Counted from the stretch's first letter, positions 1-64,000 are shown. The stretch: 64,000 bases of DNA from Candidatus Desulfofervidaceae bacterium (GCA_027064585.1 JAMOPI010000036.1:65777-129776); one strand, 5' to 3'. A program made the numbers and translations. The notes: generated by a model from the sequence alone, not told the origin.

Positions 1-750
1 TTAAAAGAAGTGAAAATTTTAGAAAAGCATATCATGCATTATCAGGAAATTAGGACGGACTTATTAGAACATTTGGAAAAACTTGAGAAAGAAATTTTAC
101 AAGTTTTAAACAGTCCCAACTTAACTGAAGAAGAAATAGATAGATTATTTGATGAAGGGAAAATTTCAAAAGATGAATACAAGAAACTAATAAAACAATT
201 ATCATTTTCTGACTTTAAAGTTTTAAACCAATATGTGGATTATGAAATTTTCAAAGAGCATTATTATGTTCCAATCTTGTTAAAAGAAAATAGCAAACAC
301 TTCCAGCATATCATCAAAGTGCCAAGTGAAATAGAGTTCTTAAAGAGATTTAAAGAATATCTCGGAAAACCAATGCATAAGCTAAAAGAATATGACTGGT
401 GGTATTTTTCAAAAATCGATGAAAACCTGGACAGAATAAAAATACCCTATTTTGACACTCACAAAGGAGATTATAGTAATTTCTCTCCAGATTTTATCTT
501 TTGGCTAAAAAAGGACAATCTTTACTATATAAAGTTTGTCGATCCTAAAGGTATAGAGCATATAAGAAATCCAAGTGATAAAATTAGAGGATTCGAGGAA
601 TTTGAAAAAGAAATTACAAAATTGAAAAAAAATCGCGCAATCAAAGTGGAAGTGGCTTTATATTATTTTAATGACGAAATGCCTTCTTATGTTGAACAAA
701 AATACAGAAAATATTGGACAAATGACTTTGATGAGATATTTGCTACTTAA
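1..750 (+). CDS. 3' end of a restriction-type nuclease/helicase gene (partial)
   Basis: The frame is already open at base 1, so this is very likely the end of a longer gene entering from the left. The visible 249 residues start with a charged helical stretch. Further on comes a PD-(D/E)xK-like signature: PD at about residues 160-161 (counted from the GTG at 10) and FVDPKG at 176-181. This resembles the C-terminal nuclease region of type III restriction Res subunits and DEAD/DEAH-helicase nucleases; no helicase motif lies inside the window. A GTG at 10 could start a stand-alone protein but has no clear ribosome-binding site. The family call is inference from motif and layout. Confidence 0.55.
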   Translation, partial: LKEVKILEKHIMHYQEIRTDLLEHLEKLEKEILQVLNSPNLTEEEIDRLFDEGKISKDEYKKLIKQLSFSDFKVLNQYVDYEIFKEHYYVPILLKENSKHFQHIIKVPSEIEFLKRFKEYLGKPMHKLKEYDWWYFSKIDENLDRIKIPYFDTHKGDYSNFSPDFIFWLKKDNLYYIKFVDPKGIEHIRNPSDKIRGFEEFEKEITKLKKNRAIKVEVALYYFNDEMPSYVEQKYRKYWTNDFDEIFAT

Positions 751-882
751 AAATAATTATGCTTCAGCCATTTTTTAAATCGCCGCAGACTGTTTGAAAA
801 GCACCATGTTAAACACCTTGTCATTGAAAAGACAAAAAAGATTTATTTTTCGCGGAAGACTGAGCAATAAAAAGGTTAAAAA

Positions 883-1185
883 ATGCCTCTTTCTGTAAGG
901 TTAAGTAAAAAAGAAATTGAGACAATAAAAAAAGTCGCAGAGGAAATCTTTGGGCAGGGGACAGAAGTCTATTTATTCGGCAGTAGAATCGACCCCACAA
1001 AAAGAGGAGGGGATATTGACCTTTACATTGTGCCCGCAAAAAGAGAAGAAATTTTTAAAAGAAAATTAAGATTTCTCGTTGAGCTAAAGTTAAAAATAGG
1101 AGAACAAAAAATTGATGTTGTTATCGCTAAAGACCCAGCAAGAGATATTGAAAAAGAGGCGCTTACAACGGGAGTGAAATTATGA
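883..1185 (+). CDS. mntA: MntA-like nucleotidyltransferase antitoxin
   Basis: This is a 100-residue minimal nucleotidyltransferase. The fingerprint GS (33-34) followed by DID (44-46) gives GSx9DxD, the metal- and ATP-binding motif of MNT proteins. Its last codons overlap the next gene by 4 nt. The following gene carries the HepT motif, so the pair fits the MntA-HepT (type VII) toxin-antitoxin family, in which the MNT protein AMPylates a tyrosine of the HEPN toxin and silences it. The family mechanism is established knowledge; its operation here is inferred from motifs and gene order. Confidence 0.82.
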   Translation: MPLSVRLSKKEIETIKKVAEEIFGQGTEVYLFGSRIDPTKRGGDIDLYIVPAKREEIFKRKLRFLVELKLKIGEQKIDVVIAKDPARDIEKEALTTGVKL

Positions 1186-1649
1186 AATATGAAATAATTT
1201 TAAAAAAATATCATAAAACCAGCACGGAAATTAAAAAGCATCTTCTGCGGCTTGAAAATGCCTTTAAAAAATTGGCTGAAGCTACCTCTTTACCTTTAAC
1301 CCCTGAACAGGTTGAAAAACTGCTTGCAGACGAAACTATGGTAGCCATTCTTGACCAGATAGTTTATAGGTTTTCCAAACTTCAAGATACATTAGGAAAA
1401 ACTTTGAGACTCTTCCTTTCTCTTAAAGGAGAAAATGTAGAAAACTTAACCATGATTGATGTTATCAATCTTGCCCAAAAAAGAGGGATTGATATAAATC
1501 CTGATACATGGTTTGAAATAAGGGAATTGAGAAACCTACTCACCCATGAATATGAAGAAGAACATGAAGAAATCGCAAATGTCCTGAATACCATTTATCA
1601 AAAGATTAGTTATTTTCACCATCTTTTTAACCAACTTGAGGTTCAATAA
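1182..1649 (+). CDS. hepT: HepT-like HEPN toxin (RNase)
   Basis: This 155-residue, mostly helical protein has RNLLTHEY at residues 117-124, an exact Rx4HxY motif. In HepT toxins the Arg and His form the RNase site and the Tyr is the residue AMPylated by MntA. It overlaps mntA by 4 nt, so the two are translationally coupled. At 155 residues it is longer than many HEPN toxins (about 110-140), with extra sequence around 35-70. The gene ends two bases before the nadC start, so read-through into nadC is likely. It appears intact. Confidence 0.82.
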   Translation: MKYEIILKKYHKTSTEIKKHLLRLENAFKKLAEATSLPLTPEQVEKLLADETMVAILDQIVYRFSKLQDTLGKTLRLFLSLKGENVENLTMIDVINLAQKRGIDINPDTWFEIRELRNLLTHEYEEEHEEIANVLNTIYQKISYFHHLFNQLEVQ

Positions 1650-1651
1650 AA

Positions 1652-2515
1652 ATGTATCTCCCTAAACCAATTTTAAAAAGACATCTTTTACGCCTCTTAG
1701 AGGCAGATTTGGGTATGGGCGATATCACGAGTTATACCCTTGCATCTGCTGAAAAAGAGGCGGTGGCAGAGGTCATTGTAAAAGAGAAGGACCCGGTAGT
1801 GTTGGCTGGAATAGAAGAAGTTAGCCTTCTTTTTGAAAGCCTTGGGCTTTTTGTAGAGGCCTTTTATAAAGACGGTGAGCAAGTAACTAGGGGAGAAAAG
1901 ATTTTAAGGGTAAAGGGCAAGGCAAGGGATATCCTAGTGGCTGAACGCACGGCCTTAAATCTACTTATGCGCATGAGCGCCATTGCTACTGTAACAAAAA
2001 AAATGCAAGAAAAGATTGATCAGATGGGCATTAAATGCAAAATTGCCGCTACGCGTAAGACCATACCTGGACTTATTTATTTTGACAAAAAGGCGGTTGC
2101 CATAGGGGGTGGAGACACCCATCGTTTGCACCTAGAGGATATGGTGCTTATAAAAGATAACCACATTATACTTGCAGGTGGAATAGAAAGGGCAATCAAG
2201 CTAGCTAAAGAAAAAGTTAGCTTTAGTAAAAAGATAGAAATTGAGGTGCAGACAAAGGAAGAAGCCTTAAGGGCAGCTAGTCTAGGGGCAGATATTGTGA
2301 TGCTGGACAACTTTTCCCCACAGGAAGTAAAAGAAACTATTGCCCTTTTAAAAGAAAAAGGACTACGAAAGAAGGTTTTCATTGAAGTTTCTGGTAATAT
2401 TAATCCAGAAAATATTGACGAATATGCTAAAGCCAACCCAGATATCATCAGTTGTGGCCTTCTGACGCATTCGGTCAAAGCTGTGGATATGAGTATGAAG
2501 ATATTACTTCCTTGA
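1652..2515 (+). CDS. nadC: Nicotinate-nucleotide pyrophosphorylase (quinolinate phosphoribosyltransferase)
   Basis: A 287-residue cytoplasmic enzyme of de novo NAD synthesis that converts quinolinate and PRPP to nicotinate mononucleotide, CO2 and pyrophosphate. Visible family features are ERTALNLLMRMS around 94-105, the basic substrate loop ATRKTIPG around 132-139, DTHRLHLEDMVLIKDNH around 155-171 and VMLDNFSP near 220. The length matches bacterial NadC. No nadA or nadB lies nearby. The start is two bases after hepT, and no strong ribosome-binding site is visible apart from the AT-rich hepT end, so translation may be partly coupled. Confidence 0.95.
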   Translation: MYLPKPILKRHLLRLLEADLGMGDITSYTLASAEKEAVAEVIVKEKDPVVLAGIEEVSLLFESLGLFVEAFYKDGEQVTRGEKILRVKGKARDILVAERTALNLLMRMSAIATVTKKMQEKIDQMGIKCKIAATRKTIPGLIYFDKKAVAIGGGDTHRLHLEDMVLIKDNHIILAGGIERAIKLAKEKVSFSKKIEIEVQTKEEALRAASLGADIVMLDNFSPQEVKETIALLKEKGLRKKVFIEVSGNINPENIDEYAKANPDIISCGLLTHSVKAVDMSMKILLP

Positions 2516-2563
2516 CCTTATTCTCTCTGCAGGCTAAAAATTAAAAAACACAAGGAGCAAACC

Positions 2564-4006
2564 ATGTCCATTAAGATAGAACAAATAGACAAATATCGCT
2601 GGCGCATCCCTAAACAGGGAAATATGCGCACTGATGGAATTATTTACACGACGGCCGAAATGCTAGAGTTGATCAAACAGGATGAAAGCCTCAAGCAGGT
2701 GGCTAATGTCGCTTGCTTGCCTGGTATTATTGGCCCTTCTTTGGCCATGCCTGACATTCATGCCGGTTATGGTTTTCCCATCGGTGGGGTGGCTGCCTTT
2801 GATCTGGAAAGAGGAGTGATAAGCCCTGGGGGCGTAGGCTATGATATCAATTGCGGTGTAAGGCTCTTGCGGTCTAATTTGACGAAAGAGGAAGTACTAC
2901 CGGTCATAGAAGATTTAGTAGATATGCTTTTTGTAAATATTCCTACTGGTGTTGGTTCTGCACGCAAAGATTTTAAGTTAAGACAGGCAGAACTAAAAAA
3001 GGTGCTTAAAAACGGTGCTAAATGGGCGGTAAGCAAGGGCTTTGGCAGTGCAAAAGACCTGGCCCATATTGAGGCTGGAGGCTGCTTGCTCCAGGCCAAC
3101 CCTGAGCTGGTTTCCAAACGGGCCTATGAAAGAGGCAAAGATCAACTGGGGACCCTGGGCTCTGGCAATCACTTTGTAGAGGTAGGCTATGTAGATCAAA
3201 TCTATCATGAAAGGCTGGCCGAAACAATTGGTCTTTTTCAAGGGCAGATTACGGTTATTATTCATACCGGTTCAAGGGGACTAGGGCACCAGATCTGTGA
3301 TGATTACATCAAAGTTATGCTTAAGGCCGCGGCCAAATACGGCATTAGCTTACCAGATAGACAGCTATGTTGTGCTCCAGTTCAATCAAAAGAAGGTCAA
3401 GACTATCTGGCGGCCATGGCTTGCGGGGCCAACTTTGCCTTTGCCAATCGGCAGATGATTACCCACTGGGTGAGGGAAACCTTTGAACACTTCTTTAAAC
3501 GGCCTTATGAAGAATTGGGACTGGAACTGGTCTATGATGTCTGTCACAACATTGCCAAGATAGAAGAGCATACCTATAATGGCAAAAAGGTAAGGGTCTG
3601 CGTCCATCGGAAGGGCGCCACCCGTGCCTTTCCTCCTGGTCATCCAGAAATACCCCCTGCCTATCGTGAAATTGGCCAACCGGTGCTTATTCCCGGAGAT
3701 ATGGGACGGTACTCCTATGTCTTAGTTGGTACACCTAAGGCAATGGAAGAAACCTTTGGTAGTACTTGCCACGGGGCAGGTAGGGTGATGAGCCGACACC
3801 AGGCCATCAAAATGTGCAAGGGGCGCAACATTGCTGCGGAAATGAAAAACAAAGGTATCTATGTGCGTGGGGCTGGTAAAAAGACATTAATAGAAGAAGT
3901 TTCAGAGGCCTATAAAGATGTAGCTGATGTGGTAGAAGTAGTGCATGGTGCTGGTATTAGTCTTAAAGTGGCTAGATTAAGGCCGTTAGGAGTAATCAAG
4001 GGGTAA
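2564..4006 (+). CDS. rtcB: RNA-splicing ligase RtcB
   Basis: A 480-residue GTP- and Mn-dependent RNA ligase that joins 2',3'-cyclic phosphate (or 3'-phosphate) and 5'-OH ends. Family blocks are visible in order: [17 protein letters not shown] near 69-85, [12 protein letters not shown] near 91-102, [10 protein letters not shown] near 200, [11 protein letters not shown] near 234-244 and [14 protein letters not shown] near 347-360. The gene is preceded by AAGGAGC about 9 nt before the ATG. No archease or RtcA gene is adjacent. It is intact and of normal family length. In bacteria its role is RNA repair, a family-based statement. Confidence 0.96.
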
Positions 4007-4008
4007 AA

Positions 4009-5538
4009 ATGCTTGCACAGGTCTTAAGTAGTGCCATTTGGGGGATTGAGGCCTATCCTGTGGAGGTAGAAGTAGATATTCAGCACGGTCTACCTGCTTG
4101 GACTACGGTAGGCCTACCAGATACGGTGGTAAAAGAAAGTAAAGAACGCATAAGGTCTGCGATTAAAAACTGTGGTTATCAATTTCCCAGCGATCGCATT
4201 ACCATCAATCTTGCCCCTGCCTCAAGAAAAAAGCAAGGCTCTGCCCTTGATTTGCCTATCGCCTTAGGCATTCTAGCGGCAAATGGACAGATAAAGGAAA
4301 AAAAGCTTAAAGAATACCTGTTTTTAGGTGAGCTTTCTTTAGACGGTACCATCAAAAGCGTAAAGGGTGTTCTCCCGGTGGCCCTTCTGGTAAAGAAACT
4401 TGGCATAAAGGGTCTGATTATTCCTCAAAAAAACATTGCCGAAGCAGCCATTGTTCCAGATATAGAGGTCATTCCAGTCAAAAACTTGGTAGAAGTAGTA
4501 GAGTTTTTAAATGGCCTGAAAGAGCTGCCCAAGGCCAGTCTTAATGCCAAGGAAATCTTTGTGCAAGAGACAACAGAAAAGATTGATTTTCAAGAAATAA
4601 AAGGCCAGACTCATGCCAAACGGGCCCTAGAAATCGCAGCCGCTGGTGGACACAATGTCTTAATGGTCGGCCCGCCTGGATCTGGTAAAACCATGCTAGC
4701 CAGACGCCTGCCTACAATTTTACCTCCCCTTAGCTTTGAAGAAGCGTTAGAAACCACCCGTATCTACAGCGTTGCTGGTCTTTTGCCTTCTGGTCAGGCC
4801 TTAATTACCAAAAGGCCCTTTCGTGCCCCACACCATACAATTTCGGATGCTGGTTTAATCGGCGGTGGCCAAACTCCAAAACCAGGTGAAGTTACCCTTG
4901 CCCACAATGGTGTTCTTTTTCTGGATGAACTGCCGGAATTTAAGCGGAATGTCCTGGAGGTATTGCGTCAACCCTTAGAAGACGGTCGGGTTACCATCTC
5001 GCGTGTGGGGGCAACCATTACCTATCCTGCCCGTTTTCTTTTAATCTGTGCTATGAACCCCTGTCCTTGTGGATATCTGGGCGATCCCAAGCATCAATGC
5101 ACTTGCACTTATGCACAGATTCAGCGTTACCGGGCCAGGGTTTCAGGTCCTCTTTTGGACAGAATTGACCTGCACATAGAGGTGCCAGCAGTAAATTATC
5201 AGGATCTAAAACAACCACCTCAAGGAGAAACCTCAGCTGAGATCAGAAAACGGGTAGAGGCAGCCAGAAAGATTCAGCTTAAACGCCTTCAAGGCACAGG
5301 TATTTATTGCAATGCCCAGATGACGCCTAAGATGGTCAATGAGTTTTGTAAACTAGATGCAGCCGGACACAACCTTTTAGAAACCGCTATGGAAAGGCTA
5401 GGACTTAGTGCCCGTGCCTATACCCGCACCCTCAAAATTGCACGGACTATTGCAGACTTAGAGGACGAGAAAAATATCTTACCTCAGCATATCGCTGAGG
5501 CAATCCAGTATCGTTCTATGGATAGGGAGATAGGTTAA
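4009..5538 (+). CDS. comM: YifB/ComM-family magnesium chelatase-like AAA+ ATPase
   Basis: A 509-residue protein with an N-terminal Lon-type (S16-like) domain (about 1-170), an AAA+ Mg-chelatase-like domain (about 190-400) with Walker A GPPGSGKT near 222 and Walker [10 protein letters not shown] near 305, and a C-terminal helical domain. A Cys cluster [15 protein letters not shown] near 350-364 is typical of the family. ComM is a hexameric helicase that promotes branch migration during natural transformation in some bacteria; that role is family knowledge and may not hold here. The start is 3 nt after rtcB, indicating co-transcription. Confidence 0.92.
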
Positions 5539-5596
5539 AAAAGTTACTAGCCATCCCTTGACAGAAGTCACTCTTTTTTATAATCTTAGAGCGTGT

Positions 5597-5672
<76 letters not shown>

Positions 5673-5733
5673 CTAAAAGTAAAGATCCCTTCCTTTGCAA
5701 AATTCCTCAAACAAGTCTTCTTTTTAATTTAAG

Positions 5734-5762
5734 TTGACAATTGGCCTTTATTGTGGTTAAGT
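5734..5762 (+). promoter_or_regulatory. Putative sigma-70 promoter for the tungstate ABC operon
   Basis: TTGACA (5734-5739), 17 nt, then TTAAGT (5757-5762). The -35 hexamer is perfect but the -10 matches only three of six positions. The site lies 30 nt before the substrate-binding protein gene. No ModE-like palindrome is evident. Confidence 0.35.
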
Positions 5763-5792
5763 CATCTTTAAATAGATTATATAGAGAAAAGG

Positions 5793-6758
5793 ATGCTAAA
5801 AAGGATTTTTTTGCTATTTTTTGTCCTTATATTACCATCAAACTCAAAATCGTGGGAAAAAGTTGTTCTTAAAGTATTTCAAGCCGGTAGTCTCTCTGCT
5901 CCCTTTGCCGCCATGGAAAAGGCCTTTGAGAGACGATATCCCTATATTGATGTTAGGCGAGAGGCAAGTGGAAGTGTAAAGGCCGTAAGAAAGGTCATTG
6001 ATCTTCACAAGCCTTGTGATGTAATTGCGGTGGCTGATTATACCTTAATTCCCAAAATGATGTTTCCTAAGTATGCAGATCATGTAAAACTCTTTGCCCG
6101 AAATGAGTTGGTTCTCTGTTATACTTCTTATTCTAGATATAGCCAAGAAATTAACACCCAAAATTGGTACCAAATTCTAGCCCGTCCAGATGTAAAATGG
6201 GGTTTTTCTAACCCTAGTGATGATCCTTGTGGATACCGCACGGTCATCGCCATTGGGTTGGCATCATTATATTATCATAGGCCTGATTTAATGAAAGAGC
6301 TATTATCCCCTTACCTTAATCTAGGTTGGCAGAAGAATAAAGAAGGATTATCTTTTACTTTTCCTTCTAATCTTAAAATAAAAGGACATAAAATTTTTGT
6401 CCGCCCCAAGTCAGTGGAGCTTCTAGGTTTACTAGAAAGCAAGGCCATTGATTATGCCTTTGAATATAAAAGTGTGGCCCTACAACATAAACTTTTGTTT
6501 ATCTCCCTTCCTTCAGCGGTCAATTTAAGCCAAGTAAAATATATCTCTTTTTATAAACAAGTGAAGATTAAACTTGCTAATGGAAAGGTAATTCCAGGAA
6601 AACCCATTGTTTATGGTATTGCCACTTTAAAAACGGCTCCACATCCCAAAGAAGCCAAACTTTGGGAAGAATTTGTCACCGGCAAAGAGGGCCAAAGAAT
6701 ACTTAAAAACTGTTTTCAAACTCTAATTTCCCCACCAAAGGAAATAAAGGCAAAATAA
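5793..6758 (+). CDS. wtpA: Tungstate/molybdate ABC transporter, periplasmic binding protein (WtpA/ModA type)
   Basis: A 321-residue secreted protein with a hydrophobic N-terminal signal (about 1-20) and no lipobox Cys. The opening of the mature domain, FQAGSLSAPFAAMEKAFERR, and SGSVKAVRKV near 62 follow the WtpA/ModA pattern in which Ser residues bind the oxyanion. The DVIAVADY stretch and the DDPCGYR block near 145 are also typical. It leads a three-gene importer (binding protein, permease, ATPase). Closeness to the archaeal-type WtpA subgroup suggests tungstate, but molybdate cannot be excluded from sequence. Such an importer would feed tungsto- or molybdoenzymes. Confidence 0.85.
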   Translation: MLKRIFLLFFVLILPSNSKSWEKVVLKVFQAGSLSAPFAAMEKAFERRYPYIDVRREASGSVKAVRKVIDLHKPCDVIAVADYTLIPKMMFPKYADHVKLFARNELVLCYTSYSRYSQEINTQNWYQILARPDVKWGFSNPSDDPCGYRTVIAIGLASLYYHRPDLMKELLSPYLNLGWQKNKEGLSFTFPSNLKIKGHKIFVRPKSVELLGLLESKAIDYAFEYKSVALQHKLLFISLPSAVNLSQVKYISFYKQVKIKLANGKVIPGKPIVYGIATLKTAPHPKEAKLWEEFVTGKEGQRILKNCFQTLISPPKEIKAK

Positions 6759-6764
6759 AATACG

Positions 6765-7535
6765 ATGGTGTTACGGAAGATATCTATAGGCGTGGCTTTT
6801 TTAGGAGGTCTTTTTATTGTTGTGCCTATTTTTCATATCTTTGTTACTTTAACCAGCAAAGAATTGCTTCTTACCCTAAAGGATAGAGAAGTCTGGCATT
6901 CCCTCTTTGTCTCCTTTTATGGGGCTGCCTGGGCCACAGTCTTAGGATGTGTATTGGGCATTCCCTTTGCCTATTTTCTTAGCCGATGCGAATTTAAGGC
7001 TAAACGCTTGTTGGAAAGTATTGTCAATCTCCCCGTAGTTATCCCTCATGTAGCCGTAGGCATTGCCCTCCTTTCTCTTTTTAACGAAAGAACTTCCCTA
7101 GGCCGTTTTTTTCAGATTTTACATATTAGTTTTACCGATACCATCTATGGTGTTATCTTGGCTATGAGTTTTGTTAGTATTTCTTTTGTCATCAGTTCCG
7201 CCTTAATTGGTTTCAATAATGTAGATCCTCACTTAGAGATGGTTTCTCGCAGTTTAGGCGCGTCTGCAGCCTATACCTTCTGGCACATCACCTTTCCCCT
7301 GGCCCTGCCAGCTATCTTACGGGGGGCTGTATTGGCCTTTGCTCGCGGTTTAAGTGAGGTAGGGGCATTGCTTATCCTAGCCTATTATCCTAAAACCGCC
7401 CCTATTTTGATGTATGAACGCTTTGAAGAATATGGTCTAAAGGCAGCCAGACCGGTTACGGCTTTAGTCATCTTTGTCTCATTATGTGTCTTTGTCCCTT
7501 TATTGCATTTTTCTAAACGTTATGTTAAGTCTTAG
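6765..7535 (+). CDS. wtpB: Tungstate/molybdate ABC transporter permease
   Basis: A 256-residue inner-membrane permease with about six hydrophobic segments. A binding-protein-dependent transport motif (EAA loop) is visible around residues 155-180, including SRSLGASAAYTFWHITFPLA. It starts 6 nt after the binding-protein gene and its end overlaps the ATPase start (7522) by 14 nt, which implies translational coupling. The length matches ModB/WtpB proteins. Partner and substrate calls rest on the neighbouring genes. Confidence 0.88.
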   Translation: MVLRKISIGVAFLGGLFIVVPIFHIFVTLTSKELLLTLKDREVWHSLFVSFYGAAWATVLGCVLGIPFAYFLSRCEFKAKRLLESIVNLPVVIPHVAVGIALLSLFNERTSLGRFFQILHISFTDTIYGVILAMSFVSISFVISSALIGFNNVDPHLEMVSRSLGASAAYTFWHITFPLALPAILRGAVLAFARGLSEVGALLILAYYPKTAPILMYERFEEYGLKAARPVTALVIFVSLCVFVPLLHFSKRYVKS

Positions 7536-8271
7536 TTTAAAAAAGAACTATCACAATTTTTCTTTGAACGTAGCCTTTTCTGTCAGACCTTACAGTTATA
7601 ATCTCCTTTTAGGACCAAGTGGGGCGGGAAAGAGCCTTATTCTAAAACTCATTGCTGGGTTTGAAAAACCAGATGTTGGTTTTATCCAGTTAGAAGAAAA
7701 AGATATTACCGCATTACCTCCGGAAAGGCGGGAAATCGTTTATTTACCTCAAAACTTGGGCCTATTTCCCCACCTGAGGGTAAAAGAAAGCCTCATTTAT
7801 CCTTTTAAGGCCAAAGGCCAAAAGGTGGATAGGAAGTATTTGGAAAATATTGTGGAGGAATTCGGTCTAAAGCCTTTTTTAAATCGCTTTCCAGCCCAAT
7901 TGAGCGGAGGTGAAAGGCAAAGGGTAGCCTTAGCCCGCTGTCTAATGGCCAAACCTAAGATATGTTTATTAGATGAGCCCCTTTCGGCCTTAGACTTTCA
8001 CCTAAAAATGCGCTTAATCGTGTTTTTAAAACAACTAAAAGAAAAGTTTTCCCTTACGGTTATCCATGTAACCCACGATCCTCTTGAAGCTATCAAATTG
8101 GCAGAGCACTTATTCATTATAGAAGCAGGCAAACTCAGTTTTGCTGGTAATATTAATCAACTTTTTCAGAACCCTCCCACCGGCTTTGCTAGCGATATAG
8201 CCAAACAGCTGGTGGGTCTTAAACAAAGTTTAAATCACCTTCTTTCTAATCTTTTGCCAAAAAATGGTTGA
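7522..8271 (+). CDS. wtpC: Tungstate/molybdate ABC transporter ATP-binding protein
   Basis: A cytoplasmic ABC ATPase of about 249 residues: Walker A GPSGAGKS, signature LSGGERQRV, Walker B KICLLDEPLSALD, and the switch His in VIHVTHDPLEA. The start at ATG 7522 (MLSLSLKKNY) is preferred over an in-frame upstream start at 7474 because the extra 16 residues lie deep inside the permease and are unlike ABC N-termini. It lacks the C-terminal MOP/TOBE regulatory domain (about 100 residues) found in many ModC/WtpC proteins, so it may miss oxyanion feedback control. Confidence 0.87.
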   Translation: MLSLSLKKNYHNFSLNVAFSVRPYSYNLLLGPSGAGKSLILKLIAGFEKPDVGFIQLEEKDITALPPERREIVYLPQNLGLFPHLRVKESLIYPFKAKGQKVDRKYLENIVEEFGLKPFLNRFPAQLSGGERQRVALARCLMAKPKICLLDEPLSALDFHLKMRLIVFLKQLKEKFSLTVIHVTHDPLEAIKLAEHLFIIEAGKLSFAGNINQLFQNPPTGFASDIAKQLVGLKQSLNHLLSNLLPKNG

Positions 8272-8289
8272 AAAGAGATACCATTTTGA

Positions 8290-9348
<1,059 letters not shown>

Positions 9349-9362
9349 GAAAGGAGGAAAAG

Positions 9363-10565
9363 ATGCTGTATATCAACCAGATTGATATTAAGGAAAAACG
9401 CATTTTTGTCCGTGTTGATTGTAATGTTCCTCTTGATAATAATCTAAACATTACTGAAGATACGCGGATCCGCCGTATTCTTCCTACGATAAATTACGCC
9501 CTGGATGAAAACGCGGCCATTATTCTTGCCTCTCATCTAGGCCGTCCCAAGGGCAAACGCATACCTGAACTTAGTCTAGCTCCAGTCGTAAAACGACTCA
9601 GTCGTTTACTCCATAAAGAAGTCAAATTAGCACCCGATTGTGTAGGTGAGGAAGTAAAAAAGATGGTTTCAGAAATGAAACCGGGTGATATAATCTTTTT
9701 AGAAAACCTCCGTTTTCATCCAGGAGAAACGGCTAATAACCAGGATTTTGCCAAGGAACTAGCGAGCTTGGCTCCAATCTATATTAATGATGCCTTTGCT
9801 GTGTGCCACCGTGCTCATGCCTCGGTAGTAGGCATTCCTAAATATGTTGAACAGTGCGCAGCTGGTTTCCTTTTAAAGGATGAATTGACCTATTTTCATC
9901 GTGCCCTTGAAGATCCAGCACGTCCCCTGGCAGCGGTAATTGGGGGAAGTAAGGTTTCTGGTAAGCTAGAAGCATTAGAAAATTTATTAAATCGGGTAGA
10001 TAAATTGATTATTGGTGGGGCCATGGCAAATACCTTTTTAAAGGCCCTTGGGTATGAGGTGGGCAACTCCTTTGTGGAAGAAGATCTCTTAGACACGGCC
10101 CAAAAGTTAGTAAAAAAGGCGCGTAATAATGGAGTCAAGCTATATCTACCGGTAGACTGTGTAGTGGCCGAGGCGATAGAACCTCATGCGGAAACAAAGC
10201 TTGTCCCGGTACAGGAGGTGCCAAAAAGATGGTTTATTCTAGATATTGGTCCGGCTACTACCACTCTATTTGGAGAGGCCTTACAAAATGCAAGAACTAT
10301 CGTTTGGAATGGCCCTATGGGTGCCTTTGAAATGGATGCCTTTAGCCGTGGGACACTGGAAATGGTGCGCATTATCGCTAATACCTATGCCTTGACAATT
10401 GTGGGCGGAGGAGATACAGATGTAGCTATCCACCGGGTTGGAGCTGCGGATAAATTTTCTTATATTTCTACAGGAGGAGGAGCCTTTTTAGAGTTATTAG
10501 AAGGGAAGACCCTCCCAGGTGTAGCTGCCCTAGAAGAGTGTGCTAAGAGGATGGGAAATGAATAG
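9363..10565 (+). CDS. pgk: Phosphoglycerate kinase
   Basis: A cytoplasmic kinase of about 400 residues that transfers phosphate between 1,3-bisphosphoglycerate and ADP. Visible motifs are [10 protein letters not shown] near the N-terminus, [31 protein letters not shown], the nucleotide-domain GGSKVSGK and the C-terminal VGGGDTDVA and [13 protein letters not shown]. The start at ATG 9363 is preferred because AAGGAGG lies directly upstream (9350-9357); the longer reading from 9339 would begin inside gap. The end overlaps tpiA by 8 nt. Confidence 0.96.
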
Positions 10566-11319
10566 AAAACCTTTTATTGCAGGCAACTGGAAAATGCATA
10601 AAACTATCGCTGAGGCCGTTTCCTTGGTAAATGCCATTTTGCTTAATCTGCCTGATCCTCAAGAGATAGACGTGGCTGTAGCTCCCCCTTTTACGGCCTT
10701 AGCTGCGGTAGCAGAAGCCATTAAAGATACACCTCTTAAGCTAAGTGCTCAAAACCTATTTTGGGAGAAAGAGGGAGCATATACAGGGGAAATTTCTCCC
10801 CTGATGCTTAAGGATGTAGGATGTGAATACGTAATTATAGGGCATTCTGAGAGACGGCAATACTTTGGCGAAACCAACGAAATGATCAACAAAAAGGTTA
10901 AAGCAGCCCTTACGTTTGGACTTAAACCTATTCTGTGTGTAGGAGAGAGATTAGAAGAAAGGGAAGAAGGGAAGACCTTTGAGGTGGTAAAAAGGCAACT
11001 TTTAGGTGGATTGGCAGGATTAGCCCCAGAGGAAGTGTTAAAAACGACCATTGCCTATGAACCTGTATGGGCTATTGGCACAGGTAAAACGGCTTCACCA
11101 ACGCAGGCACAAGAGGTGCATGCCTTTTTAAGAAATCTTTTAACTAAAAACTGGAGTAAAGAAATTGCGCAAAAAGTGAGAATATTATACGGTGGCAGCA
11201 TTAAGCCAGAAAATATAAAGGTCTTAATGCAAGAAGAAGACGTAGATGGGGGCCTTGTGGGAGGGGCTAGTCTAAAAGCCGAGAGTTTCGTCAGAATATG
11301 TAATTTTAAAGGAGATTAG
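10558..11319 (+). CDS. tpiA: Triosephosphate isomerase
   Basis: A 253-residue TIM-barrel enzyme that interconverts dihydroxyacetone phosphate and glyceraldehyde-3-phosphate. The N-terminal GNWKMHK carries the catalytic Lys, [13 protein letters not shown] the catalytic His, [16 protein letters not shown] the catalytic Glu, and [10 protein letters not shown] and GGLVGGASL the phosphate-binding loop. ATG 10558 is chosen because an in-frame start at 10540 would add six residues before the canonical N-terminus. It overlaps pgk by 8 nt, consistent with coupled translation. Confidence 0.96.
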
Positions 11320-11320
11320 C

Positions 11321-11659
11321 ATGTTTACAGTTTTGATTATATTGCATATAATTGTTTGCCTTGTGCTTATTTTTCTCATTCTTTTACAACGCAGCCGTGG
11401 GGCAGAGATGGGCGTAACATTCGGTGGTGCCAGTCAAACCCTCTTTGGGGCAGGTGGTTCTATGGATTTTCTTAATAAAGTAACTACTGGATTGGCCATT
11501 CTCTTTTTTATCACCTCCCTTTCTTTAGCCTATCTTTCAGCCCATAGGATAACTAGCCCTACTATTAAGCAAATTCCGATCGCCCCTGTGGCTCCAGAAA
11601 AGGCAAAAGCTCCTATGTCTAAGGGCTTGACGAAAACACCGAATTCAGATAAAAAATAA
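11321..11659 (+). CDS. secG: Preprotein translocase subunit SecG
   Basis: A 112-residue inner-membrane accessory subunit of SecYEG. Two hydrophobic helices (about 2-22 and 50-70) flank the conserved cytosolic loop LQRSRGAEMGVTFGGASQTL near 22-41. The C-terminal tail after residue 75 is Pro/Lys-rich and variable, as in many SecG proteins. The start is one base after tpiA. The gap-pgk-tpiA-secG-tRNA-Leu order is common in proteobacteria. Confidence 0.94.
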   Translation: MFTVLIILHIIVCLVLIFLILLQRSRGAEMGVTFGGASQTLFGAGGSMDFLNKVTTGLAILFFITSLSLAYLSAHRITSPTIKQIPIAPVAPEKAKAPMSKGLTKTPNSDKK

Positions 11660-11665
11660 ATGCGT

Positions 11666-11753
11666 GCCGAAGTGGTGGAATTGGCAGACACGCTGTCTTG
11701 AGGGGGCAGTGGGCGTTTAGCCCGTGCGGGTTCGAATCCCGCCTTCGGCACCA
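11666..11753 (+). tRNA. tRNA-Leu (anticodon GAG)
   Basis: Class II tRNA with a long variable arm. The acceptor stem GCCGAAG (11666-11672) pairs with CTTCGGC (11743-11749), followed by A and an encoded CCA (11751-11753). The anticodon stem CTGTC/GGCAG encloses loop TTGAGGG, giving GAG, and the T loop is GTTCGAATC. It follows secG by 6 nt, so it may be processed from the same transcript. Confidence 0.96.
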
Positions 11754-11975
11754 TTTTTGTTTTGATATCATTTTAGTCTCTGCATGTAAGCGCTTTGGAG
11801 TGTTTTGATCTTTTACAGAGTAGCTCTTTTTTTAATTTTATTCCTACTTCTTTTCTTAATTAAGAAATCTTAAAAGTTTAAACTTTCTTTCTTCTTGATC
11901 TTCACAAAGAGCTTTTTAAACAGGTTTATTTTCGGACGTCATAATTATCCAAAAACTTTTAAAATCAAAAAAACC

Positions 11976-12016
11976 AACCCCTTAACTTGACTTTCTCCCC
12001 TTTAAGGGGTTATTAT
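11976..12016 (+). promoter_or_regulatory. Sigma-70 promoter with overlapping inverted repeat before zapB
   Basis: TTGACT (11987-11992), 18 nt, TATTAT (12011-12016) form a good promoter 28 nt before zapB. A perfect 10-bp inverted repeat, AACCCCTTAA (11976-11985) and TTAAGGGGTT (12002-12011), brackets the -35 and reaches the -10. It could be an operator or a stem-loop; the position over the promoter favours an operator (inference). Confidence 0.55.
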
Positions 12017-12043
12017 TGAATAGAATTAAAAAGGGAGTGAAAT

Positions 12044-12271
12044 ATGGAAGGTAATCCTTTAGATATTCTAGAAGAGAAAATCAGGATTTTGTTAGAAAGA
12101 TTTGGCGAACTCAAAGAAAAACATGCCCAAACTTTGCAAGAACTTCAGATAGCTAAAGGCAAAATAGAACAATTGGAAAGGGAATTAAGACGGCAAGAAG
12201 AAGAAAAGACGCTCATCCTTCAAAAGATAGAAGGGTTAATTGAGAAAATAGATCAGATTGAAAGTCTATAA
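12044..12271 (+). CDS. zapB: ZapB-like small coiled-coil cell division protein
   Basis: A 75-residue protein that is almost entirely charged coiled coil, with heptad-like Leu/Ile spacing from about residue 5 to 73 and no membrane segment. A small coiled-coil gene directly before zapA (1-nt overlap) is the usual place of ZapB-type proteins, which bind ZapA at the Z-ring. Coiled-coil sequence alone is not diagnostic, so the name depends on context. It is preceded by AAGGGAGTG 6 nt before the ATG and the promoter at 11987-12016. Confidence 0.65.
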   Translation: MEGNPLDILEEKIRILLERFGELKEKHAQTLQELQIAKGKIEQLERELRRQEEEKTLILQKIEGLIEKIDQIESL

Positions 12272-12552
12272 TGGTAGAAAAAATTTTTACTGTTCAACTA
12301 TTGGAGAAGGAGTTTACGGTTAGAACTAATGAACCAACTGGACGAATGCAGAAGATTGTAGAATTTGTAAATGACTACTTGACAAAAATTAAGACGCAAA
12401 GACCTTTTAAGGATAGGACAACTATAAGCCTTCTAGCGGTTTTGAATATTACAGGTGAATATTTAGAATTAAAGGAAGAAAAATTGGCCTTGGAAAAAGA
12501 AGTAGAAAAAAAGGCTAATTATTTGATAAGTTTAATTGATCAGTATTTATGA
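12271..12552 (+). CDS. zapA: Cell division protein ZapA
   Basis: A 93-residue FtsZ-ring-associated protein. It has the ZapA layout: an N-terminal beta region (IFTVQLLEKEFTVRTNE), then an amphipathic helix and a C-terminal coiled coil from about 60 to the end. ZapA tetramers crosslink FtsZ protofilaments. It overlaps zapB by one base and is directly followed by 6S RNA, a frequent zapA-ssrS arrangement in proteobacteria, which supports both calls. Confidence 0.88.
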   Translation: MVEKIFTVQLLEKEFTVRTNEPTGRMQKIVEFVNDYLTKIKTQRPFKDRTTISLLAVLNITGEYLELKEEKLALEKEVEKKANYLISLIDQYL

Positions 12553-12554
12553 GG

Positions 12555-12740
12555 AAATTCCCTGTGGTGTGCGTGATCAGTAGGCAATTTTGGGCCGACA
12601 TTGACACCCTTGGGAACTCCCGCTGGTTCTGGATGGCATGTTTGCCCCAAAAGGGCAAAAAGCCAGAAGGAACTAAGGAGTGCCCACCTGTCGGGAGACA
12701 GGTTCAAAAGCGTCTACTGACACGGCACCATGGGGTTTTA
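12555..12740 (+). ncRNA. ssrS: 6S RNA
   Basis: A roughly 185-nt GC-rich island that folds back on itself. CCCTGTGGTG (12560-12569) pairs with GCACCATGGGG (12725-12735). CAGTAG (about 12578-12583) pairs with CTACTG (about 12715-12720). Internal arms CTGGTTCTGG and CCAGAAGG, and CACCTGTC and GACAGG, leave open regions between them, giving the long rod with a central bulge typical of 6S RNA. Its place right after zapA is the classic ssrS locus. 6S RNA binds the sigma-70 RNA polymerase holoenzyme and acts as a promoter mimic (family knowledge). The exact ends are estimates. Confidence 0.82.
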
Positions 12741-12757
12741 GAATAATAAAAATTAAA

Positions 12758-12934
12758 GTAGGGCAAAGGTGAATAATTCCCTTAAATATAAAAATGGGTC
12801 GCTTTTAAAGGAGTATAAGTGAGTGGAAGTAGGTATTAAGTAGGGATTTGTCTAACAGGCAGGAAGTTGCCTTTTAAGTGACCCAAAGGTGTAATGTTTC
12901 TTTAAGCCTACCTTTTTTCACCTTTGTGCCCTAC
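12758..12934 (+). ncRNA. Unassigned structured RNA or rny leader element
   Basis: A strongly self-complementary segment between 6S RNA and rny. The outer stem GTAGGGCAAAGGTGAA (12758-12773) pairs with 12917-12934 apart from a 2-nt bulge. An inner stem starting TGGGTC (12795-12811) pairs with sequence ending GACCCA (about 12872-12885), and GGCA/TGCC (12858-12861 with 12868-12871) forms an apical hairpin. CAAAGGTG occurs twice (12764, 12884), so its complement near 12919 has two possible partners. It ends 7 nt before the rny ribosome-binding site. I do not recognise it as SRP RNA, tmRNA or RNase P RNA. Confidence 0.55.
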
Positions 12935-12953
12935 TGCCATAAGGAGATGGGAA

Positions 12954-14510
12954 ATGTTAGAATATGTGGTAACAGGATTAGTGGGTGTAATTGCAGGTGG
13001 GGGAACAGTTTGGTTTTTACAGCATTATCTCTACAAAAAAGATCTCTCTTCTGCCAAGGAAGAGGCAAAACGAATCTTAACCGAGGCTAAGGAAGAGGCT
13101 AAACAGATTAAAAAGGAGGCGTCTCATCAAGCCAAGGAAATCCTGTATCAAATGCGATCTGACTTTGAGCGGGAAACAAAGGAAAAACGTAAAGATCTAA
13201 AACGGTTTGAAAACCGCCTCTTGCAGAAGGAAGAACAGATAGATCGGAAACTGATCAATTTAGAAAAGAGAGAGGAACTACTTAGCCAGCGGGAAAGAGA
13301 ACTGTTAGACAAAGAGAAGGAGATAGAAAAGACCAAGAAGGCCTATCAAGAGTTGATTGAGCAGGAAAGGCAAACATTGGAAAATATCGCTCATCTTACT
13401 ACCGAACAGGCTAAGGATCTATTGCTTAAAAGGGTAGAGGAAGAGACCAAACATGAAGCAGCCAAAATGATTAAACAAATTGAAGAACAGGCCAAAGAGG
13501 AAGCACATAAAAAAGCCCAAAAGATATTGGCCCTAGCTATTAATCGCTATGCTGGTGAGTTCGTTGCTGAAAAGACAGTTTCAGTTGTGCCTCTGCCTAA
13601 TGAAGAAATGAAGGGGCGTATCATTGGGCGTGAGGGAAGAAATATAAGAGCAATAGAGGCAGCCACTGGTGTAGATGTCATTATTGATGATACGCCTGAG
13701 GTAGTTATTCTCTCTGGCTTTAATCCTATCCGACGGGAAATTGCCCGTCTAGCCTTAGAAAGGCTAGTGGCCGATGGACGGATTCATCCGGCAAGAATAG
13801 AAGAGGTTGTAGACAAGGTAACTGAAGAATTAGAAGCAACTATTCAAGAAGCAGGAGAACAGGCCTGTTTTGATGTAGGTGTACATGGAATTCACCCTGA
13901 ATTAGTAAAGCTTCTAGGAAAGCTCAAGTATCGCACTAGCTATGCCCAGAATGTACTGCAACATTCTGTAGAAGTGGCTTTTTTGTGCGGAATTATGGCC
14001 TCAGAGCTTGGAATTGATTCCAAGTTGGCTAAGCGGGCAGGCCTTTTACATGATATAGGTAAGGCTGTAGACCACGAAGTAGAAGGTCCGCATGCCCTTA
14101 TTGGGGCAGATTTGGCTAAAAAATATGGTGAACCAGAGGAAGTAGTCCATGCCATTGCTGCCCATCATGAGGATGTAGAGCCCCAAAGTGTTCTGGCTAT
14201 CCTTGTTTCTGCCGCCGATACCCTCTCTGGAGCCAGACCAGGGGCAAGAAAGGAGACTTTTGAATCCTATATTAAACGTCTTGAAAATCTAGAAAAGATT
14301 GCGCAGAGTTTTAAAGGCGTCAGTAAGGCCTATGCCATTCAGGCAGGACGGGAGTTACGAATTATTGTTGAGAGTGATTTGGTAAGCGATGAAGACATTA
14401 CTCTTTTGGCCCATGAAGTGGCCAAGCGGATTGAAAAGGAGATGACCTATCCAGGCCAGATTAAAGTCTCGGTAATCAGAGAAAAGCGGGCAGTTGCTTA
14501 TGCCAAATAA
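12954..14510 (+). CDS. rny: Ribonuclease Y
   Basis: A 518-residue membrane-anchored endoribonuclease that initiates mRNA decay. It has an N-terminal transmembrane helix (about 3-22), a long coiled coil rich in KEEA/K repeats (about 25-200), a KH RNA-binding domain with [19 protein letters not shown] near 220, and an HD domain with [10 protein letters not shown] near 365 and AAHHEDVE near 400. The ATG at 12954 sits 8 nt after AGGAG (12942-12946); an upstream reading from 12924 is rejected because it adds residues before the membrane helix and starts inside the leader stem. It overlaps ymdB by 11 nt. Confidence 0.96.
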
Positions 14511-15306
14511 TAGCGTCATTAGTATTCTTTTTATCGGAGATATTGTTGGTAGGCCGGGCCGAAAAACGGTTTATCAATTCTTACCTCTTTTGTACGAGAG
14601 GTATAAGTTAGACTGTGTTATCGCCAACGGTGAAAATGCCGCCGGCGGCCTAGGCATTACTCCTAAGATTGCTGATGAATTATTTAAAAATGGTATTGAT
14701 GTTATAACATCAGGAAATCATATCTGGAGAAAAAAGGAAATTTTTCCTTATCTAGATACCACTGATAAAATCCTGCGTCCGGCCAATTATCCCCCTAGTG
14801 CACCAGGAAAGGGTTATACCCTCCTTACTCTTCCCCAAAAGATCAAACTGGCTGTAATCAACTTAGAAGGTCGGGTATTTATGAAAAGCCTTGATTGTCC
14901 TTTTCGTACGGTAGAAGCTTTAATAAAAGAAATATTATCTTTTACTCCCAACATCATCGTTGACTTTCACGCTGAGGCTACTTCTGAAAAGATGGCCATG
15001 GGCTGGTTTTTAGACGGCAAGGTAAGTGCTGTTTTAGGCACCCATACTCATGTTCAGACGGCCGATGAGACCATCTTGCCCAGGGGGACGGCCTATATTA
15101 CGGATGTAGGTATGACAGGGCCTTTAGAATCTGTAATTGGAATGGAAAGAGAAATTGCCTTAAAAGGCTTTTTGACCCAAATACCCCAGAAATTCAAACC
15201 GGCCAAGGGTACAACCTCCCTGCAGGGAGCAGTTATCCGCATAGACGCTGCTTCAGGCAAGGCAGTAGAAATAATCCGGATAAGAGAGGTAAGCAATGGA
15301 CATTAA
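14500..15306 (+). CDS. ymdB: YmdB-type metallophosphoesterase (TIGR00282 family)
   Basis: A calcineurin-like phosphoesterase of about 268 residues. Metal-site motifs are [12 protein letters not shown] near the N-terminus, [32 protein letters not shown] near 150 and [11 protein letters not shown] near 180. Family members hydrolyse cyclic nucleotides in some species. Pairing with rny is conserved across many bacteria. ATG 14500 is favoured over a TTG at 14494. It overlaps rny at the 5' end and tyrS at the 3' end, so rny-ymdB-tyrS are coupled. Confidence 0.92.
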
Positions 15307-16513
15307 GGAAGAATTAGCGTTGCTTTTAAGAGGAGTAGCCGAGATTATTTCTGAAAAGGAGCTGGAAGAAAAGCTCATCCAGGCCCGGAAAGAAGGAAGG
15401 GTATTGCGGGTCAAGGCAGGCTTTGACCCTACAGCTCCAGATTTACATTTAGGGCATACGGTCCTAATTCAAAAACTAAAACACTTTCAAGACCTAGGAC
15501 ATGAGGTCTATTTTCTCATCGGTGATTTTACAGGTATGATTGGCGACCCCTCGGGAAAATCCGAAACCAGACCAGCCCTTACCCGAGAACAAGTTCTGAC
15601 TAACGCCGAGACCTATAAAGAACAAATTTTTAAAATCCTTGATCCAGAAAAGACTAAAGTTGTTTTTAACAGCGAGTGGATGGGAAAGATGTCGGCCATG
15701 GAACTTATTAAATTGTGTGCACATTACACCGTGGCCAGGATGCTAGAAAGGGAAGACTTTCAAAAACGCTTTAGTAGCGGCCGGCCTATCAGTATTCATG
15801 AATTTATATATCCTCTCATTCAGGGATATGATTCGGTAGCCCTAAAGGCCGATGTAGAACTAGGAGGCACAGACCAAAAGTTTAATCTCCTAGTAGGACG
15901 GGAGTTGCAGCGTGATTTTGGCCAAACGCCCCAGGTAATCATGATGATGCCTTTGTTAGAAGGGCTAGATGGGGTCCAAAAAATGAGTAAAAGTCTAGGT
16001 AATTATGTCGGTATTACTGAACCGCCTAAGGATATGTTTGGTAAGCTTATGTCTATCTCTGACGAGTTAATGTGGCGCTATTATGAACTTTTGAGTGATT
16101 TAAGCCTGTCTGAGCTTAAACAGCTTAAGGAAAAGGTAGCCAAGGGAGAAGAACACCCGAAGGAGGTCAAAAAGAGGCTAGCTATGGAAATTGTGGCCCG
16201 CTTTCACTCTAAAGAGGCCGCCCAGAAGGCCGCGGATGAATTTGAGCGGGTGTTTAAAAAAAGAGAACTGCCACAGGATATAGAGGAAGTACGTATCCAG
16301 TTGTCTCAAGAGAAAATCTGGCTTCCCAAGTTATTACAATTGGCAGGGTTGGCTAAATCTACTTCTGAAGGTAAACGTCTGCTTCAACAAGGTGGAGTAA
16401 AAGTAGATGGAGAGAAAATAACCACTCCAGAGGCAGAACTTCCCGTTGGTGCAGAATATATCATTCAGGTGGGCAAGAAGCGGTTTAAGCGGGTAAAAAT
16501 AGAAAGTAAATAA
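15296..16513 (+). CDS. tyrS: Tyrosyl-tRNA synthetase
   Basis: A 405-residue class I aminoacyl-tRNA synthetase. [14 protein letters not shown] near 42-55 contains the HIGH-type motif HLGH, and [11 protein letters not shown] near 230 is the KMSKS loop. A C-terminal S4 RNA-binding domain (about 340-400) includes [18 protein letters not shown]. The layout is the TyrRS group with an HLGHT start common in Gram-negative species. It overlaps ymdB by 11 nt. The gene is intact. Confidence 0.96.
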
Positions 16514-16929
16514 GAAAGCTTATAGTATTTCGCAAAAGTTTTGGAAGAAAAGGCTTCTACAAATGTTTATTATATACAATTATGTGGCTGACTATTTTTT
16601 AAACAAAAAGTTATTTCCAGTTGCTACCAATGCCCAAATCCATAATTGTCGTGCAAAAAATAGTTTAAGTGTCCTAAAATATATCAAATTTTTAAAGATA
16701 GCTTTCACCTAAATTGGTGAAAAGATTACTTGAAGGGAAAAATGTAATTTTTTACCTAAATTTAAGGTATTTAGGTTAAGCACCAGAAAAATCAATCGCG
16801 GATTTTGGGCGAAAGCGAAAAAAGAGAGAAGCATTTGGCAAAGACAGAATAACAACTATTATCTTTTAATTGCCCTAGGCTTCTAAGTGGTGTATAAAGA
16901 TAGGAAAAACTGTGAGGAGAAGACATCAG
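16514..16929. other. Intergenic region with two palindromes
   Basis: No supported gene. A 49-codon plus-strand frame at 16563-16712 lacks a ribosome-binding site and is not recognised. Two inverted repeats stand out: TTCACCTAAATTGGTGAA (16704-16721) and ACCTAAAT/ATTTAGGT (16754-16761 with 16769-16776). Both share the core ACCTAAAT and could bind one regulator of the downstream epimerase gene (inference). Confidence 0.4.
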
Positions 16930-17877
16930 ATGCAGTGTTTAGTTACGGGTGTGGCAGGGTTTATTGGTTCTCACTTGGCAGAGGCCCTTTTGAGGGAAGG
17001 ATATGAGGTCATAGGAATAGACTGTTTTACAGACTACTACTCTAGACAGTTTAAAGAAAAGAACATAGCAGGGCTTAACACCCAAAAAGGCTTTCGTTTT
17101 TTAGAGGCCAACTTATTACAAATAGATCTAAAAAAACTTCTAAAGGATGTAGATTGGGTCTTTCACCTGGCAGCCCAGGCAGGGGTAAGGGCAAGTTGGG
17201 GAGAAAATTTTGAAATTTACACACAAAACAATGTCTTAGCTACCCAAAAGCTGTTAGAGGCGAGTAAAGAAGCAAATCTTAAAGGCTTTGTTTATGCCTC
17301 CTCTTCTTCTGTGTATGGCGATACTAAGGTCTTGCCTACGCCAGAAAAGACCTATTTGCAGCCCCTTTCCCCTTATGGTGTCACCAAGTTGGCTGCTGAA
17401 CATTTGTGTTATCTTTATTACAAAAATTTTGGTGTACCTACGGTTGCTCTACGCTACTTTACGGTCTATGGCCCCAGACAGAGACCAGACATGGCCTTTC
17501 ATCGTTTTTTAAAGGCAGCCCTTTTAGGAGAAGAGATTGAGATATACGGAGACGGCCAGCAGTCAAGAGACTTTACTTACATTTCTGACGTCGTAGAGGC
17601 ACATCTTTTGGTAATGAAGCGGTTTTATCCAGGAGAAGTATTTAATATTGGCGGAGGTTCCCAGACAGTTCTTAAAACAGCACTTGAACTTTTGCCAGAA
17701 ATTGCCGGGAAAAATGTGAATATTATTTATCAAGATGCCCAAAAGGGAGATGTCCGTCACACAGCAGCCGATATCAGCAAGGCCAAGAAGTTACTTGGTT
17801 ATCAGCCTAAAGTAAGATTGGCCGAAGGGCTTAGGGCCGAATGGGAGTGGATTAAAGAGATTTATAAATATGTCTAA
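16930..17877 (+). CDS. NAD-dependent sugar-nucleotide epimerase (extended SDR family)
   Basis: A 315-residue cytoplasmic enzyme that probably epimerises a UDP-sugar. The Rossmann motif GVAGFIGSHL is at the N-terminus, catalytic Ser/Thr lies in YASSSSVYGDT near 118, catalytic Tyr-Lys in YGVTK near 145, and RYFTVYGPRQRPDMA near 175 is a substrate-binding block. The FTDYYSRQFKEKN segment after the first strand resembles UDP-glucuronate 4-epimerases more than GalE, but GalE-type activity is possible. ATG 16930 is preferred with GAGGAGA upstream; a GTG at 16912 is less likely. It is likely used for surface polysaccharide. Confidence 0.85.
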   Translation: MQCLVTGVAGFIGSHLAEALLREGYEVIGIDCFTDYYSRQFKEKNIAGLNTQKGFRFLEANLLQIDLKKLLKDVDWVFHLAAQAGVRASWGENFEIYTQNNVLATQKLLEASKEANLKGFVYASSSSVYGDTKVLPTPEKTYLQPLSPYGVTKLAAEHLCYLYYKNFGVPTVALRYFTVYGPRQRPDMAFHRFLKAALLGEEIEIYGDGQQSRDFTYISDVVEAHLLVMKRFYPGEVFNIGGGSQTVLKTALELLPEIAGKNVNIIYQDAQKGDVRHTAADISKAKKLLGYQPKVRLAEGLRAEWEWIKEIYKYV

Positions 17878-17898
17878 ACTGTTAACAGGAGGATAAAG

Positions 17899-18087
17899 AT
17901 GCCTATCAGTGAAGAGTTGTTAGAAATTCTAGCCTGTCCTAAGTGTAAAGGGGATTTAGAATATATAAAAGAAGGGCCACATGGAGAGGGTCTTCTTTGT
18001 CCTCAATGCAGGCTTTTTTATCCTATTAAAGAAGATATCCCTATTATGCTGATTGAAGAGGCTATTAAGGTAGACGAAGTCAAATAG
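17899..18087 (+). CDS. Trm112-family small zinc-binding protein
   Basis: A 62-residue protein with [13 protein letters not shown] near 10 and [20 protein letters not shown] near 33-52, two CxxC pairs that together can bind one zinc. This is the Trm112/YcaR family; eukaryotic members activate methyltransferases, and the bacterial role is poorly defined. An AGGAGG box lies 7 nt before the ATG. It sits two bases before nrdR, so probably co-transcribed. Confidence 0.87.
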
Positions 18088-18089
18088 CC

Positions 18090-18560
18090 ATGAAGTGTCC
18101 ATTTTGTGGGGCATTGGAAAATCGGGTAGTGGATTCAAGGTTGACCAAAGACAACACTGCCATCCGCAGGCGGAGGGAGTGCTTACAGTGTGGGCGGCGT
18201 TTTACGACCTATGAGTATGTAGAAGAGATGCAGCTTATGGTCATCAAAAAGGATGGCCGGCGTGAGCCTTTTAACCGTCAGAAGATCCTTCAGGGCATAA
18301 AGCTAGCTTGTCAAAAAAGACCTATCAGCGTTCACCAAATGGAAGAGTTTGTGCAGGAGTTAGAGCAGGCCTACCAAGAGGCTGGCATAAGGGAAATTCC
18401 TACCTCTGACATTGGCGAAAAGGTCATGGCCAAACTGCATGAGTGGGATAAGGTAGCCTATGTGCGGTTTGCTTCTGTTTATCGTGATTTTAAAGATGTT
18501 AATGAATTTATGCGTGAGTTAGAAGAACTTTTGGCACACAAGAAAGAGCAAAATGAATAA
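18090..18560 (+). CDS. nrdR: Transcriptional repressor NrdR
   Basis: A 156-residue repressor of ribonucleotide reductase genes. It has an N-terminal zinc ribbon, MKCPFCG (1-7) and [12 protein letters not shown] (31-42), then an ATP-cone domain (about 49-139) opening with [16 protein letters not shown] that senses ATP/dATP. Length and spacing match the family. The NrdR target boxes are not visible near here. It overlaps ribD by 8 nt; nrdR-ribD adjacency is widespread. Confidence 0.96.
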
Positions 18561-19653
18561 AGAATATTACATGCGGCGGGCATTACGGTTGGCCAAGCGA
18601 GGGCTAGGCCGCACCTCTCCCAATCCGGCCGTAGGAGCAGTCATTGTTAAAAACGGTCAGATTGTGGGAGAGGGCTATCACAAGCGGGCTGGACTACCTC
18701 ACGCTGAGGTTGAAGCCATTAAAGCGGCAGGAAAAGAGACCAAAGGGGCCGATCTTTATGTCACCCTTGAGCCCTGTAATCATCACGGCCGTACCCCTCC
18801 CTGCACTGAGGCCATTTTAAAGGCAGGTATCAAGCGGGTGTTTATAGGGATGCGTGATCCAAATCCCCATGTTACTGGTGGAGGGGTGGAATACCTGCGC
18901 CAAAAGGGTATTTATATAGAAACAGGTATCTTAGAAGAAGAATGCCGGCGGTTGAATGAAGTCTTTATCAAGTATGTCACTAAAGGCACGCCTTTTGTCA
19001 GTCTTAAACTAGCCGCTACTTTAGATGGTAAGATTGCCCTTGCCAGCGGAGAGGCCAAGTGGATTACCAATGAAAAATCACGCCGCTTTGCTCACCGCTT
19101 GCGAGATATTCATGATGCTATTTTAGTAGGCATTGGCACGGTCTTAAAAGATAATCCCTCTTTAACGACGCGCTTGTCCCATAAAAAGGGCAAAGACCCT
19201 GTGCGCATTATTTTGGACAGCAAACTGCGTATTCCTCTAGAGGCCAAGGTGCTTCATCTCAACTCACTGGCCCCAACCTGGATAGTTACAAGCACGCAGG
19301 CCCCACCTGAAAAAATAGAGGCCTTAAAAGGGCTAGGAGCAGAGATGATTATTGTTAATCTGGAAAACGGGCGCTTATCTTTAATGGAATTACTGAAAGT
19401 CTTAGGAGAGAAAAAGATTACTTCGCTCTTAGTAGAAGGAGGGGCACAGGTGGCGGCCAGCTTTTTAAGACAGCGGCTGGTGGATAAGGTTTACTTCTTT
19501 TATGCCCCCAAGCTCTTTGGTATGCCGCATCTGCCGATGCTTGGAGAGCTAGGCATTGCATCCATGGCAGAGGTTATTACCTTAAAGGACATCACTTTAA
19601 GGCGGTTTGAAGACAATATTTTAATTACCGGCTATCCGCATTATCCCCAATGA
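18553..19653 (+). CDS. ribD: Bifunctional riboflavin biosynthesis deaminase/reductase RibD
   Basis: A 366-residue enzyme that performs two steps of riboflavin synthesis. The N-terminal deaminase domain (about 1-145) carries the zinc motifs PHAEVEAI near 50 and [12 protein letters not shown] near 74-85. The C-terminal reductase domain (about 146-366) includes [26 protein letters not shown] and [14 protein letters not shown]. It overlaps nrdR at its start. Its last 13 bases overlap, tail to tail, the 3' end of the convergent NifX-like gene. Confidence 0.96.
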
Positions 19654-20006
19654 CCCTCTACATCTGGCTTAAGTGTAGGCTGAAGTTCTCCTTTTTTGTA
19701 TTTCTCTAATGCCTCTTTAATCTTTATACCCTCTGCCCCGGTGATGACTTTAATCCCAACACTGCTTAACACCTTAAAAGCTTTGGGGCCACAATGCCCG
19801 GTAATTACTACTTGAGCCCCACTTTCAATTACCTTTTGGGCGGCCTGAATACCTGCCCCTACGGGAGATAATAAGTCTACTTGGTTGGGAATAGAAGTAA
19901 ATTGCTCAGTCTCAGTATCATAGATAACAAAATATTTGGCCCGTCCAAAACGGGCCTCAATTAAGTTGTCTGGATCTTCTGTAAATGCGGGAAATGCAAT
20001 TTTCAT
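19641..20006 (-). CDS. NifX/NifB-family dinitrogenase cofactor-type protein
   Basis: A protein of about 121 residues with the alpha/beta fold of the NifX/NafY/VnfX family, which bind iron-molybdenum cofactor precursors. Visible features are MKIAFPAF at the N-terminus, EARFGRAKYFVIYD, GAGIQAAQKVIESGAQVVI and TGHCGPKAFKVL. ATG 20006 overlaps the upstream gene's stop (ATGA) and follows GGAGGAG, so the longer frame from 20063 is rejected. It is the last gene of a minus-strand operon that includes a sigma-54 activator. No nitrogenase genes are in view, so a broader metallocluster role is inferred. Confidence 0.85.
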   Translation of the reverse strand: MKIAFPAFTEDPDNLIEARFGRAKYFVIYDTETEQFTSIPNQVDLLSPVGAGIQAAQKVIESGAQVVITGHCGPKAFKVLSSVGIKVITGAEGIKIKEALEKYKKGELQPTLKPDVEGHWG

Positions 20007-20377
20007 CTCCTCCTCCCTTTTCCCTTTTTCCAACCATGACGGTGGCGGCCAGGACAGACCCAAGGATGAGTACTTGCCAGTTTACCCTCTAAAAATGCCC
20101 CCAAAACCTCCTGCCATTCTCCCCTTACCCAAGGAATAAGACGAATGCCATGATACATGAACATCCTCGCCAGAAAGCAAGGGACAGCTCCGCAGATAAT
20201 AAGCTCTACCCCCATTTCCCTTATCTGATTTACCGTAAGAAGGGGGTTTTGCCAGACTAGATTGACATACCTTTTGGTCTGCACCTGGCCGTTTTCTATC
20301 TGTAAAAGGAGCATCTGTGAGGCACAGTCCAGTCTTGGGGCAATCCTGTCTTGAAATATGGGAATTCCAACCAACAT
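20003..20377 (-). CDS. NifX-like protein
   Basis: A 124-residue relative of the NifX family: MLVGIPIFQDRIAPRLDCA at the N-terminus, the IREMGVELIICGAVPCFLARMF block near 54-75, and a basic, His/Arg-rich tail GRHRHGWKKGKGRRR. The PCF in place of the usual GCG-type loop and the basic tail are unusual. It overlaps the next NifX-like gene by 4 nt and starts 7 nt after the sigma-54 activator gene. The function is not established. Confidence 0.75.
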   Translation of the reverse strand: MLVGIPIFQDRIAPRLDCASQMLLLQIENGQVQTKRYVNLVWQNPLLTVNQIREMGVELIICGAVPCFLARMFMYHGIRLIPWVRGEWQEVLGAFLEGKLASTHPWVCPGRHRHGWKKGKGRRR

Positions 20378-20384
20378 TTTCCCC

Positions 20385-21731
20385 TCACAGCAGTCCGTAT
20401 CGTTTCATCTTGCGCCAGAGGGTGCTTTTATCTATACCCAGTTCTGCGGCCGCCTTTCCCCGATGGCCGTGGTGTTTTTGTAAGGCCTTTTGGATAGCCT
20501 TCATCTCTATCAGTTGTAAATTAAGCTCCTTTTGCAAAATTTGTTTGGGAATGCGGTGTGTTTTTTCTATTACCTCCTTGGGCAGGTGCTCTACCTGAAT
20601 CACTGATCCCCGACAGAGGATAAAGGCATGTTCAATGATATTTTCCAATTCCCGCACATTTCCTGGAAAATCGTATTTCATCAATACCTGAAGCACCTCA
20701 TCCGATACGCCAATGATGTTTTTGCGGCTCTTGGCATTCAAACGGTTAATAAAGTGGTCAATAAGCAAGGGGATGTCTTCCCGACGCTTAGACAAAGGTG
20801 GTAATTCTATTTTGATGACATTGATCCGATAATAAAGATCCTCTCTAAACTTACCCTCTTCTACTAACTGTGCCAGATCCTTATTGGTGGCACATATTAC
20901 CCGCACATCGGCCTTTACCGGTTTAACGGCACCAAGAGGTTCAAATTCCTTTTCCTGCAACACGCGCAAAAGCTTTACCTGCATGGCCGCAGAGATATCA
21001 CCGATTTCATCCAGAAAGATGGTGCCACCTTGGGCCAAGGCAAAACGACCTGGTTTGTCTCGCTTGGCATCGGTAAAGGCCCCTTTGACATAACCAAAGA
21101 GTTCTGATTCAAGAAGGGTATCAGGCAGTGCTCCACAATTAACCACTACATAAGGGCCGTGGCGGCGGGGACTTAAGTTATGAATGGCCTTGGCAAAGAG
21201 TTCCTTACCAGAACCACTTGGGCCCTGGATGAGCACCGTAGCGTCACTCTCGGCAATATCTGGTAGGATTTGAAATATCTTTTGGATTTCATGGTTCTTA
21301 CTAATAATGTCTTCAAAGGTATAGCGCTTGGTAATTTCCCTTTTTAATTCTTCAACCGCAGAGAGATCTCTAAAGGTCTCTACCCCGCCTACAATTTCTC
21401 CTTTCTCGTTGCGCAAAACGGCCGTGCTAATACTTAAAGGAATTTTTCTTCCCTTCCAGTCAATAATGTTTATAGATTGTTCAATGACAGGACGGCCGGT
21501 CTTGATTGTCTTTTTTAAAGCACAATCCGTTTGACAAATATTGGCGTTAAAGACTTCATAACATGGCCTGCCAATGGCCTCCTCTTTTGGCACACCCGTA
21601 ATCTTTTCAGCAGCCCGGTTAAAATAGGTAATCCGCCAGTCTTTGTCTACGGTAAAGACACCTTCACTAATACTATCAAGGATGACTTCAAAAAATGACT
21701 CTGGACTTTTTTTAAGATGATCTGACAGCAT
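20385..21731 (-). CDS. PAS-domain sigma-54-dependent transcriptional activator
   Basis: A 448-residue enhancer-binding protein. A PAS sensor (about 12-125) contains the Cys cluster CYEVFNANICQTDC, a possible metal or redox site. A sigma-54 AAA+ domain (about 150-370) has Walker A GPSGSGKE, the sigma-54-contact loop as GAFTDA instead of canonical GAFTGA, and GGTIFLDEIGDIS as Walker B. A C-terminal Fis-type helix-turn-helix ends with GKAAAELGIDKSTLWRKMKR. There is no receiver domain, so it probably senses its signal directly. The sigma-54 promoter at 27826-27841 in the same region is a plausible target (inference). Confidence 0.93.
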   Translation of the reverse strand: MLSDHLKKSPESFFEVILDSISEGVFTVDKDWRITYFNRAAEKITGVPKEEAIGRPCYEVFNANICQTDCALKKTIKTGRPVIEQSINIIDWKGRKIPLSISTAVLRNEKGEIVGGVETFRDLSAVEELKREITKRYTFEDIISKNHEIQKIFQILPDIAESDATVLIQGPSGSGKELFAKAIHNLSPRRHGPYVVVNCGALPDTLLESELFGYVKGAFTDAKRDKPGRFALAQGGTIFLDEIGDISAAMQVKLLRVLQEKEFEPLGAVKPVKADVRVICATNKDLAQLVEEGKFREDLYYRINVIKIELPPLSKRREDIPLLIDHFINRLNAKSRKNIIGVSDEVLQVLMKYDFPGNVRELENIIEHAFILCRGSVIQVEHLPKEVIEKTHRIPKQILQKELNLQLIEMKAIQKALQKHHGHRGKAAAELGIDKSTLWRKMKRYGLL

Positions 21732-21764
21732 ATTTTAAGTGCTAGAAGTGCTTTTACCATATCC

Positions 21765-22043
21765 TTAATTCTTTTCACAGCATCTTTTTGGATTTGCACA
21801 AGATATGCCTTTTTTACAGCATTGCTTCCCTTTGGCACTTTCTGCTCTACTTGTTTGTGATTTGTTCTTATAGTCCGTCACATACCACCCTGTGCCCTTT
21901 AAGATAAAGCCCATTCCCCCGGTAATCAATCTCTTAACTTGTCCTCCACAATAAGGACATTCTTTAAGTGGTTCTTCCGTGATCTTTTGCTCTTTTTCAA
22001 AAATTTTTCCACAACTATGGCACTGATAAGTATAGGTTGGCAT
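21765..22043 (-). CDS. FmdB-family zinc ribbon protein
   Basis: A 92-residue protein. The N-terminal ribbon [16 protein letters not shown] plus [15 protein letters not shown] matches FmdB/CxxC_CXXC_SSSS regulators. The C-terminal extension is Cys-rich ([15 protein letters not shown] near 74-88) and may bind more metal. It lies 2 nt after the IscU-like scaffold gene and before the sigma-54 activator gene. The biochemical role of the family is unknown. Confidence 0.85.
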
Positions 22044-22045
22044 CT

Positions 22046-22471
22046 TTATCCCCTCCAGTAACTTCTTATGGCTTCATGCAAGGTTTCTATAGCTAAATAG
22101 GCACAGTGTTTATCCTGTTCTGGCAGCTTTCCTAAGGCATTAATAATATCTTCTGGGGCAATACTTAAGGCCTCTTCTAATGTCTTTCCCTTCACTATCT
22201 CTGTTAACAAGGCATTACACGCAATGCTACCCGCACAGCCGTCAGTCAGAAAAGAAACTTCTTTTATTTCATCCTTTTCAATCAGCAAAAACCACTCTAC
22301 CGTATCCCCACACTGACCTTTTATTTTAGCATGAGCATTGTAGTGTTCAAGTCTACCAAAATTAGACGGATTTTCCCAATACTTTAACACCAGAGGCGAA
22401 TATACTGCCTTCGCCTCTTCTAAAATCCTGGCCTGAAGTTCTTCTACTAGTTGATCTAAAGTATCACTCAT
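22046..22471 (-). CDS. IscU/NifU-like iron-sulfur cluster scaffold
   Basis: A 141-residue scaffold-type protein. Three conserved Cys positions are visible: KGQCGDTVE near 53, [13 protein letters not shown] near 79-83 and [11 protein letters not shown] near 122. This matches the IscU-type arrangement, except that the canonical LPPVK-type chaperone site before the third Cys is replaced by LPEQDKHC. It overlaps the preceding J-domain gene by 8 nt, which mirrors IscU-HscB partnerships. No cysteine desulfurase gene is adjacent. Confidence 0.87.
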
Positions 22472-22796
22472 TTTCTACCTTATTACTCCAAATAGGGTCT
22501 TGACCAAACTTGTCAAGCCACCACCAATTTGTGCCTATCATATTTTTGCGAAAGGTTTCTAAGTCAAAGTTATAACGATAGTGCTGGCAGTAACTAATAA
22601 TAATCTCATACGCGCGGTTGATTTCAGCCATCTTAGCATGAGCTTTCTCCTTGTTCTCACATCGGTCTGGATGGTACTCCCGCACCTTGCGCCGATAGGC
22701 CTCTTTAATCTCTGCCTGTGTTGCCAAAAGAGGCAGTCCCAGCACTCTTCTTGCCCAAGTAAGGTCCTCGTAAGTAAGTTCTTTACGATCTCTCAT
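22464..22796 (-). CDS. Small J-domain (DnaJ/HscB-like) co-chaperone
   Basis: A 110-residue protein with a J domain at about 14-70: RRKVREYHPDRCENKEKAHAKM contains the HPD motif that stimulates Hsp70 ATPase (only part of the helix II/III context quoted). There is no Gly/Phe region or zinc-binding domain, so it is a type III J-protein. Because it overlaps the IscU-like gene, a role in cluster transfer like HscB is inferred. The start codon overlaps the stop of the RelE-like gene (TAATG). Confidence 0.87.
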   Translation of the reverse strand: MRDRKELTYEDLTWARRVLGLPLLATQAEIKEAYRRKVREYHPDRCENKEKAHAKMAEINRAYEIIISYCQHYRYNFDLETFRKNMIGTNWWWLDKFGQDPIWSNKVENE

Positions 22797-23128
22797 TAAA
22801 ATAGACTCTCTTGCTTCAAAATTTCTTTTATTTCTTGCTCTGTAATATTCATTTGTTTAGACTTTGCGTAAATGGTTAATAAATATACCTTTTTTGTTTC
22901 ATCATTGACAAAGGTAATTATTCTAAATCCACCCCTTTTGCCTTTTTTCATATCAGAACTATTCAAACGAATTTTATATGTTTTCTTTCCAAGTGGTTTA
23001 CCACTTTTGGGATTAGTTTTTAACAACATTCCTAACTGGTGTAAATCCTGCTTAATATGCTTATACTCCTTTTGTAACCTTTTTACCTGCTTTTTAAACA
23101 CAGAAGTAGGAACAATCTTATAAGGCAT
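22796..23128 (-). CDS. RelE/ParE-superfamily toxin-like protein
   Basis: A 110-residue basic protein. The opening YKIVPTSVFKKQVKRLQKEY and the later YKIRLNSSDMKKGKRGGFRI and VYLLTIYAKSKQMNIT follow the RelE/HigB fold order (helices, then a beta sheet with basic residues). It overlaps the small upstream gene by 11 nt, the usual antitoxin-toxin layout. Its stop overlaps the start of the J-domain gene, so the pair sits at the head of that operon. RNase function is a family-level inference. Confidence 0.75.
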   Translation of the reverse strand: MPYKIVPTSVFKKQVKRLQKEYKHIKQDLHQLGMLLKTNPKSGKPLGKKTYKIRLNSSDMKKGKRGGFRIITFVNDETKKVYLLTIYAKSKQMNITEQEIKEILKQESLF

Positions 23129-23345
23129 CTAAAAATTCTTCTAAAGTTTCTTCTGGTAAGGCGCCTGTTTGCAAAAGTTTCACTTCTTTACACGCCTCTT
23201 TTAGTTCAGCTAGTAATCTCTCATTTGTATCTACCGTTTTAACTACGTCAATGATATTTTTCCATACCTCAATAGGTACAACTACCTCTTTACATTTCCC
23301 TTTACTATCTCTAATATACCGTACTCCCTCTATCTTTAAAAGCAT
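23118..23345 (-). CDS. Antitoxin-like partner of the RelE-type protein
   Basis: A 75-residue acidic protein. The N-terminus resembles short beta-containing antitoxins (VVVPIEVWKNIIDVVK near 21-36), and the C-terminus has the motif LPEETLEEFLDAL, typical of flexible antitoxin tails that wrap the toxin. It overlaps the downstream toxin gene by 11 nt. No obvious helix-turn-helix is seen. The call rests on gene order, size and charge. Confidence 0.65.
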   Translation of the reverse strand: MLLKIEGVRYIRDSKGKCKEVVVPIEVWKNIIDVVKTVDTNERLLAELKEACKEVKLLQTGALPEETLEEFLDAL

Positions 23346-23387
23346 GTCTTTCTCCTACTAGAAGGATCGTAAAGCTATCTAGATATC

Positions 23388-23555
23388 TCATCTAAGCTGC
23401 CTTATCTTCCACTTGCGAAAATGAACAGTCTCTCCATCTTCCAGCAAAATTACCCTTAAATATTTATTAACTTCATCAATTTTAGCCCATTTTCTTACCC
23501 TACCATCAGATTGAACTTCCGTTTTAACAGGATTTTCAATTGTTTTTTGATCCAT
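23388..23555 (-). CDS. Small hypothetical protein (55 residues)
   Basis: A short frame from ATG 23555 to TGA 23388. Its sequence opens MDQKTIENPVKTEV, with DGRVRKWAKIDEVNKYLRVI near 17-36 and a C-terminal EDGETVHFRKWKIRQLR. The beta-rich, polar composition looks like a real small domain and not a chance frame, and AGGAAGAATGG directly before the start can serve as a ribosome-binding site. I do not recognise the family. It lies between the MinD-type gene and the toxin-antitoxin pair. Confidence 0.55.
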   Translation of the reverse strand: MDQKTIENPVKTEVQSDGRVRKWAKIDEVNKYLRVILLEDGETVHFRKWKIRQLR

Positions 23556-23575
23556 TCTTCCTTAATCCATGTTCT

Positions 23576-23593
23576 ATCAGGCCTTTGCCTGAT
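23576..23593. terminator. Stem-loop after the MinD-type gene
   Basis: ATCAGGC (23576-23582) and GCCTGAT (23587-23593) form a perfect 7-bp stem with a 4-nt loop, 23 nt downstream of the minus-strand gene ending at 23616. No clear U-tract follows, so it may be a weak terminator or a processing hairpin at the boundary between two transcripts. Confidence 0.35.
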
Positions 23594-23615
23594 GTATAGA
23601 AAATTTTGGTATATC

Positions 23616-24482
23616 TCATATTTTTTCTAAATAATTATACACCTCTTCCCACATAGAGGCAACAATGGAGGCTGTTTCGGTGTCATACTCTACAATGGCC
23701 TTACCGTTAACAACGGCCTCAGTTACTTTAGGATCAAAGGGAATTTTGCCTACAAGTTTAATCTCATTTTGCTGGCAAAATTGTTCTATTTTTTCTGCCA
23801 TTTCGGGATTTAGATCATATTTGTTGACACAAGCCAGACAAGGAATACCAAAGTGTCCTCGTGCCAGTTGCCATACTCTTTCCAAATCATGCATACCCGA
23901 AGGCGTAGGTTCAGCCACAATTAAAACACAAGTTGCTCCCGTAATGCTGGCGATTACCGGACACCCAATGCCAGGAGGACCATCTACGAGAATTAATTCC
24001 AGATTTTTATCTTCAGCCAAAATTTTTGCCTGCTGCCTTACCAAGGTGGCCAGAAGACCAGAATTTTCCTGGGCAATATCTAACTGCGCATGAACCATGG
24101 GACCAAAACGGGTTTCAGAAATAAACCACTTACCGCAAACCCTTTGGGGAAAATCAATCGCCTTCACCGGACAAAAGTGCACACATACACCACAACCTTC
24201 GCAATCAATAGGATTCACCTTAAAATCTTCACTAATGGCCTCAAAGCGGCATAATTCCCTACAAGTGCCACAAGCAGTGCAGTCCTCTTGCCGGATGACG
24301 GCATAATGTCCACCCTTAAACGGCTCTTCATGTTTTATCGCTGGTGAAAGGATCAAGTGTAGATCCGGTGCGTCTACATCAGTATCGGCCAAAACCTTAT
24401 TCTTGGCCAAAGCAGCAAAACTAGCTGTTAAGGTCGTTTTGCCCGTTCCCCCTTTACCACTAATAATTACAAGTTCTTTCAT
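23616..24482 (-). CDS. MinD/Mrp-superfamily P-loop ATPase with inserted 2x[4Fe-4S] ferredoxin domain
   Basis: A 288-residue cytoplasmic ATPase. The deviant Walker A SGKGGTGKTTL is at the N-terminus. A ferredoxin insert (about 65-112) holds CTACGTCRELC and CEGCGVCVHFCP, two [4Fe-4S] motifs. LILVDGPPGIGCPVI near 160 is the Walker B/switch region. It is one of two such paralogues here. These proteins occur with NifX-like genes in many anaerobes, and their client is not known. A metallocluster carrier or redox-linked ATPase is the natural inference. Confidence 0.9.
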   Translation of the reverse strand: MKELVIISGKGGTGKTTLTASFAALAKNKVLADTDVDAPDLHLILSPAIKHEEPFKGGHYAVIRQEDCTACGTCRELCRFEAISEDFKVNPIDCEGCGVCVHFCPVKAIDFPQRVCGKWFISETRFGPMVHAQLDIAQENSGLLATLVRQQAKILAEDKNLELILVDGPPGIGCPVIASITGATCVLIVAEPTPSGMHDLERVWQLARGHFGIPCLACVNKYDLNPEMAEKIEQFCQQNEIKLVGKIPFDPKVTEAVVNGKAIVEYDTETASIVASMWEEVYNYLEKI

Positions 24483-24509
24483 CTCGCTCCTCTTTAGCAG
24501 GTTTCAACT

Positions 24510-24848
24510 TTAGTGCGTACCATATATAATTGTTATTTTATTTCCCACTTCTTTCTCTAGCATCTCTTTGATTTGGGGTAAGAAAGGACAAGGATAATAT
24601 TTCCCCCCAGGTTTATTGCCTACAATACATGAAGATAAAGCAATAATCTCTGCACCTTTTTCTATCATTTTTAAAACCCGAGGTAAAATTTCCTTTCCTG
24701 CACAACCACCGCAGGTCAGAAAGCCCACAAGCTCTACCGGACCCACATCTTTAAACATACCCTTCCCTTCTCTAGCCACCTTTAAACAACTCGTAGCCGG
24801 ACACATTGCCTCTGTCCTTTGACAGCGAATAATGCCTGCCTTTTTCAT
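24510..24848 (-). CDS. CGGC-domain metal-binding-type protein
   Basis: A 112-residue cysteine-rich protein: IRCQRTEAMCPATSCLKVA (8-26), FLTCGGCAGKEILPR (43-57) and SSCIVGNKPGGKYYPCPF (73-90). The central CGGC defines the family, which is presumed to bind metal or a cluster; no reaction is established. It lies between the two MinD-type ATPase genes and ends one base before the coding start of the region's next gene string, so it is likely part of the same complex. Confidence 0.82.
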   Translation of the reverse strand: MKKAGIIRCQRTEAMCPATSCLKVAREGKGMFKDVGPVELVGFLTCGGCAGKEILPRVLKMIEKGAEIIALSSCIVGNKPGGKYYPCPFLPQIKEMLEKEVGNKITIIYGTH

Positions 24849-24849
24849 T

Positions 24850-25689
24850 TCACCCTCCTATTATTTCTCTAATCTTTTGAAATAACTTTAAAAACTCATC
24901 CCGCCATTTTTCTTCACCGATAATTAATTTGCCTTTAGCATAGCTTTCAGCAATACTGCGTGAAAAGGGAATGGTCATAAGAACGGGAATCCCTTCTTCC
25001 TCACAATATGTAAAAACCTTTTCATCTCCTAAATCAGCACGGTTTATTACTACGCCCATAGGCAAATTAAGAATCCTAGCTACCCCTACAGCTAGCTTTA
25101 AGTCGTGTAAACCAAAAGGAGTAGGTTCGGTTACCAAAACGACAAAATCTACTCCTTTTAAAGTAGCAATTACAGGACAAGAAGTCCCAGGTGGGGCATC
25201 AACAATGGCTGTTTTATCAGGCTTGATTTCCTTTTTTATCCGTTCTATCAAAGGCACGGCCTGTGCCTCACCTATACGCAGATGGCCATGCACAAACTCT
25301 ACGCCTAAAAGTGCCCTACCCTTTTCACAAACGCCCACTTCGCGTCCTGTTTCTGTAATAGCCTCTTTAGGACAAATCAACATACAACCACCACAACTGT
25401 GGCACAACTCAGGAAACACAAGCACATTTTTGCCCAATACTGCCAGGGCGTTGAATTGGCAAAATTCCGCACATTTTTTGCAAAAATCACATTTATTTAA
25501 ATCTACCTGAGGTACAGGCACATAAACCTTTTCTCTATGTTCATATTGGGGTTTTAGAAAAATATGACCATTGGGCTCTTCTACATCACAATCAAGATAT
25601 TGGGCCTTTTCTCCTAAAACGGCCGCCAGGTTTGTAGCTACCGTTGTTTTGCCTGTACCTCCCTTGCCACTAGCTACGCAAATAACCAT
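24850..25689 (-). CDS. Second MinD-superfamily ATPase with ferredoxin insert
   Basis: A 279-residue paralogue of the ATPase at 23616-24482. It has deviant Walker A SGKGGTGKTTVATNLA, two [4Fe-4S] motifs (CDFCKKCAEFC near 67-77 and CHSCGGCMLICP near 95-106) and the switch segment AIVDAPPGTSCPV near 160. Having the two copies side by side is typical of this gene neighbourhood and suggests a heterodimer (inference). It is followed by the CGGC gene with almost no gap and preceded by the zinc ribbon gene 3 nt away. Confidence 0.9.
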   Translation of the reverse strand: MVICVASGKGGTGKTTVATNLAAVLGEKAQYLDCDVEEPNGHIFLKPQYEHREKVYVPVPQVDLNKCDFCKKCAEFCQFNALAVLGKNVLVFPELCHSCGGCMLICPKEAITETGREVGVCEKGRALLGVEFVHGHLRIGEAQAVPLIERIKKEIKPDKTAIVDAPPGTSCPVIATLKGVDFVVLVTEPTPFGLHDLKLAVGVARILNLPMGVVINRADLGDEKVFTYCEEEGIPVLMTIPFSRSIAESYAKGKLIIGEEKWRDEFLKLFQKIREIIGG

Positions 25690-25692
25690 TTT

Positions 25693-25938
25693 TCACTCCC
25701 TCACCATTGGTGTTCCACACTTAGGACAATTTGTCTGCATACAGGGCATTCCAGGTTGGTGTGGTACCTTGGTACCGCAGTTAGGACATACGCAAAAACC
25801 AGCTTGCCTACCACCACGACCACCTTGACCTCTACCTTGTCCTCCACCCATGCCACGACCTCTACCTTGTCCACCCATTCCACGGCCTCCACCCTGTCCG
25901 TATCCACCTCTACCTCGACCACCTTGACCATTAGGCAT
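25693..25938 (-). CDS. Arg-Gly-rich zinc ribbon protein
   Basis: An 81-residue protein with two unlike halves. Residues 1-47 are almost only Gly, Arg and Gln in RG/GQG repeats. Residues 48-81 form a zinc ribbon, VCPNCGTKVPHQ and TNCPKCGTPMV, with an extra Cys between (GMPCMQ). RG-rich tails often bind nucleic acid, and the ribbon may bind zinc or iron. Proteins of this build are common beside MinD/NifX clusters, but their function is unknown. Confidence 0.72.
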   Translation of the reverse strand: MPNGQGGRGRGGYGQGGGRGMGGQGRGRGMGGGQGRGQGGRGGRQAGFCVCPNCGTKVPHQPGMPCMQTNCPKCGTPMVRE

Positions 25939-26030
25939 TTTTTTCTCCTTAGTTTAATTTACACACAAAACACCCTCTTACCTTTAAATATGGGCCCAAA
26001 TAAAAATATTAAAGGGTTAGTTTAAATGCT

Positions 26031-26219
26031 TTACCCTTCTTCTATCGTAATGCAGTCGTTAGGACAAACCTCTACGCAACTCATACAGCCCACACAATCA
26101 TCTGCCCGGACAGCCTCTGCCTTTCCATTCACAATTTCCCACACATCTTGAGGACAAATCTCCACACACTCTCCACAGCCAACACAACAATCTTTGTCAT
26201 TGTTTGGAATAAAGGCCAT
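26031..26219 (-). CDS. Ferredoxin with two [4Fe-4S] clusters
   Basis: A ferredoxin of about 62 residues. DCCVGCGECVEICPQDVW and DDCVGCMSCVEVCPNDC give two CxxCxxCxxxCP motifs. ATG 26219 (MAFIPNND) is preferred, with GAAGG upstream; an in-frame upstream start at 26252 would add 11 unrelated residues and overlap the preceding NifX-like gene. It lies inside the MinD/Mrp/NifX cluster and could supply electrons or act as a cluster carrier to its neighbours. Confidence 0.9.
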   Translation of the reverse strand: MAFIPNNDKDCCVGCGECVEICPQDVWEIVNGKAEAVRADDCVGCMSCVEVCPNDCITIEEG

Positions 26220-26241
26220 CACTAAACCTTCTTTGATTATT

Positions 26242-26574
26242 TTAATGATCACAAATGTTTTCTCCTACCTCTAGTGTACCAGCAAGATAGTGTTTGACTA
26301 TCTCCTCTACCGGCATAACCGGGGCACCAACAACAACCTGAATCCCATATTGATTAAAAAACTGTTGGGCCCGCATACCCATACCACCACAGATAATGAC
26401 ATCTACCTGTAATTCATTCATCCAGGCTGGTAGTACTCCCGGCTCATGTGGTGGTGGGGTAAGGTAATTTATACTTGCTATTTCTCCGTTGATAACATCT
26501 ACAATAGCAAATTCAGGGGCATGACCAAAATGGGGACAAAGCTGACCTTGATAAACAGGAATGGCAATCCGCAT
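26242..26574 (-). CDS. NifX-family protein
   Basis: A 110-residue NifX/NafY-type protein: MRIAIPVYQGQLCPHFGHAPEFAIVD at the N-terminus (first 12 residues contain the family start), the Pro/His-rich LTPPPHEPGVLPAWM near 38-52 and the loop VIICGGMGMRAQQFF near 59. The stop of the Mrp-type gene overlaps its start by one base. It is the third stand-alone NifX-like protein in 8 kb; a fourth copy is fused to Mrp. Cofactor binding is a family-level inference. Confidence 0.87.
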   Translation of the reverse strand: MRIAIPVYQGQLCPHFGHAPEFAIVDVINGEIASINYLTPPPHEPGVLPAWMNELQVDVIICGGMGMRAQQFFNQYGIQVVVGAPVMPVEEIVKHYLAGTLEVGENICDH

Positions 26575-27797
26575 TATTCACCTCCTATTTCACCAGCAAT
26601 GAATTTTTGGACTAATTCTTCAGGGGATAGATCTGAAATGTCCAATACTACACCTACCTTATTTTTGTAAAAGATATATTTAGCCTTTTCCTTCATGCGC
26701 TTGGTCATCACGAGATTGGCCCCTAGATGCACAATTGCCATTGGTGTCACTCCTCCTGTTTCCTCAGCAGGCTGCAATTTTTCTACCTTTTTAATCTCTC
26801 CATTTTTAACATACACCAAAGCTAACTCATCGGCCTCCGGCAGAAAAGGAGCTGGCTTGCCTTCTTTTAAGGGAATGGCTACTTTATACTCTTTCATTGC
26901 CCTGATTTCAGAAGGGGCTACAGGTTTGACTTCCATCTGCTTTAGCCGCTCTATGATTACATCTGCCACCTGGTGAAAGGCTTGCACATAAGGGCTATCG
27001 GGATTGGTTTTAAAAAACTCCAACAAGTTCCCTGCATCTCCAGCCTCAACTACTTTCAAATCTAGAGGTAATTTACCTAAAAAGGCAATGCCCTTCTGAG
27101 CCGCCGTCCTTTCTCCTCCACCTGTTTTAAAAATGTCCACATGCTTACCACAATAAGGACAGATAAAACCACTCATGTTCTCAATCAGCCCAACGATATC
27201 CATCTGTACCTGACGGCAAAAAGTAATGGATTTACGCACATCTGCTAAGGCAACTTCTTGTGGTGTTGTCACAATAATCGCCTTGGCATCAGGAATAAGA
27301 TGGGCCACAGACAAAGGTTCGTCTCCTGTTCCAGGAGGTGAATCAATGACTAGATAGTCCAGATCTGCCCATACTACATCAGCCAAAAACTGTCTGATAG
27401 CAGAGTGTTTTAGAGGCCCTCTCCAAATAACCGCTTGGTCTTTATCTGCCATAAGGCACTCAATAGACACAACTTCTAAATTAGGCATAACCTTTTTGGG
27501 CAGAATTTTTTGTTCCTCAGGGGCAATATCCAAAAATCCTTTCAGGTTTAATAAGTGAGGAATACTTGGCCCATGCAGGTCCACATCCAATAGGCCTACC
27601 TTATAACCCTTCTGGGCAAGAGCAATTGCCAAACAAGTAGCCACTGTGCTCTTTCCTACACCACCCTTCCCGCTCATAACCATGAGCTTGTGCTTGATGC
27701 GGGAAAGGACGGGCTTTAACATCTTCTCTTCGTCAGCCACTCCAGATACACCTTTACTGGCACGACTCTCGTCACTGCCCTTTTTCTCCATCGCCAT
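26574..27797 (-). CDS. Mrp/NBP35-family Fe-S carrier ATPase fused to a C-terminal NifX domain
   Basis: A 407-residue fusion. The Mrp/ApbC domain (about 30-290) has SGKGGVGKSTVATCLA, the LPPGTGDE-type switch (here DSPPGTGDEPL) and the cluster-binding CxxC in GFICPYCGKHVD. The C-terminal domain from about 300 (KEYKVAIPLKEGKPAPFLP) is NifX-like. Plain Mrp proteins are 260-370 residues. A strong GGAGGAGG box precedes the start; MEKKGSDES two codons later is also possible. The gene is the first of the region's main minus-strand operon and lies behind a sigma-54 promoter. Confidence 0.9.
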   Translation of the reverse strand: MAMEKKGSDESRASKGVSGVADEEKMLKPVLSRIKHKLMVMSGKGGVGKSTVATCLAIALAQKGYKVGLLDVDLHGPSIPHLLNLKGFLDIAPEEQKILPKKVMPNLEVVSIECLMADKDQAVIWRGPLKHSAIRQFLADVVWADLDYLVIDSPPGTGDEPLSVAHLIPDAKAIIVTTPQEVALADVRKSITFCRQVQMDIVGLIENMSGFICPYCGKHVDIFKTGGGERTAAQKGIAFLGKLPLDLKVVEAGDAGNLLEFFKTNPDSPYVQAFHQVADVIIERLKQMEVKPVAPSEIRAMKEYKVAIPLKEGKPAPFLPEADELALVYVKNGEIKKVEKLQPAEETGGVTPMAIVHLGANLVMTKRMKEKAKYIFYKNKVGVVLDISDLSPEELVQKFIAGEIGGE

Positions 27798-27825
27798 ACC
27801 TCCTCCTTAACTCATTTTTTATCTC

Positions 27826-27841
27826 AGCAATCTTTATGCCA
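27826..27841 (-). promoter_or_regulatory. Sigma-54 (-24/-12) promoter before the Mrp-NifX operon
   Basis: On the minus strand TGGCAT (27841-27836), 5 nt, TTGCT (27830-27826) keep the GG and GC dinucleotides exactly 10 nt apart, as in the TGGCAC-N5-TTGCW consensus. The site lies about 30 nt before the Mrp-NifX start. A sigma-54 activator is encoded in the same region at 20385-21731. Confidence 0.7.
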
Positions 27842-28050
27842 GACAGCAAAATGGCAATATATATCGGAACTTTTCAAAAAACAAGCCCTTTAGGATAGGA
27901 CTTAAATTAATTGCAAAAAGCAATTTTTTATTGCATTTTGCATTAAACAGAAATAGACAAACAAGAATGAGCACTAGAGTTTGCCATCCAAATTGATATT
28001 TTAAACAAATAATACTGACAATAACATACATATTCTTAAAATTTCACTCC

Positions 28051-28335
28051 CTAAAGTAGCCCTAGATTTCTTAAAATTTCCATATTTTTAAGGATAAATT
28101 CCTCTAATGAAATTTCTTCTTTTAAAGGTATATGGAGTTCTGGGTTTTCAACAGGATGTTTATGATAAATACCTCCTTCTTTATCTACACCATAAATTCT
28201 AGTCTGTCCAACTATTAAGGCCAAATTAAGTTTTTGCTTTATACAATTTAGATATACCTGAATGAATACATCTGAAGTATATCCCATTCGGCAAATAAGA
28301 GTTACATCTGTGCAATCTAACAAAAGAATGTCCAA
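28051..28335 (-). CDS. Hypothetical protein, probable second gene of a two-gene module
   Basis: A protein of 94 residues or more, not recognised. Notable parts are LLLDCTDVTLICRMGY and the C-terminal YGVDKEGGIYHKHPVENP followed by an acidic SLEEFILKN helix. The annotated TTG start is doubtful: the frame stays open upstream to about 28402 and encodes IDEFLSYIKTLSLRYGLD, while an ATG at 28405 (MELRKY) in the neighbouring frame overlaps the upstream gene's stop. One base difference would join them, so a frameshift near 28387 is likely. Size, order and overlap resemble toxin-antitoxin pairs. Confidence 0.5.
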   Translation of the reverse strand: MDILLLDCTDVTLICRMGYTSDVFIQVYLNCIKQKLNLALIVGQTRIYGVDKEGGIYHKHPVENPELHIPLKEEISLEEFILKNMEILRNLGLL

Positions 28336-28394
28336 ACCATATCTTAAGGAAAGTGTTTTTATGTAAGACAGAAATTCATCAATATTTATACTTC

Positions 28395-28676
28395 CTAAGT
28401 TCCATTATTTTTTTTCTCTAGGTATTTTATGCCTGCCATTGCATGTTCCCATTCCATCGCATCGGATTCAACTTCCCATGAAAAACCTTTTTCTTTTACT
28501 ATATTCTTTTTGTCAAATTCTTCAAAACTCATTCCATACTTCTTTCTCATTTTTTCATCTATTAGTCTATAAATTATTAACTTTCTTTTATAATTGTAAA
28601 TCAACGACTCTATAATTTCCTTTTCAGGGATGGTTTCTAATATTTTGGTTATAACTGTTGTTTGAGCATGTTTCAT
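28395..28676 (-). CDS. Hypothetical antitoxin-like protein
   Basis: A 93-residue charged protein of unknown family. The first half, with TKILETIPEKEIIESLIYNY, looks helical. The second half contains KKYGMSFEEFDKKNIV and FSWEVESDAMEWEHAMAG, an acidic Trp-rich segment of the kind seen in small antitoxin-like proteins. It is followed by the gene at 28051 with a probable start overlap. The toxin-antitoxin idea is inference from size, charge and pairing. Confidence 0.5.
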   Translation of the reverse strand: MKHAQTTVITKILETIPEKEIIESLIYNYKRKLIIYRLIDEKMRKKYGMSFEEFDKKNIVKEKGFSWEVESDAMEWEHAMAGIKYLEKKNNGT

Positions 28677-28701
28677 AACAATTATACCTCCTTTTTATCG
28701 T

Positions 28702-30297
28702 TTAAGGCACAAATGTATACCTTTGCATTCCTTTAGGCACATACCATTTAATGAAGTTGTACATAATTCCTGCTGGTGCAGGTTTTATACCATGAAACCG
28801 CGCACTTACAATAGGCAGAGCGTCTGGAATATACAAAAAGGTATAAGGTTGCTCTTCGGCCAAAATTTCTTGGATACGGTAATAACACCGTTTCCTCTCA
28901 TTTATGTCAAAGGTATTTCTGGCCTTTTCAATCAGTTCGTCTACTTCAGTATTGTGATAGCCGATGAAGTTTAAACCTCCTGGCACATCTTTAGAAGAAT
29001 GCCAAACATCGTATAAATCCGGTTCTGGGGGAATAGTCCAACCTAAAATAGTGGCCTCAAACCGGCGTTTGTCAATAAACTCTCTAATAAAGGCCGCCCA
29101 TTCAATTACCCTGATTTTCACCTTGATTCCAATTTGGGCCAGGCGGTATTGAATGATCTGGGCAGCATTAAGGCGCATAAGATTACCTTGATTAGTAATA
29201 ATAGTAAAACAAAATGGACGTCCGTCCTTATCTAAGATGCCATCTCCGTCTGTATCCTTCCAGCCTGCTTCAGCCAAAAGTTCTTTAGCCTTTTTTGGAT
29301 TATAAGGATAGTGTTTAACATTGGGATTATATGCCCACATGCCTGGCTTATATGGCCCAGTAGCAATTTTGCCCAAACCTAAAAGCACGCCTTCAATGAT
29401 TTCCTTCTTGTTGATCGCATAAGAGATGGCCTGTCTTACCCGCTTGTCTTTAAACAGAGGACAGCGCAGATTATAACCCAGATAAGTATAGCTTGAAGCT
29501 AAGTAGCGGTATTTTTTAAAATGTTCTTTAAACCAGGGTGTATTTGTCTGGCGTTTATATTGAATGGGAGTAAGCCCCATGTAATCAATGCCACCCGCCT
29601 TTAACTCTAAAAACAAGGTAGCTGCATCCGGGATGACCCGGCTGATATACCAATTGATATATGGTCTGCCTTCAAAATAGTCAGGGTTGTATTCAAGCAC
29701 AATCTTTTGCCCACTGACCCATTCTTTAAACCGGTAGGGACCGGTACCAACGGGGTGGCGAATAAGAGGGCTTTTGGTAATGTCCTTTCCTTCTAATAGG
29801 TGTTTAGGTAAAATAGAAAGGGTCCAACTAGCCAGGCCAGGAGCAAAGGGGTGTTTGTAATATACCCTGAAGGTGTAATCGTCTGGAGCCTCGGCCTTTT
29901 CAATTTCCATAAAATCACCGGCATAAGGAGTAGGTGTTTTAGGACCAACCATTAATTTATAGGTAAAAAGCACATCTTGGGCAGTAAAAGGTTTTCCATC
30001 ATGCCATCTTATGCCTTTGCGGAGATGAAAGGTAATGACCAACCCATCTTCTGAAATTTCCCAAGATTTAGCCAAATCACCGGTAAGATTTAGATTCTTG
30101 TCATATTTAAGCAGACCATTATAGACCAATCCTGCAATCTCATGGGAGGCACTGTCTGAGGCAAGAATGGGAATTAAATTGCTGGCCTCGCCAATAGAAC
30201 CAACAATAATAGCATCACCATAAGAGGGAGTTTGAGAGGCAAAGAGAGGGAGTGTAATAACTATTTGTAAAATCAAAATTAATATTGACAAAAACAT
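28702..30297 (-). CDS. Oligopeptide/dipeptide ABC transporter, periplasmic binding protein (SBP_bac_5)
   Basis: A secreted protein of about 531 residues. An N-terminal hydrophobic signal ([19 protein letters not shown]) ends near FASQ. Family blocks include [30 protein letters not shown] and [17 protein letters not shown] in the C-terminal half. ATG 30297 is chosen because AGAAGG lies 7 nt upstream; longer readings (30321, 30387) run into the divergent rlpA. No permease or ATPase genes for peptide uptake are next to it, so it is an orphan here and may work with components elsewhere. Confidence 0.88.
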
Positions 30298-30312
30298 CTT
30301 TTGCCTTCTAAT
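30285..30312 (+). promoter_or_regulatory. Sigma-70 promoter for rlpA, predicting a leaderless mRNA
   Basis: TTGACA (30285-30290), 16 nt, TCTAAT (30307-30312; five of six to consensus). The expected start of transcription is about 30319-30320, which is the A of the rlpA ATG. The promoter lies partly inside the 5' end of the divergent peptide-binding-protein gene, and no ribosome-binding site precedes rlpA. Confidence 0.6.
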
Positions 30313-30319
30313 TAAGAAC

Positions 30320-30766
30320 ATGCGTTTAATATTCTTATGCGGATTTGTCTTTTTATTGTCAAGTTGCACTGCTGTCAAGGTGGTCACCTTTCCCGTTAAG
30401 GTAGCCTATAAAACCGTAGAGATTACTGGCAAGACCACTTGGAAGATAGTTACGGCCCCTCTCCCTGATAATGAGTTAGAGGGAATTGCCTCCTGGTATG
30501 GACCCGGTTTTCACGGACGACGCACGGCTAGCGGTGAAATTTACAATATGTATGCCTACACAGCAGCCCATAGAACTTTGCCTTTGGGTACTTATGTGCG
30601 AGTCATTAATTTGGAAAACGGCAAAAGCGTAGTCGTGCGCATAAATGACAGGGGTCCTTTTAAAAAGGGACGTATTATTGATCTTTCTTACGCTGCAGCC
30701 AAAAAGATTGGCATGCTTGAAAAGGGAACGGCCAGGGTAAGGCTTGAAATATTAAGCAAGCCTTAA
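30320..30766 (+). CDS. rlpA: RlpA-type septal ring lipoprotein (double-psi beta-barrel)
   Basis: A 148-residue lipoprotein. The N-terminal signal ends with the lipobox LLSSC (Cys near 17). The RlpA double-psi barrel from about 50 is clear: [54 protein letters not shown] and AAAKKIGM. Family members bind or cleave denuded glycan strands at division sites. It lacks the SPOR domain found in longer RlpA proteins. It is divergent from the peptide-binding protein with only about 22 nt between starts. Confidence 0.92.
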
Positions 30767-30776
30767 ATCTTTATGT

Positions 30777-31622
30777 TTACTCAAGATAAAAATAGATTGG
30801 TATTTTCAAAGTAATAATTTCTTTATTCAATCCTGGCGGAAAGGCAGGGAAAGGAGCAGCCTTTTTGATTGCCTTTATAGCGGCTTTGTCTAAAAGAGAA
30901 TAGCCCGATGATTTTTGTATTTTAAGCCTTTCTAATTGTCCGTCTTTTTTTAAGGAAAAAACTACAATCACTTTTCCTTCAATTCCATGCCGTCTGGCCC
31001 AGAAGGGATATTCTTTGTATTGTTCAATGCGTAGGCGGACTCTATTTAAATAGACTTTAAGAAAACTTTTTTCTGAAGAATGGTCAGATACCTGTACTCC
31101 AGAGGTGTTTTTTAGGCCAGTGTTAATTTTGTTAACTTGGGCTAGGGTTGTAGATAATGCTTCTGGTTGCGTTTTAGGTGTTTCTAAATTTGGTTTTGCT
31201 GGGGGAGTGGGCTTTTCTTGGCTAGAAGGTGTCTCTTTTAAGGGCTCAGATTTAGGTTTTGGTGTAGGGTTGGAGTTGAATTTAGAGATTTGTTTAGGCT
31301 TTGGTTTAGGTTTGGGTTTGGGTCTGGACTTTGGCTTAGGTTTGGGGTTTGGTTTTGGTTTTGGCTTTGGCTTTGGCTTAGGCTTAGGTTTAACTTTGGG
31401 TTTACGCCTAGCTTTGACTATTCTTTTTTGATTTTTTTGTTTAGTTTCTTTTCTTTTTTCACCTTGAAGTTTTTTGGGTGAAGACGCTGACGGCAAGAAT
31501 TTTAAATCTATTTCAATAGGTGTATTTAAGCTATACTTAGGTAAAGCAAAGGGAATGCCCTTTAATAACACTAAATGCAGGGCAATGGAAAGGATCAAAC
31601 ATAAGCTTAACAATCTATCCAT
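30777..31622 (-). CDS. tonB: TonB energy transducer
   Basis: A 281-residue inner-membrane protein spanning the periplasm. An N-terminal transmembrane anchor (about 3-25), a long Lys-Pro spacer (about 70-140) and a C-terminal TonB domain from about 190, with YPFWARRHGIEGKVIVVFSL and SGYSLLDKAAIKAIKKAAPF, are visible. It transmits proton-motive energy from ExbB-ExbD to outer-membrane receptors. It lies 16 nt downstream of exbD and at the end of the string that begins with a TonB-dependent receptor, so it probably serves that receptor. The gene ends 10 nt from convergent rlpA. Confidence 0.93.
   Translation of the reverse strand: MDRLLSLCLILSIALHLVLLKGIPFALPKYSLNTPIEIDLKFLPSASSPKKLQGEKRKETKQKNQKRIVKARRKPKVKPKPKPKPKPKPKPNPKPKPKSRPKPKPKPKPKQISKFNSNPTPKPKSEPLKETPSSQEKPTPPAKPNLETPKTQPEALSTTLAQVNKINTGLKNTSGVQVSDHSSEKSFLKVYLNRVRLRIEQYKEYPFWARRHGIEGKVIVVFSLKKDGQLERLKIQKSSGYSLLDKAAIKAIKKAAPFPAFPPGLNKEIITLKIPIYFYLE
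31297..31404 (-). repeat. Lys-Pro codon repeat inside tonB
   Basis: A run of imperfect 6-nt units (AAGCCN or AARCCN on the coding strand) encodes roughly 18 Lys-Pro pairs with a few Ser-Arg, Asn and Val interruptions. It forms the stiff periplasmic spacer of TonB and may vary in copy number by slippage. Confidence 0.85.
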
Positions 31623-31638
31623 TATTTATCACTGATGC

Positions 31639-32046
31639 CTATTCTATCTCCCTTTCTGTAGCAATGAAGACTTTTCTTATCCCTGCCAGTTTTGCCCGAT
31701 CCATGACTTTAATCACCCACTCTACTGGTGTTGTCTTATCAGCCTTAATGACAACCGTGACCTTCTGCTCCCGCTTAACCCTTTCACAAAAGAAATGATA
31801 AACACTGGCCAAATCCATCTGTCTTTGGTCTATAAAAATCCTTCCTTTTGGATCAATGATCACTGTAATCTCGCTTGTCTCATTCTGCAAGGTAGCACTT
31901 TTGGCCGCTGGCAGATTAACCGATATGCCTTCATTGCGCAAAAAATTGGCCGTAAGAAGAAAGAAAATAAGCAAAAGAAAAACCATATCAATAAGGGGAG
32001 TGAGATTAGGACTTGGCTTAATTATTTTTCTTTTAAAGGAGATCAT
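31639..32046 (-). CDS. exbD: ExbD/TolR biopolymer transport protein
   Basis: A 135-residue protein with one N-terminal transmembrane helix: NLTPLIDMVFLLLIFFLLTA near 15-34 carries the Asp residue needed for proton coupling in ExbD/TolR. The periplasmic part (about 40-135) includes NLPAAKS and VVIKADKTTPVEWVIKVMDR. Together with ExbB it powers TonB. It is separated from exbB (34106) by an ABC transporter pair and a HEPN relic, an unusual split of the exbBD unit. Confidence 0.93.
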   Translation of the reverse strand: MISFKRKIIKPSPNLTPLIDMVFLLLIFFLLTANFLRNEGISVNLPAAKSATLQNETSEITVIIDPKGRIFIDQRQMDLASVYHFFCERVKREQKVTVVIKADKTTPVEWVIKVMDRAKLAGIRKVFIATEREIE

Positions 32047-32083
32047 GACTTAAAAATTTTTAAGCTCTTCCAAAATTTCTTTT

Positions 32084-32218
32084 TTATTTAGCCAAAATAT
32101 CTTGACAGAACCTAAAAATTTTTTCTGCACAGCTAATGGCTTCATCTGCATCCTCTACTGTGTAATATTCATATGGACTTCCACTTGCCCATCCGTTAGG
32201 ATACTTTTTTCTTTTCAT
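32084..32218 (-). pseudogene. 3' relic of a HEPN-domain gene
   Basis: A 44-codon frame whose sequence YPNGWASGSPYEYYT followed by VEDADEAISCAEKIF matches the C-terminal end of HEPN proteins (the YP..P.G.PYEYYT..DA..A segment). The N-terminal two thirds of a HEPN domain (about 85 residues), including the catalytic Rx4-6H region, are missing. Between the relic and the ABC ATPase gene lies a short frame, DKIEVDEEIKAINEIW, that may be the end of a lost partner. It sits between the Fec-type ABC genes and exbD. Confidence 0.7.
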
Positions 32219-32311
32219 CCATTAGTATGAAATCAAAACATAACTTGTCAACATTTTTTTATCAAAACCCATATTTCATTAATTGCTTTAATTTCTTCAT
32301 CAACCTCTATT

Positions 32312-33100
32312 TTATCTCTCTGTTAGGGTATTTAATTTAGGTAAGACTATCATACGGTTTTCTATATTGAAAATTTCTATCTCCATCTCATAAAGTTCTT
32401 TAAGGTTCCGTTCATTCATGACTTCTTCTACAGGCCCATAGGCAATAATCTTTCCGTTTTTGAGCATGGCAACTTTATCTGAAAATATCATGGCCAGATT
32501 GGAATCATGTAATGTCATAATTGCAGAAAGTCCTCTGTTTTTAATCAGTTTTTTGATCCGGCTTAAAATCACATATTGATTTTTAAAATCTAAATGGTTA
32601 GTCGGTTCATCCAACAACAGGATTTCTGCATCTTGAGCCAATGCCCTAGCTATTAATACAAGCTTCTTTTGACCACCGCTTAATTCGGTGTATGGTTTAT
32701 TTATTAAATCAGTCATACCTACAGTTTCTATAGCCTTTTTGGCCATCATAACATCTTTTTTAGACGGCGAAGACAATAACCCAATATAAGGGGCCCTTCC
32801 CATTAGAACGATGTCTAAAACCGTATATGGAAATGAGGAATTATGCTCTTGAGGAAGGTAAGAGACTTCTCTTGCCAGTTCCTTTTCGTTCAACTCGTTT
32901 ATGTTTTTATCTCCTATAAACACCACTCCTTTTTGAGGTTTTAACAGTTTATTGATGCATTTTAACAAAGTAGATTTTCCAGATCCATTAGGCCCTAAAA
33001 GTGTAAAAATTTCCCCTTGTTTTAGCGAAAAGGTAATATCTTTCAGTACCTTAAATGATTTCTTATACCCGAAATATAAATTTTTTACCTTTAACTTCAT
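32312..33100 (-). CDS. Fec/Fhu/Btu-type ABC transporter ATP-binding protein
   Basis: A 262-residue ABC ATPase of the iron-siderophore/cobalamin importer group. Walker A is LGPNGSGKSTLL near 35-46, the signature LSGGQKKLV near 140, and Walker B AEILLLDEPTNHLDF near 158. The Q-loop PQEHNSSFPYTV is typical of FecE/FhuC. It overlaps the permease gene by 4 nt (ATGA). No substrate-binding protein of the cluster is in view. Placement between exbB and exbD suggests uptake of the substrate that the local TonB receptor admits. Confidence 0.92.
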   Translation of the reverse strand: MKLKVKNLYFGYKKSFKVLKDITFSLKQGEIFTLLGPNGSGKSTLLKCINKLLKPQKGVVFIGDKNINELNEKELAREVSYLPQEHNSSFPYTVLDIVLMGRAPYIGLLSSPSKKDVMMAKKAIETVGMTDLINKPYTELSGGQKKLVLIARALAQDAEILLLDEPTNHLDFKNQYVILSRIKKLIKNRGLSAIMTLHDSNLAMIFSDKVAMLKNGKIIAYGPVEEVMNERNLKELYEMEIEIFNIENRMIVLPKLNTLTER

Positions 33101-34065
33101 CTTCTTTGTAAGTGATATAAATAGGCAAAAAATGGTGCTCCTACTAATGAGGTAAGGATCCCAATAGGTATCTCTCCTGTCGTAATGGTTCTAGCTAAAT
33201 CGTCGGCAATAAGTAAAAATAACCCTCCTAACAGGATACTTACCGGAATTACTTTTACATTATCAGGCCCTACAATTAAACGAGACACATGCGGAATAAT
33301 CAGCCCTACCCACCCAATTATGCCCACTACACTTACGGCTGAGGCAGTAATAAGGGTTGAAACAACAATGATCACTTTTCTGAATTTGTCTACATCAACT
33401 CCTAAAGATTTTGCCTCTTCATCATCCATAGACATAATATTTAAATACCACCTTATAGCATACATTACGCCAATACCTACTAAGATGACAATCAAAACGC
33501 TTACGTTATCCCAATCAACCCCAGAAAAACTTCCCATAATCCAAAAGACAATAGAAGGCAATTGATTCTGTGTATCAGCAAAGTATTTTGCCATCCCTAC
33601 CAATGCTTGAAAAAAAGAGTTTACAATTACACCAGCAATGACCAAACTAAGAACAGGTACTCTTCCCTTCTCTTTTGCCAAAAAATACGCAAGCAATGTG
33701 GCAAGGATACCAAAGAAAAAAGCAAATGTTTGCATGACATAGACATTCTGATGCAAAAGGATAGCTAAGGCTGCACCAAAGGCAGCCCCAGATGAAACAC
33801 CCAGGATATAGGGGGACACAAGAGGATTTTTAAATATGCTTTGATAGGAAGCCCCAGCTACACTTAATCCACTACCAACAGCGACTGCAAATAACACCCT
33901 TGGCAGCCTTATATCATAAATAACGGTACGGTAAGTATCTGGGACATTCTTCCCAATAATTGTATAAATAATTTCTACGGGAGATATGGGAAATGTGCCT
34001 AAAAATAAAGATAAAAATGCTGCAAGAATCAAAATAAAGAGTAAGATTATAATGGACATTCGCAT
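33097..34065 (-). CDS. FecCD-family ABC transporter permease
   Basis: A 322-residue inner-membrane protein with about ten hydrophobic segments. Family blocks are DIRLPRVLFAVAVGSGLSVAG near 48 (first 20 residues or fewer diagnostic), SPYILGVSSGAAFGAAL near 90, EEAKSLGVDVDKFR near 210 and GWVGLIIPHVSRLIVG near 250. It moves siderophores, haem or corrinoids inward with a periplasmic binding protein. It is intact and overlaps its ATPase gene. The substrate cannot be read from the sequence. Confidence 0.92.
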   Translation of the reverse strand: MRMSIIILLFILILAAFLSLFLGTFPISPVEIIYTIIGKNVPDTYRTVIYDIRLPRVLFAVAVGSGLSVAGASYQSIFKNPLVSPYILGVSSGAAFGAALAILLHQNVYVMQTFAFFFGILATLLAYFLAKEKGRVPVLSLVIAGVIVNSFFQALVGMAKYFADTQNQLPSIVFWIMGSFSGVDWDNVSVLIVILVGIGVMYAIRWYLNIMSMDDEEAKSLGVDVDKFRKVIIVVSTLITASAVSVVGIIGWVGLIIPHVSRLIVGPDNVKVIPVSILLGGLFLLIADDLARTITTGEIPIGILTSLVGAPFFAYLYHLQRR

Positions 34066-34105
34066 AGAAAATTGCTATTTAAATATAATCTTTTAAACAT
34101 CCTGT

Positions 34106-34744
34106 TCACTTATTTTTAAAAGTTTCACTCCTAAAAAAGCCTTGCTTTTCAAGTAAATTTAAAATTTCATTCAAACAATCCTCAAGTTGAGTGGCATAAT
34201 CATTGGCCTGACTTATAAAATAATCATAACATATAAGGGTAGGAATGGCGACGCTGAGGCCAAAGGCCGTCGTAAGCATGGCCTCCCAAATGCCCCCAGC
34301 CAGCATGGCCGCACTTACCTTATTGCCCATGGACTGCACGACCATAAAGGCCTTAATCATTCCAATGACCGTGCCAAGTAAGCCCAAAAGTGGAGAAATA
34401 TTGGCAATCGTTGCCAGCACTGTAAGCCTTGCTTCTGCCTTCCTGACCTCCTTTTGACCAAGATGGGCCAATACTTTTTCCATCACGCTACGACGGGGAT
34501 TATTGGCCAAAGAATGGCCTAATTCCTTTATTAAAGGATGTGGTATTAAAGACGCCTTTTTTTGCGCTGCTTCTAATTTTTGTTCTTCAATTAATGCCTT
34601 TATAGAAGTTAGTTTTTCAACCAATCCATGTTTCTTTAAATAAAGAAGGCAAAACGTCCTTTCCAGAATGATGGCAAGGGCAACGATAGAACATAGAAGA
34701 ATAGGATACATCAAAAGGCCGCCTTTGAAAAAAAGCTCTAGCAT
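34106..34744 (-). CDS. exbB: ExbB/TolQ/MotA-family proton channel protein
   Basis: A 212-residue inner-membrane protein with three hydrophobic segments (about 10-30, 115-140 and 155-180). The MotA/TolQ/ExbB core is visible: LTVLATIANISPLLGLLGTV near 104-123, then GMIKAF and the third helix with LTTAFGLSVAIPTLICYDYF near 153-172. ExbB forms the pentameric proton channel around an ExbD dimer. It lies 27 nt downstream of the CXXCH protein gene and upstream of the FecCD permease, apart from exbD. Confidence 0.92.
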   Translation of the reverse strand: MLELFFKGGLLMYPILLCSIVALAIILERTFCLLYLKKHGLVEKLTSIKALIEEQKLEAAQKKASLIPHPLIKELGHSLANNPRRSVMEKVLAHLGQKEVRKAEARLTVLATIANISPLLGLLGTVIGMIKAFMVVQSMGNKVSAAMLAGGIWEAMLTTAFGLSVAIPTLICYDYFISQANDYATQLEDCLNEILNLLEKQGFFRSETFKNK

Positions 34745-34771
34745 CTCTCTTCCTCAAATAGTAGAGGTTTT

Positions 34772-35773
34772 CTAGTTTACCTCAATTACCTCTATCTTTG
34801 CAACTGCCTTTACCCACCTGTCGGCAAACAGGTCATCAGGCAAAACTAAGATAAATTTTCCATCCTTTTGCAAGGGATGCCCATTACACTTATCGGCAAT
34901 TATAATTTTTTGCCCAGAGGTAGTTAAAAACAATTCTCCGGCTGAGATAAAAGAGCGATAGCCATCGGGGGCAGAAATCAAGATAGCCGCATTTAAACCT
35001 TCTTTCATACCTGCCTTTTTCAGTATATCAACCAAAGGCACTCCACTAAAGGTTTTTACCCCATGATACCCCTTTCCTTCCCCTACGACCTTGATTTTAT
35101 ATGTTTTGTGGGCAAAATTAGATAAATCAGATATTTTCAAAACCTCCTTTTTATTTACTACAACTGTAAATTGGGAAGAAAACAACTTGTTTGTCCGCTT
35201 TGTTTCTATTTTGGGTTTTAAATCAACTACTTCAATTTTGGTTATCTCCTCTAAACATCTATCTGTATAAAAATCATTGGCGATAACTAGTCTAGGAAAA
35301 CCTATATGACGCTTAAGAGGTTTGAGATATGGCTGATAAAAGGAAGGCCTGTGGCAATCTTGACATTTTTTATGGGGCATAATGGGCATGGCGGTATAAG
35401 CAATGATTATCGCGGCTGGATTATGATAAAAAATTTCTCCCCATGAAAGTAAAACTTTTTGACCGGATTTGTTAGTTATTACAATTGCCAAATCAACAGG
35501 TTTATTAAAGTCTGAATTTTTCTTTTGAATTTGAGCTACTTCTAATAAAGTCTGCAAAGGAACACCTCGGTAAAGAAATACTCCTTTAAATTCACCCTCT
35601 CTTGTAACTTCATTCAAACGCACTTGCACAGATTGGAATTGATACAAGTCGTTAACGCTAAGGATTAAATCATGCTTAACACTGCCTGTAATTTGAAGTA
35701 TAGGCATTCCTGCCCAGACTCTTGAAGCAAACAAAAGACTAATTAACATTCCGATAAAAATGACTTTTTTCAT
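34772..35773 (-). CDS. Secreted protein with duplicated molybdopterin-oxidoreductase-like fold and one CXXCH haem motif
   Basis: A 333-residue protein with a signal peptide (about 1-21). Two similar domains (about 25-135 and 205-333) resemble the sulfite-oxidase-like molybdopterin-binding fold; each has a GVPL turn (YRGVPLQTLLEVA near 68 and FSGVPLVDILKKAG near 243). The conserved cofactor Cys is not evident, so it may bind no pterin. Between them CQDCH (137-141) is a c-type haem attachment motif. The start overlaps the stop of the ResB-like gene, so the cytochrome-assembly proteins upstream may serve this protein. The function is unknown. Confidence 0.65.
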   Translation of the reverse strand: MKKVIFIGMLISLLFASRVWAGMPILQITGSVKHDLILSVNDLYQFQSVQVRLNEVTREGEFKGVFLYRGVPLQTLLEVAQIQKKNSDFNKPVDLAIVITNKSGQKVLLSWGEIFYHNPAAIIIAYTAMPIMPHKKCQDCHRPSFYQPYLKPLKRHIGFPRLVIANDFYTDRCLEEITKIEVVDLKPKIETKRTNKLFSSQFTVVVNKKEVLKISDLSNFAHKTYKIKVVGEGKGYHGVKTFSGVPLVDILKKAGMKEGLNAAILISAPDGYRSFISAGELFLTTSGQKIIIADKCNGHPLQKDGKFILVLPDDLFADRWVKAVAKIEVIEVN

Positions 35774-36561
35774 TCTCTTTTCCTCCTTTTAGGATAATAT
35801 AACACCATGAAATACCATCCCATCAACATACACATCATTGCATCGGAAATAAGGGTTAACTTTGCCCCAGGATCATTTTTTACCACAAGATTTAAACAGA
35901 CATAACGATCGTTTGTCTTTACTTTGTCCAGATAAAAACTAAGCCCATGCCAAGAGACAGGGTGAAGAAAGCTGATTTGGATTAATCTTTTATCAGAAGA
36001 ATTGGCTATTTCTAGAGAAATACGGCATTGTTTCAGAAGCCCTTTAACCTTTATTTGCTGCGCTTCTAAGGGGTAATAAACGCAATTTTGACCTACGATT
36101 TTACCCTTTACCCCGGCAGCTAGGTCTATTTCCTTGCCCAACTTGATGGGTAAAGTTTGGTTAATACCAATAGTCATACTCAGAAGATGACCGAAAAGCC
36201 CAAGGAAAAAGCAGAGATGAACAATAGAAGGAGTCATTTTATAAATAATTTCTCTAAAAGTAAATTGTTTTCGCTTTCTCCAAAAATAGGCAAGTTTATT
36301 TAGAGTGCAAATGAGAGTATTTATGGCTAATCCAAATAAAAGCAGGAAAAGAAGAAACAGCCACCATATTTTATCTGTATTTTTCTGTCCATAAACCTGT
36401 AACCATTCTAAAAACAGATATTTATTTAATGCCTTAAAAACCTTAGGATAAAAAGCTGCATAATAACTCCCTATAGCCAAAGTTAGGGCGATACACAAAA
36501 GGAGATAAAAGGCCAGTTTGATACTGCCTAAAATTTGAAAGATTCTTTTTAGCAACCTCAA
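35770..36561 (-). CDS. Short ResB/CcsB-like cytochrome c assembly protein
   Basis: A 263-residue membrane protein related to ResB/CcsB of System II. Two N-terminal hydrophobic segments (about 14-32 and 63-88), a third with SIVHLCFFLGLFGHLLSM near 112-129, a periplasmic domain (about 130-235) and a final helix are visible. Full ResB proteins are about 430-550 residues, so the periplasmic domain is much reduced. It overlaps the CcsA-like gene by 4 nt and the CXXCH protein gene by 4 nt. A haem delivery/ligation role is inferred from family and context. Confidence 0.75.
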   Translation of the reverse strand: MRLLKRIFQILGSIKLAFYLLLCIALTLAIGSYYAAFYPKVFKALNKYLFLEWLQVYGQKNTDKIWWLFLLFLLLFGLAINTLICTLNKLAYFWRKRKQFTFREIIYKMTPSIVHLCFFLGLFGHLLSMTIGINQTLPIKLGKEIDLAAGVKGKIVGQNCVYYPLEAQQIKVKGLLKQCRISLEIANSSDKRLIQISFLHPVSWHGLSFYLDKVKTNDRYVCLNLVVKNDPGAKLTLISDAMMCMLMGWYFMVLYYPKRRKRE

Positions 36562-37244
36562 GCCCCTAAGCGTGGAAGGTGTATTTCTTTTAATTGCCCG
36601 CCATAACTAAAGAGAAGAACTAACCCAAGACCCAGTAAGGCAAATATTGCCTTGTTTTTTATATTTCCATTAGGCAAAAACTTCAGGTGTAAATAAGCCG
36701 CATAATAGCACCAAAGAGAGGCAGACTGTAAGTGTCTATCTCCCCAGTGGAAGGGAGTTGCCCAGCCAAGATAACACCAATAGGCCCCCACTACTTGGGC
36801 AATGGTGTAAAATACAAATCCAAAGACAATTAAGGTATCAAACTCTTTATAAAAAGTTTTACCTCTTAAATAACACAAGGCAAACCATGCCCCTAAGATA
36901 AAACAGGCATGGGCAAGAACTTCAAACAAGAAAAATAAAGAAGAAAGGATGGTATTTTGTTTAGGTGAAGGTAGAAAAATTCCTTTTTGTCTTCTGAGAC
37001 TCTTAAAACTACACCCAAAAAGGCCAAACACCAAGGCAAAAAGAAAACCTCGTTAAACATGGCATTAGGGGTAAAAATACCAATAAGCCAAGCGCGTGCG
37101 ATTAAACTCAGGGTATGAGAGATAAAACCAAACGAGAAAAATAACTTCCCTACCCTTTTCTTTTTTATAAGAAAAAAAGACAAGGCTAGCTGTATAACCA
37201 GCTAGCCCAACGTAAAAGCATAAAGAAAAGAAAGCCATATCCAT
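36558..37244 (-). pseudogene. CcsA/ResC-like cytochrome c assembly gene with two compensating frameshifts
   Basis: A multi-helix CcsA-like protein can be read only by switching frame twice. ATG 37244 opens MDMAFFSLCFYVGLAGY. Near 37165, after an A6 run, the reading moves +1 to VGKLFFSFGFISHTLSLIAR. Near 37000, at GACAAAAAGG, it returns to the first frame for GIFLPSPKQNTILSSLFFL to the end. The usual WWD motif is replaced by WATPFHWGDRHLQSASLWCY, with the family's terminal YLHLK retained. The start overlaps the receptor's stop (TAATG). It could be a pseudogene, a frameshifted gene or an assembly error. Confidence 0.7.
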
Positions 37245-39106
37245 TACCACTTGGCTCCAACACCAATTAAAAAGTTTCTTCCAGGCATAGGGCCATTGCC
37301 CTCGTCATAGTTGACATCTGTAAGGTTTTCTACCTGCGCAAAGAAAAGCCAGTGTTTCATAACTTTCTGAGTTATTTTAGCATTTAAGAGGAAGTAATCA
37401 GGTAGAATTCTAGTAGCGTCATCAGTATATTGCCGATGTACATAGATCATTTGGGTGTTAATGCTTAGTCCAAAATTAAAGTGATACCGGATGTCCAAAC
37501 TAAGTTTGTCCTCTGGCCTCTCATCTAATGGACGTGCGTTTTCATCATCCTTTGTCCATAGATAGGTATAACTAAATTCTGTCCACAAGTTATCTGTAGG
37601 CATAAGTTGCAGGCTTGCTTCTACACCTTGAATTCTAGCTTTTCCGATGTTCTGATATGATTCTTTCTTAGAGGGCTTATAAATCATGTCCCGAATCCGA
37701 TTGTAAAAATAAACAATACTTAAGCTACCACTTATTTCCTCCCATTCAAAATATTTATCTGCCCCTATCTCAAAGGCAAGGGTACGCTGCGGTTTTAAAT
37801 TAGGATTACCATCTCTATCACTAAAGAGTTCCTTCATGTGTGGGAATCTAGTTTTCTTACCCAGAGAGGTGTGAAACTTTGTCGTTTGATTCAATGTGTA
37901 AACAATACCAATTTGCGGATTAACGGTATCAATATCATTTCCCGGAGGTGTACCAGCTGATTTTATGGGATCAAACCGGTCATAGCTTAAACCAGCTACA
38001 ACTGACCAGGGACCAAGGTAGATTTCATCTTCAATAGCAAAGGTATAGGTTGCTGTTTCATAGGTTTCTTCAGGTGTCCAGCCAGAGTTAACAAAGTAGG
38101 TCTGTTCCTTGTGCTGATCAAAGATGTAATTAAAACCCAACTTTAAAAGATTAAAGTTACCAGTTTTCAAATGCGCCTGCATTTCTCCACCAGCACTGTA
38201 ATCGTCATAAGCACTCTTGTCAAACCACTTTCCACCTAAAGTGGTGCAGGTCTTGTCTGTATAGCTAGCAATGGTATCTTCGTGGTCTACATAAAAAACA
38301 CGCGCCTTTAATTTAAGGTTATCTCCAAACTTTTGTTCTCCTACCAGGTTTAAGTGCCATTCATCCCAGTCAATAAAACGCCAGTAACGGTAGTATTCTG
38401 TAGGAATACCCCGTTCGTTGTTGTGATAGTCAAAGGAGAGATAAACCTTTGTGTTGTCTTTATCATAACCGATTTTGGCATTGAAAGCATGTTTTTCATA
38501 ACCACTTAAATCCCGTTTACCTCCATCTTCTTGATAGGGAGAATTAACACCAACATTAGCATCATTAGGATCAAAATGGCTGGAAAGCCTAAAGCCATCA
38601 CTTTTTTGATAGGCATAGGTGAAAAAGTAATTGATATCTCCTATTTGCCAGCCGTGATTCAAGGCATAGTGCTGGGTGCTGTAATCACCAAAAGCGGCCT
38701 TTGCCGAAGCCGAAGGTTTAGGACTGCCTTTTTTCGTGATGATATTGATCACTCCACCCATGGTGTTTGCGCCATAAAGGACTGAAGACGCTCCTTTGAT
38801 AACCTTTATCTTGGCAATGCTTTCTACTGGAAACTGACTTAAATCCAATGTGCGAAAATAAGTCTCATAGGCAGGCACGCCGTCTATAAGTACTTTTACA
38901 TCTCCTTGCTCAAAGCCTCTTATATACACATGCATTTCTCCCTTACCACCCATTTCCACATCTACACCAGGAATAAGTTCCAGGGCCTCAGCTACCGTTT
39001 CACACCCACGGGCCTGAATATCTTCTGCTGTAATTTCAGTCACGGTTGTAGCCTCTGCCACCGCCTCTTCCTCAGCCGTTACTACTACCTCTCCTAGATC
39101 AAACAC
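37244..39106 (-). CDS. TonB-dependent outer-membrane receptor (signal peptide frameshifted)
   Basis: A receptor of at least 620 residues. A TonB-box-like FDLGEVVVTA opens the mature protein, followed by a plug domain (LIPGVDVEMGGKGEMHVYIR, VLIDGVPAYE, IKVIKGASSVLYGANTMGGV) and a beta-barrel ending ...GVGAKW with the aromatic C-terminus of outer-membrane proteins. Upstream in frame lies a signal core (VILILFIPFLVRA) but no start codon; ATG 39168 (MKRYFK) is in the adjacent frame. One missing A near 39154 would restore a full signal peptide. The plug resembles BtuB/siderophore receptors. The ligand is unknown. Confidence 0.9.
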   Translation of the reverse strand: MFDLGEVVVTAEEEAVAEATTVTEITAEDIQARGCETVAEALELIPGVDVEMGGKGEMHVYIRGFEQGDVKVLIDGVPAYETYFRTLDLSQFPVESIAKIKVIKGASSVLYGANTMGGVINIITKKGSPKPSASAKAAFGDYSTQHYALNHGWQIGDINYFFTYAYQKSDGFRLSSHFDPNDANVGVNSPYQEDGGKRDLSGYEKHAFNAKIGYDKDNTKVYLSFDYHNNERGIPTEYYRYWRFIDWDEWHLNLVGEQKFGDNLKLKARVFYVDHEDTIASYTDKTCTTLGGKWFDKSAYDDYSAGGEMQAHLKTGNFNLLKLGFNYIFDQHKEQTYFVNSGWTPEETYETATYTFAIEDEIYLGPWSVVAGLSYDRFDPIKSAGTPPGNDIDTVNPQIGIVYTLNQTTKFHTSLGKKTRFPHMKELFSDRDGNPNLKPQRTLAFEIGADKYFEWEEISGSLSIVYFYNRIRDMIYKPSKKESYQNIGKARIQGVEASLQLMPTDNLWTEFSYTYLWTKDDENARPLDERPEDKLSLDIRYHFNFGLSINTQMIYVHRQYTDDATRILPDYFLLNAKITQKVMKHWLFFAQVENLTDVNYDEGNGPMPGRNFLIGVGAKW

Positions 39107-39207
39107 TTCCTCAGCTCTTACTAAAAAAGGTATAAAAAGTATTAAAATAACTTAAAATACCTTTTCATAATTTTAACTTCCCAAAATGTAATGAAAGTTT
39201 GGCAAAA

Positions 39208-39236
39208 TTTATAAAAGAATTAAAAACTCTTGTCAA
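39208..39236 (-). promoter_or_regulatory. Sigma-70 promoter of the TonB receptor gene string
   Basis: On the minus strand TTGACA (39236-39231), 17 nt, TATAAA (39213-39208), about 40 nt before ATG 39168. It is an excellent promoter for the receptor-ccsA-resB-CXXCH genes and possibly the Exb/Fec genes. No cobalamin riboswitch-like sequence is seen between promoter and start. Confidence 0.75.
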
Positions 39237-39292
39237 GCATTTAATTTAATCTAAAATATGCTTTGTAGGAGGATTACACAGAAAAAAAGAGA

Positions 39293-39976
39293 TTATTTCA
39301 ACATTCCCCTTTCGGCAAAGCTAAAGAAGGTATCTCCTGCAAGGATAATGTGATCAAGAACAGGGATGCTAATAATTTCTCCAGCCTTTACAAGTTGGGC
39401 GGTAATTTTTACATCCTCTTTACTGGGCTCAGGGTTACCGCTAGGATGGTTATGCATGAGAATAACGGCTTTAGCTGTCTCAATTATGGCTTGGCGGAAA
39501 ACCTCACGCGGATGGACAAGGCTGGCGGTTAAAATACCTTCAGAAACAGTTATTTCTTTTATAAGCTGGTTGGCATTGTTTAGAAGTAACACTTTAAACA
39601 CTTCCTTTTTTAAATGGCACATTAAGGGTAAATAAACCGCGGCTACATCTTCTGGGCTTTTAAAGGTTTTTAAGGGGTGTTTCTTTACTTGCAAACGCCT
39701 GCCTAGTTCAAAGGCTGCAGCTAGGGTTGCGGCCTTGGTTAGACCCATACCTTTTAACTGACAATATTCTTCAGGGCTACGGCTGGCCAAATTGTTCAGA
39801 TCTTCAAATTTGATTAGTAATTCTCTGGCCAGGTCTACGGCAGTCTTTTCTTTTGTGCCCTTGCCAATGAGGATGGCAAGGAGTTCGGTATCTGTCAGTT
39901 GCCCTGGACCAAATTTCAATAGTTTTTCGCGTGGCCTTTCTTCCTCTGGCCAAGTAGGGATCTTGTAGTGCTTCAT
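39293..39976 (-). CDS. radC: RadC-family JAB/MPN-domain protein
   Basis: A protein of about 227 residues. N-terminal helix-hairpin-helix-like region (RPREKLLKFGPGQLTDTELL, LKGMGLTKAATLAAAFELG) is followed by the JAB domain with the metal motif LMHNHPSGNPEPSKED near 176-191. RadC is widespread and its role is not settled; it is not the E. coli radC102 repair gene. ATG 39976 overlaps the EamA gene's stop (ATGA); the longer frame from 40015 is rejected. Confidence 0.93.
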   Translation of the reverse strand: MKHYKIPTWPEEERPREKLLKFGPGQLTDTELLAILIGKGTKEKTAVDLARELLIKFEDLNNLASRSPEEYCQLKGMGLTKAATLAAAFELGRRLQVKKHPLKTFKSPEDVAAVYLPLMCHLKKEVFKVLLLNNANQLIKEITVSEGILTASLVHPREVFRQAIIETAKAVILMHNHPSGNPEPSKEDVKITAQLVKAGEIISIPVLDHIILAGDTFFSFAERGMLK

Positions 39977-40836
39977 CTCATTCCCCATACATAGATAATG
40001 ATTGCTCCCAGACACATGCAGCTAGCCGCCAATAAGCGGAGTTTAATGTGTTTTTCTTTAAGCAGAATGCCACCATAAATCACGCCAAAGAGCGGGCTAA
40101 GGCGTTTTACGCTGATCATATACACGGCCTTTGTCTGGCTAATGGCAATGACATGGCTGATGATCATTAAAACCGTCAAAAGCCCTATGGCAAGACCAAC
40201 AGGTAAGATATGTTTTTGGCGCAAGATGGGTTGGCGCACATAAGAAGGGATGAAAAAGATACTTAAACCTAGGTAATAAAAGATACCAAAAAATACGGGG
40301 CTTGAGTAAAGGATTGCCCTTTTTCCCAAGGCGGAGGTAATGGCATAGATAAAGGCCACTAAAAGCATGAGCACCGAGCCCTTTTCTTGCCCAAAATTAC
40401 GTAAAAACACCTTTACATCAAACCATTGCGGAGGCAAAAGAAGCAAATAACTGCCTCCTACAACCAAAAGAATGCCTAGCAGACCCCAAAAGTTAGGTCT
40501 TTCACCCAAGATAAGCCAACCGGTAAAGATAAGAAAAACAGGCGTAAAGGAAAGAAAGGGAAGGGATAGCGATAAAGGAGATTTTTTTAAGGCCAGCATG
40601 TATAAAAACAGGGCAGTGATTTCTAAGGGATAAAGCATTGCCAATGTGTACCAAAATTGTTTCTGTAAATGTGGCCAGGGAGTAAAAAACAAAAGAGGTA
40701 GGAGAAAGAAAACCGTATAACCAATCCTTACCGCTCCCATTTGCCAGGCCGAAAGGCCTTTTAAATATTTTTTGGTCAAGGCATCGGCCGTGGCCAAAGA
40801 GAGGGCCGAAAAAAGGGCCCAAAAGAACCAGGACAC
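39973..40836 (-). CDS. EamA/DMT-family membrane transporter
   Basis: A 287-residue protein with ten hydrophobic segments arranged as two EamA repeats. Typical features are the small-residue helix near the start (ALFSALSLATADALTKKYL), FTPVFLIFTGWLILGERPN closing the first repeat near 105 and ISVKRLSPLFGVIYGGILLKE near 240 closing the second. It is an inner-membrane exporter or importer of small metabolites; the substrate is unknown. It is followed by radC with a 4-nt overlap. Confidence 0.87.
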   Translation of the reverse strand: MSWFFWALFSALSLATADALTKKYLKGLSAWQMGAVRIGYTVFFLLPLLFFTPWPHLQKQFWYTLAMLYPLEITALFLYMLALKKSPLSLSLPFLSFTPVFLIFTGWLILGERPNFWGLLGILLVVGGSYLLLLPPQWFDVKVFLRNFGQEKGSVLMLLVAFIYAITSALGKRAILYSSPVFFGIFYYLGLSIFFIPSYVRQPILRQKHILPVGLAIGLLTVLMIISHVIAISQTKAVYMISVKRLSPLFGVIYGGILLKEKHIKLRLLAASCMCLGAIIIYVWGMR

Positions 40837-40971
40837 CAGAGGAATCTCCTTTGCTTTACTTTTCTATTAAAAAATAGTTGATTACCTCCAGAAATTTTGT
40901 AACTTATAGCCTTATTACAACCAACTATAAAGATTTGTCGCTAACGGTTTGGTTGATGTTAGATGTTAGTT

Positions 40972-41444
40972 TTATTGATTTAAAACTTCTTTCAACTTTT
41001 CAACAGAATTAATTAAAACAATTCCTTCCTTTTCGCATGGCTCTTTAAAGTCAGATGTGTCTATAGAAATTAAGTATTTAATTCTATAATACTTACAAGT
41101 TGCTAAAATTAAGGCATCGTTTGAAAGTAGATTATGTTTCTTCATTAATTCAATAGACAAATAAAAAATTTCTTTATCAATACTTAGATTCTCAAAACTT
41201 GTAAGAGCCTTAAAATAAAGAGAAACATCAGGTTTTTCTAAGATTTTCCTTATTTCTTCTTTGCTTTTAAAGTCAAAGGTGAAACTCCTGCTTTTAAGCC
41301 AAGCACTTTATAAGTAACCTCTGAAAAGACAATCCCATTAATAAAACAATCAAAAAATTCCACAACTTCTAAAAATATCTGTTTAGCTTTTGGATTGCCT
41401 TTAAGATTTTCTATAAAGATACTACTATCTAAAAAAGCTTTCAT
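40972..41444 (-). pseudogene. VapC-like PIN-domain toxin gene, frameshifted
   Basis: The N-terminal part (from ATG 41444) reads FLDSSIFIENLKGNPKAKQ and GIVFSEVTYKVL, with the PIN-domain Asp at 5 and Glu near 41, then stops after LKAKKK. The remainder continues in the next frame from about 41285: FDFKSKEEIRKILEKPDV, then KKHNLLSNDALILATC with the second conserved Asp and YLISIDTSDF with the third. A single-base change near the TTTAAAAGCAAAG run would restore one PIN protein of about 155 residues. It overlaps vapB by 4 nt. Confidence 0.82.
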
Positions 41445-41641
41445 TGTTCATGCCACTCTTTCTCAAGTTGCATCTCTAACGTTTTGTTTTCTCTTAGAGT
41501 ATTGAAAGTTTTTTCTACAAGTTGTTTAATTTTTTCTTTTTTTACCTCTTTCTTTATTATGTCAAAAATCTTGTCAAACGGTAAATTCACTTCAACAACC
41601 TCTCTTACATCTCCTGGGACTTTTATTATAATCTCCCCCAT
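41441..41641 (-). CDS. VapB-like antitoxin
   Basis: A 66-residue protein. An N-terminal beta strand GEIIIKVPGDVREVVEVN resembles dimerisation strands of small antitoxins. The rest is a charged helix ending KTLEMQLEKEWHEQ. It directly precedes the PIN-domain gene with a 4-nt overlap and follows a promoter with an operator-like inverted repeat. The antitoxin is intact even though its toxin gene is frameshifted. Confidence 0.68.
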   Translation of the reverse strand: MGEIIIKVPGDVREVVEVNLPFDKIFDIIKKEVKKEKIKQLVEKTFNTLRENKTLEMQLEKEWHEQ

Positions 41642-41664
41642 TTTGATTACCTCCAGAAATTGGT

Positions 41665-41689
41665 TTTGCTAAAAATTTATTATAGCAAA
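41665..41689 (-). promoter_or_regulatory. vapB promoter -10 inside an inverted repeat
   Basis: TTTGCTA (41665-41671) and TAGCAAA (41683-41689) form a 7-bp inverted repeat. On the minus strand the second arm overlaps a perfect -10 TATAAT (41684-41679). Such placement fits autorepression by the antitoxin complex (inference). It lies about 24 nt before the vapB ATG. Confidence 0.55.
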
Positions 41690-41752
41690 GAAATTAATTT
41701 TTATAAAGCTTTGCCACCGACGGCTCAGCTGTAGTTATAAAAATGATTTTTT

Positions 41753-42865
41753 CTATGAAATTTTCAAAAATTTTGTGCGATATTCTTTTATTCTCTCAAG
41801 AATATCTATAAGTTTTGGTTTTACAGTAGGGTTTTGATATTGTTGTCTAATAGACAAAATCTCATCTAAAGTTTCAAAAAATACGCTCACAAGATTGGGA
41901 TCAAACTGGGTACCTGCATTTCTTTTCATGTAATCCAATGCCTTTTCTAATGGCCATGCCTTTTTATAAACACGATCACTGGATAAGGCATCAAAGACAT
42001 CGGCAATGGCCATAATTCTTCCAGAAAGAGGTATTTCTTCTCCTTTTAAACCCTTGGGATAACCCGTTCCATTCCATCTTTCGTGATGGGTAAGGGCTAC
42101 TTCTTTAGCCTTTTCTAGCAAAGGTAAATCGGTGCCAGAGAGAATTTCGGCCCCAATGGTAGTATGGAGCTTTACGATTTCAAATTCTTCCTTTGTCAAT
42201 TGTCCTGGTTTAAGTAGAATCATGTCTGGAATACCAATCTTGCCAATGTCATGCATCGGGGCAGCATGATAGAGAAGTTCACACTCATGCGAAGGCAGAC
42301 CAATCTCTTGAGCTAAAATCCGGACATACTTACTTGTCCGAAGAATATGATCTCCGGTCTCATCATCCCTAAATTCTGCCGCTTTACCCAATCTTCTTAC
42401 AATTTCAAGCTGGGTCTTTTTTATCTTTTCATAGGCTCCCTTGAGTTCCTTTGCTCTCTGTTCAATTCTTTCTTCCAAAGAGTCCTTATAGGACTTTAAT
42501 TCCAGGGCATTTTTTACCCTTAATTCTAACTCAACAAAATCAATCGGCTTAGAGATAAAGTCCCAGCAGCCAAGGGAAAGGGCCGTAAGTTTGTTGTTTC
42601 TATCTGGAAAACCGGTAAGAATGATAACAGGAATATGTTTTTGTTCTAAAACCGGCTTAAATTTTCTTAAAAATTGCAGGCCATCCATCACAGGCATGCT
42701 TATATCAAGCAGGATCAAGTCAGGCATAGTCTGTTTGATCCTTTCTAAAGCCTCTTGTCCATTGGTAGCCCGAATAATGATATACTGCTTCCCCAGAAAT
42801 TCTTCTATTAATTGTAAGTTAAACTCCTCATCATCTACGGCTAGGATAATCTTGTTCTTAAACAT
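41753..42865 (-). CDS. HD-GYP response regulator (cyclic-di-GMP phosphodiesterase type)
   Basis: A 370-residue protein. A receiver domain (about 5-120) has the phospho-acceptor Asp in PDLILLDISMPVMDG near 54, followed by a coiled linker (about 125-150) and an HD-GYP domain (about 155-350). The HD metal motif is in AAPMHDIGKIGIPD, HHERWNGTGYPKGLKGEEIP carries the GYP signature and GRIMAIADVFDALSSDRVYK follows. Such proteins hydrolyse cyclic-di-GMP. It overlaps the hybrid kinase gene by 8 nt, which suggests a phosphorelay pair. Confidence 0.93.
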   Translation of the reverse strand: MFKNKIILAVDDEEFNLQLIEEFLGKQYIIIRATNGQEALERIKQTMPDLILLDISMPVMDGLQFLRKFKPVLEQKHIPVIILTGFPDRNNKLTALSLGCWDFISKPIDFVELELRVKNALELKSYKDSLEERIEQRAKELKGAYEKIKKTQLEIVRRLGKAAEFRDDETGDHILRTSKYVRILAQEIGLPSHECELLYHAAPMHDIGKIGIPDMILLKPGQLTKEEFEIVKLHTTIGAEILSGTDLPLLEKAKEVALTHHERWNGTGYPKGLKGEEIPLSGRIMAIADVFDALSSDRVYKKAWPLEKALDYMKRNAGTQFDPNLVSVFFETLDEILSIRQQYQNPTVKPKLIDILERIKEYRTKFLKIS

Positions 42866-44381
42866 CTTTCTCCAACAACTTATTTACTTTATTAATTAAT
42901 CGGGCTGAGACAATCGGCTTTTGCATCACCTCAACCATACCTTCCTTTTTTCCTAAAAAATTGGCAATGCTATATCCCGTAATATAAAGGACTTTTAGGT
43001 CGGGATTTAGCTTTTTAGCCTTTTTATAAAAAGAAATTCCATCAAGTTTTGGCATTACAATATCAGTTACAACTACTTTAATCTTATCTTTTAACTTTTC
43101 ATATAGCTCTAGCCCTTCCTTTCCATTTCTAGCCGTTACTACCTCATATCCGGCCGAACTAAGGATATTTTTTAATACTTCAAGCACAGCCGGATCATCC
43201 TCCATTACCAAAATGGCTACTTTTTTATCTATAGCTGCCGCAACAGGCTTGTCAATAGGTTCTTGTTTGATTTCTACCATAGGTAGATATATAGTAACAG
43301 TAGTTCCTTTTCCCATTTTACTCTTTAATTCAATAAATCCCTTGTGTTGTCTAACCATGTTATAAACACGCGTTAGGCCTAGACCTACTGCTTTTCCCTT
43401 TGGTTTGGTGGTAAAGAAAGGATCAAACGCTCGGCGTAGAACTTCTTCTGACATACCTACGCCTGTGTCTTGGACAGAAAGGACAATATATTCTCTTCCT
43501 TTTATTTTCTTTTTATCTAAGGCAATTTTTAGCTTTCCTCCTTGGGGCATAGCATCTCTGGCATTAGCTGCCAGATCCATCAAAATTTCTTGCATATCAA
43601 CAGGAGAGGTGCAAACGACATATTGAGTCTGAGGATTGTAATAAAAATTTATTTCTATATTTTCTGGCAAAATGCGTTTCAAAATCTTGACCGTTTCTTT
43701 TACTAACGGCAAGATGTCCAGAGGACTTGGCTTTATTGGCTCTCTTCGGCAAAAACCAAGGAGTTGGGCTACCAAGGACGCTCCTTTTTGACTTTGGTTG
43801 ATAATTACATCTAGCCAGTGTTTGAGTTTAGGATCATGAATTTTTTTATGAAGAATTTCGGCACTTCCAAGAACGACATTAAGGATATTATTAAATTCAT
43901 GAGCAATACCGCCGACCATTGTGCCAATAGTCTCCAATTGACGGGTTCGGATGTATTCTTCCTCTAAACGTTTGCGTTCAGTTATGTCCCGAAAGATAGC
44001 TAAGACAATCCTTCTTTTTCCTTCTTTAAAAGACCCCAAACTTACTTCCGAAAAAAATGCTGTACCATCTTTACGCACATTTACCCACTCAAACAAGACT
44101 GCATCCGTTTTAAGCAACTCCTTTAATATCTCCCGCGCTGCCCTTTTAGAGCTCTTTCCATCAGGTTGGTAAGGGGGAGAAAAATCAACCGGACTCTTAC
44201 CAATAAGTTCTTCCTTATTTTTACACCCAAAAAGCTGAACAGCCTTTTGGTTGGCGTCAATGATTTTGTCCCATTCCATAAAGAGAATGGCATCATTGGC
44301 TGCTTCAAATAATAGCCGATATATATCTTCTGTTTTCTTAAGTTGCTTTAGGATATCTTGTGATGCATGATCCAACTCCAT
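42858..44381 (-). CDS. PAS-domain hybrid histidine kinase
   Basis: A kinase of about 507 residues with a PAS domain (about 15-130), a dimerisation region with the phospho-acceptor His in GGIAHEFNNILNVVLG near 160, a HATPase domain (NARDAMPQGG, VQDTGVGMSEEVL, GLGLTRVYNMVRQHKG) and a C-terminal receiver with the Asp in VVVTDIVMPKLDG. ATG 44381 (MELDH) with AGAGG upstream is preferred; an in-frame TTG at 44417 would overlap rsmI. No transmembrane segment is seen, so it is probably cytosolic. It is coupled to the HD-GYP gene. Confidence 0.92.
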   Translation of the reverse strand: MELDHASQDILKQLKKTEDIYRLLFEAANDAILFMEWDKIIDANQKAVQLFGCKNKEELIGKSPVDFSPPYQPDGKSSKRAAREILKELLKTDAVLFEWVNVRKDGTAFFSEVSLGSFKEGKRRIVLAIFRDITERKRLEEEYIRTRQLETIGTMVGGIAHEFNNILNVVLGSAEILHKKIHDPKLKHWLDVIINQSQKGASLVAQLLGFCRREPIKPSPLDILPLVKETVKILKRILPENIEINFYYNPQTQYVVCTSPVDMQEILMDLAANARDAMPQGGKLKIALDKKKIKGREYIVLSVQDTGVGMSEEVLRRAFDPFFTTKPKGKAVGLGLTRVYNMVRQHKGFIELKSKMGKGTTVTIYLPMVEIKQEPIDKPVAAAIDKKVAILVMEDDPAVLEVLKNILSSAGYEVVTARNGKEGLELYEKLKDKIKVVVTDIVMPKLDGISFYKKAKKLNPDLKVLYITGYSIANFLGKKEGMVEVMQKPIVSARLINKVNKLLEKDV

Positions 44382-44406
44382 GCTACCTCTTCTATCTTGT
44401 TTAATT

Positions 44407-45111
44407 TCAATAGTCAAGTTTTTTGTTTGTCACTATTACCGTAAATTCTCCTTTGATTCCTTTTCGGCTATAATATTCTAAAAGTTCGGCTGGGCTTCCT
44501 CTCTTAATTTCTTCATAAAGTTTTGTTAACTCCCTAGCTGCTACTACCAAAGAGTTAGGCATAATTTCAACCAAAATGTTTAAAGTATCCTTAAAACGAT
44601 GGGGAGATTCATAAAAGACAATTGTATAGGGCAATTTCTTTAACTCCGTAAAAAGCCTTCGCCTTCTTCCCTTTCTTTGAGGTAAAAAGCCCAGGAATAA
44701 AAAGGGATGGGTAGGAACTCCAGCTGCGCTCAAGGCCGCAACAACAGCAGAGGGCCCAGGCACAGGTGAAACTCTTATCCCTGCTTCAAGGGCGAGATTA
44801 ACCAAGTGCACGCCTGGATCAGATAAACAGGGGGTACCAGCATCGCTAATCAAGGCGACGTCTTTACCTTCTTTTAATAACCGCAAGATGTATTTCCCCT
44901 GTTTTTCTCTATTTTCTTCTCGATAACTAATCAGGGGAGTTTTTATTTCATAATAGGATAACAGCTTGCGACTCTGGCGAGTATCTTCGGCGGCAATAAC
45001 ATTTACTTCCCTTAACACCCGTAAGGCCCGTAGGGTTATATCTTCTAAGTTGCCGATAGGGGTAGAAACGATATAAAGAGTACCTGGGTTAGGCATCTTA
45101 CCTTTTGTCAA
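44407..45111 (-). CDS. rsmI: 16S rRNA 2'-O-methyltransferase RsmI
   Basis: A 234-residue SAM-dependent methyltransferase that modifies C1402 of 16S rRNA. Tetrapyrrole-methylase-like motifs are clear: LYIVSTPIGNLEDITLRAL at the N-terminus, AAEDTRQSRKLL, VALISDAGTPCLSDPG near 90, VSPVPGPSAVVAALSAAG near 113 and FYESPHRF near 160. Its length is shorter than E. coli RsmI (286) because the C-terminal extension is absent, as is common. It overlaps the yraN gene by 4 nt. Confidence 0.95.
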   Translation of the reverse strand: MTKGKMPNPGTLYIVSTPIGNLEDITLRALRVLREVNVIAAEDTRQSRKLLSYYEIKTPLISYREENREKQGKYILRLLKEGKDVALISDAGTPCLSDPGVHLVNLALEAGIRVSPVPGPSAVVAALSAAGVPTHPFLFLGFLPQRKGRRRRLFTELKKLPYTIVFYESPHRFKDTLNILVEIMPNSLVVAARELTKLYEEIKRGSPAELLEYYSRKGIKGEFTVIVTNKKLDY

Positions 45112-45506
45112 GCTGTCTCAAAGGCATTTTTTATCAGCTCAATTTCTTCTTTTTCCAAATCAACCCCTATTACATCAAATCTGACTTTTACATCTTGTCC
45201 TGGACAGTGCTGTTTTAAATATACTTGAGCAACCTTTACAATTTGTCTCTGTTTATGTCTATCTACCGCTTCTTTACCTAACCCAAAGCGTGTAGACCTT
45301 CTTGTCTTTACTTCTACAAACACCACCGTATTTCTATCCTGGGCAATAATGTCTATTTCCCCTAATTTGTTCTGGTAATTAGTGGCCAGAATTTTATATC
45401 CCTGCCTTTTTAAAAATCTCTGTGCTAGTCTTTCACCGCGTTGGCCTGTATTAGCCCTTGGTCTTAAGCATTTAAGAAATCTTTTACCAAATTTCAATAA
45501 TTTCAT
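45108..45506 (-). CDS. YraN/UPF0102-family nuclease-like protein
   Basis: A protein of about 132 residues with a PD-(D/E)xK-like core: GERLAQRFLKRQGYKILATN near 24, LGEIDIIAQDRNTVVFVEVK near 48-67 with the conserved E-I-D-I and E-V-K triad, and VRFDVIGV near 107. Its function is not settled, though a Holliday-junction-resolvase-like fold is known. ATG 45506 is chosen over TTG 45515. It overlaps the 3' end of rng. Confidence 0.9.
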   Translation of the reverse strand: MKLLKFGKRFLKCLRPRANTGQRGERLAQRFLKRQGYKILATNYQNKLGEIDIIAQDRNTVVFVEVKTRRSTRFGLGKEAVDRHKQRQIVKVAQVYLKQHCPGQDVKVRFDVIGVDLEKEEIELIKNAFETA

Positions 45507-46959
45507 AATCTTCAATATGGAAATGTGGAACCGAGATAAACTCCACAGGCCTTCCTAGGCGTTCTAAGGCCAACTGCCAGGTCTTTCCTTCCCTTTCATT
45601 AATGTAATGAATTAAGTCAGGATGAGCCTTGATACCTATCTTGCGGGCAACGGTGTGAATTTTGTCCAATTCACGAATAATTTCATAACAAATAGTGCGT
45701 CTCGTTTTAACAAATCCCCTACCATGGCAATAAGGACAAGGCTCACAGAGATATTCTACCAAATCCTCCCGCGTGCGTTTACGGGTCATCTCTACCAAAC
45801 CCAGCTCAGACATCTGGCAGACCTTGGTCTTACTCCGATCACGTTTTAAGGCCTCTTCCAAAGAGGCTAGCACCCGCTCTTTATCTTCTTCCCTTTGCAT
45901 GTCAATAAAGTCAATAATAATAATACCTCCCAAATCCCGCAGGCGGAGCTGCCTGGCAATCTCCTGTGCGGCTTCTAAGTTTGTTTGGACAATAGTTTCT
46001 TCTAGATTATCCTCACCGACAAAACTGCCGGTATTAACATCAATGGCTACCAGAGCTTCTGTCTTTTCAATGACAATATAACCACCAGATTTAAGGGAAA
46101 CCGTTGGCTGCATGACTTGTTTGATTACTTTCTCCACGCCCAATTTTTCAAAAAGTGGCTCTTCGCCTTCATAAAGCTCAATGGCATATTGCAGATGCGG
46201 TAAAAAAGTCTTAGCATATTCTAGGAGGCGTTCATAGGCTTTTCTATCGTCTACAATCAAACGTCGGGTCTCATGGCCAAAAAAGTCTCTTAAGGCACGC
46301 AGGGCTAAATCTGGTTCTGGATAGATCAACCCGGGTAGCGGGACATTCTTTTTCTTTTCTAAGATCTTTTTCCAAAGGGCAATTAACTTATGCATTTCAT
46401 GCACAATTTTTTCTGGCTCTACCCCCTTAGAGGCCGTGCGGATGATAAAACCTACCCCTTCTGGTTTGGCAGAGGCTACAATTTGTCTCAATCTTTCCCG
46501 TTCCTCATCTTCTTCTATGCGTCTAGAAATGCCGATGTAGTCAAAAAAGGGCAAAAGCACCAGATAATGTCCAGGTAAGGTAATGCGGGTAGTAAGCCTT
46601 GGACCTTTGGTGCTAATAGCCTCACGCGCTACCTGCACTAAGACCTCCTGTCCCTGTTGTAAAAGGGTTTCAATACGGTATTCCTTTTTCCCACTCAGCA
46701 AAGGGATAAATTCTCCGTTTAAGTCCCAGACATTGGGTAGAACGTCTGAGACATATAAAAAACCCGCCTTATCCAAGCCAATGTCCACGAAGGCTGCCTC
46801 CATACCTGGCAACACCCTTAATACCCGCCCCCGATAAATATTACCTACCAAACCAGGTTCAAGGGTGCGTTCAATGTAATATTCAACCACCTGACCATCT
46901 TCCAACACAGCCAGCCTGATTTCGTGTGGGCGCACATTTAAGGCTAGTTCAGCAATCAT
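45484..46959 (-). CDS. rng: Ribonuclease G (RNase E/G family)
   Basis: A 491-residue endoribonuclease. An S1-like domain (about 35-130) includes GNIYRGRVLRVLPGMEAAFV. The catalytic core shows the metal site IDVNTGSFVG near 305 and IIIDFIDMQ near 348. The zinc-link Cys pair is in CEPCPYCHGRGF near 408-419. It ends shortly after the core, without the RNase E scaffold, hence RNase G. It coexists with RNase Y in this genome, which is not universal. The start overlaps the stop of the radical SAM gene. Confidence 0.94.
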   Translation of the reverse strand: MIAELALNVRPHEIRLAVLEDGQVVEYYIERTLEPGLVGNIYRGRVLRVLPGMEAAFVDIGLDKAGFLYVSDVLPNVWDLNGEFIPLLSGKKEYRIETLLQQGQEVLVQVAREAISTKGPRLTTRITLPGHYLVLLPFFDYIGISRRIEEDEERERLRQIVASAKPEGVGFIIRTASKGVEPEKIVHEMHKLIALWKKILEKKKNVPLPGLIYPEPDLALRALRDFFGHETRRLIVDDRKAYERLLEYAKTFLPHLQYAIELYEGEEPLFEKLGVEKVIKQVMQPTVSLKSGGYIVIEKTEALVAIDVNTGSFVGEDNLEETIVQTNLEAAQEIARQLRLRDLGGIIIIDFIDMQREEDKERVLASLEEALKRDRSKTKVCQMSELGLVEMTRKRTREDLVEYLCEPCPYCHGRGFVKTRRTICYEIIRELDKIHTVARKIGIKAHPDLIHYINEREGKTWQLALERLGRPVEFISVPHFHIEDYEIIEIW

Positions 46960-49454
46960 GGAATAACCCCTACTTTTAGGATCTGAAGGCGGTGAATTTG
47001 CCCTTTTTCTAATCCTAAAATGGCCATTAAGGCTTCTGTAATTTTAATGCCTCCTTCCTTGGTCAAGGCCAAAGTCAGCTCAAGCTTGTGGTCACCCTTA
47101 AGGGCAACTTCTTTAACCAACTTTTTGATGTCTATTTGACGCACCTTGCCCTTACGTAACACTTGCCACTTAAATTCACTTTTATTTTGAAAGGCCTCTA
47201 CCTTCGTTGGATCTATTTTTATGCCATTACCCTCAATCACAAACCTTTGGGCCGAGGGAGGGGTAAGCTTGGCGTTAAGAGGTACCTTCTCGCACAAAAG
47301 CACTCTTAAACCAGCAGGAAGCTGCGGATTGAGTTTGCCTGGAATATCCTTTTCATCATAATCTCCATATATTTCCACATCCATAGTTTCGGCTAGGCTC
47401 TCTACTCCAACTGGTAAGGCCACGGCAAAACTTATCTTGGGTAGAGGATGAAAGCCCTGACTGTGCACCAATTTAAATCCAGCCCTTCTAAAGGCCCGGT
47501 GAAAAATGTTAACCATTTCCAAATGGGCAAAATACTTGGCTTCATTCAGTTTACTAAAGGTAAGACGGTATTTATGTATAGATGTGGGGATGTGTGGATG
47601 TGTAGATGTGCGTTCAGATGAAATTTCAAGTACAATAGGTGTTTTATGAAGTACTGGTTTAATTTGTTTAAAATCGCAAAGACCACACTGCTGGCAGCCG
47701 TCATAACGACAATCAGGCGTAATTTCTCCCCGTTGTGCCTTCAGTCTTTCTTGCCATAAAAATTCCCAGCTTACGCCGATATCAATGCGTTCCCAGGGTA
47801 AAATTTCGTCTTTACTCCTTTCAGAGAGATAAAAATAGGGATCAAGCCTGGCGTCTTCAAAGGCTGCTTTCCAAATAGAGAATTGAAACCGATCCCGCCA
47901 GCTATCAAAACGCGCCCCTTTTAGCCAGGCCCTAAAGATGACTTCATGTAGCCTTCTATCTCCACGCGAAAATACACCCTCTAAAAAACTCTGCTCTGGT
48001 TCATGCCACCTAACCCGAAAGCCATAGCGCCAGGCCATCTTGCGTAAAAACTTGATTTTTTCTCGGCTTTCCTCTAGAGAGATTTGTCTTTCCCATTGAA
48101 AGGGCGTATGAGCCTTAGGGACAAAGGTAGACACACTAATGGTCACCTGATACTTATGTTTTCCCAGTTTTACTAAACGTCTAGCCAGTTCGGCAATGGC
48201 CTCTATGTCTTCTTGGGTTTCTTGAGGTAAACCGATCATAAAATAGAGCTTTAAGGCCGGCCACTTGCGCGCAAAGACCTCCTTGGCTGTTTCAATGAGG
48301 TCTTCTTCTTTGATCTTTTTGTTAATGCGGTTGCGCATCTCCTGAGTACCTGCCTCTGGGGCCATGGTAAAACCAGTGCGGCGCACCCGGCTAATCTGCT
48401 CCATCATCTCTGGCGTGATGGTCCCTACCCGAAGGCTAGGCAGACTTAAAGCAATGCCCTCTTTACTCAACCTATCCATCAACACAGGTAAAAGCTCCCT
48501 TAGCGGGCGATAATCGCCAATACTTAAAGAGAGCAAAGAAACCTCTTCATAACCTGTATGTTTTAGACCCTCTTCTACTAATTCTAACACCTTCTGCGGT
48601 GACCGTTCTCGCACTGGCCGGTAGATAAAACCAGCCTGGCAAAAGCGACAACCCTGTGTACATCCCCTAGCTACTTCAATAGAAAGACGGTCGTGTACTG
48701 GCTTGTGATAAGGCACAATAGGGGCCACAGGAAAATAGGCCTTATTTAGATCTGGAATAATCCGACGTTTGACTTTATGATAACCAGGAATGAGTTCTTC
48801 AATCTCTTTTAAGGTGCCATCTATATGATAGCGGGGGAAGAAGGCAAAGGGCAGGTAAAATCCAGGCACCCTTTCTACCATGGCAGCCAAAAGTTCTTCT
48901 CTCTTACCACCGCTTTTTTTCCATTCAAGATAAACATCTACCATCTCAATAATAGACTCTTCTCCATCGCCAATAAAAAATCCGTCCATAAATGGGCTTA
49001 AGGGTTCTGGATTGACTGCTACGGGCCCTCCGGCGTAGATTAGAGGATAACGTTCATCCCGCTGCCGGGCATAAATAGGAATACCTCCTAAATGGAGAAT
49101 ATTTAGGACATTGGTATAGCAAAGCTCGTGCTGCAGGCTGATACCAATTATATCACACTCCTTTAGCGGAATGCCTGACTCCCAGGTTCCCAAAAGCACC
49201 CTGTGTTTTTTAAGCAGGGCCTCTAAATCGGTATCCGGGGCAAATACACGTTCACATATTACCCGCTCATCTTGATTAAGAATAAAATAAAGAATCTGAA
49301 TACCCAGATGACTCATGCCCACTTCATAAAGATCAGGGAAGCAAAGGGCAAACTTCACCTGGGCCTTGGCTGGATTCTTGTGCACACTGTTTATTTCATT
49401 ACCCAAATAGCGTGAGGGGCCTTTTAGTTGGGAAAGAAAATCCTTAAAAGACAT
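46956..49454 (-). CDS. TIGR03960-type radical SAM protein fused to a DUF2344 domain
   Basis: An 832-residue fusion. The N-terminal part (about 1-200) resembles B12-binding-type radical SAM leaders. The cluster motif is CTQGCRFCQAGFIYRPVRER near 265 (CxxxCxxC), with PSLRVGTITPEMM and FTMAPEAGTQEMRNRINKKI further on. A Cys-rich CRYDGCQQCGLCDF block follows near 590-604. The C-terminal DUF2344 region (about 635-832) starts with the YRLTFSKLNEAKYFAHLE segment. The family often neighbours rng; its substrate is unknown. It is intact and overlaps rng by 4 nt. Confidence 0.9.
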   Translation of the reverse strand: MSFKDFLSQLKGPSRYLGNEINSVHKNPAKAQVKFALCFPDLYEVGMSHLGIQILYFILNQDERVICERVFAPDTDLEALLKKHRVLLGTWESGIPLKECDIIGISLQHELCYTNVLNILHLGGIPIYARQRDERYPLIYAGGPVAVNPEPLSPFMDGFFIGDGEESIIEMVDVYLEWKKSGGKREELLAAMVERVPGFYLPFAFFPRYHIDGTLKEIEELIPGYHKVKRRIIPDLNKAYFPVAPIVPYHKPVHDRLSIEVARGCTQGCRFCQAGFIYRPVRERSPQKVLELVEEGLKHTGYEEVSLLSLSIGDYRPLRELLPVLMDRLSKEGIALSLPSLRVGTITPEMMEQISRVRRTGFTMAPEAGTQEMRNRINKKIKEEDLIETAKEVFARKWPALKLYFMIGLPQETQEDIEAIAELARRLVKLGKHKYQVTISVSTFVPKAHTPFQWERQISLEESREKIKFLRKMAWRYGFRVRWHEPEQSFLEGVFSRGDRRLHEVIFRAWLKGARFDSWRDRFQFSIWKAAFEDARLDPYFYLSERSKDEILPWERIDIGVSWEFLWQERLKAQRGEITPDCRYDGCQQCGLCDFKQIKPVLHKTPIVLEISSERTSTHPHIPTSIHKYRLTFSKLNEAKYFAHLEMVNIFHRAFRRAGFKLVHSQGFHPLPKISFAVALPVGVESLAETMDVEIYGDYDEKDIPGKLNPQLPAGLRVLLCEKVPLNAKLTPPSAQRFVIEGNGIKIDPTKVEAFQNKSEFKWQVLRKGKVRQIDIKKLVKEVALKGDHKLELTLALTKEGGIKITEALMAILGLEKGQIHRLQILKVGVIP

Positions 49455-49463
49455 AGTCCTCCC

Positions 49464-49847
49464 TTAAAGCAAATCAAACCTTCTTAACACCTCTTCAAAC
49501 TCTGGATGCTCTCGCCCATATTCCCTAAGGGCCAAAATCACATCCCTTATCTTACTCTCCTCTAACTGCCTTCTTACCTGCTCCGCCATGCTCTTTCTGT
49601 CCCACACCACAAAACCAATTAAACCAAAAATGCCTGCAATGATGACATATATTAAACTAGCTAACATATCTATGCGCTTATTCATCTCATTTAACCGTTG
49701 ATTAATCGCCTTCTGCCCTTCTTCAAGTCTGGTCAAGCGTTCAATGATCTCCTTATCCGTCAAAGAACTTGCCTTTTGATAGCTAAAACACACATTGCTA
49801 ATAGCTATAACCAACAACACCAACAAAATTCTTTTCTGCATAATCAC
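49464..49847 (-). CDS. Membrane-anchored coiled-coil protein of unknown function
   Basis: A 127-residue protein with an N-terminal signal or anchor (about 4-22), a coiled coil (LTDKEIIERLTRLEEGQKAI and following, about 30-63), a transmembrane helix (about 64-86, ASLIYVIIAGIFGLIGFVVW) and a charged C-terminal tail with REYGREHPEFEEVLRRF. Not recognised as a named family. It lies 9 nt upstream of the radical SAM gene on the same strand, preceded by AAGGAGTGA-type sequence. Confidence 0.65.
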   Translation of the reverse strand: MIMQKRILLVLLVIAISNVCFSYQKASSLTDKEIIERLTRLEEGQKAINQRLNEMNKRIDMLASLIYVIIAGIFGLIGFVVWDRKSMAEQVRRQLEESKIRDVILALREYGREHPEFEEVLRRFDLL

Positions 49848-49912
49848 TCCTTATCTTAAAGCTTATGTGTTAGTTATAGTTTATTAAGTCTAACACTTAA
49901 AAATCTACTAAC

Positions 49913-50584
49913 CTATTCATTTTTTAAAACTCTTTCCACCATTTCCCAACTGTTTTTAAGCATTTTTTTAAAGTCCTCTTCTTCAAGCCCTGCTCCCAGT
50001 ACTATCTGTCTTGCCAGTTCATAGTCTAAATAATCCCCTGGGGCATGCCCATCCGAATCAAGTACTAATTTTGCCCCAACCTTTTTGGCCAGCCGGGCGA
50101 CATGGCCATTGGTATAACAATGACCTTTACGGCCAGATATTTCAAGACAAATACCGCGCTCCCTCGCCAAAATTACCTCTTTTTCTGAGATAAGTCCAGG
50201 ATGGGCCAAAATGTCAATATCTGCCTCAAGGGCGGCCCGGTTTGTGCCAGGCGCAACTGGTTCTACAATTGTTTCTCCATGCACCACGACAATCTTTGCT
50301 CCCAATTCCCTTGCCTTTTTCGCTAGAGACTTAATCAAAACAGGTGGAACATGGGTTAGCTCTACCCCTGGAATGAGCTTTATGTTGGGACTTACCTCAT
50401 TCCAGGCAGCGGCTGCCTTTTTAAGATTACTGATAATCATTTCTAAATTAGAGGCATCGGCGTGGTCAGTAATGGCAATAGCACCATACCCCATCACCTC
50501 TACCCGGCGGCAGAGTTCAAAGGGAATAAGCTCCCCATCACTAAAGACAGAATGTGTGTGCAGATCAATCATTGGATAAGACAT
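49913..50584 (-). CDS. PHP-domain phosphoesterase (histidinol phosphatase-like)
   Basis: A protein of about 223 residues with PHP metal motifs: MIDLHTHSVFSDGE at the N-terminus (HTH), AITDHADASN near 38-47, PGVELTHVPP near 78, VVVHGETIVEP near 102, DILAHPGLIS near 131 and VLDSDGHAPGDYLD near 181. Family members act on phosphorylated substrates or DNA ends; the exact substrate here is unclear. ATG 50584 is chosen because GGAGG lies 5 nt upstream; the alternative ATG at 50596 is within that box. The 5' end overlaps the tail of the vanZ relic. Confidence 0.87.
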   Translation of the reverse strand: MSYPMIDLHTHSVFSDGELIPFELCRRVEVMGYGAIAITDHADASNLEMIISNLKKAAAAWNEVSPNIKLIPGVELTHVPPVLIKSLAKKARELGAKIVVVHGETIVEPVAPGTNRAALEADIDILAHPGLISEKEVILARERGICLEISGRKGHCYTNGHVARLAKKVGAKLVLDSDGHAPGDYLDYELARQIVLGAGLEEEDFKKMLKNSWEMVERVLKNE

Positions 50585-50931
50585 AACAACCTCCATCCTA
50601 TAACTCCTAAAAAATTCCCTATATCATCCATCCGCCAAGGTATCATAAAAACTTGCTTCCCGTCCTGAAACAAAACTCTAGTGAAACTCATCGCTAAGTC
50701 CGCATATAAAACAAAATAAAACAGTGTACACAAGCACCCGTTCAAAAGAGAGCTTGGAAAAATACCCGTAAGACTCTCACAAATAGGATACCTAAAAAGA
50801 AGTACTCCAATGTATGCAATACTTTATCATTAAAACTGGTTACCACCCTAGGCAGTTGACTTTGACTTGAAAAGAAAAAAAATCAAACTAATATATCCGA
50901 TAAGCAAAATCCAATTAATTATCTTAAGCAT
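50569..50931 (-). pseudogene. VanZ-family gene, multiply frameshifted
   Basis: A VanZ-like membrane protein can be pieced together across frames. MLKIINWILLIGYISLIFF opens from ATG 50931. After a T8 run (50873-50880) the frame shifts to SSQSQLPRVVTSFNDKVLH and LEYFFLGILFVRVL. After a T5 run (near 50761) it shifts again to ERVLVYTVLFCFICGLSDEF. A TAG at the next codon but one replaces the conserved Gln of DEFHQ, followed by SFVSGREASFYDTLADG. A last shift gives IGNFLGVIGWRLL. At least three frameshifts and one nonsense codon make it a pseudogene. Confidence 0.8.
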
Positions 50932-50938
50932 GTTATCT

Positions 50939-51439
50939 CTACATCTTATACTTGCCAAAGTCTTCAGGGGAGAGGTTTTCTAGGATCTCTTCCCACTTCT
51001 TTTCTTCATCACTTGTGCTTTGGTCCTTTCGGGTTTCTTTTACAGCCTCTTTTGTTTTGGTAAACACCTTTTCATCTACAAAAATAGGGGCATCGGTGCG
51101 TAAGGCTAGGGCAATGGCATCACTTGGTCTGGCGTCTATCTCATAAACTTTATCACCTGCCTTTAGATAAATCAGGGCATAATATGTATTCTCCCGCAGA
51201 TCACAAACAACTACTTTTTCCACTTTCGCACCTAGAGTCTCAATCGTAATTTTGAGAAGGTCATGGGTCATGGGGCGCGAAAACTTAACGTCCTCTAATA
51301 CGCTGGCAATAGCCGTCGCCTCAAGAATGCCAATCCAGATGGGCAAGGCTTCCTCTCCCTCTACTGTTTTTAAGATAACAATGGGAGAATTACTTACCGG
51401 ATCCATGGTTAAACCAAAGACTTCTACTTTGATAAGCAT
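50939..51439 (-). CDS. Bifunctional nuclease-family protein (DUF151)
   Basis: A 166-residue protein: VFGLTMDPVSNSPIVILKT near the N-terminus, LPIWIGILEATAIASVLE near 31-48, RPMTHDLLKITIETLG near 54 and YEIDARPSDAIALALRTDAP near 98-117 are all characteristic of the BFN/DUF151 family. Plant members show DNase and RNase activity; the bacterial role is unclear. It lies 7 nt before the vanZ relic, so it may have driven its expression. The C-terminal 30 residues are charged. Confidence 0.9.
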   Translation of the reverse strand: MLIKVEVFGLTMDPVSNSPIVILKTVEGEEALPIWIGILEATAIASVLEDVKFSRPMTHDLLKITIETLGAKVEKVVVCDLRENTYYALIYLKAGDKVYEIDARPSDAIALALRTDAPIFVDEKVFTKTKEAVKETRKDQSTSDEEKKWEEILENLSPEDFGKYKM

Positions 51440-51551
51440 GTTTTCTCCTACTTATATAATTGTCTTTGCATCCATGGCTCTAATAGGTTTTAGCAGACAG
51501 AGTTTAGCCGCTGTGCAGGTGTTAGTTTGCTTCCTGAATACTACCCCCTTT

Positions 51552-51971
51552 CTATCCACCAAAGCTAAAAACCTCCTTTATTACTCCTTCTAAGGCCAGT
51601 CTATTTTCTTGGGTTTGAATAGCTCTGTGCGACAATTCTTCCAAATAATCTGTAAAAAACTCCTCATCCAAACAGTAAATAAATTTTCCTGTATTACATA
51701 CTTCCACTTGAAAAGAAACAGGTGCCCCATTTAAAACCTTCACATCTGGCTTGAGAGGAAGCAAAGGGAAAAACCTTTTTTCTACTTCTTTGGCCTCACC
51801 TAACTCGGTTTTTAAAAAATTTTTATATTTCTTTACATATATGGCGATGTCTATGTCAAGGGGGATGGAATGACCTTTGAGGTAAGAACCATAAAGAAAG
51901 GCAAACATCACATTGGGAAATTGAGTCAAAACTTTTCTGATTGTTTCTTCTATACCCTTTAATTTCCTCAT
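51552..51971 (-). CDS. MNT-type nucleotidyltransferase (orphan antitoxin-like)
   Basis: A 139-residue nucleotidyltransferase-fold protein. FLYGSYLKGHSIPLDIDIAI near 24-43 gives the GSx9DxD fingerprint (GS, then DID). The fold continues to a C-terminal region with NTGKFIYCLDEEFFTDYLEE. Proteins of this kind are usually paired with HEPN toxins; here the upstream HEPN gene survives only as a 36-codon stub. It starts after GAGG 9 nt upstream and appears intact. Confidence 0.82.
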   Translation of the reverse strand: MRKLKGIEETIRKVLTQFPNVMFAFLYGSYLKGHSIPLDIDIAIYVKKYKNFLKTELGEAKEVEKRFFPLLPLKPDVKVLNGAPVSFQVEVCNTGKFIYCLDEEFFTDYLEELSHRAIQTQENRLALEGVIKEVFSFGG

Positions 51972-51987
51972 TTAGTTTTTCCTCTCT

Positions 51988-52098
51988 TTATTCCAAAGAT
52001 ACACCTTCTTTTACCGCCAAATTTATAAATCTTTCCTTCTTACAACGTTCTAAGTCTCTTTCTGTCTGGGTCAACCAGTCCTTACTTCTTTCTGGCAT
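51988..52098 (-). pseudogene. 5' relic of a HEPN-domain gene
   Basis: A 36-codon frame from ATG 52098. Its start MPERSKDWLTQTERDLERCK matches the conserved N-terminus of HEPN proteins (SxDWLxQAexDLexA). It then ends as KKERFINLAVKEGVSLE with a stop, so the remaining 90 or so residues, with the RNase motif, are gone. It directly precedes the MNT gene and is thus what remains of a HEPN-MNT module. Confidence 0.68.
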
Positions 52099-52099
52099 T

Positions 52100-53419
52100 T
52101 TAAGAAACGACCTCTCCTCTTAAAGAATGGGCCAACGCCTCTTTGATTTTTACCTTCACCAACTGCCCTAAAAGACCATTCTCTGCTGCTACATTAACTA
52201 CCCGATGACACCGCGTGCGCCCTGAAAGCTGATTTCCCCTTTTGCTATAGGTATCAAGCAGCACTTCTACCACCTTACCTTCAAGGGCCTTATTCTTTCT
52301 CTCCGTAATCGGTGCCTGCAGGGCCAATACCCTTTCAAGCCTTTCTTTTTTTACCTCTTCCCTTACTTTATCTTTAAAAGTAACCGCCTTGGCTGGAGGT
52401 CTATCTGAATATTTAAAGGCAAAGATAGTATCATATTCTACTTCTTTTAAAATAGATAAAGTTTCCTTAAAGTCTGCTTCGGTCTCGCCTGGAAAGCCGA
52501 CAATCAAATCAGTAGAGATGGCTATATCTGGTCTTACCTTACGCAAGGACTCTATTTTGCGTAAATAATCGCTACGGGTATACTTCCGGTTCATCATCTT
52601 TAGAATCCTATCTGAACCTGACTGCACGGGCAAATGGATGTATTCACACAGGGTTTCAAGTTCACCAAAGGCCCTAATTAATTCCTTTGAAATATCCTTA
52701 GGATGCGAGGTAATAAACCGTAACCTTTTCAGCCCAGGCAACTTATTTATCCGCCGCAAAAGCTCCGCAAAACTGATTTCATCACTTCTGTCCTGTCCGT
52801 AGGAATTTACATTTTGTCCAAGGAGAATAACCTCCTTTATCCCCATATCTAAAAGCCGTTTAATCTCTTCAATGATGTCTTCACTTCTCCGGCTAACCTC
52901 CCTTCCCCGCACATAGGGTACAATACAATAGGTGCAAAAGTTATTGCATCCTTGCATAATGGTTACATAGGCACGCACCTTACTCTCACGGGGAAGCGGT
53001 ATAATCCTTCTTGGTGGCTCAAGCTGATAAGAAAAATCTACACAACAAATGCGTGCGCGGTTTTGCCTTACTTTTTCTATAAACTCGGCTACATGGTAAA
53101 ACTGATGCGTGCCAAAAACCAAATCCACATGTGGCATCCGCTTTAAAATTCGCTCTCCCTCCTTCTGCGCCACACATCCACCTACGCCAATAATGATGTC
53201 TGGCCGTTTCTTCTTTAAAAACTTAAGCCGTCCAAGCAGGCTATAAACCTTCTCTTCTGCCTTTTGTCTTACTGCACAGGTGTTAAGTAGAATAACATCC
53301 GCCTTTTTTAAGGTAGAAGCCTCCCTATACCCTGCCTCTTCTAACAGGGTAGCCATGTACTCTGAATCGTGCACATTCATCTGGCAACCAAAGGTTTGGA
53401 TGAAAAATAGTCCCTTCAT
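52100..53419 (-). CDS. miaB: tRNA-2-methylthio-N6-dimethylallyladenosine synthase MiaB
   Basis: A 439-residue radical SAM methylthiotransferase that modifies A37 of tRNAs. The N-terminal UPF0004 domain has FGCQMNVHDSEYM near 9-21 and GVGGCVAQKEG near 79. The radical SAM cluster is in MQGCNNFCTYCIVPYVRGRE near 154-173 (CxxxCxxC). A C-terminal TRAM domain (about 370-435) follows. Six conserved Cys are all present, giving two [4Fe-4S] clusters. Length matches MiaB. It starts one base after the HEPN relic's promoter-proximal end, i.e. upstream of it on the minus strand. Confidence 0.95.
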   Translation of the reverse strand: MKGLFFIQTFGCQMNVHDSEYMATLLEEAGYREASTLKKADVILLNTCAVRQKAEEKVYSLLGRLKFLKKKRPDIIIGVGGCVAQKEGERILKRMPHVDLVFGTHQFYHVAEFIEKVRQNRARICCVDFSYQLEPPRRIIPLPRESKVRAYVTIMQGCNNFCTYCIVPYVRGREVSRRSEDIIEEIKRLLDMGIKEVILLGQNVNSYGQDRSDEISFAELLRRINKLPGLKRLRFITSHPKDISKELIRAFGELETLCEYIHLPVQSGSDRILKMMNRKYTRSDYLRKIESLRKVRPDIAISTDLIVGFPGETEADFKETLSILKEVEYDTIFAFKYSDRPPAKAVTFKDKVREEVKKERLERVLALQAPITERKNKALEGKVVEVLLDTYSKRGNQLSGRTRCHRVVNVAAENGLLGQLVKVKIKEALAHSLRGEVVS

Positions 53420-53625
53420 CCTGCTGTTATCTTAACGTTTAAAGGCAGGAATGACAAGAGTGTTTGTAAATCTTTAGATCCGTCTTCAGATCCATGATTG
53501 CCCTAAAAGAAACCCCGCAAGTCTGTTATAATAAAACGATGGCCAGAAAATTGGCCGTTTCTTTCAAAATGTCTTCTTTTAACAACAAACAATCTCAGAT
53601 TTTGAGTTAGAGATGTAAGCAGGAT

Positions 53626-53652
53626 AAGAGGCCTCCTTAAAGGAGGCCTCTT
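53626..53652. terminator. Strong palindromic stem-loop after clpB
   Basis: AAGAGGCCTCC (53626-53636) pairs with GGAGGCCTCTT (53642-53652), with the flanking T/A closing a 3-nt loop. The stem has 12-13 perfect pairs. It begins immediately beyond the clpB stop. The minus-strand side is followed by TATCC instead of a U-tract, while the plus side is T-rich, so efficiency on the clpB transcript is uncertain. Confidence 0.65.
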
Positions 53653-53653
53653 C

Positions 53654-56278
53654 TTATTCTTCTTTTACTGGCGGGGTAATTTCAAAGGCAAGATCAGCAT
53701 CTTTTACGACTACCTTTACACGGCTACCGTCCAGGACTTCGCCGGCGATGATTTTCTTGGCCAAGGCGGTTTCAAGTTTCCGTTGGAGGTAACGCTTAAG
53801 TGGTCTAGCGCCGTAAACCGGGTCATAACCTTCACGCGCGATAAATTCTCTTGCCTCTTCACTGAGCTCAATCACGATGTCTCTATCCTTAAGCCGCCTA
53901 TTGATATAACCAAGCTGTAGATCAACAATTTGCTTAATCTCTTCTAAAGTAAGTGGCTTAAAGAGTACAATTTCATCAATGCGATTTAGAAACTCTGGCC
54001 GAAAGCTACGCCTAAGAAGCTGCATCACCTGCTCTTTGGCCTCTGGTTTGATTTCTCCCTTTTCGGTGACGCCTTCAAGCAAATATTCGCTACCTAGGTT
54101 AGAAGTCATAATGATGACCGTATTTTTAAAGTCCACTGTGCGCCCATGAGAATCAGTCAATCGGCCATCATCCAAGATTTGAAGCAGGATGTTAAACACC
54201 TCTGGATGTGCCTTTTCTATCTCATCGAGCAGGATGACACAATATGGCTTACGTCGTACGGCCTCGGTTAATTGGCCGCCTTCTTCGTAACCAACATAGC
54301 CAGGAGGTGCACCAATGAGTCGGGAAACGGTATGTTTCTCCATATATTCAGACATATCAATACGAACCATGTTCTCTTCGGTATCAAACAGGGCCTCAGC
54401 TAAAGACTTAGCCAGCTCTGTCTTCCCCACCCCCGTTGGACCAAGGAAGATAAAGGAACCAATCGGCCGATTGGGATCTTTAAGTCCAGCCCGTGCCCTT
54501 AAGACTGCATCCACTACCGCCTGCACGGCCTCATCCTGACCAACGACCCGCCGGTGCAGAATTTTATCAAGCTTTAAAAGTTTTTCCCGCTCCCCTTCCA
54601 TAAGCTTGCTTACAGGAATACCGGTCCAGCGTGAGACAACCTCAGCAATTTCTTCTTCTGTTACCTCCTCTCGCAACAACCGGCCAGTTTTTTGCCGTTC
54701 GGCCAGCTTCTTTTCCATTTCCTTTAATTCTTTTTCTAAGGCCGCCAGCTTGCCATAACGCAACTCCGCGGCCCGGTTAAGATCATATTCGCGTTCGGCC
54801 TTTTCTATCTCATGCTTGACCCGCTCAATTTCCTCTCTAATTTTTTGGAGCTTGGTGATTATCTCCTTTTCAGCCTCCCATTGTGCCCTTAGGCTATCGG
54901 CCTTAGCCCTTAACTCGGCCAGTTCCTTTTCAATGGCCGCCAGCCGTTCCCGCGAGGCCTTATCTTTTTCTTTCTTTAAGGCCTGCTGTTCAATTTCAAG
55001 CTGCATGATGCGGCGGGTAACTTCATCTAATTCCGCCGGCATGGAGTCAATCTCGGTGCGAATCATGGCTGCGGCTTCATCTACCAGGTCAATGGCCTTA
55101 TCCGGCAAAAACCGATCGGTAATATAGCGGTGAGAAAGGACGGCGGCCGCCACGAGGGCACTGTCTTTGATACGCACACCATGATGTACCTCAAACTTTT
55201 CTTTTAATCCCCTTAAGATAGAAATGGTATCTTCAACCGAAGGCTCTTCAACTAAAACCGGCTGGAAACGTCTTTCTAAGGCTGGATCTTTTTCAATATA
55301 TTTGCGGTATTCGTCCAGGGTGGTAGCGCCGATGCAACGCAATTCTCCGCGCGCAAGCATGGGCTTAAGCATATTACCAGCGTCAATAGCACCTTCGGCC
55401 TTACCTGCACCCACAATCGTGTGCAACTCGTCAATAAACATAATGATGCGGCCTTCACTGGCCTGCACCTCTTTTAAGACGGCCTTAAGGCGTTCTTCAA
55501 ACTCGCCCCGATATTTAGCCCCAGCCAGTAAAGAGGCAATGTCCAGCTGATAGATGGTTTTATCCTTTAGACCCTCTGGCACATCTCCCCTAAGGATACG
55601 CTGTGCCAGCCCTTCTACGATGGCCGTTTTACCGACACCGGGTTCACCAATTAAGACCGGATTGTTCTTCGTGCGCCGACAAAGGATTCTTATGACCCGT
55701 CTGATCTCGGCATCACGACCAATGACCGGGTCAAGTTTGCCCCTCTGGGCCTCTTTGACTAGATCCCGGCCGTATTTTTCCAGGGCTTCATAGGTATCTT
55801 CAGGTGTAGGACTGGTAATACGCTGCCTCCCTCTGATCTGGGTTAAGGTTTCTAAAAAGCGTTCCCTGCTAATCTTAAACTGGGCAAAGATGCGGCCAGC
55901 ATCGGTAGTGGTGCCTTCATCAATAAAGACAAGGATGATGTGTTCTACACTTGTATATTCATCTTTCAGGTGTTTGGCCTCTTCCTGGGCCTTGGTCAAT
56001 ACTTGATATAACCGCTGTGAGAGGTATATTTTACCCAGCTCTCCACCTGGACCCTTTACATGCGGTCTTTTATTCAAGGCTGTTTCTACCTGTTCCTTAA
56101 AGGCATCTACCGGGATGTCCATTTTTTGCAGAAGTCTGGGAAAAAGTCCCCCTTCCTGTTCTAAAAAGGCCAAAAGGAGGTGTTCTCCATCTACTTCCTG
56201 ATGGCCATAACGCACGGCAATATTTTGAGCCTCAGCCAAGGCCTCCTGTGTCTTTTGCGTAAAGCGAGAAATATCCAT
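53654..56278 (-). CDS. clpB: ATP-dependent disaggregase ClpB
   Basis: An 874-residue Hsp100 chaperone. The N domain (about 1-150), the first AAA+ with [18 protein letters not shown] near 210, the long coiled-coil M domain (about 410-530), and the second AAA+ with [20 protein letters not shown] near 605 and [20 protein letters not shown] are all visible. There is no ClpP-binding tripeptide region, consistent with ClpB. It resolves protein aggregates with DnaK. AAGGAGG precedes the start. I see no CIRCE or sigma-32 promoter that I can defend. Confidence 0.96.
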
Positions 56279-56346
56279 AAGTTCCTCCTTAGCTTTCTTT
56301 TTGCTTAAAAGGTAAGCACCAAAAAGGAAGGAAGCAAGTTAGTTGA

Positions 56347-57138
56347 TTAAATTTTAACCAAAAGGCAGTTTTCTTTATTTACTAGCTCCCGATAAGCCGC
56401 AAGAAGTTTTTTGCACCCTGCCCAAGAAGAATACGGCACAGTGTCAATTTTTGTTACCGGCAATACCTCTACTACGGCATTAGTGAGAAAGGCACCTTGA
56501 AAATGGGTAAGGTCATGTAGAGAGAGATTTGTTTCTTTTACACAAAGATCCATTTCCTTTAAAAGCTTAATCATCTTCTGCCGGGTAATGCCTGGTAAAA
56601 GACCACTCTTTAAAGAAGGGGTTAAGATTACATGTTCATTTTTGACAAAAAAGATATTGCTTATACAGCCTTCTGTAATTTCATCCCTTTCATTTAAAAA
56701 AATAGCTTCATAAAAGCCTCTTTGTCGGGCCTTTTTAAGGATATGACTATTTTCTAAAAAGCAGGTGGTCTTAAAATAGCGTAGAGGGGAAGAAGAGTGT
56801 TTTTTAAAGGGGGCAATGGTCACAGCAACACCCTCTCTTTGAAATCTATCTAGTTCAGGGCTAAGAGGCTCCCAATGGGTCAGGAATTCTGTTGTTATCC
56901 TATCTTCTCCATAACAAACCAAGGTAAGGCGCAAGCGGGCATCTATGTCTGGGGGAATTTCTTTAAGAACATCGTTTAATTTTTGAATAGCCATTTTTTC
57001 ACAAAAGGGCCAGTTAAAATAACAGGCTCCTCGTTTCATCCGGTTTAGGTGCTCTTTCACAAAGGGAAGCTTACGGCCTGGATAGACACGCCAAGTCTCA
57101 AAAAGGCCTTCTCCTAAAAGCAACGTGCGATTTTTCAC
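56347..57138 (-). CDS. pabC: Aminotransferase class IV, probable aminodeoxychorismate lyase
   Basis: A 263-residue PLP enzyme of fold type IV. LGEGLFETWRVYPGRKLPF near the N-terminus, a Lys-containing segment PLRYFKTTCFLENSHILKKA near 117-136 (PLP Lys) and NERDEITEGCISNIFFVKNE near 147-166 are typical. Following pabB with a one-base overlap points to the PabC step (4-amino-4-deoxychorismate to p-aminobenzoate and pyruvate) of folate synthesis. Branched-chain or D-amino-acid transaminases share the fold, so context carries the call. Confidence 0.85.
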   Translation of the reverse strand: MKNRTLLLGEGLFETWRVYPGRKLPFVKEHLNRMKRGACYFNWPFCEKMAIQKLNDVLKEIPPDIDARLRLTLVCYGEDRITTEFLTHWEPLSPELDRFQREGVAVTIAPFKKHSSSPLRYFKTTCFLENSHILKKARQRGFYEAIFLNERDEITEGCISNIFFVKNEHVILTPSLKSGLLPGITRQKMIKLLKEMDLCVKETNLSLHDLTHFQGAFLTNAVVEVLPVTKIDTVPYSSWAGCKKLLAAYRELVNKENCLLVKI

Positions 57139-58397
57139 TATTCTACCCCCAAGGCCTGCATCGTGGCCTTGGCCTTAAGCAAGCTTTCTTCATATTCCGC
57201 CTCTGGGTCAGAGTCAAACACAATACCTCCACCTATGCCCAATACCCCTTCTCCATTAAACAATTCTACGGTGCGAATGGCTACGTTTAAAACCACTTTA
57301 TCCTGAAAGAAATAGCCAATAGCCCCTGTATACACACCTCGCTGATGAGGCTCAAGTTCATTGATAATCTCCATCGCCCGTTTTTTAGGTGCCCCGGTAA
57401 TGGAACCAGGGGGAAAGGTGGCTGCCAACACCTCTGACCAATCAATCTCAGGCCTAAGCTTGCCAGTAATGTGGGAGACCATTTGAAACACAGTGTTATA
57501 AGCCTCTACGACAAAAAGCCTTGGCACTTTTACTGAACCAGGCAGGCAAAACTTGCCCAAATCGTTGCGCATTAAATCCACAATCATAACATTTTCAGCC
57601 TGATCTTTTTTGCTCTTTTTGAGGGCCAGTCTTAAGGTTTGATCCTCTGTTCTTGTTTTTCCCCGTCTGCGTGTACCCTTCATGGGCTTGGTTAAGACCT
57701 GGCTACCTTTTATCCGCAAAAAGAGTTCTGGACTTCCAGAGATAACAACACCATCGCCTGTATTGATAAAGGCGGCATAGGCCACTGGCTGTACCCTTGC
57801 CAGACGCAAGTAAAAACTATAGGGATTGCCTTCATAACAAAAATAGCAACGCTGAGTGTAATTTACCTGATAGACATCGCCATTAGCAATGTATCGCAAA
57901 ATTGCCTTGACACGATTTAGATATGTAGACTTTTTCTGATTTGTACCCAAAAATTTTCCTTTAAAAACACCGATTTGAGCTTCCTTTAAGGTTTCTTTAG
58001 AAGGACGAGATTTAAACCACTGCCACCATTGTTTTTTAAGATGGTCATATGCCCAAAATCTATCATAGGCAGCCAGATAAATGTGAGGAAGTGGAGTGTC
58101 TTTTTCCTTTAGGGGTGGTAATTTTTCAAACCACTGTCCCATTTCATAACTAAAGTAACCGGCGATAAAATGGTTTTTGTATTCTTTTAAAAAAGCAAAC
58201 AGTTCTTTGCTCCAAACATCTTGAATATCCATTTTTAAAATAGCCACCGGCTCCCAGGCAAGATAAGTATATCTTTCGCTAAAAGAAACCTTTTGGGTTT
58301 CCAATAAAATTGCCCCTGCTGACTTAGCAAAGGATGCAAAGGCAGTTATGGGCTGACAATGCAAGGACAATTTTGTCTTTTCCCACGTTTGGCACAA
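57138..58397 (-). CDS. pabB: Aminodeoxychorismate synthase component I
   Basis: A 419-residue chorismate-utilising enzyme. The C-terminal catalytic domain shows GDVYQVNYTQRCYFCYEGNP near 172, SPELFLRIKG, TKPMKGTRRRGKTRTED (with the PIKGT-like Lys site), VDLMRNDLGKFCLPGSVKVP and TFPPGSITGAPKKRAMEIIN near 330. It converts chorismate with ammonia from the glutaminase PabA into aminodeoxychorismate. The KGT motif favours PabB over TrpE. No pabA is next to it. The gene is intact and overlaps pabC by one base. Confidence 0.9.
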   Translation of the reverse strand: MCQTWEKTKLSLHCQPITAFASFAKSAGAILLETQKVSFSERYTYLAWEPVAILKMDIQDVWSKELFAFLKEYKNHFIAGYFSYEMGQWFEKLPPLKEKDTPLPHIYLAAYDRFWAYDHLKKQWWQWFKSRPSKETLKEAQIGVFKGKFLGTNQKKSTYLNRVKAILRYIANGDVYQVNYTQRCYFCYEGNPYSFYLRLARVQPVAYAAFINTGDGVVISGSPELFLRIKGSQVLTKPMKGTRRRGKTRTEDQTLRLALKKSKKDQAENVMIVDLMRNDLGKFCLPGSVKVPRLFVVEAYNTVFQMVSHITGKLRPEIDWSEVLAATFPPGSITGAPKKRAMEIINELEPHQRGVYTGAIGYFFQDKVVLNVAIRTVELFNGEGVLGIGGGIVFDSDPEAEYEESLLKAKATMQALGVE

Positions 58398-59048
58398 AGT
58401 TTACTCCTAATTTTGGCATAGGTTTAATTATTTTAATAAAATAATAAAAATAGCAATTTTCAAGGGGTGAATAAAATTTTTAAAAAGTATTTGCAAGAAA
58501 TTAAGCAATATAAAATTTCTTAAAGAAGTTAAAATAACCTATAGAAGTTCGCAGAAAGATTAGTCAGCGAGGTATATTAGAATTTATTTAAAATCTAGCA
58601 GTCCCTGCTGTCTTCGATTCTTGTCTGCAAGAAAAAATTCAGAGATAAAAATATTCGTATTTCCCAAAATCCGTGATTGATTTATAGTATTCCAAAAATT
58701 AATGAATTTTCCTCTCTCCTTCCTTACAGAAATTATACGCCAAGGCCTCGTTAGTTGGTTAAAGGTCTCCACTCGCTTTGCTCGCTGTAGACCTGCCCTT
58801 TGGGCAGGCTGCGCCCTTCGGGCTTGCCCTTGACCACACTACGGCCTTGGCAAAAAGAAAAATCACAAAAGAGGAGGGAAAAAGAAAATTTCCCTTTTTC
58901 CTTCTGGCCTCAAAAAGAAAATTGCACCGAAGCGAGCAAGGTCAAAGTTGGCTATTAAGCCACCCGTAGGACTTGGCCTTGAGCGCTAAGCGAGCGGAGG
59001 CGCTATAATTACGATTGGACTTGAGGACAAGATAAATGTTTTTCACCT
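58398..59048. other. Long non-coding stretch with GC-rich hairpins
   Basis: No convincing gene. The first 360 nt are AT-rich. A GC-rich island begins near 58764: GGTCT/AGACC (58764-58768 with 58789-58793), a perfect hairpin CCTGCCC-TTT-GGGCAGG (58792-58808), then GCCC-TTC-GGGC (58813-58823). Variants of the word GCGAGC/GCTCGC recur (58771, 58781, 58930, 58989). The low-quality frames here (58584-58772 on minus, 58778-58969 on plus) are unlike proteins. The island may be a repeat family or decayed element. Confidence 0.5.
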
Positions 59049-59249
59049 TTGTGGATCAGCCGGTTTGAGGCCAATATAGAGAAAGTTCGTGGGATGTTTG
59101 ACCAAAAATTTATCAATATGTGGCGGCTTTATCTCGATGGGGCAGCGGCTGGATTTAAATTTGGAGAAATAAATGTATACCAAATCGTGTTCTCAACCGA
59201 TCGGAAACACATAAATTCATTTCATCGGAAGGAGATATATACAAATTAA
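59049..59249 (+). pseudogene. 3' relic of a cyclopropane-fatty-acid synthase-type methyltransferase gene
   Basis: The frame encodes ISRFEANIEKVRGMFDQKF and then NMWRLYLDGAAAGFKFGEIN and VYQIVFS, which follow the C-terminal end of Cfa-type methyltransferases (W..RF..N, F.rMWr.YL..aaAGF, QivF). The SAM-binding and catalytic parts upstream are absent, replaced by the GC-rich island. The last 16 or so codons after QIVFS are unrelated. It faces the oprP relic tail to tail. Confidence 0.72.
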
Positions 59250-60318
59250 AAAAGGCCCCCAAGGCCCCTGCTCTTTATAATAAATATTTGTCTTCTCCCG
59301 ATCATAAAAGGTAGAAAAAATAAGGGCCAAGGCCGGACGAATGTTATAGCCATAATCACCCTGCATAGAATAATTGTTAAATGTATTTTCCCCCATTGGT
59401 CCTTTGGGATCAGATCCAGATAAAAGGTTTAGACCAATCCTTAAGCTATAAAGCATATCGCTATCTAAATTGTTAAACTGCTTTGTGTCCCTACCATTAT
59501 AAACACCAAGCCAGTAGCACAAAAATTGCTTTTTGCCAAACATATCTACATAACCATCGGCCTCAATACCCTGCGAACGATAGAGCAGGAAGCCACCCGC
59601 AGGAAAGAGATTTTTAAGCCTATGCTTGCTCACCCTTAACCTGGCATTGCTACCTGGAAAGTCATAAGTGCGATTGCCAAAGATGTCTTTATCATATTCA
59701 GAATCCCAGTAAAAATAGTTCTAGCGGTGCCATTTTGCATAAATCCACTCTGCCAGTATTCCATGCCAAAGGCAGGAAGCTTCATTCTGCCAAACTGCAC
59801 GCGCAATGTCTTAAAATGCTGCCACCGGATAAAGGCATCATGGACATTGGCGCTGGAAGGCTCTAACTGGACATGAACATAATACTTCCAATCCTGATTG
59901 GGGGCTGTACCATCTACAAAAAACCTCAAACGGCGCATATCAAAGCTACTATAGTTTTCGGTTGTATTGTGATTGTCTCCTGTAGGTGAGTTATTGTAAC
60001 GGATGTTTTTATCAGTAAAGGCATAGGTATAACGTATTTGGATACCTGTCCGAAACCGAAATTTGTATGCATGGCCTTTGCCGTCCTTATACTCAATCCG
60101 AAAACCATTTTTCCAGTAGGCCCTTGCCTTGGCCGTTTGTTTTTTCTCCTTTTGGGCCTGTTTTTTTCAAGTTGTTCAATACGCTGCATCAGTTGTTTCA
60201 CCTGTGCCTTTAAGGCCTCTATCTTCTCCTGTTCACTCTGTGCCCAAACTGGACATACAGTCAAAGAAAACGCCAACAAAAACAAGCAGATCCCTAAACA
60301 CACCCTCTTCGCCATCAC
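59217..60318 (-). pseudogene. OprP/OprO-type porin gene, frameshifted and 3'-truncated
   Basis: The 5' part is intact: signal peptide (MAKRVCLGICLFLLAFSLTV ending VWAQ) and a coiled-coil stretch EKIEALKAQVKQLMQRIEQL as in phosphate-selective porins. At an A7 run near 60165 the frame shifts to WKNGFRIEYKDGKGHAYKFR and RRLRFFVDGTAPNQDWKYY. Near 59722 (AGAACTATT) it shifts again to YWDSEYDKDIFGNRTYDF and YRSQGIEADGYVDMFGKK. Both lesions look like one missing A. The C-terminal barrel strands are lost near 59230. A porin of about 400 residues is implied. Confidence 0.82.
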
Positions 60319-60627
60319 ACTTTCCTCCTGATAAAATAATTGATTAAAAGCGCCTGTTAAGTTAACAACTTATATAACTTAATTCAGTTTCTATCAAGAA
60401 CTGCCCTGAACCTGTTTTTCAAACACACTCAAAACGGTCGCTGTTTTTAGTAACATTCAGAGTTATCAAAAAATTAGAATAGATGTGCGGCAGATGTATA
60501 AAATATTCTTATAGATTCTTTACAATAAAAAATTTAAATGGCAAACAAGATAGATTATTTAAATTTTTTATTTGATTTATGCTAGTAATTTATGTATAAA
60601 ATGCCGCAAAAAATGAGGGGGAAGAAA
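60319..60627. other. Intergenic region with an AT-only inverted repeat
   Basis: It separates the divergent oprP relic and the porin gene. A perfect 13-bp inverted repeat, AAAAAATTTAAAT (60527-60539) and ATTTAAATTTTTT (60557-60569), has a 17-nt spacer; it could be an operator or a weak bidirectional terminator. TTTACA near 60519 may be a -35 element. I can support no gene or promoter here with confidence. Confidence 0.35.
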
Positions 60628-61929
60628 ATGAAGAAGTGGCTAATTGTGTTTTTCGGATTGTTTTCCCTTCCTACCCTTCTTTACGCAAAGGGCATTGTTG
60701 TCGGAGAGACTCCTTATTTTAAAGTTAATTTTAGTGGTCAGGTACGAATGCGGGAAGAAGTAAAGGGTAATTATTACACTCAAACCTCAGCTAGTGATAC
60801 CTTAGATTATCTTCTTATCCGTACCCGTTTGGCCCTTGACTTTCAAGGTCAAGGTTGGGGTGTATTTTTAATGGGACAGCAGGGAGAAGATATAAACGGA
60901 CGGGAGCTTAATTCCCATAATTCACCTACTTCGCAAGATTTTGATATGGATATTCAACAGCTGTATCTTTATTTAAACAAACCTCAAGGCTTGCCTTTCT
61001 CTTTTTGGATAGGACGAAAAGAAGTCAGATATGACCGGGAAGCATTGATTGGTACCTCCACTGGCTGGGGGAATTATGTCTTTAGTTATGATGGTGGGAT
61101 GGTTACCTTAGATGTGCCTAAACTCAAAATTGATTGTTTTTATATGCAAAAAAGGCAGCCAAATAAGAATGGTTTTGACAACTGGTTTGATAATGACCAT
61201 TTTTATGGTTATTGGTTTACCTATAAAGACTTACCTTGGCAGGTAAAGCTAGATCAGTATTTTCTTGTTAAGGATAAAAAAGAAAACGATGACATTGTTT
61301 ATACGCTGGGTTTTAGAGTATACGATAAAAAGCTGCCCACAATAGATTTTGATACCTCCTTTGTTTATCAATGGGGTAATTATGTGCATGGTTCCAATAA
61401 ACTTGACCGCTCTGCCTATGCCGTACATGCCGAGGCAGGTTATAAGTTTACTTATGGCATTAAACAAAGAATAGGCATTGAATATAACTATGCCTCAGGT
61501 GATGACAATCCCAATGACCATGATTATGGCACCTTTGATAAACTCTATGGGGCTGACCATGGTAAATATGGCCTTATGGACTTCTTTACCTGGAAAAACA
61601 TGCATGAACTGCAAATTAATCATACTATCTTTCCGACAAAGAGGTTAAGATTCAAAATGATGCTTCATGCCTTCTGGCTGGCTACCACCAAAGATGCCTG
61701 GTATGACTTTACAGGTAATGTTTTAAGGCCCGCTCCTAATAAAGATGTTAGCAGTTATGTGGGCACAGAATTAGACTTTCACTTACTTTACAAGATTAGC
61801 CAACACTTCACCCTCATCAGTTACGGTGGTCATTTCTTTGCTGGAAGTTATGTAAAAGATACAGCTACTACTAGCGATGGTAAAGGCGATGCCAATCTTT
61901 TTGCCCTTGAAATTAGACTTGATTGGTAA
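60628..61929 (+). CDS. Outer-membrane porin (alginate-export/OprD-like beta-barrel)
   Basis: A porin of about 433 residues with a signal peptide (MKKWLIVFFGLFSLPTLLYA). The barrel strands alternate aromatic and polar residues throughout: VNFSGQVRMREEVKGN, DYLLIRTRLALDFQG, FSFWIGRKEVRYDREALIG and IGIEYNYASGDDNPND, which is typical of the alginate_exp family. It ends LFALEIRLDW with a terminal Trp. ATG 60628 is chosen because GAGGGGG lies upstream; the frame from 60592 adds residues before the signal. It is followed by sulfur-carrier genes, so it may admit a sulfur or selenium compound (inference). Confidence 0.82.
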   Translation: MKKWLIVFFGLFSLPTLLYAKGIVVGETPYFKVNFSGQVRMREEVKGNYYTQTSASDTLDYLLIRTRLALDFQGQGWGVFLMGQQGEDINGRELNSHNSPTSQDFDMDIQQLYLYLNKPQGLPFSFWIGRKEVRYDREALIGTSTGWGNYVFSYDGGMVTLDVPKLKIDCFYMQKRQPNKNGFDNWFDNDHFYGYWFTYKDLPWQVKLDQYFLVKDKKENDDIVYTLGFRVYDKKLPTIDFDTSFVYQWGNYVHGSNKLDRSAYAVHAEAGYKFTYGIKQRIGIEYNYASGDDNPNDHDYGTFDKLYGADHGKYGLMDFFTWKNMHELQINHTIFPTKRLRFKMMLHAFWLATTKDAWYDFTGNVLRPAPNKDVSSYVGTELDFHLLYKISQHFTLISYGGHFFAGSYVKDTATTSDGKGDANLFALEIRLDW

Positions 61930-61934
61930 AGCAA

Positions 61935-62461
61935 ATGTTAGGCTTTTTAAAAAAGAAAAAGAAGGAACTTACAGGAAAAGGGCTTATTTTGGTAGAAAAT
62001 GTCGCCAATGCCATGGCGATAGAAAGGCTGCTTAAAGAACACGGATTTCAGGTAAGAGGAGTGGCGCCACCCCTGCATTTACGCAAAGGTTGTGATTTGG
62101 CCGTGGAATTTGAGTTAGTAGAGCAAATGGCCATTGAGCGGGTATTGAACAAAACAAAAATTCCCTATGAAATTGCCGCCCTTACAACCGAAGAAAAACC
62201 CCAAGAATTGACGAAGGTAAAACAGCTTGGTGAATACATCCTTATACGGGCGGTAAATATGAAGCTTGCTTTTGATCCCAAGACAGGTAAGATTGTCAAT
62301 GTTTCTGAGGGCGGTTGTCCAGATGTGCTTTTTTGGCCCAAAATTTAGTTGGAAAAACCCTTGCTGAGGCGAAAAGGATAATGGAGGAGGGTTACTCTTT
62401 GTGTGCGTATATGCTAAATAAGGCCGTTTATAAGGCCCTGAAGTTAATGGAGCAAAAATAA
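61935..62461 (+). CDS. DUF3343 sulfur/selenium-carrier-like protein, frameshifted
   Basis: The N-terminal domain (GKGLILVENVANAMAIERLL, VRGVAPPLHLRKGCDLAVEF) is DUF3343, a putative Se/S carrier domain with a conserved Cys. A second domain follows: RAVNMKLAFDPKTGKIVN and EGGCPDVLF. The first frame stops at 62348. In the -1 frame the sequence continues FLAQNLVGKTLAEAKRIMEE and GYSLCAYMLNKAVYKALK to a stop at 62461. The join lies in a T6 run (62328-62333) where T7 would keep one frame. Frameshift, mutation or homopolymer error are all possible. ATG 61935 is preferred over TTG 61923. Confidence 0.75.
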
Positions 62462-62462
62462 A

Positions 62463-62927
62463 ATGCTTGTCATTGGGACAGTGCCCACCTCCTTAGATGA
62501 GGTTGTAGCTGGAGAAGTAAGTTTTGAAGCGCAAAGGTTAAAAGTTGGCTCCCTTAAAGGCCTATTTGGCTTCTTTTTAGGGGGATTTTTAGGATTTATT
62601 CTGTTTCACTATGTCTTTGCCGCAGGAACTTTAAAGACCTTTCCCTGGTTTATAAACGGAGCAGGTGTTTTCTTAAAGAAGTGGAAGGCAATGCATATTC
62701 AGACCACGCCAAGTCCAGTTTTACGTGTACCAGGGGATCCCATTACCTGGTCACCCAAGGTGATTTATCATCTTCTGCTTGCTTTTATTGGCGGAATCAT
62801 GGTTGGCTTTTTCTCAGTTCTAGCAGGTGGCTGTCCTTTTAGGCAACATGTTATGGCTGCTGAGGGTAGCCGCAGTGCACTAAGTTATATCCTTGGCTTT
62901 GCCATCGGGGCGGTCATTTTTTCATAA
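62463..62927 (+). CDS. YeeE/YedE-family membrane protein (short form)
   Basis: A 154-residue inner-membrane protein with about four hydrophobic segments (about 33-55, 58-75, 107-123 and 137-153). The family signature is clear: LAGGCPFRQHVMAAEGSRSA near 122-141, with a conserved Cys that contacts the transported thiosulfate or sulfur species in YeeE/TsuA homologues. It is about half the length of full YedE proteins (about 330-400), so it is a single-repeat form or truncated. It starts one base after the DUF3343 stop and is followed by a TusA-like gene. Confidence 0.8.
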   Translation: MLVIGTVPTSLDEVVAGEVSFEAQRLKVGSLKGLFGFFLGGFLGFILFHYVFAAGTLKTFPWFINGAGVFLKKWKAMHIQTTPSPVLRVPGDPITWSPKVIYHLLLAFIGGIMVGFFSVLAGGCPFRQHVMAAEGSRSALSYILGFAIGAVIFS

Positions 62928-62971
62928 ATTTGTCGCGCCAGCGATAAAAATTATTTTTGAAATAGGAAAAA

Positions 62972-63190
62972 ATGGGAGAAAAATACACCCTTGATGTCTG
63001 CGGTGAGGTTTGTCCTATGCCGGTTATAAAGACCAAGGCCATGTTAGACAAAATGAAGTCAGGAGATATCCTAGAGGTCATTGTAGATTATCCTCCTTCA
63101 AAAGAGAATGTTAAACGCCTGGCCGAACATGAAGGATGTAAGGTAACAATAGAAGAAGGGGCAAAGATTAAACTGATTATTGAAAAATGA
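62972..63190 (+). CDS. TusA/SirA-family sulfur carrier
   Basis: A 72-residue sulfur relay protein. LDVCGEVCPMPVIKTKAML near 6-24 contains the CPxP motif whose Cys carries persulfide. GDILEVIVDYPPSKENVKRL follows as in TusA/YedF N-terminal domains. The DUF3343-YedE-TusA gene order occurs in sulfur and selenium metabolism gene groups. The extra Cys three residues before the CPxP (CGEVCP) matches the YedF type. Confidence 0.9.
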   Translation: MGEKYTLDVCGEVCPMPVIKTKAMLDKMKSGDILEVIVDYPPSKENVKRLAEHEGCKVTIEEGAKIKLIIEK

Positions 63191-63271
63191 ATTTTCCTAA
63201 AATTAGCAGGCAAAACAGAAAACTAGCGCTTTTCTCTTGCCTTTTCAAGAATAAAGTGGCATATATCTAGC

Positions 63272-64000
63272 ATGAACTTTGTGCAAGCATTGCTTAAACC
63301 TGAAGCCTATCCGCATGCAGTCAAAGAAATTCAACTTGTTCAAACCCATATTTCCTGGGTATTTTTAACAGGAGAGTTTGTTTATAAGATAAAAAAGCCG
63401 GTTAACTTTGGTTTTCTTGATTTTGCAACCCTAGAAAAGAGGCACCACTTCTGCCAAGAAGAGTTACGCCTTAACCGCCGCCTTTCTCCAGAAATTTATC
63501 TGGAAGTAGTGCCTATTGTGCAAAGGGATGGAGGTATTTATGTAGGGGGAGAAGGAAAGGTCATAGATTATGCCGTCAAGATGAAACAATTGCCGCAGGA
63601 AAGCTGCTTAATCTCTTTGTTAGAAAGAAAAAAATTAACCGCCTTTATTATGGAAAGACTGGCGCGGCTGATGGCCCGTTTTTATAAAGAGGCTAAAACC
63701 AGTAAAGAGATTGCCACCTATGGATTACCTGAAAAAATAGAGGTTAATATTAAGGAAAATTTTGACCAAACGGCTAGCTATGTCGGTAAAACCATTGAAA
63801 AAGATGTCTATGAGGCCTTAAAGGACTATTCCTTTCGTTTTTTAACCGAAAGAAAAGAGGTCTTTTTAGAACGCATTTGTGCCGAACAAATTAAAGATGG
63901 GCACGGAGACTTCCATTGTGCCAATGTTTACTGGCATAACAATAAAATCTATGTTTTGGACTGTATTGAATTTAATACTCGTTTTCGCTATGCCGATGTG
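63272..64000 (+). CDS. Aminoglycoside-phosphotransferase-fold protein, N-terminal part (cut by window end)
   Basis: The frame is open from ATG 63272 to the last base (243 residues seen). YKIKKPVNFGFLDFATLEKR near 42-61 and EELRLNRRLSPEIYLEVVPI near 66-85 are typical of the family of APH-like kinases fused to an AAA-type ATP-binding domain. The catalytic loop HGDFHCANVYWHNNKIYVLD near 213-232 carries the HGD...N and the D of the metal site. A C-terminal P-loop domain would be expected beyond the window. Its substrate is unknown. Confidence 0.82.
   Translation, partial: MNFVQALLKPEAYPHAVKEIQLVQTHISWVFLTGEFVYKIKKPVNFGFLDFATLEKRHHFCQEELRLNRRLSPEIYLEVVPIVQRDGGIYVGGEGKVIDYAVKMKQLPQESCLISLLERKKLTAFIMERLARLMARFYKEAKTSKEIATYGLPEKIEVNIKENFDQTASYVGKTIEKDVYEALKDYSFRFLTERKEVFLERICAEQIKDGHGDFHCANVYWHNNKIYVLDCIEFNTRFRYADV

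Follow-up and report, generated by a model that had tools for sequence, protein, structure and literature searches.

The window (the whole stretch of DNA analysed, 64,000 nucleotides) carries nine minus-strand genes, which Pfam and NCBIfam searches place in the order TonB-dependent receptor (TBDR), CcsA-like, ResB-like, CX, ExbB, FecCD, FecE, ExbD and TonB (Table 1), CX being our name for the secreted CXXCH/SUOX-like protein of the window and its homologues. The original prediction had this order right, with all nine genes in their positions, and the TAATG/ATGA-type gene junctions it claimed are seen in the sequence. The receptor (plug and barrel), ExbB, ExbD and TonB all scored above their Pfam cut-offs, and ExbB fell under the TolQ and ExbB equivalog cut-offs alike. 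Matches to PF01578 (3.5e-11) and PF00174 (2e-13) identified the CcsA-like protein and CX, respectively. The ResB-like protein gave no Pfam or NCBIfam match below 0.01; its homologues are encoded in L008, L042, L052, L059, L061 and other loci.

Table 1. Genes and promoter-like element of the locus (window coordinates).
Feature	Position	Strand	Basis
TonB-dependent receptor	37244..39168	-	Pfam Plug + barrel; ATG 39168 signal peptide out of frame
ccsA-like, disrupted	36558..37244	-	Cytochrom_C_asm PF01578; compared as DNA with intact L008 gene
Short ResB-like membrane protein, intact	35770..36561	-	Homologous to other ResB-like genes
CX, secreted CXXCH protein, tandem SUOX/PruR-type domains	34772..35773	-	PF00174, AlphaFold, Foldseek
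ExbB-type proton channel	34106..34744	-	MotA_ExbB PF01618
FecCD-family ABC permease	33097..34065	-	PF01032; closest solved relative MolB (HI1471)
FecE-type ABC ATPase	32312..33100	-	ABC_tran; nearest HI1470 (2nq2_C)
ExbD	31639..32046	-	PF02472
TonB, Pro/Lys-rich linker	30777..31622	-	TonB_C PF03544
Promoter-like TTGACA-17-TATAAA, upstream of receptor	39207..39235	-	Direct reading of sequence

Two of these genes are damaged in the window. The plug and barrel of the receptor lie in an ORF at 39106-37244 on the minus strand (PF00593/PF07715), and no export signal is in frame with it: translation from ATG 39168 reads MKRYFKLF and then stops, and the receptor frame reads VILILFIPFLVRAEEVFD. A strong promoter had been placed before the receptor; a promoter-like sequence does lie ~40-60 bp upstream of ATG 39168, and a stricter scan did not list it, its rule demanding T as the final -10 base. 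The CcsA-like gene had been read as a whole gene and turned out to be broken as well, its ATG at 37244 being followed by a stop after 59 codons (37067-37065); the conserved protein is picked up by a second frame at 37183-36893 and returns to the first at 37052-36558. DNA alignment with the intact 249-aa gene of L008, a contig whose CXXCH protein is 83% identical to the window CX, showed that the window copy has gained 1 bp in a T-run near 37175 and lost 58 bp near 36986, the latter between short CAAA repeats and amounting to about one transmembrane segment. Judged from the sequence, the window copy is probably decaying, with both ccsA and the receptor signal peptide broken. The neighbouring genes inspected read through, and no further frame breaks stood out in those stretches of the window that were looked at; local decay is therefore likelier than a generally poor assembly, although an assembly error may account for the receptor signal peptide. 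A programmed frameshift in ccsA was considered and rejected, since the 58-bp deletion argues for decay.

Distribution of CX and the genes that accompany it

The window genome (1.92 Mb, 38 contigs) holds a single CX copy, and no CX homologue was found in the same-genus and same-family genomes G001-G004 or among viral contigs and plasmids. Across a phylum-wide sample, CX homologues occur in 29 of 395 genomes, spread over many families; they also occur in 13 of 85 genomes of one class, in SURF_17 (L009) and in a Syntrophaceae genome (L010). This patchy distribution suggests horizontal transfer or repeated loss.

We annotated 33 extended loci, together with L008 and L009, with profiles built from the loci themselves. 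Nearly all of them have a TonB receptor gene next to CX, and CcsA- and/or ResB-like genes, the CcsA proteins forming two divergent groups, accompany it in 17 of the ~28 loci with enough sequence (~60%). The co-occurrence that the original prediction proposed to look for was thus found, and most relatives do not lack the cytochrome genes. Genes for ExbB, ExbD and TonB adjoin CX in ~10 loci, and the set of receptor, ExbB, ExbD and TonB is present in L044, L045, L046, L049 and L059 as well as in the window. Because this association is found again in family after family, the gene set is not due to chance: a recurrent module consisting of a TonB receptor and the CXXCH protein, often with CcsA/ResB and often with ExbB-ExbD-TonB, is real. 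Its parts belong to known families, and the combination and its association with molybdenum/tungsten (Mo/W) genes, set out below, are apparently new; as had been surmised, no description of such a module turned up in the literature searched, which comprised freely accessible papers.

The CcsA/ResB pair had been expected to haemylate CX locally, a view that the comparison weakens. The pair is intact in L008, L052, L059 and L061, among the relatives, yet CXXCH is gone with CcsA/ResB retained in L042, L059 and L061, many CXXCH-bearing loci have no local CcsA/ResB, the window ccsA is broken and the window genome encodes a full canonical ResB at another site. Loss of CXXCH with the pair kept, together with the pairless CXXCH loci, means that the pair cannot simply be a haem attachment apparatus reserved for CX, and a maturase dedicated to CX alone was rejected, the genetic link being loose. 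The likeness to System II cytochrome c biogenesis lies in the adjacent homologues of CcsA and ResB, one or both of which the 17 loci contain. In contrast to System II, ResB is shortened and without a Pfam ResB match, CcsA is shortened and divergent with an altered WWD region, and the pair is kept where CX has lost CXXCH and broken in the window.

The FecCD/FecE genes, counted by the original prediction as part of the system, adjoin CX only in the window and fall outside the conserved core; a pair of this type lies 6-8 kb away in L055 and L064. No binding-protein gene stands beside the window pair. Among solved structures, the window permease is best matched by MolB (HI1471; PDB 2nq2_A, 244 bits), followed by FhuB (203), haem permeases (191/171) and BtuC (138), a ranking within a broad family of differing substrates, which counts against reading Mo or W from it. 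HI1470 (2nq2_C) is the best single-domain solved relative of the window FecE, with a small margin over FhuC. MolB belongs to MolBC-A, a molybdate-carrying system (PMC4031551). The window pair thus resembles Haemophilus MolBC (HI1471/HI1470), narrowly in the case of FecE, by sequence ranking among solved structures, and differs from it in having no MolA-type binding protein alongside.

A FecCD/FecE pair beside TonB parts would suit the import of iron, a ferric chelate or haem, with the periplasmic haem protein reducing the metal, as was originally suggested. The window receptor also scores with siderophore and haem receptor models, and CXXCH is conserved. We nevertheless regard iron uptake as distinctly improbable: the pair is adjacent in the window only, CXXCH is dispensable in four lineages, and among the neighbours inspected Mo/W genes recur and iron genes do not.

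Fold of CX and its fusion to a methylase domain

The CXXCH motif, on whose conservation the original prediction had staked its reading, is present in 28 of 33 CX homologues; among the other five, L063 carries it in a different reading frame. In the window CX it occupies residues 137-141, inserted in repeat 1 of an internal duplication whose two halves match each other as profiles (hhalign, 99.5% probability). By sequence, the repeats gave only marginal matches to solved structures, and a fold search was needed. By Foldseek (E down to 3.5e-8), the AlphaFold model (pLDDT 89) resembles SoxC, SorA and YedY, with the most compact match to PruR; target-normalised TM-scores to PruR are 0.75/0.64 and measure fold only. 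The Mo-ligating Cys of SUOX molybdoenzymes is absent from CX, where NEV aligns with the NQC of SorA and neither repeat has a conserved Cys beyond CXXCH; conserved motifs include SW in repeat 1 and DGY in repeat 2. An active Mo sulfite-oxidase-like (SUOX) enzyme was rejected for want of the Cys ligand. CX, with one CXXCH, also scored only 19.8 bits against the GEGP diheme protein model NF041762 (cut-off 300).

The PruR proteins, which bind pterins in the periplasm, have a SUOX fold and no Mo-ligating Cys (PMC13259868). CX is likewise a secreted SUOX fold without this Cys, and differs from PruR in being a tandem duplication with an inserted CXXCH, often extended at the C terminus by a methylase-fold domain. 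The likeness, including the TM-scores, might point to a sensor and not an importer, in which CX would bind a periplasmic pterin or metal-pterin and signal via the receptor or membrane partners. To this we give a very small chance, as the scores concern fold only, no DcpA-like or sigma/anti-sigma partner was identified, and an entire uptake machinery travels with CX.

In most loci other than the window, CX runs into a tetrapyrrole-methylase domain (PF00590; E ~1e-36 in L009/L010), which a Pfam search found absent from the window CX. The original prediction, based on the window alone, could see neither this fusion nor the Mo/W neighbourhoods, the two most informative features of the module. The fused domain is nearest to CobM/CbiF by sequence and by predicted fold, and retains GDP and PGIS/PGISSF-type motifs. 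As the predicted model contains no membrane segment between the signal peptide and the methylase domain, the latter would be expected in the periplasm.

The CobM/CbiF likeness and the retained GDP and PGISSF-type motifs would accord with uptake of corrinoids or other tetrapyrroles, in which the receptor would import a cobamide or metal tetrapyrrole, the methylase fold of CX would bind it in the periplasm, and CcsA/ResB and the c-haem would belong to tetrapyrrole handling. Methylase fold, pterin-type fold and haem genes would suit such a ligand no less well than the Mo/W ligand considered below. BtuB is the nearest solved receptor to the window TBDR (103 bits, then CirA with 78), TonB-B12 is its best NCBIfam model, though far under cut-off, and for the window permease the top NCBIfam models are of BtuC type; moreover, cobD, cobC-like and cobT genes lie next to the locus in L053/L054, which belong to one genus. 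Although this is the main rival to the reading proposed below, we consider such uptake unlikely. No cobalamin riboswitch was detected at the gathering threshold in the window or in the 27 loci scanned, and among the loci compared cobalamin genes recur in that one genus only, whereas Mo/W genes recur across families. The lack of riboswitches and the scarcity of cobalamin genes make a corrinoid or tetrapyrrole ligand less likely, and among solved structures the permease is nearer to MolB than to BtuC.

Molybdenum and tungsten genes near CX and a proposed route of supply

Genes for Mo/W transport and regulation are found around CX in several loci, which come from distantly related families. In L060, TupA is fused to CX and followed by a ModE-type HTH gene, TupA, TupB and TupC, and in L044 and L046 WtpA lies between CX and the receptor. 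TupABC occurs near CX in L041 and L079, and together with two ModE-type HTH genes in L051, while L049 has TupA and a molybdopterin formate-dehydrogenase-type gene. L058 contains, consecutively, a ModE-type HTH gene, CcsA, ResB, ModA (recognised from its translation), ModB and ModC. Regulators with a PBP_like-HTH architecture, the domain being common to molybdopterin-biosynthesis proteins, are encoded in L009, L041 and L062. Of 24 genomes, 7 encode a Mo/W binding protein no more than 7 kb from CX, against 0.44 expected (P ~2e-7), and counted by family 5 of 13 do so, against 0.43 expected (P ~4e-5), numbers that are descriptive because the count was made after the neighbourhoods had been inspected. 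The expectation includes all SBP_bac_11 proteins, some of them not Mo/W proteins, which makes the test conservative. A search for Moco riboswitches gave nothing at the gathering threshold in the loci scanned.

Several observations tell against a Mo/W function. About two thirds of the CX loci have no nearby Mo/W gene; the WtpABC genes of the window, at 5793-8271, are ~22 kb off and too distant to count; and an APC amino-acid permease recurs, unexplained, in ~15 loci. The Mo-ligating Cys is missing from CX, and the methylase fusion and the BtuB-leaning receptor suggest a corrinoid or tetrapyrrole ligand instead. The predicted fold of CX speaks for such a Mo/W function, being that of the SUOX domains of Mo enzymes and of the pterin-binding PruR, as does the nearest solved relative of the window permease, the molybdate permease MolB.

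Starting from the observed gene content, conservation, folds and co-localisation with Mo/W genes, we propose, as the simplest account, that this is a TonB-energised outer-membrane module serving Mo/W supply in anaerobes, a proposal whose chances we judge to be even. The receptor would admit a Mo/W-bearing ligand, perhaps a thio- or oxyanion complex, a chelate or a metal-pterin, into the periplasm, where secreted CX, usually with one covalent haem and often with its methylase-fold domain, would bind it. CX might then alter the redox or ligand state of the bound Mo/W species, its haem acting as a redox or structural group, and the mini CcsA/ResB pair could supply or handle haem for this periplasmic step. 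The freed oxyanion would presumably go on to an importer of the TupABC, WtpABC or ModABC type, and in the window to the MolBC-like FecCD/FecE pair.

In its fuller form, which we hold only tentatively and think somewhat doubtful, the proposal is of a dedicated TonB-dependent W/Mo route in anaerobes, the metal arriving as a chelate, thioanion or metal-pterin, that would use a periplasmic haem-bearing PruR-like double domain, joined in most relatives to a tetrapyrrole-methylase domain acting outside the cytoplasm, and a private CcsA/ResB. The substrates assigned to TonB receptors include iron, cobalamin, nickel, copper and sugars; to our knowledge, none is established for tungsten or molybdenum, and anaerobes that depend on these metals must obtain them at trace levels. 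The module shares with BtuB/TonB-ExbBD systems the TBDR plug and barrel, ExbB, ExbD and TonB and, in the window, the ABC pair. It adds a secreted c-haem protein of tandem SUOX fold, CcsA/ResB-like proteins and a frequent methylase fusion, and in the window it has no binding protein.

The periplasmic cobaltochelatase CbiK-P of Desulfovibrio is likewise a tetrapyrrole-pathway fold that has moved to the periplasm, and it is encoded close to genes for metal uptake; the domain fused to CX comes from a different enzyme family and is a methylase, not a chelatase. A secreted protein in which a tandem of PruR/SUOX type is combined with a c-haem and a methylase fold of the cobalamin pathway raises the question of what role a SAM-type methylase fold would have where SAM is not known to occur. 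The system is compact and open to experimental test.

Hairpin at the start of the ccsA-like gene

The minus strand of the window carries a terminator-like hairpin with a T-run by which expression downstream of the TonB receptor gene could be attenuated, and inspection by eye of the same place in the homologous contig L008 (JAGGSX010000198.1) revealed a similar stem followed by a T-run. L008 is labelled as a Thermoplasmata archaeon and bears the Gram-negative TonB operon described here; it is probably a misbinned bacterial contig.

Other features of the window and the compared loci

Coordinates of the individual features
Feature	Location	Strand	Remark
Terminator-like hairpin and T-run	window 37208-37183	minus	barely inside ccsA start
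WtpABC, complete tungstate importer	window 5793-8271		WtpA scores above cut-off
Oligopeptide/nickel-type binding protein	window 28702-30387	minus	directly downstream of TonB-receptor/CXXCH-protein operon
6S RNA	window 12556-12740		89.5 bits
Distant double-domain protein	L046 17347-18480		without CXXCH

Relatives of the CXXCH protein and their neighbors

Three genes of the CXXCH-protein type lie within one 20-kb stretch of the homologous locus L050, adjoining a DUF364/DUF4213 protein putatively involved in heavy-metal chelation. The distant double-domain proteins of L046 and L065-L068 resemble the CXXCH protein but lack CXXCH, and their N-termini resemble a membrane anchor. In L053 and L054, which belong to one genus, the receptor-CXXCH-protein locus is adjoined by cobD, a cobC-like gene and cobT.
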